From the NCBI GenBank assembly GCA_948466335.1, contig CAOKAE010000008.1, forward strand, positions 1-64,000: a DNA stretch of 64,000 nt. The letters are read 5' to 3'. This document shows positions 1-64,000 of this stretch, piece by piece. The notes beneath the pieces were generated by a model. It ran no database searches, was not told the origin of the DNA, and saw only the letters and a program-made list of their open reading frames with translations. Source of the stretch: an uncultured Coriobacteriia bacterium (GTDB taxonomy: Bacteria; Actinomycetota; Coriobacteriia; Coriobacteriales; QAMH01). The translations under genes and the position numbers were made by a program. The stretch's first letter is position 1. Each line of letters begins with the position of its first letter.

Positions 1-70
1 TGGGGGGGGCTCCCGCCCGGGCCCACTTTTTTCCTGGCCCCCCGGCCCCTGACCCCCTGACACATTGTTG

Positions 71-844
71 CTATTCGTAGCTCACATGCCAAAAGGTGAG
101 GCCACAGGCCGGAGCCGTCTCGCCCGCGGCATTGCGGTCCCGTGCCCCGAGTACCTCGGCGACCCATGCGGGTTCGCGATGGCCGGCGCCCACCTGGACG
201 AGCGTACCGACGATGGTGCGGACCATCGAGTGCAGAAAGGCATTGCCAATGACCTTGACCACAAGGCAGCTCTCCCCCATCTGCTCCTCGTGTGCGATGG
301 AGACCTCGCTCACGTAGCGCATGGTCGTCTTGCCCTCGGCGCTTGCCGTCTTGCAGAAGGACTTGAAGTCATGCTCGCCGACAAGATGCGTCGCGGCTTC
401 GCGCATGGCGTCGATATCGAGCTCGCCCCGTCGCCACCACGCAAAGTCCTTCAGGAACAGCGGCGGAACCGGACCCGTGACGATGCGATAGCGATACTCA
501 CGGCTCATGGCATCGAAGCGGGCGGAAAAGTCGGGGGATTCGAAGCGCACGGCCTTGACGACGATGTCGTCGGGGGTGAGTGCGTTGAGCGAGATGACGA
601 GGTGCGCCGGAATCACGCCCTCGAACTCGGCCTCGTCGAGCACGCAAGACACGACCTGTCCGAGTGCGTGCACGCCGGCGTCGGTACGCCCGGCGCAGAC
701 GGTCTCGACGGGGTGGCGAAAGTAGGTCGCGAGTGCTTTCTCCAGCTCGCCCTGGACCGTGACGAGACGCTCGTCCTTCTGCTTGGCGAACCCCGCATAC
801 GCCGCACCGTTATAGGCGAGTGTCAGCACGAGCGACCTTTGCAT
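71..844 (-). CDS. truA: tRNA pseudouridine(38-40) synthase TruA
   Basis: Isomerises uridines 38-40 in the anticodon stem-loop of many tRNAs in the cytoplasm. The signature GRTDAGVHA holds the catalytic Asp55, and the C-terminal half keeps NAFLHSMVR. At 257 aa it has normal family length. I start at the ATG at 844, which has AAAGGA a few bases upstream and gives the usual N-terminus MQRSLVLTLAYNG. A longer frame beginning 13 codons earlier has no such support. It lies 65 bp after ecfT; ecfT-truA behind rplQ is a common Gram-positive order. It is the last gene of the leftward ribosomal run. Confidence 0.95.
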   Translation of the reverse strand: MQRSLVLTLAYNGAAYAGFAKQKDERLVTVQGELEKALATYFRHPVETVCAGRTDAGVHALGQVVSCVLDEAEFEGVIPAHLVISLNALTPDDIVVKAVRFESPDFSARFDAMSREYRYRIVTGPVPPLFLKDFAWWRRGELDIDAMREAATHLVGEHDFKSFCKTASAEGKTTMRYVSEVSIAHEEQMGESCLVVKVIGNAFLHSMVRTIVGTLVQVGAGHREPAWVAEVLGARDRNAAGETAPACGLTFWHVSYE

Positions 845-909
845 TTCGTTCCTTTCGTCGATGCGGCGATGAGACAAGCGCACAGGGCATTTGTCTCATC
901 GCCGTCCCC

Positions 910-1749
910 TCACAAGAACACGCAGAGTGCGGCAATGGCCACGATGCCAACGACGAGCGTCGCGACATCGGGTGCGGTCAGGGGCCTTACGCTCATGCGC
1001 GTGCGCTTGCCACCCGCATAGCACCGTGCGTCCATGGCATCCGCCAGGTCGTCGGCACGTCTGAACAGGCGCACGAAGAGCGGGATGAGCACGGGAATCC
1101 AAGACTTGAGGCGCACGAACAGGTTGCCATCATCGAAATTGGCGCAACGCGCCTTCTGGGCAAGCTGAATCATCTGAGCCTCGCGGGCCGTCGTCGGAAT
1201 GAAGCGCAGCGCAATCGAAATCATCATCGCGATATCGTCAACCGGGACGCCAAAACGCCGCAGGGGACCGAACATGCGCAGCATCGCATCAGTCAGCTCC
1301 ATCATCGACGAGGTGAAGGTGAGCAGCGAGCATATGAGCACGAGCAGCACAATGCGCAGGGCGAAGAAGAGTCCCCGCGCCAAACCGTCGAGGGTTATGC
1401 CAAAGCTTCCGAAAAGGACCCATTGTTGCGTGAGCCCCAAAGACCCTGCCGTGGAGAGTCCCGGAGCGGCCGTCGAGCCCAAGCTGATGCTGAACGCATG
1501 CACCACGATGGTGAACACGAGGATGAAGACGATGGGAATGAGGCCATGGGCCGCCTTGACGACGGGCACCCGGGCGATGACGTAGAGCATCATGACGAGC
1601 GCCGTGACGAGCAGCAAGCCTATCCAGCTCTCCACGAAAAAGATGCCTATAGAAAAAGCGCAGGCCAAGATAATCTTGACCTGCGCGTTCAGGGCATGGA
1701 CGGGAGTCGTGCCGGGAATGTACGTGCCAAAGGCGAGTGCCTGTGCCAT
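910..1749 (-). CDS. ecfT: ECF transporter transmembrane component EcfT
   Basis: Membrane-embedded T component of an energy-coupling factor vitamin or metal importer, which couples ATPase subunits to substrate-binding S components. The 279 aa chain has hydrophobic stretches near residues 25-75, 70-90, 125-150 and 260-279. The amphipathic region contains DAMDARCY, matching the A-R-G-type coupling motif that contacts the ATPases. It follows rplQ by 27 bp. In many Gram-positives two ATPase genes, ecfA1 and ecfA2, sit between rplQ and ecfT. They are absent here, so the ATPases must be encoded elsewhere if the transporter works. Confidence 0.9.
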   Translation of the reverse strand: MAQALAFGTYIPGTTPVHALNAQVKIILACAFSIGIFFVESWIGLLLVTALVMMLYVIARVPVVKAAHGLIPIVFILVFTIVVHAFSISLGSTAAPGLSTAGSLGLTQQWVLFGSFGITLDGLARGLFFALRIVLLVLICSLLTFTSSMMELTDAMLRMFGPLRRFGVPVDDIAMMISIALRFIPTTAREAQMIQLAQKARCANFDDGNLFVRLKSWIPVLIPLFVRLFRRADDLADAMDARCYAGGKRTRMSVRPLTAPDVATLVVGIVAIAALCVFL

Positions 1750-1776
1750 CCTGACCCCCGGAACGCACGTTGGCTG

Positions 1777-2523
1777 CTATTCAGCCTCGTGCTTCTCCGT
1801 CTCCTCCACGGTCTCCTCGAAAGCCGCCTCATCGTCGGCGACGGGATTGACGTCGTCGATGAGCTCCTTGGTCTCCTCGGCGATCTCTTCCTTGATCTCC
1901 TCGATGTTCTCGGCCTCGTTCTTGGCTACCTCGGCCTCCTGGGCCTCGAGGACGGCCTCCTCGACGGAATCCTCGTCCTCGGCCTTCTCAGCCTCGGCAG
2001 CGTCATCACGAACGTCGGTCTCGGCGACGGCGTCGACACGATCGGCCTCGCCCTCGGCAAACTCCTCGATGTCGTCCTTGGCCTCGGCCTTGGTCGCCTT
2101 CTTGGCGGCGGACTTCTTGGATGCCTTGGCAGGCTTGCCGTCAGCCTTGCCCTTGGGAACGACGGCCTCCTCGACGAGCTCGAGAATCGCCATGGGGGCA
2201 TTGTCGCCCTTGCGCGGACCGAGCTTCAGGATGCGCGTGTAGCCACCATTGCGGTCGGCCCACATGCCCTGCTCGGCCTTCTCGAAGACCTCGCGGACGA
2301 GCTCCTTGTCGCCCAGGGCGGCGATGGCCAGACGACGGGAATGCAGGTCGCCCTTCTTGGCCCAGGTGATGATGCGGTCGATGGTGCCGCGAACTTCCTT
2401 GGCACGCGTGACCGTGGTCTTGATGCGGTCGTTGGTGAACAGTGCGACCGCCAGGTTCTTCTTCATGGCCTTGGTGTGGCTGGCGTCGGTGCCCAGCTTG
2501 CGGCCCTTCTTGTAATGCCTCAT
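1777..2523 (-). CDS. rplQ: Ribosomal protein bL17 with long acidic tail
   Basis: Large-subunit protein near the peptide exit tunnel. Residues 1 to about 122 are an ordinary L17 (MRHYKKGRKLGTDASHTKAM, later NGGYTRILKLGPRKGDNAPM). The protein then runs on to 248 aa, about twice the usual length. The extension starts with a Lys/Ala-rich linker and ends in more than 100 residues dominated by Glu, Asp, Ala and Val. It stays in frame and ends with a clean stop just before ecfT, so it looks genuine and not a frameshift artefact. Last ribosomal gene of the alpha operon, 15 bp after rpoA. Confidence 0.96.
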   Translation of the reverse strand: MRHYKKGRKLGTDASHTKAMKKNLAVALFTNDRIKTTVTRAKEVRGTIDRIITWAKKGDLHSRRLAIAALGDKELVREVFEKAEQGMWADRNGGYTRILKLGPRKGDNAPMAILELVEEAVVPKGKADGKPAKASKKSAAKKATKAEAKDDIEEFAEGEADRVDAVAETDVRDDAAEAEKAEDEDSVEEAVLEAQEAEVAKNEAENIEEIKEEIAEETKELIDDVNPVADDEAAFEETVEETEKHEAE

Positions 2524-2538
2524 TGAATCTCCTACGTA

Positions 2539-3480
2539 TTAAAGCTTCAAGCTGAGGTCCATCGACTGAAGCTTGTCCTTGACCTCTTCGATGGACTTGG
2601 CGCCGAAGTTGCGAATGTTGAGCAGGTCATTCTCGGAATATTCGACCAGCTGACGCACCGAGTGGATACCGGCGCGCTTCAGGCAGTTGTACGAGCGCAC
2701 CGACAGGTCGAGATCCTCGATCTGCTTCTCGAGCTCGGTGTTCTTGCTCGGGCCCTCGGGGGCGAAGATGCTCGTCACCTCGACCTCCTCGCCGCTCTCG
2801 TCAAGCGACAGGAAGGCCATCATGTGCTGGTTGATGATGTTGGCGGACTGGCAGACAGCCTCGACGGGGCTGATCGCGCCATTGGTCTCGACCTCGAGAA
2901 TGAGCTTGTCGTAGTCGGTGCGCTGCGCGACGCGCGTATCCGTGACATCCATGGTGCAACGACGGATCGGCGAGAACAGCGAGTCGACGTGAATGATGCC
3001 AATGGGGTCCTCCGGGCGCTTGTTGCGCTCGGCGGGCACGTAGCCGCGGCCGACACCGATGCGGACCGACATCTCGAGCTGCGCGCCCTCGGAAAGCGTG
3101 GCGATGACATGCTCGGGATTGATGAGCTGGAACTCGGTGGGGACTTCCAGGTCGGCGCCGGTGACCACGCAGGGGCCCTGCGCGGAAAGCGTTGCGGTCG
3201 CCTCCTCGCCTCCGGCGAAGGGGGCGAAGACCAGGCCTTTGATATTCAGAACAATGTCGGTGACATCTTCCACGACGCCAGGGGCGGACGTGAACTCATG
3301 CTGCACGCCCTCGATCTTTATGGCGGTGGCTGCAGCGCCGTCCAAGGAGGACAGCAGAACACGTCGCATGCCGTTGCCGAGCGTCTGGCCATAGCCACGC
3401 TCGAGCGGCTCCATGACGAATCGCGCGATATTGTCATCGACTTGCTCGACGGTGATGTTGGGCTTCATGAACTCAGTCAT
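2539..3480 (-). CDS. rpoA: RNA polymerase alpha subunit
   Basis: Dimer-forming scaffold for RNA polymerase assembly and a contact point for activators and UP elements. The N-terminal domain keeps LGNGMRRVLLSSL. The C-terminal domain has SVRSYNCLKRAGI and LLNIRNFGAKSIEEVKDKL, with the helix-hairpin-helix residues that bind DNA. Length is 313 aa, normal. The start at MTEFMKPNITVEQ is preceded by AGGAGG with eight bases spacing. It sits between rpsD and rplQ as in the standard alpha operon. Confidence 0.98.
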   Translation of the reverse strand: MTEFMKPNITVEQVDDNIARFVMEPLERGYGQTLGNGMRRVLLSSLDGAAATAIKIEGVQHEFTSAPGVVEDVTDIVLNIKGLVFAPFAGGEEATATLSAQGPCVVTGADLEVPTEFQLINPEHVIATLSEGAQLEMSVRIGVGRGYVPAERNKRPEDPIGIIHVDSLFSPIRRCTMDVTDTRVAQRTDYDKLILEVETNGAISPVEAVCQSANIINQHMMAFLSLDESGEEVEVTSIFAPEGPSKNTELEKQIEDLDLSVRSYNCLKRAGIHSVRQLVEYSENDLLNIRNFGAKSIEEVKDKLQSMDLSLKL

Positions 3481-3525
3481 TAAATAGCCTCCTCGAGACT
3501 CGAACCGGATAGGACAGGGTGAAAA

Positions 3526-4119
3526 TTACTTCGAATAGAGCTCGACGATGAGCTGCTCCTGGATATCCAGATCGATTTGGTCTCGTGTCGGCAGGGAAAT
3601 GACGTTGCCCTGCAGCTTCTCGATGTCAACCTCGAGCCAGGCAGGAACCTGGACGCGCTCGTTGGAAATGAGCGCACTCTTGATCACGAGGAGCTCCCTG
3701 GCGGCCGGGGCGATTGCCACGAGATCGCCGGGGCTCACGCGATACGACGGAATGTCGACGCGCTTGCCGTTGACCGTGATGTGTCCGTGCGTGACCGTCT
3801 GACGGGCCTCCTTGCGCGTGCGCGCAAAGCCCAGGCGGAACACGACGTTGTCGAGACGGGACTCGAGAATCCTCATGAGGTTCTCGCCCGTGACTCCCTG
3901 CATACGGCGTGCCTTGTGGAAGTAGCCGCGGAATTGCTTCTCGAGCACACCATAGATGAACTTGGCCTTCTGCTTCTCGCGAAGCTGACGACCGTACTCG
4001 CTCTCCTGACGGCGGCGCTGCTTGGGCTGCTTCTTGGATTCCTTGGTGTAACCCAACACGATGGGGTCGATGCCAAGCTGGCGGCAGCGCTTCAGAACCG
4101 GGGTCCTGTTAATTGCCAT
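3526..4119 (-). CDS. rpsD: Ribosomal protein uS4
   Basis: Primary 16S rRNA-binding protein that nucleates the 30S body; in other bacteria it represses the alpha operon. The C-terminal S4 domain is clear (LDNVVFRLGFARTRKEARQ, VTHGHITVNGKRVDIPSY). The N-terminal region has a single Cys (RCRQLGIDP), so this is the zinc-free form. 197 aa, normal. Lies between rpsK and rpoA. Confidence 0.98.
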   Translation of the reverse strand: MAINRTPVLKRCRQLGIDPIVLGYTKESKKQPKQRRRQESEYGRQLREKQKAKFIYGVLEKQFRGYFHKARRMQGVTGENLMRILESRLDNVVFRLGFARTRKEARQTVTHGHITVNGKRVDIPSYRVSPGDLVAIAPAARELLVIKSALISNERVQVPAWLEVDIEKLQGNVISLPTRDQIDLDIQEQLIVELYSK

Positions 4120-4138
4120 GACGTATTACCTTTCTAAG

Positions 4139-4537
4139 CTAGACGCGACGACGCTTGACCTGACGGCAACCGTTGTGCGGAATGGGCGTGCAGTCCTGAA
4201 TGCTCGCGACCTCGAGGCCAGCTGCCTGGAGCGAGCGAATGGCGGTCTCGCGACCGGAGCCGGGGCCCTTCACGAACACGGAGACCTTCTTGAGGCCGTG
4301 CTCCATGGCCATCTTGGCGGCCTTCTCGGCGGCCATCTGCGCCGCGAACGGCGTGGACTTGCGGGAACCCTTGAATCCAACCGTACCTGCGGACTGCCAG
4401 GAGATGACGTTGCCGCGGGTGTCGGTGATGGAAACGATCGTGTTGTTGAACGTGCTCTTGATGTGAGCCTGACCGACCGTGATGTTCTTGCGGTCTGCGC
4501 GACGGACGCGGGTCGTGCTCTGCTGCTTCTTAGCCAT
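4139..4537 (-). CDS. rpsK: Ribosomal protein uS11
   Basis: 30S platform protein next to the E-site mRNA path. Recognisable by [33 protein letters not shown] and the C-terminal [17 protein letters not shown]. 132 aa with the basic N-terminal extension common in actinobacterial and firmicute S11. Alpha operon, 13 bp after rpsM. Confidence 0.98.
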
Positions 4538-4550
4538 GCTGTCCTCTCAC

Positions 4551-4922
4551 CTAACCCCTCTTCTTAGCGCCGATCTGGCGACGCGGACCCTTGCGGGTGC
4601 GAGCGTTGGTGTGAGTGCGCTGACCACGAACAGGCAGGCCACGACGATGGCGCAGGCCACGATAGCAGCCAATCTCCATCAGTCGCTTGATGTTCTGCGA
4701 AGTCTCGCGGCGAAGGTCGCCCTCGACCGTGTAGTTTGCATCGATGTTGTCACGCAGCTTGACGACCTCTTCCTCGGTGAGGTCGCGCACGCGCGTGTCG
4801 GGATTAACGCCGGTCTCCTCGCAAATCTTCTTTGCGCGGGTCAGACCGATACCATAGATGTAAGTCAGACCAATCTCCACGCGCTTTTCGCGCGGAAGGT
4901 CGACACCGAGTATACGAGCCAA
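4551..4922 (-). CDS. rpsM: Ribosomal protein uS13
   Basis: 30S head protein contacting the P-site tRNA and the 50S bridge. The family N-terminus [19 protein letters not shown] is preceded in frame by unrelated residues, so the start is set at a TTG codon at 4922, with a purine-rich GAAGGGAAG site upstream. This gives 123 aa, the usual size. C-terminal [19 protein letters not shown] is typical. It follows rpmJ by 14 bp. Confidence 0.96.
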
Positions 4923-4936
4923 TGTCGCTTCCCTTC

Positions 4937-5050
4937 TTAGCCTTGGCGCTGCTTGTGGCGCGGGTTCTCGCAAATCACGAGCACCTTGCCATGACGCCTG
5001 ATGATCTTGCACTTATCGCACATCTTTTTTACCGAAGGACGCACCTTCAT
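4937..5050 (-). CDS. rpmJ: Ribosomal protein bL36, zinc type
   Basis: Small 50S protein of 37 aa: starts [14 protein letters not shown] and ends [10 protein letters not shown]. Cys11, Cys14, Cys27 and His32 form the zinc site, so this is the zinc-containing form. The start ATG at 5050 has AAGGTAAGG upstream. It occupies the usual place between infA and rpsM. Confidence 0.96.
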
Positions 5051-5172
5051 AATGTCCTTACCTTTCCGAAAGTGTTGACACTTCGTTTATCGTCACGCCC
5101 AGCCGCAGGCGGTAGTTTTCTTGCTTGAGCCGACAGGAATGCCCCGGCACCCCATCGGTCGCGATATGTGAC

Positions 5173-5391
5173 CTACTTGTATCGGTAGGTGATCCTGCCG
5201 CGATCGAGGTCATACGGCGAAAGCTCCACCGTCACCTTGTCACCGGGAAGGATCTTGATGTAATGCATGCGCATCTTGCCCGAGATATGGGCCAGAACCT
5301 GATGGCCGTTCTCGAGCTCGACCTTGAACATCGCGTTGGGAAGAGGTTCTACGACCTTTCCCTCCAGTTCAATAGCATCCTCTTTGCTCAC
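5173..5391 (-). CDS. infA: Translation initiation factor IF-1
   Basis: Binds the 30S A site during initiation. It is a 72 aa OB-fold protein with the family-invariant [19 protein letters not shown] and [20 protein letters not shown]. The start is GTG at 5391 (GTG-AGC-AAA-GAG), preceded by GGGAGAG. An upstream ATG would add 14 unrelated residues. It sits between map and rpmJ, as usual. Confidence 0.96.
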
Positions 5392-5461
5392 GAGCGTATC
5401 TCTCCCATTTTGAATCCTCACAAACGTAATCAAACATACTACTGCAACAAGCTTTCTGTTT

Positions 5462-6250
5462 CTAGTAGTTTTTCACGAGATTCCATGGGGTCAGGACGAG
5501 TGGTCCGTCGTCAGTGATGGCAACGGTGCGCTCGAAGTGGGCCGCAGGACGCTTGTCGCAGGTCACGATGCTCCAACCGTCATCGGTGACGCGAACCTCA
5601 TGGGTTCCCATCGTCGCCATGGGCTCGATGGCTATGACCATGCCCCGTTCGAGGAGCATGCCCGTATGGGGCTGACCGAAATTGGGGACGACCGGCGGCT
5701 CGTGCATGTCACGGCCGATGCCATGGCCGGCGTAGTTGCGCACGACGCCAAAGCCCTCCCGCTCGATGACCGATTGCACCGCATGACCGATGTCGCCCAT
5801 GCGATTTCCGGGAAGCGCTTTGGCGATGCCGGCCGCAAGCGCGGCCTCGCAGGCGTCGAGCAGCACGCGTGTCTGGGTGGCGATGGCACCCACGGCAAAG
5901 GTCGCCGCGTTGTCCCCCACCCAACCGTCAACGATGGCACCCGTGTCGATGGAGACGACATCGCCTTCCTGCAAGATGACATCGCGCGAGGGAATTCCGT
6001 GCACGACGGTCTCATTGACCGACGCGCAAATGGTCGCGGGAAAGCCACCGTAACCCTTGAAGGCGGGGCGGCCTCCTCCTTGGACGATGACTCTCTCGGC
6101 ACATGCGTCGAGTTCGGCCGTTGAAATGCCCGGGGCAACGAGCGAGCCGACCGCCTCGAGCGCATCTGCGCTTAGGCGGCCGGCCCGTTTCATCGCCTCG
6201 ATTTTTGCCGGCGACTTGATCTTGACGCCGTCCAGGCGAAAGAACTTCAT
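5462..6250 (-). CDS. map: Methionine aminopeptidase, type I
   Basis: Removes the initiator methionine from nascent proteins. The di-metal ligands expected from the family are all visible: Asp102 (SIDTG), Asp113 (VGDNA), His176 (GHGIG), Glu209 (AIEPM) and Glu240 (FERTV), with His84 (VVHGI) as the conserved active-site histidine. 262 aa, no N-terminal zinc or SH3-binding extension. It follows adk by 5 bp. Confidence 0.97.
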
Positions 6251-6255
6251 GAACC

Positions 6256-6882
6256 CTATTTGCCGATGGCTTTCCTCAGCGCGGCGAAGACATCGTCGGG
6301 AGACTGGGCACCATCGAGCTCGATGAGAATTCCGTTGCCGCGATAGTAATCGATGAGCGGGCTCGTCGACTTCTCGTAGACGGCAAGGCGGTTGCGCACC
6401 GTCTCCTCGTTATCGTCGGCACGCTGGTACATCTCGCCACCGCACTTGGGGCAGACGGGACCCGTCTCGACCGTGCCGGGATAACCGCACTCGTGGCAGA
6501 CGCGACGCTGCGACATGCGCGCGACGAGGACTTCGGGATCGACCTCGAGGGCAATGGCGTAGTCGAGCTTCTTGTCCAGGTTGGCAAGGGCGCCGTCGAG
6601 CGCGACTGCCTGGGCCGGGGTGCGCGGAAAGCCGTCGAGCAGGAACGAAGTATCCGGGTCTGCCTTGAGCCTTTCCTCGACCAGGCCGATGACGACCTCG
6701 TCGGGCACGAGCTCGCCGGCGTCCATGTAGGACTTGGCCTTGAGGCCGAGTTCCGTGCCCTCCTTGACGGCGGCGCGGAGCAAGTCTCCCGTGGAAAGAT
6801 GGGTGAAACCGAACTCGTCGACAAGGCGGGCCGACTGGGTTCCCTTTCCGGCGCCCGGAGCGCCCAGGAGTACGATATTCAT
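6256..6882 (-). CDS. adk: Adenylate kinase, zinc-LID form
   Basis: Interconverts ATP + AMP and 2 ADP. The P-loop is GAPGAGKGTQ at residues 7-16, and DGFPRTPAQA is the core AMP-site motif. The LID carries four cysteines (CHECG and CPKCG), the structural zinc site typical of Gram-positive adenylate kinases. 208 aa. Lies between secY and map, 14 bp after secY. Confidence 0.97.
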   Translation of the reverse strand: MNIVLLGAPGAGKGTQSARLVDEFGFTHLSTGDLLRAAVKEGTELGLKAKSYMDAGELVPDEVVIGLVEERLKADPDTSFLLDGFPRTPAQAVALDGALANLDKKLDYAIALEVDPEVLVARMSQRRVCHECGYPGTVETGPVCPKCGGEMYQRADDNEETVRNRLAVYEKSTSPLIDYYRGNGILIELDGAQSPDDVFAALRKAIGK

Positions 6883-6896
6883 AGAACTCTCCTAGT

Positions 6897-8186
6897 CTAT
6901 TTGAAGAAGCCGTCGTAGTTGTGCATCTTCAACTGGCTCTCCAGCTTGGTCATGGTGTCGAGCGCGACGCCGACCATGATGAGGACGGAGGTGCCGCCGA
7001 ACAGCTGGATCAGGGTGTTGCCCGTGAACGAGTACAGGATGGACGGGATGATCGCGATGGCCGCGAGGAACATCGCGCCCGGAAGCGTGATGCGATTGAT
7101 CACGTTCTTGATGTACTGCACGGTGGCGCCACCGGGACGCACGCCCGGGATGAACCCGCCGTTGTTCTTCAGGTTATCGGCCGTCTCCTGCGGATGGTAG
7201 ATCATCGACGTGTAGAAGTACGCGAAGAAGACGATCAGGGCGAAGGTCAGAATCCAGTTGCCCCAACCAGCCGAGCAGAAGTTGGCTACGGCCTGCAGCC
7301 AGCCCGCATCGCTGAAGAACGCCGCGATCTGGGCGGGCAGGTAGAGCAGCGCGGAAGCGAAGATGATGGGGATGACGCCCGAGCCGTTGACCTTGAACGG
7401 CAGATACGTGGACTGGCCACCCATGACCTTGCGTCCCACGACGCGCTTGGAATACTGCACCGGGATGCGACGCTGGCCACGCTCGATGAAGACGATGCCC
7501 GGGATCGTGACGAGAATCACGACGACGATGAGCACGGTCATGAGAATGCCCTGCATCTGATCGGTGGAGTTCTGGATGGAATCGAGCAGCGCGCTTGGAA
7601 GGCGTGCGATGATGTTCGCGAAGATGATGAGCGACATGCCGTTGCCGATACCGCGCTGCGTGATGAGCTCGCCCATCCACATGATGAGGGCCGTGCCGGC
7701 GACGAGCGTGATGATGATGATTGCGCTGATCAACCAGGTGGGCATGCCCGTCGTGGAGAAGTCGACGCCAAAGGCGTTCTGGAACAGGACCAGGTAGCCG
7801 ATGGCATTGATGAGGCCAAGCACGAGCGTGAGGTAACGCGTGATGCGCGTGACCTTGCGCTGTCCCGCCTCGCCTTCCTTCTGCCAACGCTGCAAGGCGG
7901 GAACGATGCCCTGCATGAGCTGCATGATGATGGATGCCGTGATGTAGGGCATGATGCCGAGCGAGAACACCGAGAAATACTCGAGCGCTCCACCCGAGAA
8001 CAGGTTGAGCATGAGCAGGCCGGCGTTCGTGCTCGTGTCACGGAAGTTCGACACGAGGTCGGCGAACGGGATGCCGGGAACGGGAATAAACGAGCCGACA
8101 CGATACAGCGCTATGATTCCAAGGGTGAAGAAGATCTTGTGACGGAGCTCCTTCACCTTCATTGCGTTAATGAGTGCGTTAAGCAC
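6897..8186 (-). CDS. secY: Protein translocase subunit SecY
   Basis: Central channel of the Sec translocon, with about ten membrane helices over 429 aa. Diagnostic stretches are IPVPGIPFADL near residues 34-44, YFSVFSLGIMPYITASI and GERRIPVQY-like RGQRRIPVQYSKR. The start is GTG at 8186 (MLNALINAMKVKELRHK), which matches the family N-terminus. A downstream ATG would remove eight conserved residues. It begins 2 bp after rplO ends. Confidence 0.97.
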   Translation of the reverse strand: MLNALINAMKVKELRHKIFFTLGIIALYRVGSFIPVPGIPFADLVSNFRDTSTNAGLLMLNLFSGGALEYFSVFSLGIMPYITASIIMQLMQGIVPALQRWQKEGEAGQRKVTRITRYLTLVLGLINAIGYLVLFQNAFGVDFSTTGMPTWLISAIIIITLVAGTALIMWMGELITQRGIGNGMSLIIFANIIARLPSALLDSIQNSTDQMQGILMTVLIVVVILVTIPGIVFIERGQRRIPVQYSKRVVGRKVMGGQSTYLPFKVNGSGVIPIIFASALLYLPAQIAAFFSDAGWLQAVANFCSAGWGNWILTFALIVFFAYFYTSMIYHPQETADNLKNNGGFIPGVRPGGATVQYIKNVINRITLPGAMFLAAIAIIPSILYSFTGNTLIQLFGGTSVLIMVGVALDTMTKLESQLKMHNYDGFFK

Positions 8187-8188
8187 GG

Positions 8189-8629
8189 CTACTCGACCTT
8201 TCCTCCGGCCGCTTCAATCTTGGCCTTGGCAGAAGCGGAAACCTTCTCGACCTGAACCGTGAGCGCCTTGGTGATATCGCCATCGCCGAGAACCTTGACG
8301 AGTGCATCGGCGTGCTTGATGATGCCCTTCTCGACGAGCGTCTCGCCGTTGACGGTCTCGCCGGCGGCGTACTTCTCGTCAAGACGGCTGACGTTGACCG
8401 GCACGTACTCCTTGCGGTTGACGTTGCGGAAGCCGGGGAGCTTGGGAAGGCGCATCGCCAGCGGCGTCTGGCCACCTTCGAAACCCGGGCCCTTGGTGCC
8501 GCCGGCACGCGAAGCCTGGCCGTTCATGCCACGGCCGGAAGTGCCGCCATGACCCGAACCGTGACCGCGACCAACGCGCTTGCGCTTCTTCGTCGACCCT
8601 TCGGCCGGCTTGAGTTCAGAAAGATCCAT
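8189..8629 (-). CDS. rplO: Ribosomal protein uL15
   Basis: 50S assembly protein. The glycine- and basic-rich N-terminus [17 protein letters not shown] and [19 protein letters not shown] are typical, and the C-terminal globular part holds the [16 protein letters not shown] end. 146 aa. It is separated from rpmD by a 116 bp spacer filled with three hairpins. Confidence 0.97.
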
Positions 8630-8646
8630 GATGTCTCCTTTACGCG

Positions 8647-8726
8647 TTCGCCCGCTTGATGCGGGCGAAGCCGGCTGCTCGCCGCCGGCTGACTACCTCG
8701 TCGTGGACCGCACCTCGCCGGTGCGG
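8647..8726 (-). repeat. Three consecutive hairpins between rpmD and rplO
   Basis: Three perfect inverted repeats stand side by side: a 9 bp stem (TTCGCCCGC, loop 5) at 8647-8669, a 7 bp stem (AGCCGGC, loop 8) at 8669-8690, and a 7 bp stem (CCGCACC, loop 5) at 8708-8726. None has a T-run, so they are not ordinary terminators. They fill an otherwise compact operon's only sizeable gap in this stretch. Role unknown. Confidence 0.7.
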
Positions 8727-8745
8727 CCCATCACATGCTTGCCTA

Positions 8746-8937
8746 CTAGATGTTCTCGACCTCGATCAGGTGCTTGACCTTGAAGATCATGCCCCTGATG
8801 GCGTCGTTGTCGACCTGCTCGACCGTGGAGCCGATCTTGCCCAGGCCCAGGGCCTTGAGCGTCTTGCCCTGATCGGCCTTGTAGCCGATCGAGCTCTTCA
8901 CCTGCGTCAGACGCAGCGTCTTCTTTGCCTTAGCCAT
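8746..8937 (-). CDS. rpmD: Ribosomal protein uL30
   Basis: Small 50S protein, 63 aa: TLRLTQVKSSIGYKADQ then LKALGLGKIGSTVEQVDN and IRGMIFKVKHLIEVE. The start codon overlaps the rpsE stop in a TAATG arrangement, which suggests translational coupling. Confidence 0.96.
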   Translation of the reverse strand: MAKAKKTLRLTQVKSSIGYKADQGKTLKALGLGKIGSTVEQVDNDAIRGMIFKVKHLIEVENI

Positions 8938-9482
8938 TACTGAACCTTCTTTCCGTAGATTTCAGCAACGGTCATGTCGCGACGCGCCGCAACCTGCTGG
9001 GGGCTCTGGAGCTCCTTGAGGCCCTCGGCCGCGGCCTTGACGATGTTCATCGCGTTGTCGGTGCCGAGAGACTTGGACAGCACGTCCTTGACACCGGCGA
9101 GCTCGAGCAGGGCGCGAACCGGGCCACCGGCGATAACACCGGTACCGGGCGTTGCCGGCTTGAGCAGAACGCGACCAGCGGAGAACTCTCCGATGACCTC
9201 GTGGGGAATCGTGCCCTCCTCGGTCAGCGGAATCTTGAACATGTTCTTCTTGGCGTCCTCGACGCCCTTGCTGATGGCGATGGGCACCTCGGCGGACTTG
9301 CCCATGCCGACGCCAACGTTGCCGTTGCGATCGCCGACGACGACGAGCGCGGTCAGGCCAAAGCGACGGCCACCCTTGACGACCTTGGAAACGCGATTGA
9401 TGTAGACGACGCGCTCTTCGAGTTCGGGAGCCTGCTGAGCAGCCTGCCTGTTTGACTTCCTGTTGTTAGGCCTCTGTGCCAT
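8937..9482 (-). CDS. rpsE: Ribosomal protein uS5
   Basis: 30S protein involved in decoding accuracy and mRNA helicase activity. Clear motifs: [32 protein letters not shown] and [19 protein letters not shown]. 181 aa with a short polar N-terminal extension ([15 protein letters not shown]). Spc operon, between rplR and rpmD. Confidence 0.97.
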
Positions 9483-9494
9483 GTTTCCCTCCCC

Positions 9495-9863
9495 CTAGAA
9501 TTTCAGGCCGGCTTCGCGGGCGCCCTCGGCGAGCGCCTTGACACGGCCATGGTAGAGATTGCCGCCGCGGTCGAACACGACCTCGCCAATGCCCGCATTG
9601 AGGGCACGCTGGGCGATGAGCTTGCCCACCTCGGCAGCACCTTCGATATTGCCACCGCTCTTGCCGGTGGCCTTGATCTTCTCGTCAAGCGAGGATGCGC
9701 TTGCCAACGTGACGGCAGCGACATCGTCGATGACCTGAGCGTAGATGTTGGAGTTCGAACGCGTCACGCGCAGGCGCGGACGCTCGGGCGTACCCGCAAC
9801 CTTGCCACGCACGCGGCGCTGGCGACGTTGCAGTTTCGCCTTCTTTGCCTTGAGCTTATCCAT
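9495..9863 (-). CDS. rplR: Ribosomal protein uL18
   Basis: 5S rRNA-binding protein of the central protuberance. 122 aa; [19 protein letters not shown] and the end [19 protein letters not shown] are diagnostic. Between rplF and rpsE. Confidence 0.97.
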
Positions 9864-9914
9864 ACTGAACCGTTCTCCTTGAATTCAACCGGTGCCACGA
9901 CCGGCATTCGTTTA

Positions 9915-10454
9915 CTACTTGGCTGCCTTGCCCTCTTTGCGGCGGACGTGCTCGCCCTGGTAGCGGATACCCTTGCCCTTGTACGGCTCGGGCTTGCGGT
10001 AGGCGCGGATGTCCGCGGCGACCTGTCCGACCAGCTGCTTGTCGATGCCGCTGATGTTGATGATCGTGGACTCGGGGCACTCGAACGTGATGCCGTCGAT
10101 GGCATCGACGATGACGGGATGCGAGAAGCCGAGGGTCATCTCGAGCTTGCCGCCCTTGAGTGCGGCACGGAAGCCGACGCCAACGAGCTCGAGGGTCTTG
10201 GAGTAGCCCTCGCTCACGCCGATAACCATGTTGTTGATCAGAGAACGGGTCAGGCCATGCATCGCGCGATTCTCGCGCGCATCGTTGGGACGCTCGACGA
10301 CGATGGAGCCGTCCTCGCCCAGGCTGATAGCCATATTCTCGTTGAAGGTCTGGGTGAGCTCACCCTTGGGACCCTTGACGGTAACGGTGTTGCCGTCAAT
10401 CTTTACCTCGACTCCGGCGGGAACCGGAATGGGCAACTTGCCAATACGCGACAT
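9915..10454 (-). CDS. rplF: Ribosomal protein uL6
   Basis: 50S protein near the factor-binding site. 179 aa beginning [17 protein letters not shown] and containing the C-terminal signature [15 protein letters not shown]. The ATG at 10454 has AAAGGAG about eight bases upstream. The open frame continues 24 codons further upstream but overlaps rpsH and lacks family similarity. Confidence 0.97.
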
Positions 10455-10476
10455 GTGTGTGCTCCTTTCTCGGTTC

Positions 10477-10875
10477 TTACCAGACGTATGCCAGGACCTC
10501 GCCGCCGACGCCGGCAATGCGGGCATCGCGATCGGTCATGACACCTTTGGACGTGGAGATGATGGCAGTGCCGAGACCACCCAGAACGCGGGGCAGCTCG
10601 TTCTTGCCAGCGTAGATGCGAAGTCCGGGCTTGGAAATGCGGCGCAGGCCACGAATGACCTTCTCCTTCTTGTCCCCGTACTTCAGCGTGATGAACAGCT
10701 CATCCTGCGGAGCCTTCGAGATGATCTCGTACTCCGTGATATAGCCCTCTTGCTTCATGATGCGAGCTATCTCGACGAGCTTTCGCGAAGACGGCATGGA
10801 AACCGTCTCCTTGTTCGCAGTGTTCGCGTTTCGAATACGCGTGAGCATATCTGCGATCGAATCGGTCGTGCTCAT
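10477..10875 (-). CDS. rpsH: Ribosomal protein uS8
   Basis: Primary 16S-binding protein; in other bacteria it represses the spc operon. 132 aa: [20 protein letters not shown] and [21 protein letters not shown] with [18 protein letters not shown] are diagnostic. Between rpsN and rplF. Confidence 0.97.
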
Positions 10876-10978
10876 TGATTCCTCCTATGGTTCGTTGATG
10901 ACTGCTCCCAAGCGGTTCGCGTCCACCCGTGATGGCCGCGCCTATCTCGAGGCAGCCCAGCGTCTGCTCGTGCTTGCC

Positions 10979-11164
10979 TTACCAGCTTGCCTTGCGGACA
11001 CCGGGGAGTTCGCCTTTAAGGGCAAGTTCACGCAGGCAGATTCGGCACAGACCGAACTTGCGATAGACCGAATGCGGCCTGCCGCAGCGGTTGCAGCGCG
11101 TGTAGGCGCGCGTGCTGAACTTGGGCTCGCGCTTTGCCTTGGCGATCATCGATTTCTTTGCCAA
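10979..11164 (-). CDS. rpsZ: Ribosomal protein uS14, zinc type
   Basis: 30S head protein, 61 aa, the short zinc-binding form: [20 protein letters not shown] supplies two CxxC pairs. The zinc-free paralogue of about 100 aa is not in the window. Usual position between rplE and rpsH. Confidence 0.97.
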
Positions 11165-11266
11165 TGCTCATCCTTTCCTGTTCGCGGGAAACGTGCATCT
11201 CCCGCTAAACTCCGATTGCTACACGAAAAAACGCGCAGCAATCGAACATTCTACCTTACTGTCCCA

Positions 11267-11809
11267 CTAAGCCGCAAACGGGAATCCGAAAGCGGTGAGA
11301 AGCGCCCTGCCCTCGTCGTCGGTCTTGGCGGTCGTCACGAACGTGATGTCCATGCCGCGGGTGCGATCGACCTTGTCGTAGTCGATCTCCGGGAAGATGA
11401 TCTGCTCGGTGACGCCCATCGAGTAGTTGCCATGACCGTCAAAGCTGTTGGCAGGCAGACCGCGGAAGTCGCGAATGCGGGGAATCGCAGCCGCGATGAG
11501 GCGGTCGAAGAACTCGTACATGCGGTCGCCGCGCAGGGTGACCTTGGCGCCAATGGGCATGCCCGCACGCAGCTTGAAGGTTGCGATGGACTTCTTGGCG
11601 CGGCAGATCATCGGCTGCTGGCCGGTGATGGTGCGCAGGTCCTCGACAGCGGCATCCATGAGCTTGCTGTCGGTTGCGGCGTCGCCGACGCCCATGTTGA
11701 CGACGATCTTCTCGAGCTTGGGAACGTCGTTCACGTTGGCAATGCCGAGCTCGTCCTTGAGTTTGGCGGCGAGCTCGTTGTAGTACTTCTCCTTGAGACG
11801 TGGTGCCAT
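11267..11809 (-). CDS. rplE: Ribosomal protein uL5
   Basis: 5S rRNA-binding protein that contacts the P-site tRNA. 180 aa; [34 protein letters not shown] and [20 protein letters not shown] are family motifs. It is separated from rplX by about 190 bp that hold a palindromic repeat. Confidence 0.97.
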
Positions 11810-11906
11810 GGTTCTAAACTCCTTCGAGATTTAAGGCGGGGTTTCCAACCTCGCCCCCTCCATACGGAGGGCCTAATTCCTACCTAATGCTTAGGCCGCT
11901 AGCGGC

Positions 11907-12001
11907 TAACGCAGTGCGTGAGATTGGCGCGAGCCGAGGGGCGAAGCGTACGAGATGGTACGTGAGCCTCTCGGCAAGCGCCAAGATTGCACGCTGCGTT
12001 A
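11907..12001. repeat. Large imperfect palindrome abutting rplX stop
   Basis: A 95 bp imperfect inverted repeat. The ends are TAACGCAG and CTGCGTTA, the apex is GTAC-GAGATG-GTAC, and the arms carry GAGATTGGCGC on the left and GCGCCAAGATTG on the right. The right end contains the rplX stop codon. The same design recurs after rplA, rplK and ispD (see findings). Just outside it, at 11893-11909, is a second small dyad, GCCGCTAGCGGC. Confidence 0.75.
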
Positions 12002-12316
12002 GTCGATAGCCTTGCCGCATTTCTTGCAGACGCGAGTCTTGCCATCCTCATCGACCTTGAAGCCGATACGGGTGGGCAGGCCGCACGACGGGCAGACCAG
12101 CATGACGTTGGAAACGTCGATGGCGGCCTCGCGGGTGTCGATGCCACCGTTGGGGTTGGCCTGCGTCGGGCGCAGCGCCTTGTGCACGAGGTTGACGCCC
12201 TGGACGGTGACGCGACCCTTCTCGGGATGGGCAAAGAGGACCTCGCCCTGTGCGCCCTTGTCCTTGCCGGCGATGACCTTGACGGTATCGCCTGTCTTGA
12301 TGTTCATCTTCGTCAT
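11999..12316 (-). CDS. rplX: Ribosomal protein uL24
   Basis: Assembly-initiating 50S protein with a KOW motif (KTGDTVKVIAGKDKGAQGEV). 105 aa. The C-terminal half contains a zinc-ribbon-like CPSCG and CKKCG pair, a known variant of L24. Start at MTKMNIKTGD with AAGGTGAG upstream. Its stop codon lies in the end of a palindromic repeat. Confidence 0.96.
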   Translation of the reverse strand: MTKMNIKTGDTVKVIAGKDKGAQGEVLFAHPEKGRVTVQGVNLVHKALRPTQANPNGGIDTREAAIDVSNVMLVCPSCGLPTRIGFKVDEDGKTRVCKKCGKAID

Positions 12317-12333
12317 CTTCTTCTCACCTTCCC

Positions 12334-12702
12334 CTAAAGCGTCTCGGGTGCGAGGGAGACGATCTTCATGAACTTGCGATCGCGCAGCTCACGGGCGACG
12401 GGCCCGAAAACGCGCGTGCCGCGGGGAGCGCCGGAGTCGTCAACCACGACGGCGGCGTTCTCGTCGAACTTGATGTAGGAGCCGTCCTTGCGACGGACCT
12501 CCTTCTTGAGACGGACGATGACGCAACGCACGACGTCGCCCTTCTTGACCTGACTGTTGGGAGCTGCCTCCTTGACGCTGCAGACGATGATGTCGCCCAG
12601 GCCGGCGTAGCGGCGCTTGGAGCCGCCGAGGACCTTGATGCACTGAACCTTCTGTGCACCGCTGTTGTCAGCAACAGTCAGCATTGATTGCATCTGAATC
12701 AT
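12334..12702 (-). CDS. rplN: Ribosomal protein uL14
   Basis: 50S intersubunit-bridge protein. 122 aa: [20 protein letters not shown] and [20 protein letters not shown] are diagnostic. GGAAGG seven bases upstream supports the first ATG. Confidence 0.97.
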
Positions 12703-12730
12703 GAGAATACCTTCCTGCTACTTCAGCTGA

Positions 12731-12991
12731 CTACTTGGCCTTCTCGACGATGTCGAGCAGGCGCCAGCGCTTCTGCTTGGAGAGGGGACGAGTCTCCATG
12801 ATGCGGACGGTATCGCCCACACCCGCCTCGTTGCTCTCGTCATGCGCGTGGAACTTCTTGGTGGTGGTGATCATCTTGCCGTAGACGCGGTGCGGCTTGC
12901 GCTCCTCGATCTGCACGACGATGGTCTTGTCGTTTGTGGCCGAGACGACGACGCCCTGGCGAACCTTACGACGATTACGCTCTTCGCTCAT
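12731..12991 (-). CDS. rpsQ: Ribosomal protein uS17
   Basis: 16S rRNA-binding OB-fold protein. 86 aa: [39 protein letters not shown] and [12 protein letters not shown] are conserved. Between rpmC and rplN. Confidence 0.97.
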
Positions 12992-13010
12992 TTAGGTTTC
13001 GCTCCTTTCC

Positions 13011-13223
13011 TTAAGCGGTCGCTTCGGCTGCAGCGCGAATCTCGCGAGCGCGCAGCTCGGTGCAAATACGGGCAATGTCCTTCTTGACGACCTTCACGCG
13101 CGCGGTGTTGTCCAGCTGGCTCGTGGCCATCTGGAAACGCAGGTTAAAGAGCTCGGTGCGCGCTTCGGTCAGCTTGTCGTTGAGGTCGTCGGTAGTGAGC
13201 TCGCGGATCTCTGCAGGCTTCAT
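13011..13223 (-). CDS. rpmC: Ribosomal protein uL29
   Basis: 50S exit-tunnel protein and part of the trigger factor/SRP docking site. 70 aa, helical: [50 protein letters not shown]. Starts immediately after the rplP stop codon. Confidence 0.96.
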
Positions 13224-13766
13224 TTACTCGTCGCCTCCTTCTTCCTCAGTGGTGGCGGCAGCGGTGGCTGCAGCGGCGCTTTCCTTGGCGGCCTTGGAGC
13301 GACCACGCGCGGAGTCCTTGGCATGAAGCTTGGCGTACTCTGCGGCGCGCTCGGCGGCATTCTCGCGGAACACCATCTTGCACTTGATGGGCAGCTTGTT
13401 GATGGCAAGGCGCATGGCCTCGCGGGCATCGTCGGGCTGGACGCCATCGATCTCGAACATGATGCGGCCGGGCTTGACGACGGCCACCCACTCCTCGGGG
13501 TTGCCCTTGCCGGAACCCATGCGGGTCTCGGCCGGCTTCTTGGTGATGGGTTTGTCCGGGAAGATCGTGATCCACACGCGACCACCACGCTTCATGTAAC
13601 GGGTCATGGCGATACGAGCAGCCTCGATCTGGCGATTGGTGATCCAATGGGACTCGAGGGCCTGGATGCCATAGGAGCCGAAGTTGAGGTTGTTGCCTCC
13701 CTTGGACTTACCCTTCATGGAACCGCGCTGGACCTTGCGGTGCTTGATGCGCTTGGGCATTAACAT
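13224..13766 (-). CDS. rplP: Ribosomal protein uL16 with extended C-terminus
   Basis: 50S protein near the A-site tRNA elbow. Core motifs [33 protein letters not shown] and [19 protein letters not shown]. The start at 13766 (MLMPKR) overlaps the rpsC stop as TAATG. The protein is 180 aa, about 40 longer than usual, because of an Ala/Lys/Ser- then Glu-rich tail after residue 140. Confidence 0.96.
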
Positions 13767-14476
13767 TAGCGATCCCTCCTCTCGCCACGACGGCCGCGGC
13801 CGCGACGCTGGGCGGACGTGCCCTCGAGCGCAGGATTCTTCTTGTCCTGGCCGGGAAGGACCTCGCCATAGTAGACCCAGACCTTGATGCCGCAGGAACC
13901 CATCGTGGTGTGGGCGGTGGCAAAACCATAGTCGATCATCGCACGCAGGGTGTGCAGGGGCACGCGGCCCTCGCGATACCACTCGCGGCGGCTCATCTCG
14001 GCGCCACCGAGGCGGCCGGAGCACTGGATACGGATGCCCTGGGCACCCGACTTGCGAGCGGACTGCACGGCCTTGCGCATGGCGCGGCGGAACGCGACGC
14101 GTCCCTCGAGCTGCTCGGCGATGGACTGCGCGATGAGATTGGCGTCGAGCTCGGGGCGCTTGACCTCGATGACCTCAACGCTCACGTGACCGCCGGAGAT
14201 CTTCTCGAGCTCCTTGCGGAGCACGTCGACCTCGGCGCCCTTCTTGCCGATGACGATACCCGGACGGGCGGTCGTGATGATGACCTTGATCTTGTCGCCG
14301 GCTCGCTCGATCTCCACGCGAGAAAGGGCGGCATTGCTGAGCTTCTTCTCGACGTACTTGCGCAGCTTGAGATCGTTCTCGAGCGTGGCGGCGTAATCGT
14401 TACCCGCATACCAGCGGCTGCGCCAATCCTCGGTGATGCCAAGGCGGAAGCCTGTCGGCTTAACTTTCTGACCCAT
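13766..14476 (-). CDS. rpsC: Ribosomal protein uS3
   Basis: 30S head protein lining the mRNA entry. 236 aa; [18 protein letters not shown], the KH-domain segment [19 protein letters not shown], and the C-terminal domain [20 protein letters not shown] basic Arg-rich tail ends the protein. Overlaps rplP by one base. Confidence 0.97.
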
Positions 14477-14481
14477 GACCC

Positions 14482-14823
14482 TTACGCCTCCTCTCGCGTA
14501 GCTACGATGATGGTGATGTGGCTCGTGCGCTTCATGATGGGGCTTGCGGAGCCCTTGGCGCGCGGGCGGTAACGCTTCATGGTCGGACCCTCGTCGACAT
14601 AGGCGGCCTTGATGACCAGGTTCTCCGGGCGCACGCCATACTTGTTCTCGGCGTTGGCAGCGGCCGAAGAAACGACCTTGGAGACGACCTCGGAAATCGC
14701 GCGCTCGTTGAAACGCAGGATGTCGAGGGCGTCGACGACCTCCTTGCCGCGAATCTTGTCAACGACGATGCGCGCCTTGCGCGGAGAAACGCGCACGTAC
14801 TTTGCAACGGCTTTAGCTTGCAT
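14482..14823 (-). CDS. rplV: Ribosomal protein uL22
   Basis: Exit-tunnel 50S protein; its loop contributes to macrolide response. 113 aa: [20 protein letters not shown] and [20 protein letters not shown] are diagnostic. Between rpsS and rpsC. Confidence 0.97.
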
Positions 14824-14834
14824 TTGCGCTCCTC

Positions 14835-15095
14835 CTAATCCTTCTTATGGGCGCGGAACGTGCGGGACGGGGAAAACTCGCCCAGCTTGTGTCCGACCAT
14901 AGACTCGGTGACATAGACGGGGACGTGACGACGGCCGTCGTGCACGGCGATGGTGTGACCCACCATCTCGGGGAAGATCGTCGAAGAACGGCTCCAGGTC
15001 TTGATGACGTTCTTCTCGCCAGCCTCGTTCATCGCAATGATGCGCTCGAGGAGGCGCGGCTCCACATAGGGGCCCTTCTTGAGACTTCTACTCAC
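14835..15095 (-). CDS. rpsS: Ribosomal protein uS19
   Basis: 30S head protein. 86 aa: [39 protein letters not shown] and [19 protein letters not shown]. Between rplB and rplV. Confidence 0.97.
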
Positions 15096-15110
15096 GGTTA
15101 TCTCCTTCGA

Positions 15111-15941
15111 TTACTTCTTGCGACGACGGATGATGAGCCTACCCGACGCCTTCTTGGGGTTACGCGTACGATGACCCTTGGTGGGAACGCCCCACGGGGT
15201 AACCGGATGACGACCGGCGGACTTGTTCTTGCCCTCGCCACCACCATGCGGGTGGTCGACGGGGTTCATGACGGTACCGCGGACGGTAGGACGCACACCC
15301 ATCCAACGCTTGCGACCGGCCTTGCCGATACGAATGTTGGAGTGCTCGGCATTGCCGACCTCGCCGACGGTGGCACGGCAGTCGAGCAGGACGCGACGCA
15401 TCTCGGAACTCGGCATGCGCAGGATGGCGTAGCCGCTCTCCTTACCCATGAGCTGGATGCTCGTACCGGCGCTGCGAGCCATGGCGGCACCCTTGCCCGG
15501 CTGGAACTCGACGGCATGCACGAGCGTACCGACGGGGATGTTGGCCAGCGGCAGGGCGTTGCCCGGCTTGATGTCGGCTTCGGGGCCCGACTCGACGACG
15601 TCGCCGACCTTGAGGCCCTTGGGCTGCAGGATGTATGCCTTGGCACCATCTGCGTAGTTGAGCAGCGCGATGCGCGCGGAACGGTTCGGGTCGTACTCGA
15701 TGGACGCGACCTTGGCCGGGATGCCATCCTTGCGACGCTTGAAGTCGATCTTGCGATACTTGCGCTTGTGGCCACCACCCTGGTGACGGGTCGTGATGCG
15801 ACCATAGTTATTGCGGCCGGCCTTCTTGGGCAACGGCTCCAGCAGCGACTTCTCGGGGGTCGTCGTCGTGATCTCTGCGAAATCAGAGACCGTCTGGAAA
15901 CGACGTCCCGGGGAAGACGGCTTGTACTTCCTTACTCCCAT
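15111..15941 (-). CDS. rplB: Ribosomal protein uL2
   Basis: Peptidyl-transferase-centre-associated 50S protein. 276 aa. [36 protein letters not shown] and [20 protein letters not shown] (with the functionally important His) are present. The ATG at 15941 has AAAGGAG eight bases upstream and gives MGVRKYKP; 39 further in-frame codons upstream are unrelated to L2. Confidence 0.98.
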
Positions 15942-15971
15942 GAACAAACTCCTTTGCTCCGATGGCCGCTC

Positions 15972-16011
15972 AACCGCTATGGGATGGGAGGCGGTGCACC
16001 TCCATACGGTT
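15972..16011 (-). other. Hairpin in the rplW-rplB spacer
   Basis: The 165 bp between rplW and rplB contains a nested dyad: AACCGCTATGG pairs with CCATACGGTT with one bulge, and inside it GGAGG pairs with CCTCC. No ORF with coding signature is visible in this spacer. It may be an RNA stability or attenuation element; there is no T-run. Confidence 0.4.
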
Positions 16012-16106
16012 GTCGACTCCGGACTTACCACGGTGCCGGGTGACTCCTCATGAAGCACTCGACACCCTTGAAGCCTCCCCGCACCAAGGAAAGGCTCGGT
16101 TACCGA

Positions 16107-16394
16107 TTAATCCTGGCTTGCGAACAGCTCGATCTTGTCACCCTCGGCGAGCGTGACGATGGCCTTCTTCCAGGTACGCGTGCGACCCTGAACGTAGCGC
16201 TGACGCTTGGGCTTGGACTTCACGTTGGCGGTGTTCACCTTCGTGACGTGCACGTTGAAAATCTCCTCGATCGCCTTGGCAATCTCGATCTTGCTGGCGG
16301 TCTTGGCGACCTCGAACGTGTAACGGTTGAAGTCCTGCATGTCGAACGAACGCTCGGTGATGATCGGGCGAATGATGATCTGACGTGCCTCCAT
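16107..16394 (-). CDS. rplW: Ribosomal protein uL23
   Basis: Exit-tunnel 50S protein that docks trigger factor and SRP. 95 aa: [38 protein letters not shown] and [20 protein letters not shown]. Start overlaps the rplD stop as TAATG. Confidence 0.97.
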
Positions 16395-17017
16395 TAGCTC
16401 AGCACCTCCTGGACATACTCGACGGCGTCCTTGGTCATGACCAGAGACCCGTTATCGAGCAGGTCATAGGTGTTGGACTCGGAAGCGCCGATGACGCGAA
16501 CCTTCTCGAGGTTGCGGAAGGAAAGGAACGAGTTGACGTCCTCGTCATTGACGACGACGGTGACGCGACCCTTGCAACCGAGGGCCTCGAGGGCCTTGGC
16601 AGCAGCCTTGGTCGAGGGCTTGTCGAAGTTGAAGCCGTCGACGACGAAGAGCTCGTCTGCCGCGAGCTTGCCGGAAAGCACGGAGGCCATGGCGAGCTTG
16701 ACGACCTTGTTGTTCACGCGGAACGCGTAGGAACGGGGATGCGGACCGAAGACGACGCCACCATGACGGAACTGAGCGGCGCGCGTCGTGCCCTGGCGAG
16801 CACGGCCGGTACCCTTCTGGCGGAACGGCTTGCGGCCACCGCCGGAAACCTGACCACGCGTCTTGGTGTCGTGCGTACCCTGGCGACGAGCCGCCATCTG
16901 GCTGCGGACAACCTGATGGATGCATGCGCCATTGGGCTCGATGGCGAAGATGCCATCGGAGACCTCGATCGTGCCCGCAGACTTGCCAGCGGAGTCAGTG
17001 ATCTTGATTTGTGCCAT
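16394..17017 (-). CDS. rplD: Ribosomal protein uL4
   Basis: 50S protein with a loop reaching into the exit tunnel; in enterics it represses the S10 operon. 207 aa: [55 protein letters not shown]. The ATG at 17017 gives the expected short N-terminus ([11 protein letters not shown]). The frame is open further upstream but without similarity. Confidence 0.97.
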
Positions 17018-17031
17018 TGATCTGCCCTCCT

Positions 17032-17652
17032 CTAAGCCATGCGGATCTGAACGAGAGCGCCCTTGCCACCGGGAACGGCACCCTTGACCAACAGAAGATT
17101 GTTCTCCTCGTCCACGCGCACCAGCTTGAGGTTGCGAACCGTGACGCGGTCGCAGCCCATGTGGCCGGGAAGACGCAGACCCTTGAGAACGCGTGCGGGG
17201 TAAGCGCACATGCCCACCGAACCGGGAGCACGGTGGAAGTGGTGGCCGTGGCCACCGGGACCGCCAGCGAAGCCATAACGCTTGATGACGCCGGCGAAAC
17301 CCTTGCCCTTGCTCACGCCGATGACGTCGACCTTGTCGACATCGTTGAACGCCTCGACGGTGAGGGTGTCACCGACTGCATGCTCCGAGGCATCCTCGAC
17401 GCGGACTTCGCGCAGGTAACGCATGGGGGCAACGCCCGCCTTCGCGAAGTGACCCTGCATGGGCTTGTTGACCTTCTTTTCCTTGATGTCACCGAAACCG
17501 ATCTGAACGGCCTCATAGCCGTCGGTCTCGGTGGTCTTGACCTGCGAGATAACGCAGGGGCCAGCCTGGATGACGGTCACGGGGACGATGGTGTCGTCTT
17601 CGCCCCACACTTGCGTCATGCCCAGCTTGCGGCCGAGAATCGTGTTGACCAT
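17032..17652 (-). CDS. rplC: Ribosomal protein uL3
   Basis: 50S protein close to the peptidyl-transferase centre. 206 aa: MVNTILGRKLGMTQVWGED, SKGKGFAGVIKRYGFAGGP and RAPGSVGMCAYPARVLKG. I start at ATG 17652; a TTG two codons earlier is less likely. This is the first gene of the uninterrupted S10-spc-alpha run. rpsJ, its usual upstream neighbour, lies 4.1 kb away, so rplC must have its own promoter here. Confidence 0.97.
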   Translation of the reverse strand: MVNTILGRKLGMTQVWGEDDTIVPVTVIQAGPCVISQVKTTETDGYEAVQIGFGDIKEKKVNKPMQGHFAKAGVAPMRYLREVRVEDASEHAVGDTLTVEAFNDVDKVDVIGVSKGKGFAGVIKRYGFAGGPGGHGHHFHRAPGSVGMCAYPARVLKGLRLPGHMGCDRVTVRNLKLVRVDEENNLLLVKGAVPGGKGALVQIRMA

Positions 17653-18039
17653 TATCAACCTTACTGTCAGGCGATCTTGAGGCGGAAAGCACCTTGCTTT
17701 CTCTCAGCGGATCGCGGCTTCGAGCCTCCTCCCTTTGCACGTGAGATTTGCGCCAGGAGATAGACACAGTACGCCCGTGAGCGCACAGCGTTCGTTATAT
17801 TACTCCACTTGATGAGGGAAGGCTAGAAAAAGTTTGGGAGGATGCGGGCGTTGGGCGGACGACTGGGCATGAAAGAAGCTCGTGTTTTGCCGGAGGATGC
17901 GCGCAGGCAGGCCGCCTCGCCTCGATGGTCGCTCCCCGACGGCCCACTTCGTGGTCCTTTCGGCTCGCTCCCTTAACCTCGGCTCGACGACCTGCCTGCG
18001 CGTATGGAGAACGCTTATGAGGATTCAAGCACGCCAATG
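17653..18039. other. Gene-free leader ahead of rplC
   Basis: Nothing here has a convincing coding signature; an 80-codon minus-strand frame is compositionally random and has no ribosome-binding site. This region must contain the promoter for rplC and the downstream ribosomal genes. On the minus strand the best -10 candidate is TAATAT (plus positions 17797-17802), but no good -35 lies 16-18 bp upstream. The right part is a 103 bp imperfect palindrome, listed separately. Confidence 0.5.
17900..18002. repeat. 103 bp imperfect palindrome upstream of rplC
   Basis: Its 15 bp ends match as inverted repeats with one mismatch (CGCGCAGGCAGG plus 3), and the centre is CCACTTCGTGG with partly complementary arms between. 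It lies just downstream of the antitoxin gene and upstream of the rplC leader. The size and shape resemble the other large palindromes in the window, but the AAGATTG arm motif is absent. Confidence 0.6.
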
Positions 18040-18441
18040 CTAATGAAGCTCATAGGCTCGATCCGTCCTCTTTTCGCCCGGTGTCTTGCGAGCAGCAGTA
18101 ACAACTTGTATTTGTGGAGAGGCGGATTCGGCATTGACAACAGGAGCCCTGCCCTCGTGAGGTATGAGCCTCGGCGCGACCACATCGCAGCCAAGGGCCT
18201 CCGCGAGCTTCGCCACTGTACTGAAACGGGGGTTTGACCCATTCGACAACAACTTCGAAATAGCGGCGGGAGTGACGCCCATGGCATCCGCAAGGTCCTT
18301 TTGCTTGATGCCCAGCTCCTTCATGCGGATGTGCACATCGGCAAGAAGATCAAGGGTCATCTTCGCCGCCATGAGTTCCCAAGTGAATTCGTCGAACTCC
18401 TCGGTGCCGAGAAAATCGTCTAGCGTCATCTTCATGGTCAT
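18040..18441 (-). CDS. HigA-like XRE antitoxin
   Basis: Predicted DNA-binding antitoxin that would neutralise the upstream toxin and repress its own operon. The middle of the 133 aa protein is an XRE-type helix-turn-helix: RMKELGIKQKDLADAMGV then TPAAISKLLSNGSNPRFSTV and AKLAEALGCDV. It starts one base after the toxin stop codon, so the two are translated together. The toxin-first order is typical of HigBA systems. The C-terminal 40 residues are polar and look unstructured. Family assignment comes from motif recognition only. Confidence 0.82.
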   Translation of the reverse strand: MTMKMTLDDFLGTEEFDEFTWELMAAKMTLDLLADVHIRMKELGIKQKDLADAMGVTPAAISKLLSNGSNPRFSTVAKLAEALGCDVVAPRLIPHEGRAPVVNAESASPQIQVVTAARKTPGEKRTDRAYELH

Positions 18442-18442
18442 G

Positions 18443-18856
18443 TCAATCCGCCTCCTCGAGAAGCCTGATAGCTATTGTCCTCCTAGTTTCAACTTGCCTT
18501 ATCATCTCGACCATCGTTTTATGCTTGTGAGCTTCGAACGCATCCAACATCGCAAGCTTCTTTCTCCTTCTATCATGATAGGTAACGACTCTCCAAAGCG
18601 TACGCTTAACACGAATCTCGACAAGACAGAGATTATCGGATGTACTTACGGGCTCTATGTAGCTACAGCCGAAAGCAAATTTCATGCCTTCTTCGTAACC
18701 GAAACCGTCAATTTTCTCGATGATCCTATACAGCTCAGCAAGAGCAGGCCAATCTTTTTTGAAGCGCTTCTGGAGAATGTTCCTCGCTTCCCCCTCCCTT
18801 GCGAGTAGGAAAACGAAGTCCGCTATCGGCTCGAGAAACCAGCTTCCTTCGCTCAT
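18443..18856 (-). CDS. HigB/RelE-superfamily toxin (Gp49-like)
   Basis: Predicted ribosome-dependent mRNA interferase. The 137 aa protein ends with the Gp49-like core: strand LCLVEIRVKRTLWRVVTYHD, then RRRKKLAMLDAFEAHKHKTM, which resembles the family's R-x-hydrophobic-hydrophobic-Y then L-x-x-F-x-K-K pattern. It is followed after one base by an XRE antitoxin. The promoter TTGCCC-17-TATAAT ends about 25 bp upstream. The pair is inserted beside the S10 operon, and its sequence is more A/T-rich than the ribosomal genes. Catalytic residues cannot be fixed by eye. Confidence 0.75.
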   Translation of the reverse strand: MSEGSWFLEPIADFVFLLAREGEARNILQKRFKKDWPALAELYRIIEKIDGFGYEEGMKFAFGCSYIEPVSTSDNLCLVEIRVKRTLWRVVTYHDRRRKKLAMLDAFEAHKHKTMVEMIRQVETRRTIAIRLLEEAD

Positions 18857-18879
18857 GCGCTTCTCCTTCTGTAAGTTAA

Positions 18880-18908
18880 ATTATAAGTTAATTTTTGTTT
18901 TCGGGCAA
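18880..18908 (-). promoter_or_regulatory. Promoter of the toxin-antitoxin pair
   Basis: On the minus strand TTGCCC is followed after exactly 17 bp by TATAAT, 24 bp before the toxin ATG. The region is A/T-rich. A 7 bp dyad, TTTGCTC/GAGCAAA, lies about 30 bp further upstream. Confidence 0.75.
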
Positions 18909-18989
18909 TCCGTGTTTATAACCACTCGGGAGCCCGTCATTTGCTCACGGAGAGCAAATGTTCACACAGCAAAATTGTGAGCGATAACG

Positions 18990-19049
18990 AACCGAGCCAG
19001 CCACCCCGAGAGCCTGAACGATTTCGGAGTGAAGTCGGAACGAGTTAGG
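18990..19049. repeat. Dispersed CACCCCGAGA repeat, copy A
   Basis: About 60 bp sharing the frame CCGAG-x-CA-x-CCACCCCGAGA-x-CCTG-x-AC with two other copies (43951 and 48419). It is followed by TCGGA and TTTCGGAGT blocks. Like the other two it lies upstream of a minus-strand accessory gene. Confidence 0.65.
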
Positions 19050-19073
19050 AATTACCTCTGCGCGAAAAAGGCG

Positions 19074-19112
19074 TGCAGTGAGAAATTTGTTCCGGGCAAA
19101 TTTCTCACTGCA
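19074..19112. repeat. Perfect 16 bp hairpin
   Basis: TGCAGTGAGAAATTTG and its exact reverse complement flank a 7-base loop (TTCCGGG). There is no T-run. It lies between the YbjQ-gene terminator and repeat copy A. It may be a mobile hairpin or a transcription boundary. Confidence 0.7.
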
Positions 19113-19125
19113 CCCCAATGAAAAA

Positions 19126-19155
19126 GGAGCGCCGCAGGTTTCCCTGCGGCGCTCC
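19126..19155 (-). terminator. Terminator T1 after the YbjQ-domain gene
   Basis: Perfect 13 bp stem GGAGCGCCGCAGG with a 4-base loop, followed on the minus strand by five T. Nearly identical to the terminator after rpsJ (T2). Confidence 0.9.
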
Positions 19156-19188
19156 CCTCTGAAAGCAATACGCGTTGTGGCCTGCGCT

Positions 19189-19854
19189 CTATTCCTTCTC
19201 GATTCGAATGGCTGTCCCTGTTACAGAAACACCCAGCATGTTTCCGTTAATGACATAGGGAAAGAAAGAAACGCCGACAAGCGCATTGGCACCGGCAACC
19301 ACTGCTTTTTCAATAACGTTCTGCAAGGCCTCTCTTTTGACGCCGCTCATCTTGGCAGCCAACATATTTGATTTAGATCCAGACAAGTCAGAAAGGGTTG
19401 ATGCCGCGTCAGCAACTAAGCCGGTTCCTATAATCGAATCTGCACTGACAACTCCTTTGCATTCAAGGCTGCGATAGCCCTGAAATGAAGATTCGGTTGT
19501 GGTAAGAAAAGAGTCTTTGGCGTCTTCGACCCTTTTCTCTAGATCCTCTTTCTGGCGCTTGCTCTCTTCTTGCTCTTTAAGCATTTCGTCAAAGGTTGGA
19601 AGCTGACTCTTGAGCTGTTCTCGAACTTCTTCTTCCATTGTCTCTCTTTGGGTGCATCTAATGAGAAACTCCAGCGCATCGCGCTGCATCTTTAGGGACA
19701 TCCTGTGCTCAGGATTAATGTTTGTCCGCTTAGCTTCTTTGATTTTTTCTGTGCAGCTCAAGCAAACAGGTAAATCGTCTCTACCCGGAATCCATGTATT
19801 GTATTTCGCGAATGACCCAATCTTCTCATCACACACCGAGCATTTCATTGCCAT
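19189..19854 (-). CDS. Zinc-ribbon, coiled-coil and YbjQ-domain protein
   Basis: Unknown function. Residues 1-40 form a zinc ribbon (CSVC at 5-8, CLSC at 31-34). Residues about 70-115 are charged and probably coiled-coil (KEQEESKRQKEDLEKRVEDA). Residues 118-221 match the YbjQ/UPF0145 fold, with LECKGVVSADSIIGTGLVAD and EKAVVAGANALVGVSFF. YbjQ proteins form pentamers and are sometimes labelled metal-binding, but their role is not established. No signal peptide, so cytoplasmic. It is read with the InlB-repeat gene 54 bp upstream, which also encodes an N-terminal zinc ribbon, and a strong terminator follows. A/T-rich compared with the ribosomal genes. Confidence 0.8.
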   Translation of the reverse strand: MAMKCSVCDEKIGSFAKYNTWIPGRDDLPVCLSCTEKIKEAKRTNINPEHRMSLKMQRDALEFLIRCTQRETMEEEVREQLKSQLPTFDEMLKEQEESKRQKEDLEKRVEDAKDSFLTTTESSFQGYRSLECKGVVSADSIIGTGLVADAASTLSDLSGSKSNMLAAKMSGVKREALQNVIEKAVVAGANALVGVSFFPYVINGNMLGVSVTGTAIRIEKE

Positions 19855-19908
19855 CTTGGTGCCCCCATTTCAAAACATGTCCATCATGCCGCTCTTGTAG
19901 CGTGACGA

Positions 19909-21565
19909 TTAATTCACCTTGATTGATTTTGCAGAAACCCCCGGCACCGAAATAGTCGCGCCCATTACAGAGGTATAAGAATAAATACCTACATAGGTTC
20001 CATAAACTGTTACGCGATCATCCTCCAGAACTCTGCTAGAGACGAGTTTGGGGTTGTAACCAACCATAACGACATCGTCATAATTCCCGCTTGTTGCCAC
20101 GCGAAGCTGATTCTCACTTGAACCTTCACTTACCTGTAAAACTCGACCAGAAATCTCTATTTTCTTACCTTTGTAAGCATCTGGATTTCTCGCCAGCTCG
20201 CTATACGGAATAGATTCATATTCCTTTTTCCACTTAGCGTTGATTACGGTATCACTGGTGATAGGCCCTAGTTCACTGCTCCATCCATCGAACTCAAATC
20301 CTTCGCGAGTTGGATTCTTTGGCGCAGTAGCTGATTTGCCCTCTGTCACAGTTTCGGTTTCCAGCACGTTGCCACTGCCATCAGTGAATGTAACTGTCCA
20401 GGTTTTTCCCCACTGTGCCTGGAGAGTAATGTCCTCGGTAATGTGCTGAACTTTTGTTGAGTTCCCAGAGCCAGACATATCAACATCAACAGATTCACTC
20501 GCCAATTGCCAACCTGTAAGGACATAACCATCTTTTGTGAGGTCAGTAGGAGGCACGACCGTTGCGCCGCCGCCTTTGTTATAGACGGTTTCTTCTTTTA
20601 CAACAGTATCGCCATCCATATATGTGACTGTAATCTCTTCATTTATTGACTCAACATGGGCGCTGTCGATGATCGCTTCAATCGTGGCAGGAAAGCTTGG
20701 AGGGGCGGATTCTGATGCCACGGCAATACACACTACTTTCCTGCTCCCCATTTCTATGGAGAGAAGCTGCCCTTTTCTTCCACTATGTTCTAAATCAACC
20801 GCGGCTTTGTATGCCACCTTCCCAGAAACCGACAGCTGGGCTTTCTGCCCTACCTCTACGGTAGAGTCCTGATAGCCCGTTGTGTCTGATGCGCTTGACG
20901 GGATTTCAGTAATCGACACCATCGCGTTCGGTGCCTTTATTAAATATTTTCCCTTAATGTTCGAGTCTGGAGCGACTTCTTCTAATTGCCATTCACTCGG
21001 ATAATTGAAGGTCACATCATCCAAAGTCACCGATGCATCAAGTTTGAGAGGCTGCGACATAATGGAAGATACAACTGCAAATACAATGCATATCCCCACT
21101 ATGGCTCCAGCGCCAATGGCAAGCCATTTTTTAGGAAGCTTCTTCCATACTTTGCCAATTGTCTCTTTTGCTTTTTTCGCCGTATCGGCGGTCTGATTTT
21201 TCTCTACGAAGGTGATTCCTTCGGATGATTCTTTATCTTGATTATTTGGGTGGGAATCGGTAGCCAGTGAGTCTAGCTCTATCGGTTCCTGAGAAGGAGG
21301 CGGGACAGGGCGTTGGCTTTTATCAGATATAGCACCACTTGTGTCCGCCCGTTCGACAGAATCATTCGATTCTGCACTAGAAGTATAATCCTGGTTTTGC
21401 GCAATAAAACTTTCTTCAGTGCTGCTTAGCGCAGAATCATACCCCCCCCCCTACAGGGTTTTCAGCATTTGCGGCCTTGACATCGGTTGCCGACACTTCG
21501 GCGCCACATTTGCTGCAAGTCGTCGAGCCATCTTCAATCTCGACACCGCACTTTTCACAATGCAT
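19909..21565 (-). CDS. Zinc-ribbon membrane protein with InlB B-repeats, interrupted at a G10 tract
   Basis: Reads as one gene split by a frame change. From ATG 21565 the frame encodes a zinc ribbon (CEKCG, then CSKCG) and about 20 linker residues, then meets ten consecutive G and stops at TGA. With nine or twelve G the frame would continue through a long Ser/Asp-rich linker, one membrane helix (AIVGICIVFAVVSSIM) and an outside part with two InlB/Listeria-Bacteroides B-repeats (VTYMDGDTVVKEETVYNKGG and VTFTDGSGNVLETETVTEG, ending FDGWSSE...INAKWKKEY), then a C-terminal OB-like region. The intact open part alone is 19909-21099 from a GTG. Expected topology is N-in, C-out. It may be phase-variable, a pseudogene, or a sequencing error. 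Confidence 0.75.
21442..21451. repeat. G10 homopolymer inside the InlB-repeat gene
   Basis: Ten consecutive C on the plus strand (G on the coding strand), directly after codons for ENPV. Its length sets whether the zinc ribbon is in frame with the membrane and repeat region. With ten it is out of frame; nine would restore it. Confidence 0.85.
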
Positions 21566-21684
21566 GGCTCCTCCATCCAATCCAAAAGAATAACCTGGCT
21601 ATTATAAAGCACCAATAAAGTTCTAGGCATTCACTTTGCTTCAGCCGCTGTCAAAAGCAAAGGCAATCCTCCCCCAACGCAAAA

Positions 21685-21715
21685 GGAGCGCCGCAGGTTT
21701 CCCTGCGGACGCTCC
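21685..21715 (-). terminator. Terminator T2 after rpsJ
   Basis: Stem GGAGCG-CCGCAGG with one bulged A and a 4-base loop, then TTTT on the minus strand. It ends the rpsL-rpsG-fusA-rpsJ transcript and separates rpsJ from the accessory genes. Same sequence as T1 apart from the bulge. Confidence 0.9.
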
Positions 21716-21764
21716 CCTCGATAGCCGTCGCGTATGCGCGCTGGCTGCCTATGCGCCTTCGCGC

Positions 21765-22079
21765 CTAGAGCTTGATCTCGATGTCGACACCGGCCGGCAG
21801 GTCGAGACGCATGAGCGAGTCGACGGTGTTGGGCGTCGGGTCGAGGATGTCGATGAGACGCTTGTGGGTGCGCATCTCGAACTGCTCACGCGAATCCTTG
21901 TTGACGTGCGGCGAGCGGATGACGGTGTACAGGTTGCGCTCGGTCGGCAGCGGAATGGGGCCGCTGATGCGCGCACCGGTCTTGGCTGCGGTCTCGACGA
22001 TGAGCTTGGTCGATTTGTCGACGATCTCGTGATCGTAGCCCTTGAGCCTGATGCGAATCTTTTGCTTCTTGTTGGCCAC
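21765..22079 (-). CDS. rpsJ: Ribosomal protein uS10
   Basis: 30S protein and NusB partner in antitermination. 104 aa: [40 protein letters not shown] and [19 protein letters not shown]. The start codon is GTG (GTG-GCC-AAC), ten bases after GGAGG. It lies 35 bp after fusA and is followed by a terminator, so here rpsJ ends the str transcript and does not lead the S10 operon. Confidence 0.97.
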
Positions 22080-22114
22080 TTAACTCAAACCTCCATATAT
22101 CAAGCGGATTCGCG

Positions 22115-24226
22115 CTACTCAGCGCTGCCGCCAGCCTTCTTGATGATCTCCTCGGACACGCTCTTGGGAACGGGACGATAGGAGTCGAACTGCATGTTGT
22201 AGGACGCACGGCCCTGCGTAGCGGAACGCAGGTCGGTGGCATAACCGAACATCTCGGACAGCGGAACGAGCGCGATGATGGCGGTAGCCGTGCCGCGCTC
22301 CTCCTGGCCCTGAATCTGGCCACGGCGGGAGTTCAGGTTGCCCATGACGTCGCCCATGTACTCCTTGGGCGTCTCGACCTCAACGCTCTCGACGGGCTCG
22401 AGCAGGATCGGGTCGGACTTGCGCAAGGCCTCCTTGATGGCCATGGAGCCAGCGACCTTGAATGCGGCCTCGGAGGAGTCGACATCGTGGTAGGAACCAT
22501 CGACGAGCTCGACGGCAACGTCGAGGACGGGGTAACCGGCGACGACGCCGCTCTGCAGGGCCTCTTCGATGCCCTTCTCGACGGACGGGATGTATTCCTT
22601 CGGGATAGCACCGCCGACGATCTTGTTCTCGAAGGTGAAGCCGGAACCCGGCTCGCCCGGACGCATGTTGATGATGGCGTCGCCGTACTGACCACGACCA
22701 CCGGACTGGCGAACGAACTTGCCCTGAACGTTGAGGACCTCGTGACCCGGCTTCTCGCGGTAGGCGACGCGCGGCTTGCCGACATTTGCCTCGACCTTGA
22801 ACTCGCGGGTCAGGCGGTCGATGATGATCTCGAGATGCAGCTCGCCCATGCCGGCGATGATGGTCTGGCCGGTCTCCTCATCGGTGTGGACCTGGAAGGT
22901 CGGGTCCTCCTCGGCGAGCTTCTGCAGACCCACGGCGAGCTTGTCCTGCTCGGCCTTGGTCTTGGGCTCGACGGCGATGTCGATAACGGGATCGGGGAAC
23001 TCCATGGACTCGAGGATGATGGGATGGTCCTCGTCGCACAGGGACTCACCGGTCGTGGTGTTCTTGAGGCCGACGGCCGCGACGATGTCGCCCGTGGAGC
23101 AGTAATCGACGTCATGCTGCTCGTTGGAGTGCATCTCGAGGATGCGGCCGATGCGCTCCTTCTTGCCGTTGTTGGCATTGATGACGTAGGAGCCGGAATC
23201 GAGACGACCCGAGTACACGCGCAGGTAGGTGAGCTTGCCGACGTAGGGATCGGTCATGATCTTGAAGGCCAGGGAGGCAAACGGATCCTTGTTGGACGGC
23301 TTGCGCTCCTCCTCGGCACCCGTATCGGGGTTGATGCCCGTGATGGCGGGGATGTCGAGCGGGCTGGGCAGATAGTCGACGACGGCGTCGAGCAGCTCCT
23401 GGACACCCTTGTTCTTGTAGGCAGAGCCCACGAACACGAGGTTGAGGTCGTTGGCGAGCACGCCGGCGCGCAGCGCCTTCTTCAGGAGCTCGACGGGGAT
23501 CTCCTCGTCCATGAGCACGAGCTCCATGAGCTCGTCATCGTAGTCGGCGGCGGCCTCGAGCAGCTCGGCGCGGCGCTCCTCGACGATGTCAACGAACTCA
23601 TCGGGGATGGCGTCCATGGGCTCGGGGTAGGTCATGCCCTTGTCATCGGCCTTGAAGTCCCATGCGGTCATGGTGACGAGGTCGATAACGCCCCAGAAGT
23701 GGTCTTCCTCGCCCATCGGAACCTGCGCGGCAACAGCGTGCGCACCCAGGCGATCCCTCATGGTCTCGATCGCACGGAAGTAGTTGGCACCGATGCGGTC
23801 ATACTTGTTGATGAAGGCGATGCGAGGAACCTCGTAACGGGAGGCCTGGCGCCACACCGTCTCGGACTGCGGCTGAACGCCGGCGACGGCGTCGAACACG
23901 GCGACGGCACCGTCGAGAACGCGCAGGGAGCGCTCGACTTCGGAGGTGAAGTCAACGTGGCCCGGGGTGTCGATGATCTGGATGCGATAGGTCTGGCCAT
24001 CCTTGTCCCAGAAGCACGTGGTGGCGGCAGAGGTGATGGTCACGCCGCGCTCCTGCTCCTGGACCATCCAGTCCATGGTGGCCGCGCCGTCGTGAACCTC
24101 GCCGATCTTGTGGGTCTTGCCCGTGTAGTAGAGGATGCGCTCGGTCGTGGTGGTCTTACCGGCATCGATGTGGGCCATGATGCCGATGTTGCGGGTATCC
24201 TCGAGCGGAGTCTTCTTCGTTGCCAT
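22115..24226 (-). CDS. fusA: Elongation factor G
   Basis: Translocation and ribosome-recycling GTPase, 703 aa. G1 is [13 protein letters not shown], switch region [16 protein letters not shown]3 [15 protein letters not shown]. The G4 motif reads NKYD where NKMD or NKLD is usual. Domain IV has the [19 protein letters not shown] stretch. Between rpsG and rpsJ in the str operon. Confidence 0.98.
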
Positions 24227-24238
24227 TGTGTATACCTC

Positions 24239-24709
24239 CTACCAGCGATAGTGCGAGAAGGCACGATTGGATTCGGCCATCTTGTAGACGTCTTCGCGCT
24301 TCTTGACGGATGCACCCAGGCCATTGGAGGCGTCCATGATCTCGTTGGCGAGACGCTCGGCCATGCTGCGCTCCTTGCGGTCGCGCGAGTAGCCGACGAT
24401 CCAGCGAATGGCGAGCGTGGTGGCACGGCGGGAATTGACCTCGGTGGGAACCTGATACGTGGCGCCACCGACGCGGCGAGGCTTGACCTCGACCGTGGGG
24501 CGGACGTTGTCCATGGCCTTCTTGAAGACGCTCAGGGGATCTTCGCCGGTCTTGGCCTCGACGAGGTCGAACGCACCGTAGACGATGCCCTCGGCGGTCG
24601 AGCGCTTGCCGTCGAGCAGGATCTTGTTGATGAGCTGCGTGACAAGACGGTTGTTATATACGGCGTCCGGAGTAATCTCGCGGCGCACTGCAGCTGAACG
24701 ACGTGGCAT
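24239..24709 (-). CDS. rpsG: Ribosomal protein uS7
   Basis: Primary binder of the 16S 3' major domain. 156 aa: [28 protein letters not shown]-like [40 protein letters not shown] and the end NRAFSHYRW. In other bacteria S7 represses the str operon. Between rpsL and fusA. Confidence 0.98.
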
Positions 24710-24728
24710 TTCTCAATCTCCCCTTTCT

Positions 24729-25103
24729 TTAGTTCTTGGGCTTCTTGGCGCCGTAGCGGCTACGGGCCTGAGCACGGTCGGACACGGAAGCGGTATCGAG
24801 CGTACCGCGGATGATCTTGTAGCGGACGCCGGGGAGGTCCTTAACACGGCCGCCGCGGATGAGCACCATGGAGTGCTCCTGCAGGTTGTGGCCAATGCCG
24901 GGGATGTAGGCGGTGACTTCCATGCCGTTGACGAGACGGACACGGGCAACCTTGCGGAGAGCCGAGTTCGGCTTCTTGGGGGTTGCGGTGTAGACGCGCG
25001 TGCAGACCCCACGCTTCTGGGGGTTGCCCTTGAGGGCGGGCGACTTCGACTTGTCGACTGCCTTCGCGCGGCCCTTGCGGACCAACTGATTAATGGTAGG
25101 CAA
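24729..25103 (-). CDS. rpsL: Ribosomal protein uS12
   Basis: Decoding-centre 30S protein, 124 aa. [19 protein letters not shown] keeps Lys43, and [17 protein letters not shown] keeps the second streptomycin-related region, so no known resistance change is visible. The start is TTG (TTG-CCT-ACC), seven bases after AAAGGA. It has its own consensus promoter and follows the rpoBC terminator. Confidence 0.97.
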
Positions 25104-25174
25104 TGTAGTTCCTTTCGTTTTGCTACCGGTTTACCGTAGTGGTGCTTTTGCAGGTTTCAAAAGCGCAAGGCGGT

Positions 25175-25203
25175 AGACTACCCGTCTAGACCAAGGCTGT
25201 CAA
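25175..25203 (-). promoter_or_regulatory. Promoter of rpsL-rpsG-fusA-rpsJ
   Basis: On the minus strand TTGACA, 17 bp, TAGTCT, about 70 bp upstream of rpsL and downstream of the rpoBC terminator. A perfect -35 with ideal spacing. Confidence 0.85.
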
Positions 25204-25253
25204 ACGCCACGCGCCCGGGTGTGTCCATACTTTTTCATAGCTGCTCATCAAAA

Positions 25254-25284
25254 GAAACCCCCGGTCATAGTAACCGGGGGTTTC
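25254..25284 (-). terminator. Terminator of rpoB-rpoC
   Basis: Perfect 12 bp stem GAAACCCCCGGT with a 7-base loop, followed on the minus strand by TTTC and TTTT. It lies 35 bp after the rpoC stop codon. Confidence 0.92.
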
Positions 25285-25318
25285 GCATTTGCACGACGCG
25301 GATAAAAACTTGATGACC

Positions 25319-29737
<4,419 letters not shown>

Positions 29738-29740
29738 GGC

Positions 29741-33562
<3,822 letters not shown>

Positions 33563-33618
33563 TATATCCTCCTTATAGTTGTCCGATGAAACTACTGAAC
33601 CGGTGATATACGAGCGAG

Positions 33619-33647
33619 AGGATATGGGCCTACACGCGCGTGGTCAA
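33619..33647 (-). promoter_or_regulatory. Promoter of rpoB-rpoC
   Basis: On the minus strand TTGACC, 17 bp, TATCCT, about 55 bp before the rpoB GTG. It gives rpoBC its own transcription start, in line with rplJL being 12.7 kb away. Confidence 0.8.
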
Positions 33648-33717
33648 GAAAAACTTTGGCGAGCGGTAGTGCCAGAGGCTATTTATTTGTGAACGGATGT
33701 GATTTATCGGTGAACGG

Positions 33718-33751
33718 AAAATGTGGCAGGTGCAGGCACCTGTCACATTTT
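33718..33751. terminator. Near-perfect 16 bp hairpin after the LuxR gene
   Basis: AAAATGTGGCAGGTGC pairs with GCACCTGTCACATTTT with one mismatch and a 2-base loop. The A- and T-rich ends let it act as a terminator in either direction, for the LuxR gene ending at 33809. The sequence style resembles mobile hairpins seen elsewhere in the window. Confidence 0.65.
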
Positions 33752-33808
33752 AGGAGTTTTCCAAAGATTTTTCGTCGTGCCGGTTAGGGCGGAATTGGAA
33801 GAAATTCT

Positions 33809-35266
33809 CTACTTCGCACCGCTTATTTCTGTCGATACGGCCATAGACTCATCAACGAGATTAATGAGCTCTTGTTGTGAGTGAACACCTAGCCGCTTGT
33901 ATATCGCATTAATATGAGCTTTGGTGGTTGATCTTGAAATGTAGAATTTCTTGCTGATGTACTCACTGTTCCTGCCACGGGCAAGCAGTTCAAAGACCTC
34001 GGCTTGGCGAGTCGAAAGGCTGTAGCTGCTAATCAGCGCCTGCACGGCAACGCGAAATCGATCAATTGACTCAGCCTCTGACACTCCACCTTGTCTGCTA
34101 ATGAGAATCTCATCAGCGCCAGGATACTGTCGCTTGAAAACATACGAGCTCGCCATAAGAAGCCCCATGAATATAACGAAAATCACAGCAGCTCGTTGAT
34201 AAATATCTGCATCGATACTTGTTAGCGTGAGAGCTGTTCCCCACCCGGCAAACCCACCCAAACAAAGCGAGAACATGCCAGAACCAAAAGCGCATATAGA
34301 CGAGATGTGGCAAAAGCGCACTTGCTCCATCTGCGCCCTCATAATCATGTAGATATTCATGGATATCATGATGCCCAGACCACCTGCGCATAAATTAGTC
34401 GCAAGTCCCTCGGTGAAGGGCAAGGCGAGCACAAATGGCGCTACACGCACCACATAACTGTTCAGCATGATGTCTTCGAGCATGGCGCCACTTCGATTTA
34501 TGACGAGCGCAACAACCCCCTCGACTACAACAAGCAGCGCAAATGCGGCAACGACCATAGGAGTGCAGTCGTTTCCTGCCATAAGGAGGTTTGCAGCAAG
34601 GCCCATGAAAATTCCATCGAGTACAGTGGCGGCAACGCTATGCTTCGAAATAACATATTCGGCATCTGATTGCGCCTTGCTCACCGATGTCCATCCATCT
34701 TCATTGCATTTAAAGAGCACTATCAGCAGCACAAGCGAGGCAATAGGCAGAAGCTGCGAGAGAACAAAAGATGCAAGCGGCTCAAGAAAAGCAGAGAGTG
34801 CTATGAAGACGCCGCTGAACGCAGCCGCAACCCCCAAGGCGAGGAAACCACGACTCGATTGACTGAGAAACTGCAGCCAAAGCTGTCCCATGAGCGCCGA
34901 TAAAAAAGAAGCAAGGGCAATTGAAAGAGGCGTAAACCAAAGAAGCTCATAAGCGAAAGCAACGACCAGGGCCACAACCAGGAGAGCCCCCAATACCTTG
35001 CGAAAGTTAAGGCGGTCGTAAAGCAGGCGCATAATATAGAAGAATACGCCACAACCCAGGAGGTAAAGCCCAGGGTAAATCCCACTTGAAAAACCACAGC
35101 AAAGGAAAAGCGGGCCAGCACGGAAGAAAAGAAATGAGCAAATCCAGAGAGCCAGCAGAGAGAACCCGACAAAAGCGCAGAGGGTCGAGGATGAAAAAGT
35201 ATCCTTCTCGATGTTGTCCGCTTGCCCCTCTGCCATGATGCTTCCCATCATCCAGCATATCTCCAT
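33809..35266 (-). CDS. Membrane-embedded LuxR-family regulator
   Basis: Predicted transcription regulator with a polytopic membrane sensor. Residues about 20-385 carry around 10-12 hydrophobic segments (for example ALLVVALVVAFAYELLWF and VVAAFALLVVVEGVVALVI). The C-terminus is a LuxR helix-turn-helix: LSTRQAEVFELLARGRNSEY then ISKKFYISRSTTKAHINAIY. No kinase or receiver domain is present. I choose the ATG at 35266, nine bases after AGGAG, because an ATG at 35275 touches the Shine-Dalgarno sequence. It follows the molybdoenzyme cluster on the same strand after a hairpin terminator. Such membrane LuxR proteins commonly sit next to reductases in Eggerthellaceae, so it probably controls the cluster. 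Ligand unknown. Confidence 0.88.
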   Translation of the reverse strand: MEICWMMGSIMAEGQADNIEKDTFSSSTLCAFVGFSLLALWICSFLFFRAGPLFLCCGFSSGIYPGLYLLGCGVFFYIMRLLYDRLNFRKVLGALLVVALVVAFAYELLWFTPLSIALASFLSALMGQLWLQFLSQSSRGFLALGVAAAFSGVFIALSAFLEPLASFVLSQLLPIASLVLLIVLFKCNEDGWTSVSKAQSDAEYVISKHSVAATVLDGIFMGLAANLLMAGNDCTPMVVAAFALLVVVEGVVALVINRSGAMLEDIMLNSYVVRVAPFVLALPFTEGLATNLCAGGLGIMISMNIYMIMRAQMEQVRFCHISSICAFGSGMFSLCLGGFAGWGTALTLTSIDADIYQRAAVIFVIFMGLLMASSYVFKRQYPGADEILISRQGGVSEAESIDRFRVAVQALISSYSLSTRQAEVFELLARGRNSEYISKKFYISRSTTKAHINAIYKRLGVHSQQELINLVDESMAVSTEISGAK

Positions 35267-35339
35267 GCCGCACATCTCCTATAGTCTAGCAATGCCGATA
35301 AACGAGCCTGAGCTTTGTCGGCAAGGGGGACAAATTGCC

Positions 35340-35373
35340 CATCGGCCGGTGATATTATCATCACCGGCCGATG
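35340..35373 (-). terminator. Terminator after the SlyD-like gene
   Basis: Perfect 14 bp stem CATCGGCCGGTGAT with a 6-base loop, 6 bp after the SlyD-like stop codon. It marks the end of the molybdoenzyme operon and gives the LuxR gene a separate transcript. There is no T-run beyond AATTTG. Confidence 0.75.
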
Positions 35374-35379
35374 TAACCT

Positions 35380-35814
35380 CTACTTCACATCATCAAGCCA
35401 GATCCTGTATTCCAGAGTCTTGCCCGCAAGCGGATGGTTAAAGTTGATATGAACGTGCTCGTCAGTAGCATCAGCTACGTACGCGGGCTGCTTGCTTCCG
35501 TCCGTTGGATTAGTGCGGAAGAGCACATCGTTAATCTTCAGCTCGTAGCCATGCTCCATCATTGCACGCGGATACCATTGGGCAAGTTCATCATGATAAA
35601 TTCCGTACCCAAGCTCAGGCGGCACTATAACCGTTTTGTCTTGACCGGCTTCCATGCCCACGATGGCATTCTCGATACCACGTGGAAGTTTCATGTCGCC
35701 AAGCATAATCTGCAAAGGATCAGATTCGCTCCTCACATCTATAGGTTCCTCGCCAGACACACCACCACGATAATGGATGCTCACAACGCTCCCGAAAGCA
35801 GCTTTCTTGCTCAT
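35380..35814 (-). CDS. SlyD-like FKBP-type prolyl isomerase
   Basis: Peptidyl-prolyl cis-trans isomerase with a chaperone flap. 144 aa: a short FKBP domain (VSIHYRGGVSGEEPID, LPRGIENAIVGMEAGQDKTV, PPELGYGIYHDELAQWYPRA) with the SlyD insert-in-flap segment, then HVHINFNHPLAGKTLEYRIW. The His/Cys-rich metal-binding tail of E. coli SlyD is missing. It is the last gene of the molybdoenzyme operon, 27 bp after the upstream 4Fe-4S gene, so it may help fold or load the oxidoreductases (inference). Confidence 0.88.
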   Translation of the reverse strand: MSKKAAFGSVVSIHYRGGVSGEEPIDVRSESDPLQIMLGDMKLPRGIENAIVGMEAGQDKTVIVPPELGYGIYHDELAQWYPRAMMEHGYELKINDVLFRTNPTDGSKQPAYVADATDEHVHINFNHPLAGKTLEYRIWLDDVK

Positions 35815-35841
35815 CGAACCCTCATCTCAACGCGTCTCTTG

Positions 35842-36345
35842 CTAGTTTTCCGTTGCGTCAACATCCTCGACACTAATTTCATCGACCTTGGTGTCATGAC
35901 GATGAACTGCATAGTTGGCCTTACCGGTGCCCTGGACCTCAATATGCGCCGCCTTGTGCGCCCCTTTGTTTTTGGACACAAAGGGTCCACGTGCCGCAAT
36001 GGGATCATATTGGGGAACCACCAGAAACTGCTTGGTCTTTGTAGATAGCTTTATCGCTAGATCCTCAACAGGACCATAGGTGATAATGTTTGCCAAACAG
36101 TGATGCACGCACATGGGTTCCTTGCCCTTAGCCGTACGAGCGGCACACAGATCGCACAGATCAGTAACGACGGGCCAATTATTGAAATTCCAGTGGCCCT
36201 CCCGCGTCTTCCAGGGACCATCGACTAAAACTTTGATCCCCGTCTCGCTCGCAGAATAGTCATGCTCTTCCTGGCAGGTGACCTGACAGGACCCGCAGTT
36301 TGTGCAGTATTCGTAATCGATAAGCAATCCGTACTGTGTCATCAT
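35842..36345 (-). CDS. 4Fe-4S ferredoxin-type electron-transfer subunit
   Basis: Predicted electron carrier for the molybdoenzyme encoded directly upstream. Two cluster-binding sets: Cys14, 17, 20, 24 (YCTNCGSCQVTC) and Cys64, 67, 79, 83 (LCDLC...CVHHC), enough for two 4Fe-4S clusters in a DmsB-like fold. 167 aa with a Lys/His-rich tail. No twin-arginine or Sec signal, so cytoplasmic. Its first ATG follows the oxidoreductase stop codon without a gap (a second ATG is next to it), so the pair is translated together. Confidence 0.9.
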   Translation of the reverse strand: MMTQYGLLIDYEYCTNCGSCQVTCQEEHDYSASETGIKVLVDGPWKTREGHWNFNNWPVVTDLCDLCAARTAKGKEPMCVHHCLANIITYGPVEDLAIKLSTKTKQFLVVPQYDPIAARGPFVSKNKGAHKAAHIEVQGTGKANYAVHRHDTKVDEISVEDVDATEN

Positions 36346-38721
36346 CTACACCAGCTTCCCGAACTTATCCCAGACTTCAGTCATATCCGTGTCGTAACTC
36401 TCCTCAATGGGCTCGATCTTGCACACGAAGCACTTGTTGGGAGCGCCAAATCCGAGCTTTCCAAAATGGAAGTTCGGAAGAAGGTTGTTGATATTGGAAC
36501 GGAAGTTGCCGTAGAGGTTGGGCTCACTCCCCTCCTCTTCGGGGAACCACCACGCATGCTGAGCATGCACTGTCTTCTCATCAACGATTTCACTCACACG
36601 GGCCTTCTGCACGCACTCGCCAAACGGACTCGAGAGCCTCACCCATTGCCCGTCAGCAATTCCATATTTCTGGGCAGTCACCGGATTAATCTCAGTAATG
36701 GGATCAGGGTTGAGAGCTCGAAGGCGTGGCACCTGACGGTGCTCGGAGTGGAAGAAGGCGGTGGTACGCGCGCCGGTGGTGAGAATAAGCGGGTATTCCT
36801 CCATAAGCTCGGGATCGGCAGGACCAAACTGCGGCTCCTCGTAGTATGGAAGCGGGTCCTCGCCAAATCCGTGAAAAGCGGTCGACCAGAGCTCTATGCG
36901 ACCCGTAGGCGTTGCGAAACCAGGCGTACCGTCTTCACGCATGAGGCCTTTCTCGTATTTATAGTATTCAATGGGAATCTGACAAACGACATTTTCAGCA
37001 ACCTTGTCGAAATACCTGCCCTCTTCGCGCTTGCCAAGCCTCAGCGCCTCCATAAATTCTTTGGCGCTCCTGAAATTGAATTCCTTGTCCCACAGCTCAG
37101 GACGGAGATGCCTTCCCAGTTCGTAGCACAACTCATAGTCCGTCTTGCAATCACCTACAGTGATTGCTTCGTGCATGAATCCAGCCGTCACCGTGCAAGG
37201 CGCATAGTGCGTAAACACAGTTCCGTCACGCTCGGCAACCGTTTTGAGCGGCAAGAAGATGTCACATGACGCTTCAATCGAGGGGTTCATGAATGTGTCA
37301 AAGCCAATGCAAAACTCGAGAGACTTGACGATGGCATCATGCCAGCGCTCTGGTTCCATCGAGGTGCAGCTCATAAGATTGTTACCCGCATAGAAGCCCA
37401 TCTTAATAGGATAGGGCTCTCCTGTTTCCAGGGCTTTGAGCATGAGATCTGCCTGTGCATTGAGTATGACCATGCAGTAAGCTGGATATTGGTCAAGGCC
37501 AACCATCTTGGCGAGCAGGTCATCGCCCACACCTTTGTCAAAGCCAAAGCCCACTTCATTATGGCCCGCCGACGAATTCGGGAGAAGTTGACCTCCAGGC
37601 GCATCAAGATTGCCCGTGATAGCCATAAGTGACACGATGACCTGTGCATGCTGCATACCGTTGGTCTTTTGGTCGGCGGAAAGACCCCATTGGATAGCGG
37701 CTGGATTGCCAGCAGCATACATACGCGCAGCAGCATAGATATCTTCAACGGGGACATCGCAAATTGTTGCTGCCTTTTCAGGAGGCATGGTGCTGCAGCG
37801 CTCGGCCAGCTCATCAAAGCCATAGCACCAGTAGCTCACAAAATCATGATCGTAGAGATCTTCCGAAATGATGATATCAAGCATCGCCATGCCGAGAGCA
37901 GTATCAGTGCCAGCGCGCAATTGAAGGAATATATCAGCTCTCGATGACAGCCAAGTCACACGAGGGTCGATTACAATAAGTCGCGTGCCCCGTCGCATCG
38001 CATCGATTACCGCGTGACCAAAGAAGCCGTCAGGACTCGATTCAAGCGGAGCTTTGCCCCAAATGAGAAGCACCTCGGTAAGGTCATAGCGAGGATCGTC
38101 CCAGCGACCAGGCAGCGCGCCTGCGTAATCCCATTCGGGATAAGTTGTGCCGCCGATATAGGCAATAGCAGCCAGGCGTGGCGTGTAGCAGGCATAACCT
38201 GATTGGGTATAACAGAAGTTTGGCGTACCGAAACACATGGAGCCAAACGGAAAGAACGTGCCGCCCTCACGGCCAGTTCCTGCAAACACCACAATTGATT
38301 CACGACCATATTGCGCAGTGATTCGGTCATATTCCGCCTTGATGATATCGAACGCTTCGTCCCAAGTGATGGTTTCCCAAGCATCGGCATTGCCTCTATC
38401 CTTGGGATCACGCTTCATCGGATGCAAGAGACGCGCGGGATTATAGATGTAGTCTTTGAGTGCAATGCAACGCGGGCAGAGTCGTCCCTGAGTTACGGGG
38501 TTGTTCTCGTCGCCCTCCACACGCTCCAGGCGGCCCTCAGCATCCACATAAAGCTTAAGGCCGCAGCCAACGGGATGACATCCTGGTGGTGACCAGGGGC
38601 TCGTGCGCGTAACCGTCATGCCATCCTCTTCATAGCGCCAGGGCTTGCCAATATCGTTCACGTCAGAGAGCGTGTCAAGCTTCACCACGGACGCCTTCTT
38701 GAAGAAATCGTCTTCGCTCAT
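36346..38721 (-). CDS. Molybdopterin-dependent oxidoreductase, catalytic subunit 1
   Basis: DMSO-reductase-superfamily enzyme, 791 aa, predicted to bind a bis-pyranopterin Mo or W cofactor. The N-terminal cluster region has SPPGCHPVGCG (Cys48, Cys53) and GRLCPRC (Cys82, Cys85). It is followed by FAGTGREGGTFFPFG, LLIWGKAPLESSPDGFFGHA, IDPRVTWLSSRADIFLQLR and the C-terminal cofactor-closing GARTTAFFHSEHRQVPRLR. No signal peptide, so cytoplasmic, unlike periplasmic DmsA. It resembles the branch with acetylene hydratase, pyrogallol transhydroxylase and gut catechol dehydroxylases. Substrate cannot be read from sequence. Paired with a 4Fe-4S protein; 82 bp after the second pair. Confidence 0.92.
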   Translation of the reverse strand: MSEDDFFKKASVVKLDTLSDVNDIGKPWRYEEDGMTVTRTSPWSPPGCHPVGCGLKLYVDAEGRLERVEGDENNPVTQGRLCPRCIALKDYIYNPARLLHPMKRDPKDRGNADAWETITWDEAFDIIKAEYDRITAQYGRESIVVFAGTGREGGTFFPFGSMCFGTPNFCYTQSGYACYTPRLAAIAYIGGTTYPEWDYAGALPGRWDDPRYDLTEVLLIWGKAPLESSPDGFFGHAVIDAMRRGTRLIVIDPRVTWLSSRADIFLQLRAGTDTALGMAMLDIIISEDLYDHDFVSYWCYGFDELAERCSTMPPEKAATICDVPVEDIYAAARMYAAGNPAAIQWGLSADQKTNGMQHAQVIVSLMAITGNLDAPGGQLLPNSSAGHNEVGFGFDKGVGDDLLAKMVGLDQYPAYCMVILNAQADLMLKALETGEPYPIKMGFYAGNNLMSCTSMEPERWHDAIVKSLEFCIGFDTFMNPSIEASCDIFLPLKTVAERDGTVFTHYAPCTVTAGFMHEAITVGDCKTDYELCYELGRHLRPELWDKEFNFRSAKEFMEALRLGKREEGRYFDKVAENVVCQIPIEYYKYEKGLMREDGTPGFATPTGRIELWSTAFHGFGEDPLPYYEEPQFGPADPELMEEYPLILTTGARTTAFFHSEHRQVPRLRALNPDPITEINPVTAQKYGIADGQWVRLSSPFGECVQKARVSEIVDEKTVHAQHAWWFPEEEGSEPNLYGNFRSNINNLLPNFHFGKLGFGAPNKCFVCKIEPIEESYDTDMTEVWDKFGKLV

Positions 38722-38803
38722 GTCGTTCCTTTTCTCTCGTCGAGGTGCTGACCGTTGCTCGCCAGCACCTCCGCCTCATAGTTAGTGCAGGAAAAGCAGT
38801 CTG

Positions 38804-39151
38804 CTACTCGCGCGTTGCCAGCAACGCCCAGCGAGTTTTGCCATCCATCTTCTTGGCAAGATCCTCAACATCGCCGTAGTACATGCACCAGGCTTGGCAA
38901 TGCTGAACGCAAGAAGGCATCTTTCCCTTCGTGGTTCGCCCCATGCAAAGGTCACAAGCCTTGGTAATCACAGGAAGCCAGGTCCACTCCCAATGGTCGG
39001 GAGCAGGCTTATCGGTGTACTCATAAGGACCCACTTCAGTTAGCTTGATTCCGAATTCGCCTTCCGGAAGCCCAAGAGTTTTTTTGCAGGCAACCTCGCA
39101 AGAGTGACAACCTGTGCAGTAGTCATAGTTGATAAGTATTCCCTTGGTCAT
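38804..39151 (-). CDS. Short 4Fe-4S electron-transfer subunit
   Basis: 115 aa ferredoxin-like partner for the oxidoreductase encoded 24 bp upstream. Cys12, 15, 18, 22 (YCTGCHSCEVAC) and Cys66, 69, 81, 85 (ACDLC...CVQHC) make two 4Fe-4S sites; Cys89 is extra. Same domain plan as the 167 aa protein at the other end of the cluster but without its tail. Cytoplasmic. No membrane anchor gene of the NrfD or DmsC type is nearby, so the electron donor is unclear. Confidence 0.9.
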   Translation of the reverse strand: MTKGILINYDYCTGCHSCEVACKKTLGLPEGEFGIKLTEVGPYEYTDKPAPDHWEWTWLPVITKACDLCMGRTTKGKMPSCVQHCQAWCMYYGDVEDLAKKMDGKTRWALLATRE

Positions 39152-39175
39152 TTTTATGCTCCTGTCTCTGTCGTG

Positions 39176-41734
39176 CTATTCAGCCAAACGTGCGCCGGTC
39201 TTCAAGTCGAAGCGCTCGTTATTTGCAGGATCAAACAGCTCATTACTGAAGACTTCATATTCCATGCCGGCATCCATAGCCTTGTGGAATCGGTCAATCT
39301 CGTCTTGCCTTGGAGAGTTGACCTTCTTATACCAGGGGAAATTGCCGGTCTCCGCAATCTGCTCGTAAGGCATCTTGTCACCTGGCTCGACGGGATAAAT
39401 CTTGCAGATCATTGACTTAATTGCAGAGCCCACACCTCCTTGACCGGTCACAAAAGCCTTGGTGCAGTTGTTCGGATTTGATTCAAAAGTGCCGAAAAGA
39501 TAGGGGGCCTCAGCTTTGCTCTCCGGGAACCACCACCCGTGCTCAGCATGGATGGTCTTTTCGTTCACGCGTGGAGACAGCTTCACCTTCTGCTTGAAAC
39601 GACCGTGGTCGTTTTCAATCCAAATCCACTGGCCATCCTTCACGCCGTACTTCTCGGCAGTCTTGGGATTGACGAGCACCAGGGGCTCAGGGTGCAGCTC
39701 TCGCATGGTGGGCAGCTGGCGATGCTCGGAATGGAAGAACTCGAAGGAACGGCCACCGCAAGTCAAAATGAGCGGGTAGGTTTCCATGAGCTCCGGAGTA
39801 GATATGGGACCTTCGGGAGGCTCGACGTGGAATGGAGTGTCGGAAAGGCCCCAGTAGGTATATAGCATGGGGGTAAGTTCCAGACGACCCGAAGGAGTAC
39901 CGTATCCAACGCTGCCGTCAGGACGATAGAGACCCTTAGCAGCTTTGTTGTAGGAAGCGTTAAATTCATCGTAAGCATGGCCACACATCGCGGGATCTTC
40001 GACCAGCTCTTTCCAGGTGTGCTTGAAAAGCGTGCTTCCCGAACTCTTAATTCCAGCATTATCGGCTGCTTCAGAAGTCGCAAACGCTGAGCCAGAGCCC
40101 TCCCGCAGATACCAATCGAGCCAATCTATATCGCTGTCCCACTGATTAAAGACCTCGGGATTCAGGCGCTTTCCAAGCTCAACGATAATCTGCTCATCAG
40201 ATTTTGCCTCGTAGAAGTCAGCAACCTTCACCATTGCACGAGCCGGCGTCCACCAAGTGCGAGCCGAATTACGCTCGGCGCTCATAGCGACCGGCAGTAC
40301 GATATCCGCCAGCGCTACAGATGTAGGCGTCATGTAAGGATCCGCATTTACGATAAATGGGATTTTTTGCATAGCCTCATACAAGCGTGCAGCATCCATG
40401 CCAGGACACGAAAGCGTATTCGAGGATTGAATCCACATCATCTTGATGGGATAAGGGAATCCTTCTTCGATAGCCTGGAGCAAGCCGTCAGAGGATGCAT
40501 GCGCGACAAAATCGCCGCCATCGATAGAAAGCGCAAAATTGTTGTTGAGCTTCTTAATACGCCATTCTTCTGGCGTGAAGTGCTCGCCCGTCGCATAGCC
40601 CGCGTTGATCTCGAATGCATTGTGCAGGAGTATGTTGCCACCAGGAACATCAATATTTCCACAAATTGCCATAAGGTCACAGCCGGCAAGACAAAGCGAC
40701 ATGGCTGAAAGCTGCTGGTCAAAGGCAAGGCCCCATTGAATTGCGCCGGGCTTTGCCGAAGCGTAGAGGCGAGCAGAGTTGCGAATATCATCCGCATCAA
40801 GATCGCAAATTGGTGCAGCCCACTCCGGAGTCATGTCCTTCACAGACTCCTTGAGCTTGTCCAGCCCCATGCACCACAAATCAACGAACTCGTGATCGTA
40901 GAGGTCTTCCTCAAGAATGACGTTGAGCCATGCGCAGGCAAGGGCCGCGTCGGTGCCAGGACGAATCTGCAACCAATAATCTGCACGGGCACCCCACCAT
41001 GTAAGCCGCGGGTCAATCGATATGATGCGTGTGCCCATCTGCACGCACGGAACAAGCCAGTGGCCCACAAAGCCATCAGCATTCGAAGCTAGGGGTTCAT
41101 TACCCCAAACAACCAGAACCTCGGGAGGATTCCATTCGGGGTTGGCATAGCGAGCGGGGTGTCCTTCGGAGGCGTCCACTACAGGAAAGTCGCCAAAAGG
41201 AGCCACGGCACCACACACGCGTGGCATATAGCAAGCAAAGCCTGTGAAGCCAAAAGTGGAAATATTAGGCGTCTTTAAGGCAGCTTGGCCAAAAAAGGGC
41301 ACCTGCCAGTTAATGTTGCGGCCTGTACCGTGGACGCAGATGATTGCGTTTCCGCCGTTAGTCTCCCAAATCGAGCGCACTTTTTCCTCGATCTCGTCAT
41401 AAGCCTCATCCCACGAGATGCGCTCCCATTTGTTCTCGCCGCGTTCTCCGGCCCTACGCATGGGATATTTCAGTCGATCCGGGCTGTTGATAGACTCCAC
41501 CAAATTCAAGCAGCGAATGCAGAGCTTTCCGTTCGTACACGGATCCAGAGGGTCGCCTTCGATTTTCTCGACTTTGCCGTCCTTTGTGTAGAGCAAAATT
41601 CCACATGAGGTGTGACAGCCGGGAGGCGAGTAGTGATACGTGCGGGTTACCGTGTAGCCATCTTCTTCCCAACGCCACTCACCTTCGTGATAGGCCTCTT
41701 TATCGATGCTATCCAAAAACTCCTGATAGTCCAT
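39176..41734 (-). CDS. Molybdopterin-dependent oxidoreductase, catalytic subunit 2
   Basis: Second DMSO-reductase-superfamily catalytic subunit, 852 aa. It is related to its neighbour but not a recent duplicate. N-terminal cluster residues are Cys40 and Cys44 (SPPGCHTSCG) with GKLCIRC (Cys72, Cys75). Cofactor-fold landmarks: HGTGRNINWQVPFFG, VLVVWGNEPLASNADGFVGH, IDPRLTWWGARADYWLQIRP and GGRSFEFFHSEHRQLPTMR. No signal peptide. GFACYMPR corresponds to GYACYTPR in the other enzyme; its Cys is a candidate metal ligand (inference). First enzyme gene after the MFS transporter. Substrate unknown. Confidence 0.92.
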   Translation of the reverse strand: MDYQEFLDSIDKEAYHEGEWRWEEDGYTVTRTYHYSPPGCHTSCGILLYTKDGKVEKIEGDPLDPCTNGKLCIRCLNLVESINSPDRLKYPMRRAGERGENKWERISWDEAYDEIEEKVRSIWETNGGNAIICVHGTGRNINWQVPFFGQAALKTPNISTFGFTGFACYMPRVCGAVAPFGDFPVVDASEGHPARYANPEWNPPEVLVVWGNEPLASNADGFVGHWLVPCVQMGTRIISIDPRLTWWGARADYWLQIRPGTDAALACAWLNVILEEDLYDHEFVDLWCMGLDKLKESVKDMTPEWAAPICDLDADDIRNSARLYASAKPGAIQWGLAFDQQLSAMSLCLAGCDLMAICGNIDVPGGNILLHNAFEINAGYATGEHFTPEEWRIKKLNNNFALSIDGGDFVAHASSDGLLQAIEEGFPYPIKMMWIQSSNTLSCPGMDAARLYEAMQKIPFIVNADPYMTPTSVALADIVLPVAMSAERNSARTWWTPARAMVKVADFYEAKSDEQIIVELGKRLNPEVFNQWDSDIDWLDWYLREGSGSAFATSEAADNAGIKSSGSTLFKHTWKELVEDPAMCGHAYDEFNASYNKAAKGLYRPDGSVGYGTPSGRLELTPMLYTYWGLSDTPFHVEPPEGPISTPELMETYPLILTCGGRSFEFFHSEHRQLPTMRELHPEPLVLVNPKTAEKYGVKDGQWIWIENDHGRFKQKVKLSPRVNEKTIHAEHGWWFPESKAEAPYLFGTFESNPNNCTKAFVTGQGGVGSAIKSMICKIYPVEPGDKMPYEQIAETGNFPWYKKVNSPRQDEIDRFHKAMDAGMEYEVFSNELFDPANNERFDLKTGARLAE

Positions 41735-41809
41735 GAGTTCCTCCTTACATTAGGCACTTCTTTGATTTGAAAGAGGCGCCCCATACAGAAGGCGCCTCTA
41801 GATATGTAG

Positions 41810-43045
41810 TTATTTAACTTTGCGTAAACCAATGAGCAGACACGCGATGGCAATGATGTAGCAGGGGATGAGCACGACCCAGGTCGCCATAGTCCACCCG
41901 AACGCCACAATGGCGTTGCCCATGAACATTGCACCAACGAACATGCCGGTATTCTGAAAAAAGCAAACGAGTGCATTTGCTGAGGGAACAAGCTCCTCAC
42001 GCCTTGCAAGCTCGGGCGCAATAGTCATAACGAGTGCCGGCACAAAGCCACCAGCAATACCACCCAGCACGATGATGCCGTAATAGGCCTCAACGGAATG
42101 TGATGTGAATACCAAGCAGGTATAAACGAAGCCTGCCGCCAGGCCTACAAAAAGCACCCACTTGCGCGTATGCAGCACGTCGGAGAGTTTGCCCGAAATC
42201 GGAGCGAAAATGGCACCGAGTACTGCTGCGCCGCTCGCAATGAGGCCTGCTACAGTCAGAGTGGCCCCAACATTGTCACTGGTCAGATAGGTAGTGAAGA
42301 AGCCGTTAATGGCCATATAGGCCGCCTCATCAAAGAAGAAGCACAAGCCGAGCGCCCACAAAGCAGGAATCATAAAAACAAGCTTGGTTGCGTGCTTGAC
42401 CGGAGCCGCGTCAACATCGACCGGCTCGCCATTCCATCCCTCGGGGGCATTGCGATAGAAAATCATGAACAATATAAGCGCGACGACATCGAATACGATC
42501 ATCATCCACCATATTCCCTGCCAGCTCCATCCAGCCTGGTCTACAAGGGCGCTGTAGAGCGTCGGGCAAATGAACATAGCTGAAGCAACCCACATGCCCC
42601 AAAGACCGAATGCTAGGCCACGCTTATTGCCAGGGAACCACGGGAAGAGCGCCGACGCACCTGCCACGTTCATAAAACCCATGCCAGCACCCTCAATAAC
42701 ACGAGAGATTATGAACATAGTGAGGTTGCTAGAGAGAACACCAACTAGGCCGCCAACAATGCCGCATGCTGCTGCAAGCGCAACGGTAAAACGTAGGCCA
42801 ATCTTCGGAATCATCCAAGCAACAGGAAAGGCAAGGACAAAGCCCATGATGTAAAACGCCGCAATAATCCAACCGATAGCATCAGGACTGATGCCAAAGT
42901 ACGGCATGAGTATAGGAGCAAGGGTCGTTACCTTTGCCATATTTGAAGATGCGGTCCACGCCGCAAGAAACGTGACTATGAATACCACCCATCCATAGCC
43001 AACCTTTTTGTCCGGATTTACCGGCTGCACTGCCATTTGCTCCAT
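41810..43045 (-). CDS. MFS transporter of the molybdoenzyme cluster
   Basis: Twelve-helix major facilitator, 411 aa, in the cytoplasmic membrane. It probably imports the substrate or exports the product of the oxidoreductases. VVFIVTFLAAWTASSNMAKV starts helix 1; a short cytoplasmic loop after helix 2 precedes GLRFTVALAAACGIVGG, and the mid-loop has WNGEPVDVDAAPVKHATKL. I start at ATG 43045 (MEQMAVQPVNPDKK), eight bases after AAGGAGG; the frame stays open for 79 non-homologous codons upstream. First gene of the cluster, 75 bp before oxidoreductase 2. Confidence 0.92.
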   Translation of the reverse strand: MEQMAVQPVNPDKKVGYGWVVFIVTFLAAWTASSNMAKVTTLAPILMPYFGISPDAIGWIIAAFYIMGFVLAFPVAWMIPKIGLRFTVALAAACGIVGGLVGVLSSNLTMFIISRVIEGAGMGFMNVAGASALFPWFPGNKRGLAFGLWGMWVASAMFICPTLYSALVDQAGWSWQGIWWMMIVFDVVALILFMIFYRNAPEGWNGEPVDVDAAPVKHATKLVFMIPALWALGLCFFFDEAAYMAINGFFTTYLTSDNVGATLTVAGLIASGAAVLGAIFAPISGKLSDVLHTRKWVLFVGLAAGFVYTCLVFTSHSVEAYYGIIVLGGIAGGFVPALVMTIAPELARREELVPSANALVCFFQNTGMFVGAMFMGNAIVAFGWTMATWVVLIPCYIIAIACLLIGLRKVK

Positions 43046-43497
43046 TTCCCCAACCTCCTTAATCGACTTGCATGCGCCCCTCACCTTCCTGATGGCCCTC
43101 TTCCGGCACCGAATGACCGTCACTACGGACACCTCTTCAGTGTCACTAAAAGAGAAGAGGGCCAAGGGGGAGGAAGGAGAGGAGTGGCGATTACACCTGC
43201 TTTTGCAGGCTTTATTGCCGGCGTAATAGTAGTAAGGCGCATCTCGATTCGGGAATTCTCCCAAGCGGTCGATTTGCGCCAAGAGACATGCGAAAATTTT
43301 CCCTGACCTAGATATAGGAGCTCTAAACCCATCAGGTTTAGAGCTCCTATCAAGGGATTTTGAGAATCTCAGAGCCTAGAATTCCGCCAATGGCAATTGG
43401 CTTTCGTTCGTGCTCAATCGGAGGAAACGCAAACAACTGGAAATTTGCTCAGAGAGAGCCTGCATCATGTCAGTCAGAAACGGGGTTGAGACTGAGG
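43046..43497. other. 452 bp region upstream of the MFS gene
   Basis: Must hold the promoter of the molybdoenzyme operon, though I see no clear -35/-10 pair. Visible elements are a near-palindrome GGGAATTCTCCC (about 43245-43262), a purine-rich strand near 43155-43185 and a strong hairpin at 43314-43350. No coding signature. Confidence 0.5.
43314..43350. terminator. Perfect 16 bp hairpin ahead of the MFS gene
   Basis: ATAGGAGCTCTAAACC and its exact complement flank a 5-base loop. No long T-run follows in either direction. It lies between the Rpn remnant and the MFS leader and could insulate the operon from upstream transcription. Confidence 0.55.
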
Positions 43498-43946
43498 CTA
43501 CACGCCGTATTGTTCGCAGAGGGATTCAACGTCGGATTCCGCAATTGTCGTGACTATATCATCTGCAGGGACACCCGCCGCAATCATCGCAGCGAATAGC
43601 GCATCGTGCGAGCAGCACCTTTCTCGAAGCCTTCTTGCAGTCCCTCTTCCCTGCCAATGCGAACGCCGTAGTTGTAGCGGTCGCGCATCTCCTGCTCCCA
43701 GGTGTGGATACCCATCTTGAGCTCCTCGCTTTCGCATGCGACCTCAACCGCGCGCGCAAGGTCTTGCACGAGGTCGTCGCTTCCGCCGACGTCGTTGGTC
43801 AAGACGTATTGTAGCAGCTCAGCGATGGGCTCCTCCACTTCGGAGAGGTTTCCTGCGGCGTTGTATACGTAGCTTATGGCTCCATCACAAAGCCCGACAC
43901 CTGTGCTTTCCTCGCACATCGTACGGAAGGTGTATCTCGCACGCCC
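43498..43946 (-). pseudogene. Truncated, frameshifted Rpn-family nuclease remnant
   Basis: C-terminal part of an Rpn/PD-(D/E)XK recombination-promoting nuclease. The readable part starts at RYTFRTMCEESTGVGLCDG, runs through GREEGLQEGFEKG, then a one-base shift near 43600-43620 moves it to another frame that ends with ALFAAMIAAGVPADDIVTTI. About 170-200 N-terminal residues with the nuclease core are missing. The 5' break is at the edge of dispersed-repeat copy B, suggesting recombination there. Confidence 0.75.
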
Positions 43947-43950
43947 CTCG

Positions 43951-44010
43951 CCGAGACAACCACCCCGAGACCCTGGACAAAGTCGGAACGTTTTCGGAGT
44001 AAAAGCGGAG
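43951..44010. repeat. Dispersed CACCCCGAGA repeat, copy B
   Basis: CCGAGACAACCACCCCGAGA then CCTGGACAA, GTCGGAACG and TTTTCGGAGTA. It abuts the broken 5' end of the Rpn remnant. Related to the copies at 18990 and 48419. Confidence 0.7.
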
Positions 44011-44074
44011 CATTTCCTGAACAATTTCTGAAGAATGCCCATCGTTCCGGTTGAGGACAGAGCGGAGACGCAAC

Positions 44075-44536
44075 TCACACCAACACGGTGCGAACCGGCC
44101 CCACCTTGCCGTCCTCGAGCTCGACGATTGCGATGCTTCGCTTGGACCCGCCACGGGGACGAAAGGCACCGCCTGGGTTGATGATGCGGCAATCTCCCCG
44201 CATCTCGTCACGCGGCACATGGGTGTGGCCGTGAATTGCCAGGTCATACTCACCGCTATCAGCGGCGCGCTCGGCATCTTTGGGGTAATGCGATACGAAT
44301 AGCCTTACGCCCCCGATGGTCCGCACGGCGTGGTCCTTCACGCCCGGGCCGTAGTCCGTGTAGATGTCGTTGTTTCCCAGCACCGCAGTGGTGGGGGCCA
44401 GAGCCTCGAGCTCCAAGAGCACCGATTGCGCGCCAATGTCGCCCGCATGAATAATGTGATCGACGTTCGACAACGCTTCGAGCGCATCGTCGCTGATGCG
44501 CCCGTGAGTGTCCGATATGATGCCAACCGTGGGCAT
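44075..44536 (-). CDS. YfcE-type metallophosphoesterase
   Basis: Predicted phosphodiesterase of the MJ0936/YfcE family, 153 aa. All di-metal ligands are present: Asp9 and His11 (SDTHG), Asp33 (HAGDIG), Asn56 (GNND), His83 (SHYP), His104 and His106 (HGHTH). The ATG at 44536 overlaps the stop of the polyphosphate kinase gene in a TAATG, so the two are coupled. A joint role in phosphate or nucleotide metabolism is possible. The longer open frame upstream lies inside the kinase gene and is unrelated. Confidence 0.92.
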   Translation of the reverse strand: MPTVGIISDTHGRISDDALEALSNVDHIIHAGDIGAQSVLLELEALAPTTAVLGNNDIYTDYGPGVKDHAVRTIGGVRLFVSHYPKDAERAADSGEYDLAIHGHTHVPRDEMRGDCRIINPGGAFRPRGGSKRSIAIVELEDGKVGPVRTVLV

Positions 44537-46116
44537 TACGCTTTCTTGTCCTGCTTCAGGCGCTCTTCGATAGCGGCGTTGATGGCCTTGATCGTCTTGA
44601 TGCGCGCGTACTTCTTGTCGTCGGACTCGATGATGTTCCAAGGTGCGAAGTACGTGGACGTCATGCGCAGCATATCGTTGATAGCAACGCAGTATTGCGG
44701 GAACTTCTCGCGGTTGCGCCAGTCCTCGTCGGTGAGCTTCCATGCCTTGTCCGGGTCGTTCTTGCGCGCCTCGAAGCGCGCAAGCTGCTCGTCTTGGCTC
44801 ACGTTGACCCAAAACTTCATAAGCAGCGTTCCCGTGCGGAACATTTCCCATTCGAAGTCGTTGATTTCCTCGAAGGCACGGCGCCAGTCGGACGGCGTGC
44901 AGAAACCCTCCACGCGCTCGACCATGACACGGCCGTACCACGAGCGGTCGTAGATGGCGGTATGCCCGCTCTTGGGCAGGCTAATCCAGTAGCGCCACAG
45001 GAAGGGATGCTCCTTCTCGGGTTTGGTGGGGGCTCCCGAAGGAATCACGCGGTAGTCACGGGCATCGAGAGCCGCGGCAATGCGTTTGATGGCACCACCC
45101 TTGCCGGCGGCATCCCATCCCTCGAAGACGAGCATCATGGGAATGCGGCGACGGTACATCTCGAGCTGCAGGGTCGCAAGGCGCGCCTGCTCCTTCTTGA
45201 GCTCGCTGCGATATTCCTCGGGGTCAATCGTGAGGTCGTGCCTAATCTCCTCGACCGACTGCACCTTCACGAGGTCGTGGCGCGTACGCGGCAAGGGGAA
45301 GTCATCGGGAATGATGACGGGGTTCTCCTTGATCTTGACGTGCCGGGCCAGGCCCTCCTCTATCTCGGCGACGAGCGTTTCGAGGAACTCGATGCGGCGG
45401 ACACGGCGGTTCTCGGCGGCGATGATATGCCAGGGCGCATCTGCGGAGTCGGTGAGCTCGAGCAGCTTGTCGATGATGGGCAGCGTCTTGTCATAGTTCT
45501 TGTTCTGGTACAAGTCCTCGTAGTTGACGCGCCATGCCGTCGTCTTATCGGACGCAAGCGCATCGAGACGCTTGGCCTGCTCCTTCTTGCTGATGTGGAA
45601 GAAGAGCTTGATGATGAGATAGCCATCGGCGACGAGCTGCCCCTCGAAGATCTGAGTCGACTCGGCGAAGAGCCCCGCCTGACCGTTGCGGGACTTTACG
45701 ATGTAATCGACATGGTCGCGAATCTTGGGCTGCGGCAGATGCGTGCCCTTGCCACTGTGAATCATGCCCGAGAGTGTCTTGATGATTTCCGAATACCAGC
45801 TCTTGTCGAAGAAGGTCATGGTGCCATACTGGCCCACACGCTCCCAGAAGCGCTTCATGAGCGGGTAGCGGCATTCCTCTTCGGTGGGATCGTTCATCGA
45901 GTAGACCGTGAACGCACGGGCATCGAGGTCCTTTACCAGCTTGGATATGCTCGTGCCCTTGCCCGATGCACTCCACCCATCGACGCAGACGACGACGGGG
46001 AGCTTTTCGCGAATGCACTGCTGCTGCAAGCGGACGAGTCTTTCGGTCAGCTCGTCCTTGCGCTGCTCGTACTCTTCCTTGTCGATGCGCTTCTTCAGGT
46101 CAGCTTGCTCGAGCAT
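44536..46116 (-). CDS. Two-domain polyphosphate kinase 2 (polyphosphate:AMP phosphotransferase)
   Basis: Predicted class II PPK2 that uses polyphosphate to phosphorylate AMP to ADP. Two PPK2 domains in tandem, 526 aa. The second has a canonical Walker A, EGWDAAGKGGAIKRI, and lid/Walker B YDRSWYGRVMVERVEG. The first has DGWSASGKGTSISKL, with Ser replacing the Walker A Asp, and FDKSWYSEIIKTLSG, so it may be structural only. The start at 46116 (MLEQADLKKRID) has GAGGGGAG upstream. Downstream it is coupled to the yfcE-type gene. Confidence 0.9.
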   Translation of the reverse strand: MLEQADLKKRIDKEEYEQRKDELTERLVRLQQQCIREKLPVVVCVDGWSASGKGTSISKLVKDLDARAFTVYSMNDPTEEECRYPLMKRFWERVGQYGTMTFFDKSWYSEIIKTLSGMIHSGKGTHLPQPKIRDHVDYIVKSRNGQAGLFAESTQIFEGQLVADGYLIIKLFFHISKKEQAKRLDALASDKTTAWRVNYEDLYQNKNYDKTLPIIDKLLELTDSADAPWHIIAAENRRVRRIEFLETLVAEIEEGLARHVKIKENPVIIPDDFPLPRTRHDLVKVQSVEEIRHDLTIDPEEYRSELKKEQARLATLQLEMYRRRIPMMLVFEGWDAAGKGGAIKRIAAALDARDYRVIPSGAPTKPEKEHPFLWRYWISLPKSGHTAIYDRSWYGRVMVERVEGFCTPSDWRRAFEEINDFEWEMFRTGTLLMKFWVNVSQDEQLARFEARKNDPDKAWKLTDEDWRNREKFPQYCVAINDMLRMTSTYFAPWNIIESDDKKYARIKTIKAINAAIEERLKQDKKA

Positions 46117-46181
46117 GCTCTCCCCCTCGTGTTGGTGCACAACTTTATATAGGTTACCCCTGTCACATCGCCATAACAAGA

Positions 46182-46213
46182 AAAACCCGGGCTCCATGTG
46201 GAACCCGGGTTTT
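46182..46213 (-). terminator. Terminator of rplJ-rplL
   Basis: 14 bp stem AAAACCCGGGCTCC with one mismatch and a 4-base loop, then TTTTCTTGTT on the minus strand, 21 bp after rplL. Confidence 0.88.
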
Positions 46214-46234
46214 CGAAGCAAAGAATTAATTCGA

Positions 46235-46618
46235 TTACTTCAGAGTAACAACAGCTCCGGCTGCTTCGAATTTTTCCTTCATCTCCTCGGCCTCGTCCTT
46301 CTTCACGCCCTCCTTGATGGTGGCAGGAGCGCTCTCGACGAGAGCCTTGGCCTCCTTGAGGCCCTGATCGGTGACCTCGCGGACAACCTTGATGACGGCG
46401 ATCTTGTTGTCGCCGAAGGACTCGAGGACGACGTCGAAGTCGCTCTTCTCCTCGCCAGCGCCAGCGTCAGCACCGCCGGCAGCGGCACCGCCAACAGCGG
46501 CAACGGCAACGGGGGCGGCGGCGGAGACGCCAAAGGCCTCCTCCAGGTCATGGACGAGCTCAGAGAGCTCGAGAGCGGTCAGGCCCTTGATACCTTCGAG
46601 AATTTCTTCCTTAGTCAT
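46235..46618 (-). CDS. rplL: Ribosomal protein bL12 (L7/L12)
   Basis: Stalk protein that recruits translational GTPases. 127 aa: N-terminal dimerisation helices ([20 protein letters not shown]), an Ala/Gly-rich hinge ([19 protein letters not shown]) and the C-terminal factor-binding domain ([40 protein letters not shown]). 63 bp after rplJ. Confidence 0.98.
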
Positions 46619-46681
46619 AACTAAAACCTTTCAGTTGCGGCGGCATTCACGCCACCTTGCATATACATACAAATCGTGGCG

Positions 46682-47200
46682 TTATGCAGCCTTCTGGTCT
46701 GCAATTGCCTGAACCGTGCGTGCCAATCCTTCCGCCGGCGCCGCGCAGACACGGGCGAGACCCGTGACCGGAGCGAGCATCGTGGAAAGAAGCATGGCGA
46801 CGAGCTGCTCCTTGCTGGGCAGATCGGCGACCTTGAGCGCCTCCTCGACGGAGTAAACCTTGCCGTCGACGATACCGCCCTTGATCTCGAGGGCCTCGTG
46901 CTCCTTGGCGAAGTTCTTGAGAGCCTTGGCCGGGGCAGCCACGTCTCCGTCGCAGAAGACGAAAGCCGTGGGGCCAGCCAGAATCTCGGGAATTTCGGGG
47001 AGTTCGAGGTTCTTGAGCGCGATGGCGGCGAGGTTGTTCTTGAAGACATGCATATGTCCGGCGCCCTCGCGAATGTTCCGGCGAAGCTCCTGGGTCTCCT
47101 TGACGGTCAGACCACGGGCATCGACGAACCAGCAGCCCTCGCTGTTCTTGAAGAGCTCGGTAAGCTCCTCGACTTGCTCGACCTTTTTCTGTGTAGGCAT
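46682..47200 (-). CDS. rplJ: Ribosomal protein uL10
   Basis: Anchors L12 dimers to 23S rRNA and autoregulates its operon. 172 aa: EELTELFKNSEGCWFVDARG, TVKETQELRRNIREGAGHMH and FKNNLAAIAL. The start is ATG 47200, five bases after AAGGGAGG; a GTG two codons upstream overlaps that site. Preceded by an L10 leader and a good promoter. Confidence 0.97.
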   Translation of the reverse strand: MPTQKKVEQVEELTELFKNSEGCWFVDARGLTVKETQELRRNIREGAGHMHVFKNNLAAIALKNLELPEIPEILAGPTAFVFCDGDVAAPAKALKNFAKEHEALEIKGGIVDGKVYSVEEALKVADLPSKEQLVAMLLSTMLAPVTGLARVCAAPAEGLARTVQAIADQKAA

Positions 47201-47211
47201 GCGCACCTCCC

Positions 47212-47375
47212 TTCATACAAATCGACCCCCGCTGCTGACAGCGGAGGCCGACGAGAGTGCATGCCTAACGGGGCATCATTCAAATTCGACCACCTCGGCG
47301 GGCGGAAAGCTCTGCTTCCCCTTAAGTTCCAGCTTGGAACACCGGCTGTCTTTGGTAGCGGGTAAAACTACAAAT
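47212..47375 (-). ncRNA. Ribosomal protein L10 leader
   Basis: Untranslated leader of rplJ. Near its 5' end, on the minus strand, is ACCAAAGACAGCCGGTG, the conserved core of L10 leaders, then a stem-loop region and paired G/C-rich segments (GCTGTCAGCAGC) close to the Shine-Dalgarno sequence. The expected role is binding of the L10-L12 complex to repress rplJL. Boundaries are approximate. Confidence 0.75.
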
Positions 47376-47385
47376 GCGAGACGGA

Positions 47386-47414
47386 ATGATAGTGCAAGCA
47401 CGAGGTGAATGCAA
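47386..47414 (-). promoter_or_regulatory. Promoter of rplJ-rplL
   Basis: On the minus strand TTGCAT, 17 bp, TATCAT, starting 9 bp after the stop codon of the upstream Rpn gene and about 20 bp before the L10 leader core. Confidence 0.8.
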
Positions 47415-47422
47415 GGAAGAAG

Positions 47423-48364
47423 TTAGAGGCCGAACTCCTCATAGAGAGACTCGCGGAAAGCCTCGTCTTTTACCTGCCGTTGGAGATCGTCGATGCGATT
47501 TGCTCCAAGCAGCGCATTGACAAGCTTTTCAATCCGCTGCTCACCTTGCTCAATACCCTGTGCAATGCCCTGCTCGATACCCTGCTCGATACCCTGCTCG
47601 ATACCCTGCTCGATACCCTGTTCGATGCCCTGTTCGATGCCTTTCTTCAGGCCCCTCTCAATCGCTTCGCTCTCCTTGACGCGCAGCATCATCTCGGTTG
47701 TCATAATGCTGCCGACCCATCCTTCATCGGCGTAGGCCTGACGTGTTGCATCCGCAAGCTCCATAGTCAGATCATCCCCCTCCACCGGTTCATTCGTCTT
47801 CACGTATTTTAGCAGGGAGCGAACTTCTGGTGGGACATCCGTCATACTTGCAGAGGTGTTCGCGATAACAACATGTACCCCATTGTTGAAATTGGCAGCC
47901 GGATCGTCCTCACACTTCAATTCAAATCTATAGAGCGCAAGACCGGACCCAAAATGATCATATTGGCAAACTGACAGCATGTAGAGTTCGGGCAAATCCT
48001 TGTACGGCTGCCCCTTACCTAGGGCTCTCGTGTCTATCATTGCCTGGTAGTATCGAAGCCTCCGCTCGAAATCATCGCAACGCTCGGTCTGCATCTCTAT
48101 TTCGACGACTTCCCCGCTACCGGCAAGCACAGCATCCATGCGAACCGATTTGCGCAAGGCGGCCGGGATGCTTGTCTCAACCTCGAAGAACTCGAGCGCT
48201 CCTATCTTAATTCCCAGAAGGCGCTCTGCGAAACGACGAGCAAGGTCCGGATTATCTGCCATGACCTTTGCGAAGGTATAGCCAGATGCAAACACAAGCC
48301 CTTCGCAATCAAGCTCGAACTGAGATTTTTCGCCCGTCAGCGCGGCTTTTCCACAGCTCATCAT
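47423..48364 (-). CDS. Rpn-family recombination-promoting nuclease/putative transposase
   Basis: Rpn/PD-(D/E)XK protein, 313 aa. The nuclease core is visible as RMDAVLAGSGEVVEIEMQ with the Asp and Glu-x-x ligands, followed by RLRYYQAMIDTRALGKGQPY and VSVCQ-like LSVCQYDHFG. Family members promote recA-independent recombination in E. coli; this copy is untested. Residues about 240-272 are a run of GIEQ/GIAQ tetrapeptides encoded by near-identical 12 bp repeats. Its start has GAAAGGGG upstream. It sits between rplA and rplJ. Confidence 0.9.
   Translation of the reverse strand: MMSCGKAALTGEKSQFELDCEGLVFASGYTFAKVMADNPDLARRFAERLLGIKIGALEFFEVETSIPAALRKSVRMDAVLAGSGEVVEIEMQTERCDDFERRLRYYQAMIDTRALGKGQPYKDLPELYMLSVCQYDHFGSGLALYRFELKCEDDPAANFNNGVHVVIANTSASMTDVPPEVRSLLKYVKTNEPVEGDDLTMELADATRQAYADEGWVGSIMTTEMMLRVKESEAIERGLKKGIEQGIEQGIEQGIEQGIEQGIEQGIAQGIEQGEQRIEKLVNALLGANRIDDLQRQVKDEAFRESLYEEFGL
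47546..47641. repeat. 12 bp tandem repeats in the Rpn gene
   Basis: Eight units of CTGCTCGATACC type (plus strand). Four consecutive units (47570-47617) are identical and the outer ones differ by 1-3 bases. They encode GIEQ. The unit is a multiple of three, so copy-number change would alter protein length and not the frame. Confidence 0.9.
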
Positions 48365-48418
48365 TTGGCGCCCCTTTCACATTGCAAGCGAGCAGAGCGC
48401 AGCATAGGGCACGAGGCG

Positions 48419-48481
48419 CCGAGACATCCACCCCGAGAACCTGAACGAAATCGGACAAATCTCGGCACGTTTTCAGAGTAG
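48419..48481. repeat. Dispersed CACCCCGAGA repeat, copy C
   Basis: CCGAGACATCCACCCCGAGA then CCTGAACGAAATCGGA and GTTTTCAGAGTA, 55 bp upstream of the intact Rpn gene. The same element borders the broken Rpn gene and the toxin-antitoxin promoter region. Confidence 0.7.
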
Positions 48482-48540
48482 CTACGACGTGACTTCTAGC
48501 TCATCAGCGCTTCTCGAATACGAACCAGGAGACATGCCCA

Positions 48541-48575
48541 CAGAAGGGTCCGTGCGTAATGCGCGGACCCTTCTG
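48541..48575 (-). terminator. Hairpin after the OFA-type transporter gene
   Basis: 15 bp stem CAGAAGGGTCCGTGC with one mismatch and a 5-base loop, 29 bp after the transporter stop codon. No T-run, so termination strength is uncertain. Confidence 0.6.
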
Positions 48576-48604
48576 GGTCGGAATTTCTCGCAAGTCGTTT
48601 ACCT

Positions 48605-49882
48605 CTATCTCCGCTTCGTGATGCGAGCAAAGATGAGGCTCGTCACAAACGCCACAGCGCCGAAGACGGCCATCGTCGTGTAGACGAACAGGCTCACGCC
48701 ACCGCAGGCACTCATCACGGCCTGCTGGAAAAGCGAACCGCCGGCAATGTCGGTATTGACGATGGCCAGGTGGTGCGGGAAGCGCTTCTGACCATAACGC
48801 TCACGGGCAAACGCGGTGGCCTGGGGCGCCACACTACCGTAGCCCATGACCATCATCAGGCACCCGATGACGTAGAGCCATCCCAAGCCGAAGAAGAAGG
48901 CGCAGGCCAGTACGGTGCATGCGCAAAAGGCAATCGTAGCCACCAGTATCATGGAGAACTGCAGCCCCTTCTTGTCGTAGATGACACCCATGGTGAGGCC
49001 TGACGCGCCATTTAAAATCGGGATGATGCCCACCAGCGTAGCGGCAAACGTAGCGTCTATGTTGAGCTCCAAAGCTCCCTGCATGGAAGTGCCGATGACG
49101 ACGAGGCCGGCACCCAGGATGATGATGGCCCACAGGTAATAGCCGTAAAACGCGGGATCGCGGAATATCCGACGCTGGTCTGCCTCAGCCTCCTCGGCAG
49201 CTTTAGCAGCCTTGGCGTCGGACACAAACTCGGCGTCGCCCTCAAGCTCCTCTTCGGCCAAGGCCTCCTTCTTGTTGCTCACGCCCAGAATCTCGCCGAT
49301 GTTCTCGGGAGCGCGCTTCAGGAAGCAGGACAGGAACACGAAGACGACGCAGGCCGTGGCCGCGACGACGCCGAGGGCAACGGGGATGCCCGCCGTGCCG
49401 ATGATGGTGCGCGTGAGCGTTCCCAAGGTGATCGAACCCAGGCCGAAGCCCATGAACATGACACCAGATGCGAAACCGGTACGATCGGGGAACCAGAGAG
49501 TGACCGTGGCGATGGTGACGTTGTAGCCAAGGCCCGTTCCGCAGCCGATGCACACGCCATAGCATAGGTACAGAGCCCAGATGCCATATTGGGCAAGAAG
49601 CGCCGTTCCCGCAAAGCCGCAAACCAGAAGCGCGGCCGCCGTCAAGATGGCGCCGCGAACGCCAAGACGCCTGAGCACGCGCACACCAATGAGGCCGCCC
49701 ACGCAAAACGATGCCATGCAGATGGTGAACGTGACCTTGACTGCTGCCATGTCCCATCCGTAGATGTCGGCGAGCGGCGTCGCGAAAAGCGACCACGCGT
49801 AGACAAGGCCCAGCACCAGAAATGATGCTGCTGATGTAAAGAGATAAGCGTACCTTTTGCGTTTAACCGCATGCGCGTCCAT
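48605..49882 (-). CDS. OFA-family MFS transporter (oxalate/formate antiporter-like)
   Basis: Twelve-helix major facilitator, 425 aa. YAWSLFATPLADIYGWDMAA near helix 1, GCGTGLGYNVTIATVTLWFP in helix 4-5 and FPDRTGFASGVMFMGFGLG are typical of the oxalate/formate antiporter family. The long charged cytoplasmic loop (KKEALAEEELEGDAEFVSDA) lies between the two halves. The ATG at 49882 has GGAGGGGG upstream, better supported than a TTG eight codons earlier. Transcribed divergently from a LysR gene that probably controls it. Substrate likely a small organic anion; not identifiable from sequence. Confidence 0.88.
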   Translation of the reverse strand: MDAHAVKRKRYAYLFTSAASFLVLGLVYAWSLFATPLADIYGWDMAAVKVTFTICMASFCVGGLIGVRVLRRLGVRGAILTAAALLVCGFAGTALLAQYGIWALYLCYGVCIGCGTGLGYNVTIATVTLWFPDRTGFASGVMFMGFGLGSITLGTLTRTIIGTAGIPVALGVVAATACVVFVFLSCFLKRAPENIGEILGVSNKKEALAEEELEGDAEFVSDAKAAKAAEEAEADQRRIFRDPAFYGYYLWAIIILGAGLVVIGTSMQGALELNIDATFAATLVGIIPILNGASGLTMGVIYDKKGLQFSMILVATIAFCACTVLACAFFFGLGWLYVIGCLMMVMGYGSVAPQATAFARERYGQKRFPHHLAIVNTDIAGGSLFQQAVMSACGGVSLFVYTTMAVFGAVAFVTSLIFARITKRR

Positions 49883-49994
49883 AGTGTCCCCCTCCACTTT
49901 CGACAATGACCTTATGGTAGTTGTTATAATCCCCCTTTAAACGTGGTTTTCCCTATAGCATCGTTAGGTGTAGACCTGATACTTGGAGGTTGTG
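49883..49994. promoter_or_regulatory. Divergent control region of transporter and LysR gene
   Basis: 112 bp between divergent start codons. On the plus strand TATAAT at 49925-49930 is a likely -10 for the LysR gene, with a weak -35 near GACAAT. A LysR binding site is expected here, but I could not fix one by eye. Confidence 0.55.
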
Positions 49995-50876
49995 ATGTAC
50001 TCGCGCCATGTCGAGTCGTTCATCGAAACGGCACATGCAGGAAGCTTCAGCAAGGCGGCTCGCGTGCTCTACATCTCGCCGTCCTCTCTCATTCAGCAAA
50101 TCGACCTTCTCGAACAGAGACTTGGCATCATGCTGTTCGAGCGCGGACACCGCGGTGTCAAGCTCACCGAGGCGGGCGAGTCGCTTTATCGGGACGCCGT
50201 CGAAATCGTGCGTCATTCCGATGAGGCGGTCGCCCGTGCGCGTCGAATCCAAAGGGGCGAAGGCTCCATACGCGTGGCGACGTCGCTTCTCATGAAATGT
50301 CGCATGCTCCCCGGCATATGGTCACACATGATCGAAGACATGCCAGGCACCCGCATCGACATCGTCTCGCTCGAAAGCGTTGGCGTCGAACCGGGCAATT
50401 ACCTACGAGGGCTTGGCGTGTCCTATGACGTCATGGAAGGGCTCTACATGTCCGAGCTCTACCAGGACCGTTGTCTGTTCCTCGAACTTGAACGCGCACC
50501 GCTGTGCGTTGCGCTGCCACGGACACACGAGGCCGCCGGTTCTCAGGTCGTCGATACCCAGATGCTCCGGGACCTCGATTTGGTAGTGATGAAGACGGGA
50601 GTATCAGCCGATTATGATGCCGTGCACTCGTATCTTGTCGCCTTAGGCGCAAACCGCATCACCGAGGTGCCATTCTACACGATGGAGCTGTTCGCAGACT
50701 GCGAGCTCAACAAGCGTGCCATCGTCACGGTCGAGATGTGGGAGGACATACACCCCAACCTCGCGTGCATTCCCCTGGCCGAACCTCACGCCATCCCCTA
50801 CGGGCTCATCTTTCCCCAAAAACCAAGCCCACAGGCCATGAAGCTCTATCAAACGGCGAAGAAGATGGTCGGATAA
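49995..50876 (+). CDS. LysR-family transcriptional regulator
   Basis: 293 aa and the only plus-strand protein gene I support in this window. The N-terminal winged helix-turn-helix (FIETAHAGSFSKAARVLYIS, PSSLIQQIDLLEQRLGIMLF, ERGHRGVKLTEAGE) is followed by a periplasmic-binding-like effector domain. The ATG at 49995 is six bases after GGAGG. Divergent from the OFA-type transporter, which is the usual layout for a LysR regulator and its target. Inducer unknown. Confidence 0.93.
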   Translation: MYSRHVESFIETAHAGSFSKAARVLYISPSSLIQQIDLLEQRLGIMLFERGHRGVKLTEAGESLYRDAVEIVRHSDEAVARARRIQRGEGSIRVATSLLMKCRMLPGIWSHMIEDMPGTRIDIVSLESVGVEPGNYLRGLGVSYDVMEGLYMSELYQDRCLFLELERAPLCVALPRTHEAAGSQVVDTQMLRDLDLVVMKTGVSADYDAVHSYLVALGANRITEVPFYTMELFADCELNKRAIVTVEMWEDIHPNLACIPLAEPHAIPYGLIFPQKPSPQAMKLYQTAKKMVG

Positions 50877-50880
50877 ACAA

Positions 50881-50908
50881 AAGGAGCCCGGACCAAAGCC
50901 CAGGCTCC
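50881..50908 (-). terminator. Terminator between LysR and rplA
   Basis: Stem AGGAGCC plus three more pairs with one mismatch, 8-base loop, TTTTGTTT on the minus strand. It can end rplK-rplA transcription and may also stop LysR transcripts from the other side. Confidence 0.7.
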
Positions 50909-50965
50909 TATTAATTGCACGTCTACAGAATACTACGGTACTGAGGCGGGGCAGAGTGCGTCGCG

Positions 50966-51061
50966 CGAGGCGGAACGAGATGTGCAAGATTGACGAGAAA
51001 TGGGACGCGTGGCGTACTAGGTACGCGAGCGTCCCATTGAACGTCAAGATTGTGCGCCTCG
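50966..51061. repeat. Large imperfect palindrome abutting rplA stop
   Basis: 96 bp. Ends CGAGGCG and CGCCTCG, apex GCGTAC-TAG-GTACGC flanked by GGGACGC/GCGTCCC, arms with GCAAGATTGACG and CGTCAAGATTG. It ends one base before the rplA stop codon. Same family as those at rplX, rplK and ispD. Confidence 0.8.
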
Positions 51062-51769
51062 TTATGCCTCGGTGTAATTGCGGACGATGTCGCTGGCAAC
51101 CTTGATGCCAGGGCCCATCGTCGAAGACAGTGCGATGGACTTGACGTAACGGCCCTTGGTCGCAGCCGGCTTCACGCGCAAGATCTCGTCGTAGAGAGCG
51201 CCGTAGTTCTCGGCGAGAGCCTTGGGCTCAAAGGAAACCTTGCCGATGTTGACATGGCAGATGCCATAGCGATCGGCGCGATACTCGACCTTGCCGCCCT
51301 TGAGCTCGCCAACGGCCTTGGCGACATCCGGCGTGACGGTACCGAGCTTGGGGTTGGGCATCATGCCGCGGGGGCCGAGCACCTTACCCAGACGACCGAC
51401 CTTGCTCATCATGTCGGGGGTTGCGACGGCAGCGTCGAAGTTGATGTTGCCAGCCTGCACGTCGGCAACGAGGTCATCGGAACCGACGACGTCAGCGCCA
51501 GCCTCGAGAGCCTCCTTGGCCTTGTCGCCCTCGGCGAAGACGGCAACGCGAACTTCCTTGCCGGTGCCGTTGGGCAGCGAGATGGAACCGCGGACCTGCT
51601 GGTCGGCCTGGCGGGTGTCGATGTTCAAGCGGAACGCGACCTCGATGCTCTCGTCAAAGGAAGCGCTCGCGATTTCCTTGGCAAGCGTGCAAGCCTCGAG
51701 CGGCGTGTACAGCTTGTCCTCGTCGACCTTGGCCAGTGCGGCCTCGTACTTCTTTCCGTGCTTTGCCAT
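51062..51769 (-). CDS. rplA: Ribosomal protein uL1
   Basis: L1-stalk protein moving E-site tRNA; also a translational repressor of its own operon. 235 aa: [40 protein letters not shown] and [20 protein letters not shown]. Preceded in the rplK-rplA gap by an L1-type RNA motif and followed by a palindromic repeat. Confidence 0.98.
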
Positions 51770-51783
51770 GTTCTTTCCTCCTC

Positions 51784-51813
51784 GTGGTCATCGAGCCTGG
51801 CCGGCCCTCCCAC
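51784..51813 (-). promoter_or_regulatory. L1-binding motif in the rplA leader
   Basis: The minus-strand RNA reads GUGGGAG, a G/C-rich loop, CUC, GAUGA, CCAC. GUGG pairs with CCAC and GAG with CUC, leaving GAUGA as an asymmetric internal loop. This is the structure L1 recognises on 23S rRNA and on its mRNAs. It lies just ahead of the rplA ribosome-binding site, so L1 probably represses rplA translation here. Confidence 0.7.
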
Positions 51814-51863
51814 ATAAAGCGACACCTTATATGCCGCATGTTACCTACTTAAACTTAGCCCCG

Positions 51864-51971
51864 TTGAGGGTTGAGCTGGTGTACAAGATTGGCGAGAAAC
51901 GAAGCGCGCCGCGTACTAAGTACGCAAGCGCTTCGATGAACGCCAAGATTGTGCGCCAGATTAATCCTCAA
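51864..51971. repeat. Large imperfect palindrome overlapping rplK 3' end
   Basis: 108 bp. Ends TTGAGG and CCTCAA, apex GCGTAC-TAA-GTACGC, arms with CAAGATTGGCG and CGCCAAGATTG. It covers the last ten bases of rplK including its stop codon. This is the best-matched member of the family. Confidence 0.82.
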
Positions 51972-52392
51972 CCAGGACGCCCATGGAGCGAGCAGTACCC
52001 GCCACAATCTTCTTCGCCGCCTCGATATCGTTGGCGTTGAGATCGGGGAGCTTGGTCTCGGCAATCTCGGTGAGCTGAGCCTGCGTGAGCGTACCGACCT
52101 TGTCGCGCTGCGGAACGCCGCTGCCCTTCTGGATGCCAAGAGCCTGGCGGATGAGAACGGCCGCCGGCGGGGTCTTGCAGATGAAGTCGAAGGACTTGTC
52201 CTCGTAGACCGTGATCTCGACCGGAATGATCGTGTTGCCCTTGTCCTGCGTCTCAGCGTTGAATGCTGTGCAGAACTGCATGATGTTGACGCCCTGGGCG
52301 CCGAGAGCCGGGCCGACCGGGGGCGCCGGGTTAGCCTGACCAGCAGGAATCTGAAGCTTGATAAAGCCCGTTACTTCCTTGTCCTTTGCCAT
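51961..52392 (-). CDS. rplK: Ribosomal protein uL11
   Basis: GTPase-centre protein, needed for the stringent response via RelA. 143 aa: [58 protein letters not shown]. Its 3' end is part of a palindromic repeat. 119 bp after nusG. Confidence 0.98.
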
Positions 52393-52511
52393 GATGCGAA
52401 TCCTTACTACGTACCTGCCCTTGCGGGCCTTTGTTTTCTATCTATCGAAAGCGCAGAATCGTGAGAAGCCCTCTTCCACATCGAGGCACGACGCGCGCGT
52501 TTCTGCCAAAC

Positions 52512-53042
52512 CTAAATCTTTGCCACCTGATCGAAGCTGAGCTCGACCGGCGTCTCGCGGCCAAAAATCGAGACGAGCACCTTGACCTTGCCGGCCTCGG
52601 CGTTGACCTCGGAGACCGTGCCGTCGAAGTCTGCGAGCGGACCGCTCACGACCTTGATCGACTGGCCCTCTTCCAGGTCCGTGGAGGTCTTCTTGGGAGC
52701 CTCGGGGCTCACGCGCTTGGTGATCTTGTTGAACTCGTCGCGCGTCAGCGGAACGGGCTGGCCCTCGCTGCCGACGAACCCGGTCACGCCCGGCGTGTTG
52801 CGCACGGCAACTTGGGTACGGGCATCGAGGTTCATCTTGATGAGCACATAACCGGGAAACACCTTGCGCTCGGTGGTGACGCGACGGCCGCCTTCCTTGA
52901 GCTCGGTGACTTCCTCGGTGGGGATGAGAATCTCGAAGATGTTGTTCTCGAGGCCCTGGGTCTCGATGAGATGCTCGATGTTCGTCTTGACCTTGTTCTC
53001 GTAACCCGAATAGGTGTGGACGACGTACCATCTTCTAGCCAT
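52512..53042 (-). CDS. nusG: Transcription termination/antitermination factor NusG
   Basis: Binds the RNA polymerase clamp and couples transcription to translation. 176 aa: NGN domain ([40 protein letters not shown]) and a C-terminal KOW domain ([37 protein letters not shown]). Start overlaps the secE end by 8 bp. Confidence 0.98.
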
Positions 53043-53448
53043 TGGCGCTCACTCCCAAGGTCGCGATGGCATCAAGCGGAATGATGATGATGTTATCGAT
53101 GATGGCGATGCCGACGCCGAAGAACACGAGGGCGCCGACGACGATGAGGCTTGCGTTGACGAGCTCGGGACGCGTGGGCCAAACCACGCGCTGCATCTCG
53201 CCCTTGACCTCTTTGCAGTAGTTGACAAAGCGACGCCAGAGGCTCGGCTTCTTGTTGGGATCGCTCTTGGCAACGGCCTTGGTGCTCTTCGCCTTCTCGG
53301 GAGCCTTGTCCTTGGAACGCGAGAGTACAGCCTTCTTCTGCGTCTGCGATTGCGCGCTTGCCTGCTGCGCAAGGTCACGTGCCGACTGAGCCTTCTGCTC
53401 CTCGGAACGTGTGTCGCGCCTGCGCTTCTTGTGTTTCTTCGTAGCCAT
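53035..53448 (-). CDS. secE: Protein translocase subunit SecE
   Basis: Essential clamp of the SecY channel. 137 aa: a long Lys/Arg/Ser-rich N-terminal half, the conserved amphipathic segment [20 protein letters not shown], and one membrane helix ([20 protein letters not shown]). The extension of about 65 residues before the core makes it longer than the usual 60-70 aa. Overlaps nusG, typical operon. Confidence 0.95.
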
Positions 53449-53516
53449 CTTGATCCGTTCGTATAAGGCGGTTCATACCTTAAAAGAGGCCAACTGTGAA
53501 GTTGGCCGGAATAATC

Positions 53517-53593
53517 TGGCAGGCCAGGAGGGACTCGAACCCCCAACATTCGGTTTTGGAGACCGACGCTCTACCAATTGGAGCTACTGGCCT
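53517..53593 (-). tRNA. tRNA-Trp (CCA)
   Basis: Cloverleaf with acceptor AGGCCAG/CTGGCCT, anticodon loop CTCCAAA reading CCA, T arm GGGGG-TTCGAGT-CCCTC, discriminator G and an encoded 3' CCA. Located between rpmG and secE, a common place for this tRNA. Confidence 0.95.
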
Positions 53594-53646
53594 GTTTAGC
53601 TTGGTCTAGCCATTGTAGACCACTCCTGAACACTTAGCGAGTACAA

Positions 53647-53796
53647 CTAGCGAGTCTCGCGGTGCAGCGTGTGATGACCGCACCAGCGGCAGTACTTCTT
53701 CAGCTCGATGCGCTCAGGGTTGTTCTGCTTGTTCTTCTTGGTCGTGTAATTGCGGCGCTTGCAATCAGTGCAGGCCAAGGTGACCAACGTGCGCAT
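53647..53796 (-). CDS. rpmG: Ribosomal protein bL33, zinc type
   Basis: 50S protein of 49 aa: [19 protein letters not shown], then [20 protein letters not shown]. Two CxxC pairs show the zinc-binding form. The ATG at 53796 has GGAGGA upstream. Usual position between tuf and secE. Confidence 0.96.
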
Positions 53797-53821
53797 TAAA
53801 TCCTCCTCAATCGCAGAACAC

Positions 53822-53849
53822 GGCCCGACGGTCGCAAAACCGTCGGGCC
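53822..53849 (-). terminator. Hairpin between tuf and rpmG
   Basis: Perfect 11 bp stem GGCCCGACGGT with a 6-base loop. No T-run follows, so it may attenuate and not fully end the tuf transcript before rpmG. Confidence 0.55.
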
Positions 53850-53877
53850 CGTCTGCTCATAACCTAATGGGCGCGTG

Positions 53878-55083
<1,206 letters not shown>

Positions 55084-55188
55084 CATATCCTCCTGTTTGC
55101 TGATTTGCATGCGCGCACCCGTTCCTTGGAGTGCGCGTCATTACCGGATAGTCTATACGTGCAAAGCCTCGTCGTGAGGCGAAAAACC

Positions 55189-55265
55189 TGGTAGCGGCGA
55201 TTGGATTCGAACCAATGGCAACACGGGTATGAACCGTGCGCTCTGACCAACTGAGCTACGCCGCC
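55189..55265 (-). tRNA. tRNA-Met (CAT), elongator
   Basis: Acceptor GGCGGCG/CGCCGCT, D arm GCTC-AGTTGGTCA-GAGC, anticodon stem CACGG/CCGTG with loop TTCATAC, T arm with TTCGAAT, discriminator A and encoded CCA. It lacks the three G:C pairs next to the anticodon loop that mark initiator tRNA. A CAT anticodon modified to read Ile AUA cannot be excluded. Confidence 0.9.
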
Positions 55266-55374
55266 GTTTTAACTTCGCATAGCACGTCGTCTGCGGCGTC
55301 AGTGCTGTCGTCGCTTCCTCAGTCACGGCACCAAGGCCGCTCCTTCGGAATCGCTCCGCACTTCCTTGCATCCA

Positions 55375-55475
55375 ACGCACTCTGCTCGTTCAAACCTTTT
55401 AAGCGCATCATGCGCACCTAAAAGGCTCAAAACATCATGCGTCGATATCGACGCATTCTGCTCGTTCAAACCTTT
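55375..55475. repeat. Direct repeat in the tRNA-Thr to tRNA-Met spacer
   Basis: The 25-mer beginning ACGCAYTCTGCTCGTTCAA and ending ACCTTT occurs at 55375-55399 and 55451-55475 with one difference. It resembles a duplicated spacer. No gene is visible in this 257 bp gap. Confidence 0.7.
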
Positions 55476-55522
55476 CTAATGAAAGGTCGAAGACATCATT
55501 TAGGGATGTTGAATCTGTGAAA

Positions 55523-55597
55523 TGGAGCCTGTGATCGGATTTGAACCGATGGCCTCTTCCTTACCAAGGAAGTGCTCTACCCCTGAGCTACACAGGC
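55523..55597 (-). tRNA. tRNA-Thr (GGT)
   Basis: Acceptor GCCTGTG/CACAGGC, anticodon loop TTGGTAA reading GGT, T arm TCGGTTCAAATCCGA, discriminator T and encoded CCA. Confidence 0.95.
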
Positions 55598-55602
55598 AAA
55601 GG

Positions 55603-55687
55603 TGGTGGGCGCGCATGGATTCGAACCATGGTAGGCAAAGCCAACGGGTTTACAGCCCGTCCCGATTAACCGCTCCGGCACACGCCC
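55603..55687 (-). tRNA. tRNA-Tyr (GTA)
   Basis: Class II tRNA of 85 bases with a long variable arm (TGGCTTTGCC). Acceptor GGGCGTG/CGCGCCC, anticodon loop CTGTAAA reading GTA, discriminator A, encoded CCA. Confidence 0.95.
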
Positions 55688-55850
55688 ATCTTTGTGACTC
55701 ACTAATCTGTATACGCTTTTCAAGCTGCGTGCGATGCGGTCTAGCCGCATAGCGCACGAGATGATACCGCGCACATCAGATGTTGTCAACGAAAAAGCCG
55801 CTATACCACGCGTCCGGGTGTAGCTATGCTTCTCGCTGCGCAAATGCGGC

Positions 55851-55925
55851 TGGTGCCAGCGGCAGGAATCGAACCCGCAACCCTCGGTTTACAAAACCGC
55901 TGCGCTACCGTTGCGCCACGCTGGC
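55851..55925 (-). tRNA. tRNA-Thr (TGT)
   Basis: Acceptor GCCAGCG/CGCTGGC, anticodon loop TTTGTAA reading TGT, T arm GCGGGTTCGATTCCTGC, discriminator A, encoded CCA. First gene of the tRNA-tuf run; a weak promoter (TGGGCA, about 18 bp, TACACT) lies just upstream on the minus strand. Confidence 0.94.
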
Positions 55926-56010
55926 AAAACCGCGTCCGGCAGTGTATCAGAAAAGAAACGGGTTTGCCCAGTGAGTTTGCTTCGCGAGCTAGACGTCCCA
56001 GACGGACGCT

Positions 56011-56547
56011 CTATGCATCCCCGCGTACGATGGCCTCGAGTTTTGCGCGCGTCTCGGCATCGAGGCGATCGGCGATGGTGCGCTTCTCGCTGGCGGCACG
56101 CTGAGCAAGGCCGCGGCGCTCGTCCTCGACATCAATGCTATCCGCGGTGAAGGCAAGCGTTGACAAGGTCGCCACGCCTCCGCCAAAGACCGTTGCCTGG
56201 ATGGTGAAATCCGACGAAACAACCACAACTTCGAAGCCCTTTTCGCGCGCATCGTGCGCAAGCCGCTCGATGACGCTGTCGGCGCTCACGCCTGCGGGCG
56301 AGAAGATGACGTCGATACCCGCCTTGCGCGTGGGCGCTCCCGTCGATTCGGGATTGCCGGCGGCATCGAAGACGACCGTGCACCGTTCGTAGTGCTCCTG
56401 CGCAAGCTGCACCGCATCGTTGATGAGCGCCTCGCGGGCCTTGTTCCAACCCTCCCCGCTCTCGTAATCGGCGCCCAAATGCGCGTAGCGCTCGTTGTTG
56501 CGAATGACGTTATAGCCGTCGACGATCAGGACTTGGCGGCGTTGCAT
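56011..56547 (-). CDS. NYN-domain ribonuclease Rae1/YacP family
   Basis: Predicted PIN-like endoribonuclease; the Bacillus member (Rae1) cuts mRNA in the ribosomal A site. 178 aa. LIVDGYNVIRNNE carries the first catalytic Asp; VVFDAAGNPES and VVVVSSDFTIQ hold further acidic and nucleotide-site residues. It overlaps the end of rlmB by about 20 bp, as in the Bacillus yacO-yacP pair. An ATG four codons upstream (56559) is an alternative start. Confidence 0.88.
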   Translation of the reverse strand: MQRRQVLIVDGYNVIRNNERYAHLGADYESGEGWNKAREALINDAVQLAQEHYERCTVVFDAAGNPESTGAPTRKAGIDVIFSPAGVSADSVIERLAHDAREKGFEVVVVSSDFTIQATVFGGGVATLSTLAFTADSIDVEDERRGLAQRAASEKRTIADRLDAETRAKLEAIVRGDA

Positions 56548-57272
56548 TGCCTCATCCATTCGTAGGCCAGTGCGGTGGTGGCTTGCGCGACGTTGAGCGA
56601 CTCGACGTGGCCAGCCTGCGGTAGGCAGACGAGCATGTCGCAGGTCTCGCGCGTGAGGCGGGCAAGTCCCGCATCCTCCGAACCCATGACGAGCACGATG
56701 CGGCCCGAAAGCGGCGCATCCCAGAGCAGCGTCTTGGCATGCTCGCTCGCGCCGATGACCCAAAAGCCCTCCTCCTTGAGGCGCTCGAAGCTCTTGACGA
56801 GGTTGGCCTCCTGCGCGATGGGCACGTGCGCGACCGCACCGGCCGAGGTCTTGTACGTCGCCGTGGTCACGCGTGCGCAGCGGCGGTTGGGAATGAGCAC
56901 GCCCGCCGCGCCGACCACGTCGGCGGTGCGCACGATGGCGCCGAAATTGCCGGCATCGGTTATGTGGTCGCAGGCGATAATGAGCGCGTTGGCGGCGTCG
57001 CTCGCACGATCGACGAGCTGACGCAGGCCCACGTATTCGTATGGTTTGACCTGCGCGACGATGCCCTGGTGGGCGCCATGGGACGAATGGGCGTCGAGCT
57101 CCTTGGCCGTCGCGCGCTCGATGCGGATGCCGTCTGCCTGCGCGCGGGCAAGCAGCTTGGAAGCGCGCTTGTCGCGAAAGGCCGCATCGTTTGCGTAGAC
57201 GGCCTGAATGGGAACGCCCGCGTCAAGGGCCTCCGCAAGGGCATGGCGTCCCTCGAGGTGCTCACTCTCCAT
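56526..57272 (-). CDS. rlmB: 23S rRNA 2'-O-methyltransferase, RlmB/TrmH family
   Basis: SPOUT-class methyltransferase; RlmB methylates G2251 of 23S rRNA. 248 aa: an N-terminal substrate-binding domain (LEGRHALAEALDAGVPIQAV, SSHGAHQGIVAQVKPYEY), then knot motifs ACDHITDAGNFGAIVRTAD, IVLVMGSEDAGLARLTRETC and ESLNVAQATTALAYEW. The ATG at 57272 overlaps cysS by 11 bp; the frame is open further upstream but unrelated. Could act on a different rRNA or tRNA site. Confidence 0.9.
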   Translation of the reverse strand: MESEHLEGRHALAEALDAGVPIQAVYANDAAFRDKRASKLLARAQADGIRIERATAKELDAHSSHGAHQGIVAQVKPYEYVGLRQLVDRASDAANALIIACDHITDAGNFGAIVRTADVVGAAGVLIPNRRCARVTTATYKTSAGAVAHVPIAQEANLVKSFERLKEEGFWVIGASEHAKTLLWDAPLSGRIVLVMGSEDAGLARLTRETCDMLVCLPQAGHVESLNVAQATTALAYEWMRQCNAAKS

Positions 57273-58734
57273 AGCTGACCCGCGCTCCGTTGGGGGTGTC
57301 CTCGATGGTGAAGCCGAGCGCGGCAAGGCCGTCGCGCACGGCATCGGCGAGCGCCCAGTTCTTCTCGGCACGGGCCTGCGCGCGAGCCTCGAGCAGGGCA
57401 TCGGCGGCGGCGTGCGGATCGTCTCCCGCATAGCCGCAGGTCTCGGCTGCCAGTTCACAGACTTCCGTCGGCCATTCATCGGCACCTTCGTCGGGCATCG
57501 CGATGCCCAGCACGCCGACGAGCTCCTCTATGGCGTCCGCGCTCAGGAGCGCTGCCTCACGGGCGGCCGCATCCATATGGTCGTGCTGTTCGATGAAACG
57601 ATTGCACTCGTTGGCAAACGAGAAGATCGCGGCCAGACCGCCGGCCGTGTTGAAGTCATCGTCCATCGCCTCGACGAAATCGGCGCGCATGGCCTCGCGG
57701 GCCTTGTCGATACCGGTGCTATCCGACTGCTCGCCTTCGGCGGCATGCTCGGCTGCCCAGCGCAGGTTGCGCACCGTTGCGCACAGATGGCCGTACGAGG
57801 TGTCCGCCTCGGCCAGGCGCGCGTCGGAGAAATCGAGCGGCGAACGGTAGTGCGTCTGAAGCATGAGCAGCCGCAGCGCGTTGGGATTGCAGCTGTCGAG
57901 CACGTCCTTGAGCAGCAGGAAATTGCCGAGGCTCTTCGACATCTTCTCGGAGTTGATGCGCAGCATGCCCGAATGCATCCAGTAATGCACGAAACTCTCG
58001 TCATAGGCGGCTTCGGTCTGGGCCTTCTCGTTTTCGTGATGGGGAAAGACGAGGTCGGAGCCACCGCCGTGAATGTCGAGCGGCACGCCGAGGTATTTCT
58101 GCGACATGGCCGAGCACTCCAGGTGCCAACCCGGACGGCCCTCGCCCCACGGCGACGTCCAGTGCGGCTCTCCCGGCTTGGCAGCCTTCCACAACGCGAA
58201 GTCGAGCGGGTCGCGCTTGCGCTCGTCCACATCGACGCGGGCACCGCTCTGCAGGTCGTCGATGTTGCGACCGGACAGCTCGCCGTACTTGGAAAACGAA
58301 CGCACCGAAAAGTACACGTCGCCATCGACCTCGTAGGCGTGACCACGGTCGATGAGACGTTGCACGAGCTCGATCATCTCGGGGATTTCCTGCGTGGCGC
58401 GCGGACGCACGTCGGGGTCATCGATGCCGAAAGTGTGCATGTTGTCGATGAAGGCCTCGGTGTAGAACGCGGCGATTTCCTCGGGCGTCTTGCCCTCCTC
58501 GGCCGCACGCTTGATGATCTTATCGTCGACGTCGGTGATGTTCTGGACGAAGGCGACTTCGTAACCGCGATATTTCAGGTACTTGCGCACCACGTCGAAG
58601 ATGAGGAAGGTGCGCGCGTTGCCGATGTGGATGTAGTTGTAGACCGTGGGGCCACATGCGTACATCGCCACCTTGCCCGGCTCGTGGGTGACGAGCTCCT
58701 CTTTGCGGCGGGTCGCGGTGTTGTAGATCTGCAT
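57262..58734 (-). CDS. cysS: Cysteinyl-tRNA synthetase
   Basis: Charges tRNA-Cys. 490 aa class I synthetase: HIGNART is the HIGH motif and KMSKSLGNF the KMSKS loop. Zinc ligands are expected at Cys27 (ACGPTVYNY), Cys in GWHLECSAMS and His/Glu in FPHHENEKAQ. Lies between ispF and rlmB. The mini-ribonuclease III gene (mrnC) found after cysS in Bacillus is missing. Confidence 0.97.
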   Translation of the reverse strand: MQIYNTATRRKEELVTHEPGKVAMYACGPTVYNYIHIGNARTFLIFDVVRKYLKYRGYEVAFVQNITDVDDKIIKRAAEEGKTPEEIAAFYTEAFIDNMHTFGIDDPDVRPRATQEIPEMIELVQRLIDRGHAYEVDGDVYFSVRSFSKYGELSGRNIDDLQSGARVDVDERKRDPLDFALWKAAKPGEPHWTSPWGEGRPGWHLECSAMSQKYLGVPLDIHGGGSDLVFPHHENEKAQTEAAYDESFVHYWMHSGMLRINSEKMSKSLGNFLLLKDVLDSCNPNALRLLMLQTHYRSPLDFSDARLAEADTSYGHLCATVRNLRWAAEHAAEGEQSDSTGIDKAREAMRADFVEAMDDDFNTAGGLAAIFSFANECNRFIEQHDHMDAAAREAALLSADAIEELVGVLGIAMPDEGADEWPTEVCELAAETCGYAGDDPHAAADALLEARAQARAEKNWALADAVRDGLAALGFTIEDTPNGARVSYGE

Positions 58735-58781
58735 GTTGGCTCCTCAGACGAACGTGCGCGTACGTCCCAGCATCTTAGCAT

Positions 58782-58852
58782 GATGTGTAAAAGGGTCAGG
58801 GCCAATTACACATCATGCATATGTGTAATTGGCCCTGACCCTTTTACACATC
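58782..58852. repeat. Perfect 32 bp inverted repeat at the ispF stop
   Basis: Two exact 32-base arms (each beginning or ending GATGTGTAAAAGGGTCAGGG) flank a 7-base loop. The right arm overlaps the last codons and the stop of ispF. Unusually long and free of mismatches. Confidence 0.92.
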
Positions 58853-59320
58853 CGAAAGCAGGCAGACGGCCTGGGCCGATGCGCCCTCGCCACGGCCCTC
58901 GTAGCCCAGGTGCTCGGTCGTCGTGGCCTTGACGCCCACGTTCTCGGCGTCGATGGACAGGGCGGCAGCGATATTCGCGCGCATCTGCTCGCGGTACGGG
59001 GACATCTTGGGCTCCTGGAGCATGACGACCGAATCGATGTCGTCGATGGCATAGCCCTGCTCGCGCGCGAGCTGTCCCACGTGCTCGAGCAGCTTGAGGG
59101 AATCGGCGTCCTTGTACGCGGGATCGGTGTCCGGAAAGAGTTTACCGATGTCACCGGCGCGCATTGCCCCGACAATCGCGTCCATAATGGCGTGCACGAG
59201 CACGTCGGCATCCGAATGACCGTCGAGGCCCTTCTCGTAGGGAATCTCGACGCCGCCGAGGATGAGCTTGCGGCCCTCGGCAAACGCATGCACGTCATAT
59301 CCCAAACCGATTCGATACAT
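58844..59320 (-). CDS. ispF: 2-C-methyl-D-erythritol 2,4-cyclodiphosphate synthase
   Basis: Fifth enzyme of the MEP isoprenoid pathway; forms the cyclic diphosphate and releases CMP. 158 aa: zinc ligands Asp9 and His11 (GYDVHAF) and His43 (VLVHAI); GHSDADV and the C-terminal [20 protein letters not shown]. The final residues SDV and the stop codon lie in a perfect palindrome. 133 bp after ispD. Confidence 0.97.
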
Positions 59321-59367
59321 GAATACCTCAATTCAAAAAACACGTTCATCATACAAATACGCGGAGG

Positions 59368-59457
59368 ATGAGGTGCGCAAGATTGGCATGAAGCGGGAGG
59401 CGACGCGTATTAGACATACGCGAGCCTGCCGGTGAATGACAAGATTGCGTGCCTCAT
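59368..59457. repeat. Large imperfect palindrome overlapping ispD stop
   Basis: 90 bp. Ends ATGAGG and CCTCAT, apex CGCGTAT-TAGAC-ATACGCG, arms with GCAAGATTGGCA and GACAAGATTGCG. It covers the ispD stop codon. Fourth member of the family at rplX, rplA and rplK. Confidence 0.8.
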
Positions 59458-60317
59458 TCTTCGCGCTGTGCGACGCGGGCCGATAGAGCCGCTACGACTG
59501 GGCCCACGTCTTCCGGAACCGTGAGCTTGATGTTGTCTCGGGGCCCGTTGAACATGGCGACGCGGCCACCGATGCGCTCGACGAGCGACGAATCGTCCGT
59601 GCCCAGAAAACCATCGAACATGGCCGCCTTGTAGGCACGTCTGAATATATCGGCACGGAAGAGCTGCGGCGTCTGGGCCACCCAGAACATGCTGCGGTCG
59701 GGCGTGGCGCTAATCAGGCGATCGTTCACGATCTTGAGCGTGTCAACGGACGGATGACCCACCACGATGCCGTCGATGTCGAGATTGCCCTTGAGGTGGT
59801 TGATGGCATGCGCGATGATCTCGGGCGTGATGAGCGGACGGGCGCCGTCGTGCACGGCGACGATCTCGTAGTCCTTCGTAAGCGCCTCAAAGCCGTTCAT
59901 GGCGGATTCCTGGCGCTCGTCGCCGGAGGGTGCGAACTCGATGGGGGTCACGAACGGGTACGGGTCGATGGCCTTGCGGCAGTATTCCGCCTGGCGCTCC
60001 TCGGGGCACACGATAACTATGACGCCCACGTCGGGCACGGCATCGAAGGCCTCGGCCGACCAGGTGAGGACCGGCTTGCCAAGCACCTCGAAGAGCTGCT
60101 TGCCGCCCGGATTGCGGAAGCGCTCGCCTTCGCCACCAGCGACGATGATCGCGGCAGTCGAGGGGTTCTTGGAGACGTGGCCGGCAAGCAGGCTGCTCGC
60201 GTTTTCAAGCGTGTTGATCTGGTGCACGTACAGGTCGACCTCTGCGGGCGTGAGGGCCGCCGAAACGGAAATCGGGTCGATACCCACCTCGACCAGGTCC
60301 TTCGTATCGTCAGCCAT
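59454..60317 (-). CDS. ispD: 2-C-methyl-D-erythritol 4-phosphate cytidylyltransferase
   Basis: Third enzyme of the MEP pathway, making CDP-ME from MEP and CTP. The catalytic core starts near residue 54 with STAAIIVAGGEGERF and GGKQLFEVLGKPVL; VAVHDGARPLITPEIIAHAI and DRSMFWVAQTPQLFRADIF follow. The 287 aa include an N-terminal extension of about 50 residues (ADDTKDLVEVGIDPISVSA) not seen in standard IspD. Next to ispF, as usual. Confidence 0.94.
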   Translation of the reverse strand: MADDTKDLVEVGIDPISVSAALTPAEVDLYVHQINTLENASSLLAGHVSKNPSTAAIIVAGGEGERFRNPGGKQLFEVLGKPVLTWSAEAFDAVPDVGVIVIVCPEERQAEYCRKAIDPYPFVTPIEFAPSGDERQESAMNGFEALTKDYEIVAVHDGARPLITPEIIAHAINHLKGNLDIDGIVVGHPSVDTLKIVNDRLISATPDRSMFWVAQTPQLFRADIFRRAYKAAMFDGFLGTDDSSLVERIGGRVAMFNGPRDNIKLTVPEDVGPVVAALSARVAQREE

Positions 60318-60341
60318 GGGTCCTCCTTGCCTTGCCCGATG

Positions 60342-60887
60342 CTATGCGTCCGGTGACTCGGCGTTCTGCAGCGCGATGAGCCGGTTGATTTCGTGATCGA
60401 TGGACTCGCGTGCGTTCTGCAGCGCCAAGATCATGGACTCGAGCTGCGAGAACGACTTGAGGGGCCGGCCGAGCGTCTTGCTCTCGCCGCCAAAGTAGAG
60501 ATCGATGACGTTGCGACGCTGCGAGACGGTGATGGCGACGGTATCGGTCTGCGCGCACATGCGCATGGCGGTGCGATGGCGCATGCCTGTCTCCTTGGTC
60601 TCGTATTCCATCGTGGGAGACAGGTGAACGTTGGCGCGGACGATGCGGCGCGCATGGGAGTCGAGCAGAATCGCGCCGTCCATCTTCGAGAGCTCGAAGA
60701 GGCGATTGGGAGTGAAGGCGACGTCGATCTCGAAGCCACCGTCACCGAGTGCGAGGACGGCGTCGAGGTCGCCAATGCAGATGAGGGCGCCGTTATCGGC
60801 CGAAAGAATCATATCGAGGGCGATGCGCAGGTCAGTGCCGGGAGCGACCATCTCCATGACGTCGTCCATGCTCTGAATGACACCCAT
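60342..60887 (-). CDS. DisA-type diadenylate cyclase lacking the DNA-binding domain
   Basis: Predicted c-di-AMP synthase. 181 aa. The DAC-domain catalytic motifs are present: DGA (SKMDGAILLDSHAR) and RHRTA (GMRHRTAMRMCAQT). Full DisA has about 350 residues with a linker and helix-hairpin-helix DNA-scanning domain; here the protein ends just after the cyclase domain (INRLIALQNAESPDA). The start at 60887 (MGVIQSMDDVME) has GAGAGG upstream. Position between clpC and ispD matches disA in Bacillus, so it is probably a shortened disA. Confidence 0.85.
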   Translation of the reverse strand: MGVIQSMDDVMEMVAPGTDLRIALDMILSADNGALICIGDLDAVLALGDGGFEIDVAFTPNRLFELSKMDGAILLDSHARRIVRANVHLSPTMEYETKETGMRHRTAMRMCAQTDTVAITVSQRRNVIDLYFGGESKTLGRPLKSFSQLESMILALQNARESIDHEINRLIALQNAESPDA

Positions 60888-60948
60888 GAAGCCCTCTCCC
60901 CTCGTCGCAAATCCTGGGTCAATCATAACACGCTATAAAAAGCTTCAC

Positions 60949-61077
60949 TGTCATTTCGACCGAAGCCGCCGATAGGCGGCGAATTAAGATCGAGATTTCT
61001 CGACTCCGGGGCCTTCGGCCCCTCCGCTCGAAATGACAGGAGAGAGGCCAGCTACGTTCGCTTCGCTCGAAATGACA
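60949..61077. repeat. TGTCATTTCGA...TCGAAATGACA intergenic element
   Basis: TGTCATTTCGA at 60949-60959 is mirrored by TCGAAATGACA at 61028-61038 and again at 61067-61077. Between the first two are nested dyads (GCCGCCGATAGGCGGC and GGGGCCTTCGGCCCC). The shape is that of REP-like mobile palindromes found in many genomes. It fills the clpC-disA gap. Confidence 0.75.
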
Positions 61078-61119
61078 GGAAGGGCGACCGAATGCCGCCC
61101 CTCCCATTCATTGTCGCGC

Positions 61120-63672
<2,553 letters not shown>

Positions 63673-63777
63673 ACGCGGAAGCCTCCTCGAAAAGAGAGCG
63701 ATGGTCTTCCCAGTATAGACATGGAGTCAAGAATAGCGATGACAAGACGATGACGAGTATCCAACGCCCGAGCGACG

Positions 63778-63999
63778 CTACAGCAGCCCCTTCAGGTACG
63801 CGATGATGTCGGCGGACTCGAGCATGGGCTTGCCGTCAATGACCAGGCACGGCGATTGCGTCGTGCCGTTCATGTCGAGAAGCTCCTGGCGATGCTGCGG
63901 GTCGGTCGAGTTGACGGTTTCGATCTGGATATCGTTGGCCGTCATGAAGTCGAGGACCCTATGGCAAAACGGACAGCCGGGCTTGCAATACAGAACCAT
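63778..63999 (-). CDS. Glutaredoxin-like protein, possibly incomplete at the 5' end
   Basis: Thioredoxin-fold redox protein, 73 aa visible: VLYCKPGCPFCHRVLDFM has the CPFC active site at residues 9-12; NGTTQSPCLVIDGKPMLES holds the cis-proline-like region, followed by SADIIAYLKGLL. The ATG is only one base from the window edge, so the true start may lie outside. Likely reduces a cytoplasmic disulfide or mixed thiol. Confidence 0.8.
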   Translation of the reverse strand: MVLYCKPGCPFCHRVLDFMTANDIQIETVNSTDPQHRQELLDMNGTTQSPCLVIDGKPMLESADIIAYLKGLL

Positions 64000-64000
64000 G

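Follow-up and report, generated by a model that had tools for sequence, protein, structure and literature searches.

The gene cluster at positions 33809-43045 of a 64,000-nucleotide stretch of DNA (the window) is probably an operon for two catechol dehydroxylases of the Gordonibacter type, which would act in sequence on an imported, plant-derived phenol, in a catabolic or respiratory role. This kind of system is known; the conserved pair of enzymes, which we call MoA and MoB, is uncharacterized. What is new here is the association of an FKBP-type protein with the MoB subfamily, a link to methyltransferases, and a sensor with a predicted transporter fold. Most dehydroxylase clusters of Coriobacteriia (121 of 126) are without a known substrate (PMC11585353). 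Because orthologues with over 80% identity are present in cultured Gordonibacter and Raoultibacter, and because there is a Gordonibacter expression host, this pair is directly testable.

A cluster of seven genes with two soluble molybdoenzymes

All seven open reading frames are on the minus strand, with start codons and Shine-Dalgarno-like leaders. Their Pfam and NCBIfam domains (MFS_1; Molybdopterin, Molydop_binding, and Fe4S4, twice; 4Fe-4S, twice; FKBP_C; and GerE) agree with the families that were given in a preliminary description of the window. The first gene (41810..43045) encodes an MFS transporter of 411 amino acids that is likely an importer. Its start at 43045, as in the preliminary description, is likely right, and its closest match (53% identity) is an MFS protein that, in G. 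pamelaeae and Gordonibacter sp. 28C, adjoins a different MoB-family cluster. Next come MoA (39176..41734), a bis-MGD catalytic subunit of the Gordonibacter-type catechol dehydroxylase family, and FeS1 (38804..39151), its two-cluster 4Fe-4S electron-transfer subunit (115 amino acids, 9 cysteines). MoB (36346..38721) is a second catalytic subunit from another superclade of MoA's family, and its 4Fe-4S electron-transfer subunit is FeS2 (35842..36345; 167 amino acids, 8 cysteines). A SlyD-like FKBP-type peptidyl-prolyl isomerase (35380..35814) is the sixth gene. The gaps between these six genes are 75, 24, 82, 0, and 27 bp. The seventh gene (33809..35275) encodes a 12-TM LuxR regulator with a C-terminal GerE helix-turn-helix (HTH) domain, and rpoB comes after it, at the far end of the cluster.

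A terminator had been proposed between the FKBP and LuxR genes. There is a perfect 14-bp inverted repeat at this place (35340..35373, minus strand), but it is no more than a possible terminator, as it has no T-tract and is absent from the output of the terminator scan. We also considered a repeat element near rpoB (33720-33749) and set it aside, as it has only one copy in the genome.

The catalytic subunits had been described as soluble and cytoplasmic, and this holds up as a prediction: in MoA, MoB, FeS1, FeS2, and the FKBP, residues 1-45 contain no twin-arginine motif, none of these proteins has a hydrophobic segment, and there is no DmsC/NrfD-type gene within the seven-gene cluster. The cluster thus has neither the TAT signal nor the membrane-anchor subunit of Eggerthella-type dehydroxylases. 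Instead, it has the features of Gordonibacter-type dehydroxylases: the enzymes' clade, the lack of a TAT signal or anchor, an adjacent small 4Fe-4S protein, and MFS and LuxR genes nearby.

MoA and MoB nest among the catechol dehydroxylases

We built two trees, one with FastTree (114 rows) and one with IQ-TREE (58 rows, rooted on acetylene hydratase, with SH-aLRT support only). In both trees, MoA groups with the Eldh/Dodh superclade, whereas the Vadh superclade takes in MoB, and each of the two has a well-supported subfamily of its own. Both enzymes nest in the clade that holds Eadh, Dodh, (+)-Eldh1/2, and Vadh, where we inferred the placements of the reference enzymes from locus tags, gene context, length, or a primer rather than from accession matches. 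Specifically, (+)-Eldh1/2 were located as an adjacent pair (about 74% identical) at a position that fits GPA_25810/25800; Eadh as the three dehydroxylases that a single Ellagibacter contig carries, together with the orthologues in Gordonibacter, where an Amidohydro_2 gene is close to one of these genes; Vadh by its context of two transporters and a LysR gene; and Dodh by the published qPCR forward primer, with one mismatch (the reverse primer is absent from that locus). Gp Hcdh was placed tentatively from its length of 770 amino acids.

The best identity to a characterized enzyme is 47% for MoA (to Eldh2 of G. pamelaeae; 46-47% to Eldh) and 45% for MoB (to Vadh). If enzymes are considered isofunctional at 72% identity or more (PMC11585353), then neither MoA nor MoB reaches this level with any characterized enzyme, where (-)-Eddh and Gp Hcdh were compared via inferred genes. 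Neither of them groups tightly with an enzyme whose substrate has been established, a result in line with the preliminary description.

It is very improbable that MoA or MoB has already been characterized under another name, such as the Gordonibacter (-)-Eddh or Gp Hcdh. (-)-Eddh does lie in a hot spot of G. pamelaeae that probably also holds the orthologues of MoA and MoB (PMC11887054), but the published tree sets (-)-Eddh next to Eldh1/2, and two other Gordonibacter enzymes (53-57%) are nearer to Eldh than MoA is. Gp Hcdh matches another gene by length and clade. We rejected Dodh as the identity because its published qPCR primer falls on another gene, and Vadh because the LysR and two-transporter context marks a neighboring cluster in strain 28C; Eadh was also placed elsewhere by gene context.

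The preliminary description had named acetylene hydratase, pyrogallol transhydroxylase, and catechol dehydroxylases as relatives within the superfamily. The trees bear out the dehydroxylases; acetylene hydratase is nearest only among the solved structures, and the transhydroxylase is far off. Acetylene hydratase (PDB 2E7Z) is the nearest solved structure for both MoA and MoB, and it shares their bis-MGD fold family and the cysteine metal ligand (by alignment, C168 in MoA and C178 in MoB), which could argue for redox-neutral chemistry, that is, hydration or hydroxyl transfer. However, Asp13 of acetylene hydratase, which is next to an Fe-S cysteine and which we take to be the catalytic residue, aligns with a histidine in MoA (H41, amid the [4Fe-4S] cysteines C40/C44/C72/C75), in MoB, and in the dehydroxylases that we compared. 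Also, MoA, MoB, and the dehydroxylases have a C-[YF]-x-P-R-like metal-ligand motif (C-Y-x-P-R) where acetylene hydratase has a C-I-G-N segment, and the tree that is rooted on acetylene hydratase nests both enzymes among the dehydroxylases, with the root outside of their clade. Pyrogallol transhydroxylase (AthL) has a weak and partial match to MoB (4e-14, far below acetylene hydratase) and is not among the matches of MoA at E 1e-3. Finally, the 4Fe-4S partner genes suggest an external flow of electrons. Given the histidine, the ligand motif, and the rooted tree, we ruled out that either enzyme is an acetylene hydratase or a transhydroxylase, and we consider redox-neutral chemistry to be highly improbable. 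Judging from these sequence comparisons, reductive dehydroxylation is very likely the chemistry of both enzymes. (Acetylene hydratase had already been found to be the nearest relative of the catechol dehydroxylases; eLife 2020, PMC7028382. For MoA, AlphaFold gave a model of low confidence, with pLDDT 62, which we set aside.)

The pair is conserved, and its members may or may not share a substrate

Linked orthologues of MoA (81-83% identity) and MoB (83-84%) are found in Gordonibacter and Raoultibacter. The genes for MoA, MoB, FeS1, FeS2, and the FKBP are kept together in three Gordonibacter genomes (sp. 28C, G. pamelaeae 7-10-1-b, and sp. Marseille-P2775), in Raoultibacter timonensis, and in another genome with the same genus code as R. 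timonensis. MoA' (55%) is present there as a third enzyme, along with two extra MFS genes. More distant versions of the cluster are present in uncultured Coriobacteriales, including many MAGs, and the isolate codes suggest that many of these are from termite and ruminant sources. Counted by clade, 55 of 68 MoA-clade genes have an FeS1-type partner after them, and 29 of 32 MoB-clade genes have an FeS2-type partner.

In the termite-type MAG clusters, an SDR gene is kept between the MFS gene and MoA. We rejected a phloroglucinol-reductase-like SDR as part of the pathway because this SDR matches only generic families that resemble gluconate dehydrogenase. A search of the window's genome returned no close copy of the SDR, and this empty answer says little.

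Do MoA and MoB work in sequence on one substrate? We favor this reading, at about even odds. MoA and MoB are distant paralogues (40% identical) from different superclades. There are also genomes in which one is not close to the other: MoB has no nearby MoA in G135, G253, or G259, and the two are on separate contigs in G009 and G045. MoA and MoB may therefore serve different substrates, as independent tools, each for a catechol of its own, with an importer and a regulator in common. The clustered dehydroxylases of E. lenta do have distinct substrates (PMC11887054). Furthermore, G. pamelaeae DSM 19378 has 11 uncharacterized dehydroxylases near (-)-eddh (PMC11887054), and this hot spot is probably the dense dehydroxylase region at 3.37-3.51 Mb of G. 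pamelaeae that holds the MoA and MoB orthologues. Because the Gordonibacter linkage is inside a hot spot of many dehydroxylases, neighbors there need not belong to one pathway. On the other hand, the linkage of the pair is found again and again across several families of this order, and the identity matrices of MoA and MoB are correlated (Mantel r 0.76, p 5e-5 across 13 pairs, with species relatedness uncontrolled). In the window, MoA and MoB form one compact unit, apart from the genome's other paralogues, and the 12-TM LuxR regulators studied so far are inducer-specific (PMC9734109). Two separate catechols thus seem a real but lesser possibility.

An FKBP accompanies the MoB subfamily

We counted FKBP homologues downstream of those non-redundant dehydroxylase genes for which enough sequence was present on that side. 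In the MoB clade, 30 of 32 genes have one, against 0 of 68 in the MoA clade and 6 of 118 among the rest (Fisher p about 1e-28, uncorrected for relatedness). A conserved core and an N-H-P-x-A-G-K segment are common to these FKBPs. We think it somewhat likely that the FKBP is a maturation factor or chaperone for the MoB subfamily; Eggerthella-type enzymes require dedicated accessory proteins of their own (PMC11887054). The rule marks a subfamily and also a possible maturation factor for a group of enzymes that is hard to express. Our literature search for dehydroxylase clusters with FKBP or O-demethylase genes, which most subscription papers fell outside of, returned nothing relevant.

Methyltransferase genes near MoA-family genes

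The neighbors of MoA-family genes in other genomes narrow the substrate class. The METHYLTRANSFERASE link is from genome G111 (genus code g63, as for R. timonensis), which has two URO-D-type methyltransferases and a B12-binding corrinoid protein between its orthologues of MoA (83%) and MoB (83%). A similar module adjoins MoA-family genes in G. pamelaeae, in Adlercreutzia/Enterorhabdus, and in several MAGs. In G002, which is from the same genus as the window, MoA has a lone URO-D gene after it. In three near-complete genomes, 5 of 7 URO-D loci are within about 10 kb of an MoA-clade gene, and MoA-clade neighborhoods make up about 1.4-2.0% of the sequence in each (binomial tail 7e-8); this figure is descriptive because the three genomes were selected after the pattern was noticed. 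In G187, URO-D matches are present and are not near MoA-family genes. No URO-D match was found in the window's genome, Gordonibacter 28C, Marseille-P2775, G071, or R. timonensis, so the methyltransferase link is circumstantial for the window's genome. The window's organism and these three Gordonibacter strains would rely on compounds that others have demethylated. From this gene context, we favor, at about even odds, a substrate that is the phenol left when a methoxylated plant aromatic is O-demethylated.

The LuxR sensor has a predicted transporter fold

The preliminary description had called the LuxR protein a membrane regulator, and its AlphaFold2 model (mean pLDDT 79) bears this out, with 12 long N-terminal helices, arranged as 6+6, and then the HTH (GerE) domain. 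When we compared this model to the PDB with Foldseek, the matches were MFS transporters (E about 4e-5, TM-scores up to 0.70, by target length). These matches include a bacterial MFS transporter that was solved with 3-phenylpropanoate and with 1-hydroxynaphthalene-2-carboxylate. The N-terminal domain is thus predicted to have the fold of an MFS transporter, which suggests a way that 12-TM sensors may bind small phenols.

Comparison with known systems

DadR, HcdR, and CadR of E. lenta also have a 12-TM N-terminal domain and a LuxR-type HTH and are beside dehydroxylases (PMC9734109). The membrane domain of the window's LuxR has a predicted MFS fold, whereas the paper that describes these regulators does not mention an MFS fold.

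A close likeness to the whole cluster is in the eam cluster (Eadh1/Eadh2/Eah), which converts ellagic acid to urolithin C and has two cytoplasmic bis-MGD dehydroxylases, 4Fe-4S partners, one or more MFS transporters, and a LuxR regulator; sequential dehydroxylations were demonstrated there (PMC12771579). However, the window's enzymes belong to other clades, and the FKBP is extra. Because they are just 39-44% identical to the Eadh genes, and because the window's cluster has no Eah-type decarboxylase or Amidohydro_2 gene, we ruled out that it is eam. Gordonibacter (+)-Eldh1 and (+)-Eldh2, which act on dihydroxyenterolactone, are in the nearest characterized superclade to MoA and are also paired genes with one substrate (PMC11887054), but they are close sisters, unlike MoA and MoB. 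Gs Vadh, which dehydroxylates dihydroxyphenylvaleric acid (PMC11887054), shares MoB's superclade and a C-H-P-V-G-C cluster motif; unlike MoB's cluster, its cluster has two transporters and LysR and lacks an FKBP.

The preliminary description had also put the cluster forward as an undescribed type of system. This part does not stand: the same anatomy has been published for Gordonibacter-type dehydroxylases (PMC7028382, PMC11887054, PMC9734109), and a cluster with two sequential dehydroxylases has been published for ellagic acid (PMC12771579).

Proposed function

The evidence does support the importer, the control by LuxR, and a plausible sequential action on an unnamed substrate, as was first suggested. 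In our proposal, other gut microbes would first demethylate the substrate, as the organism itself has no URO-D methyltransferase match, and the MFS carrier would import an aromatic compound that bears a catechol or pyrogallol. The 12-TM LuxR, as a transporter-fold receptor fused to an HTH domain, would sense the aromatic and activate the genes, and the FKBP would aid the maturation of MoB-FeS2. Electrons from the cytoplasm would reach MoA and MoB via the 4Fe-4S subunits. MoB-FeS2 and MoA-FeS1 would each catalyze the reductive loss of a single hydroxyl from the ring or rings, most likely in turn on one compound, much like Eadh1 and Eadh2 on urolithins.

A broader and rather unlikely proposal is that the cluster belongs to an undescribed cascade, in which corrinoid-dependent O-demethylation and two dehydroxylations would act on methoxylated aromatics of the lignin or tannin type, with an FKBP-dependent subclass of MoB and a sensor repurposed from an MFS transporter. 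The range of such a cascade would be the Coriobacteriia of the gut, the rumen, and the termite gut.

The host genome and the origin of the cluster

The window is from a small, uncultured bacterium that is related to Gordonibacter of the gut, with a draft genome of 1.89 Mb in 35 contigs. Kinship searches put this genome in the order to which Gordonibacter and Raoultibacter belong. The GC3 of the cluster (0.53-0.59) is below that of host genes such as rpoB (0.75-0.9), which suggests that the cluster was acquired recently by horizontal transfer; most other dehydroxylases have GC3 of 0.8-0.92. Consistent with a transfer, the window's MoA is nearer to its orthologues in Gordonibacter and Raoultibacter (81-83%) than to that of its genus-mate G002 (67%). 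With a single protein as the query, we found about twenty related molybdoenzyme genes in the window's genome, and separate orthologues of Eldh1 and Eldh2 are at other loci.

Base composition and flanking sequence of the cluster

In the molybdoenzyme cluster (33809-43045), GC content at third codon positions (GC3) is 0.53-0.59, versus 0.75-0.9 in host genes such as rpoB; this difference suggests that the cluster was recently acquired by horizontal transfer to its site beside rpoB. Immediately upstream of the cluster's MFS gene lies a perfect 16-bp inverted repeat (43314-43350), which could be an operator or a terminator for the preceding gene. Also near the cluster is a gene of the PD-(D/E)XK transposase family (47423-48364), whose GC3 is low; after it comes another MFS gene, which has a divergent LysR regulator.

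Related dehydroxylases and distant clusters

The window's draft genome (G000) also encodes, side by side, orthologues of the Gordonibacter dihydroxyenterolactone dehydroxylases (+)-Eldh1 (82% identity) and (+)-Eldh2 (77%; L002 and L003, C1:242930-248035), so it may form enterolactone-type products. A candidate orthologue of hydrocaffeic-acid dehydroxylase (82%) is L006 (C2:107312-109657) in this genome and L205 in Gordonibacter sp. 28C. Unlike the other family members compared, the L205 catalytic subunit has G-S-H-P-V-G-Y in place of the [4Fe-4S] cysteines.

The distant version of the cluster in termite-type MAGs (L064, L067, L068, L113, and L180) has a conserved SDR gene separating those for MFS and the catalytic subunit MoA, hinting at an additional ketone- or ring-reduction step there. 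Genes resembling those for MoA and the second catalytic subunit, MoB (L127 and L133), occur in the Firmicutes-labelled Peptococcaceae MAG AS23ysBPME_312, reflecting either misbinning or horizontal transfer.
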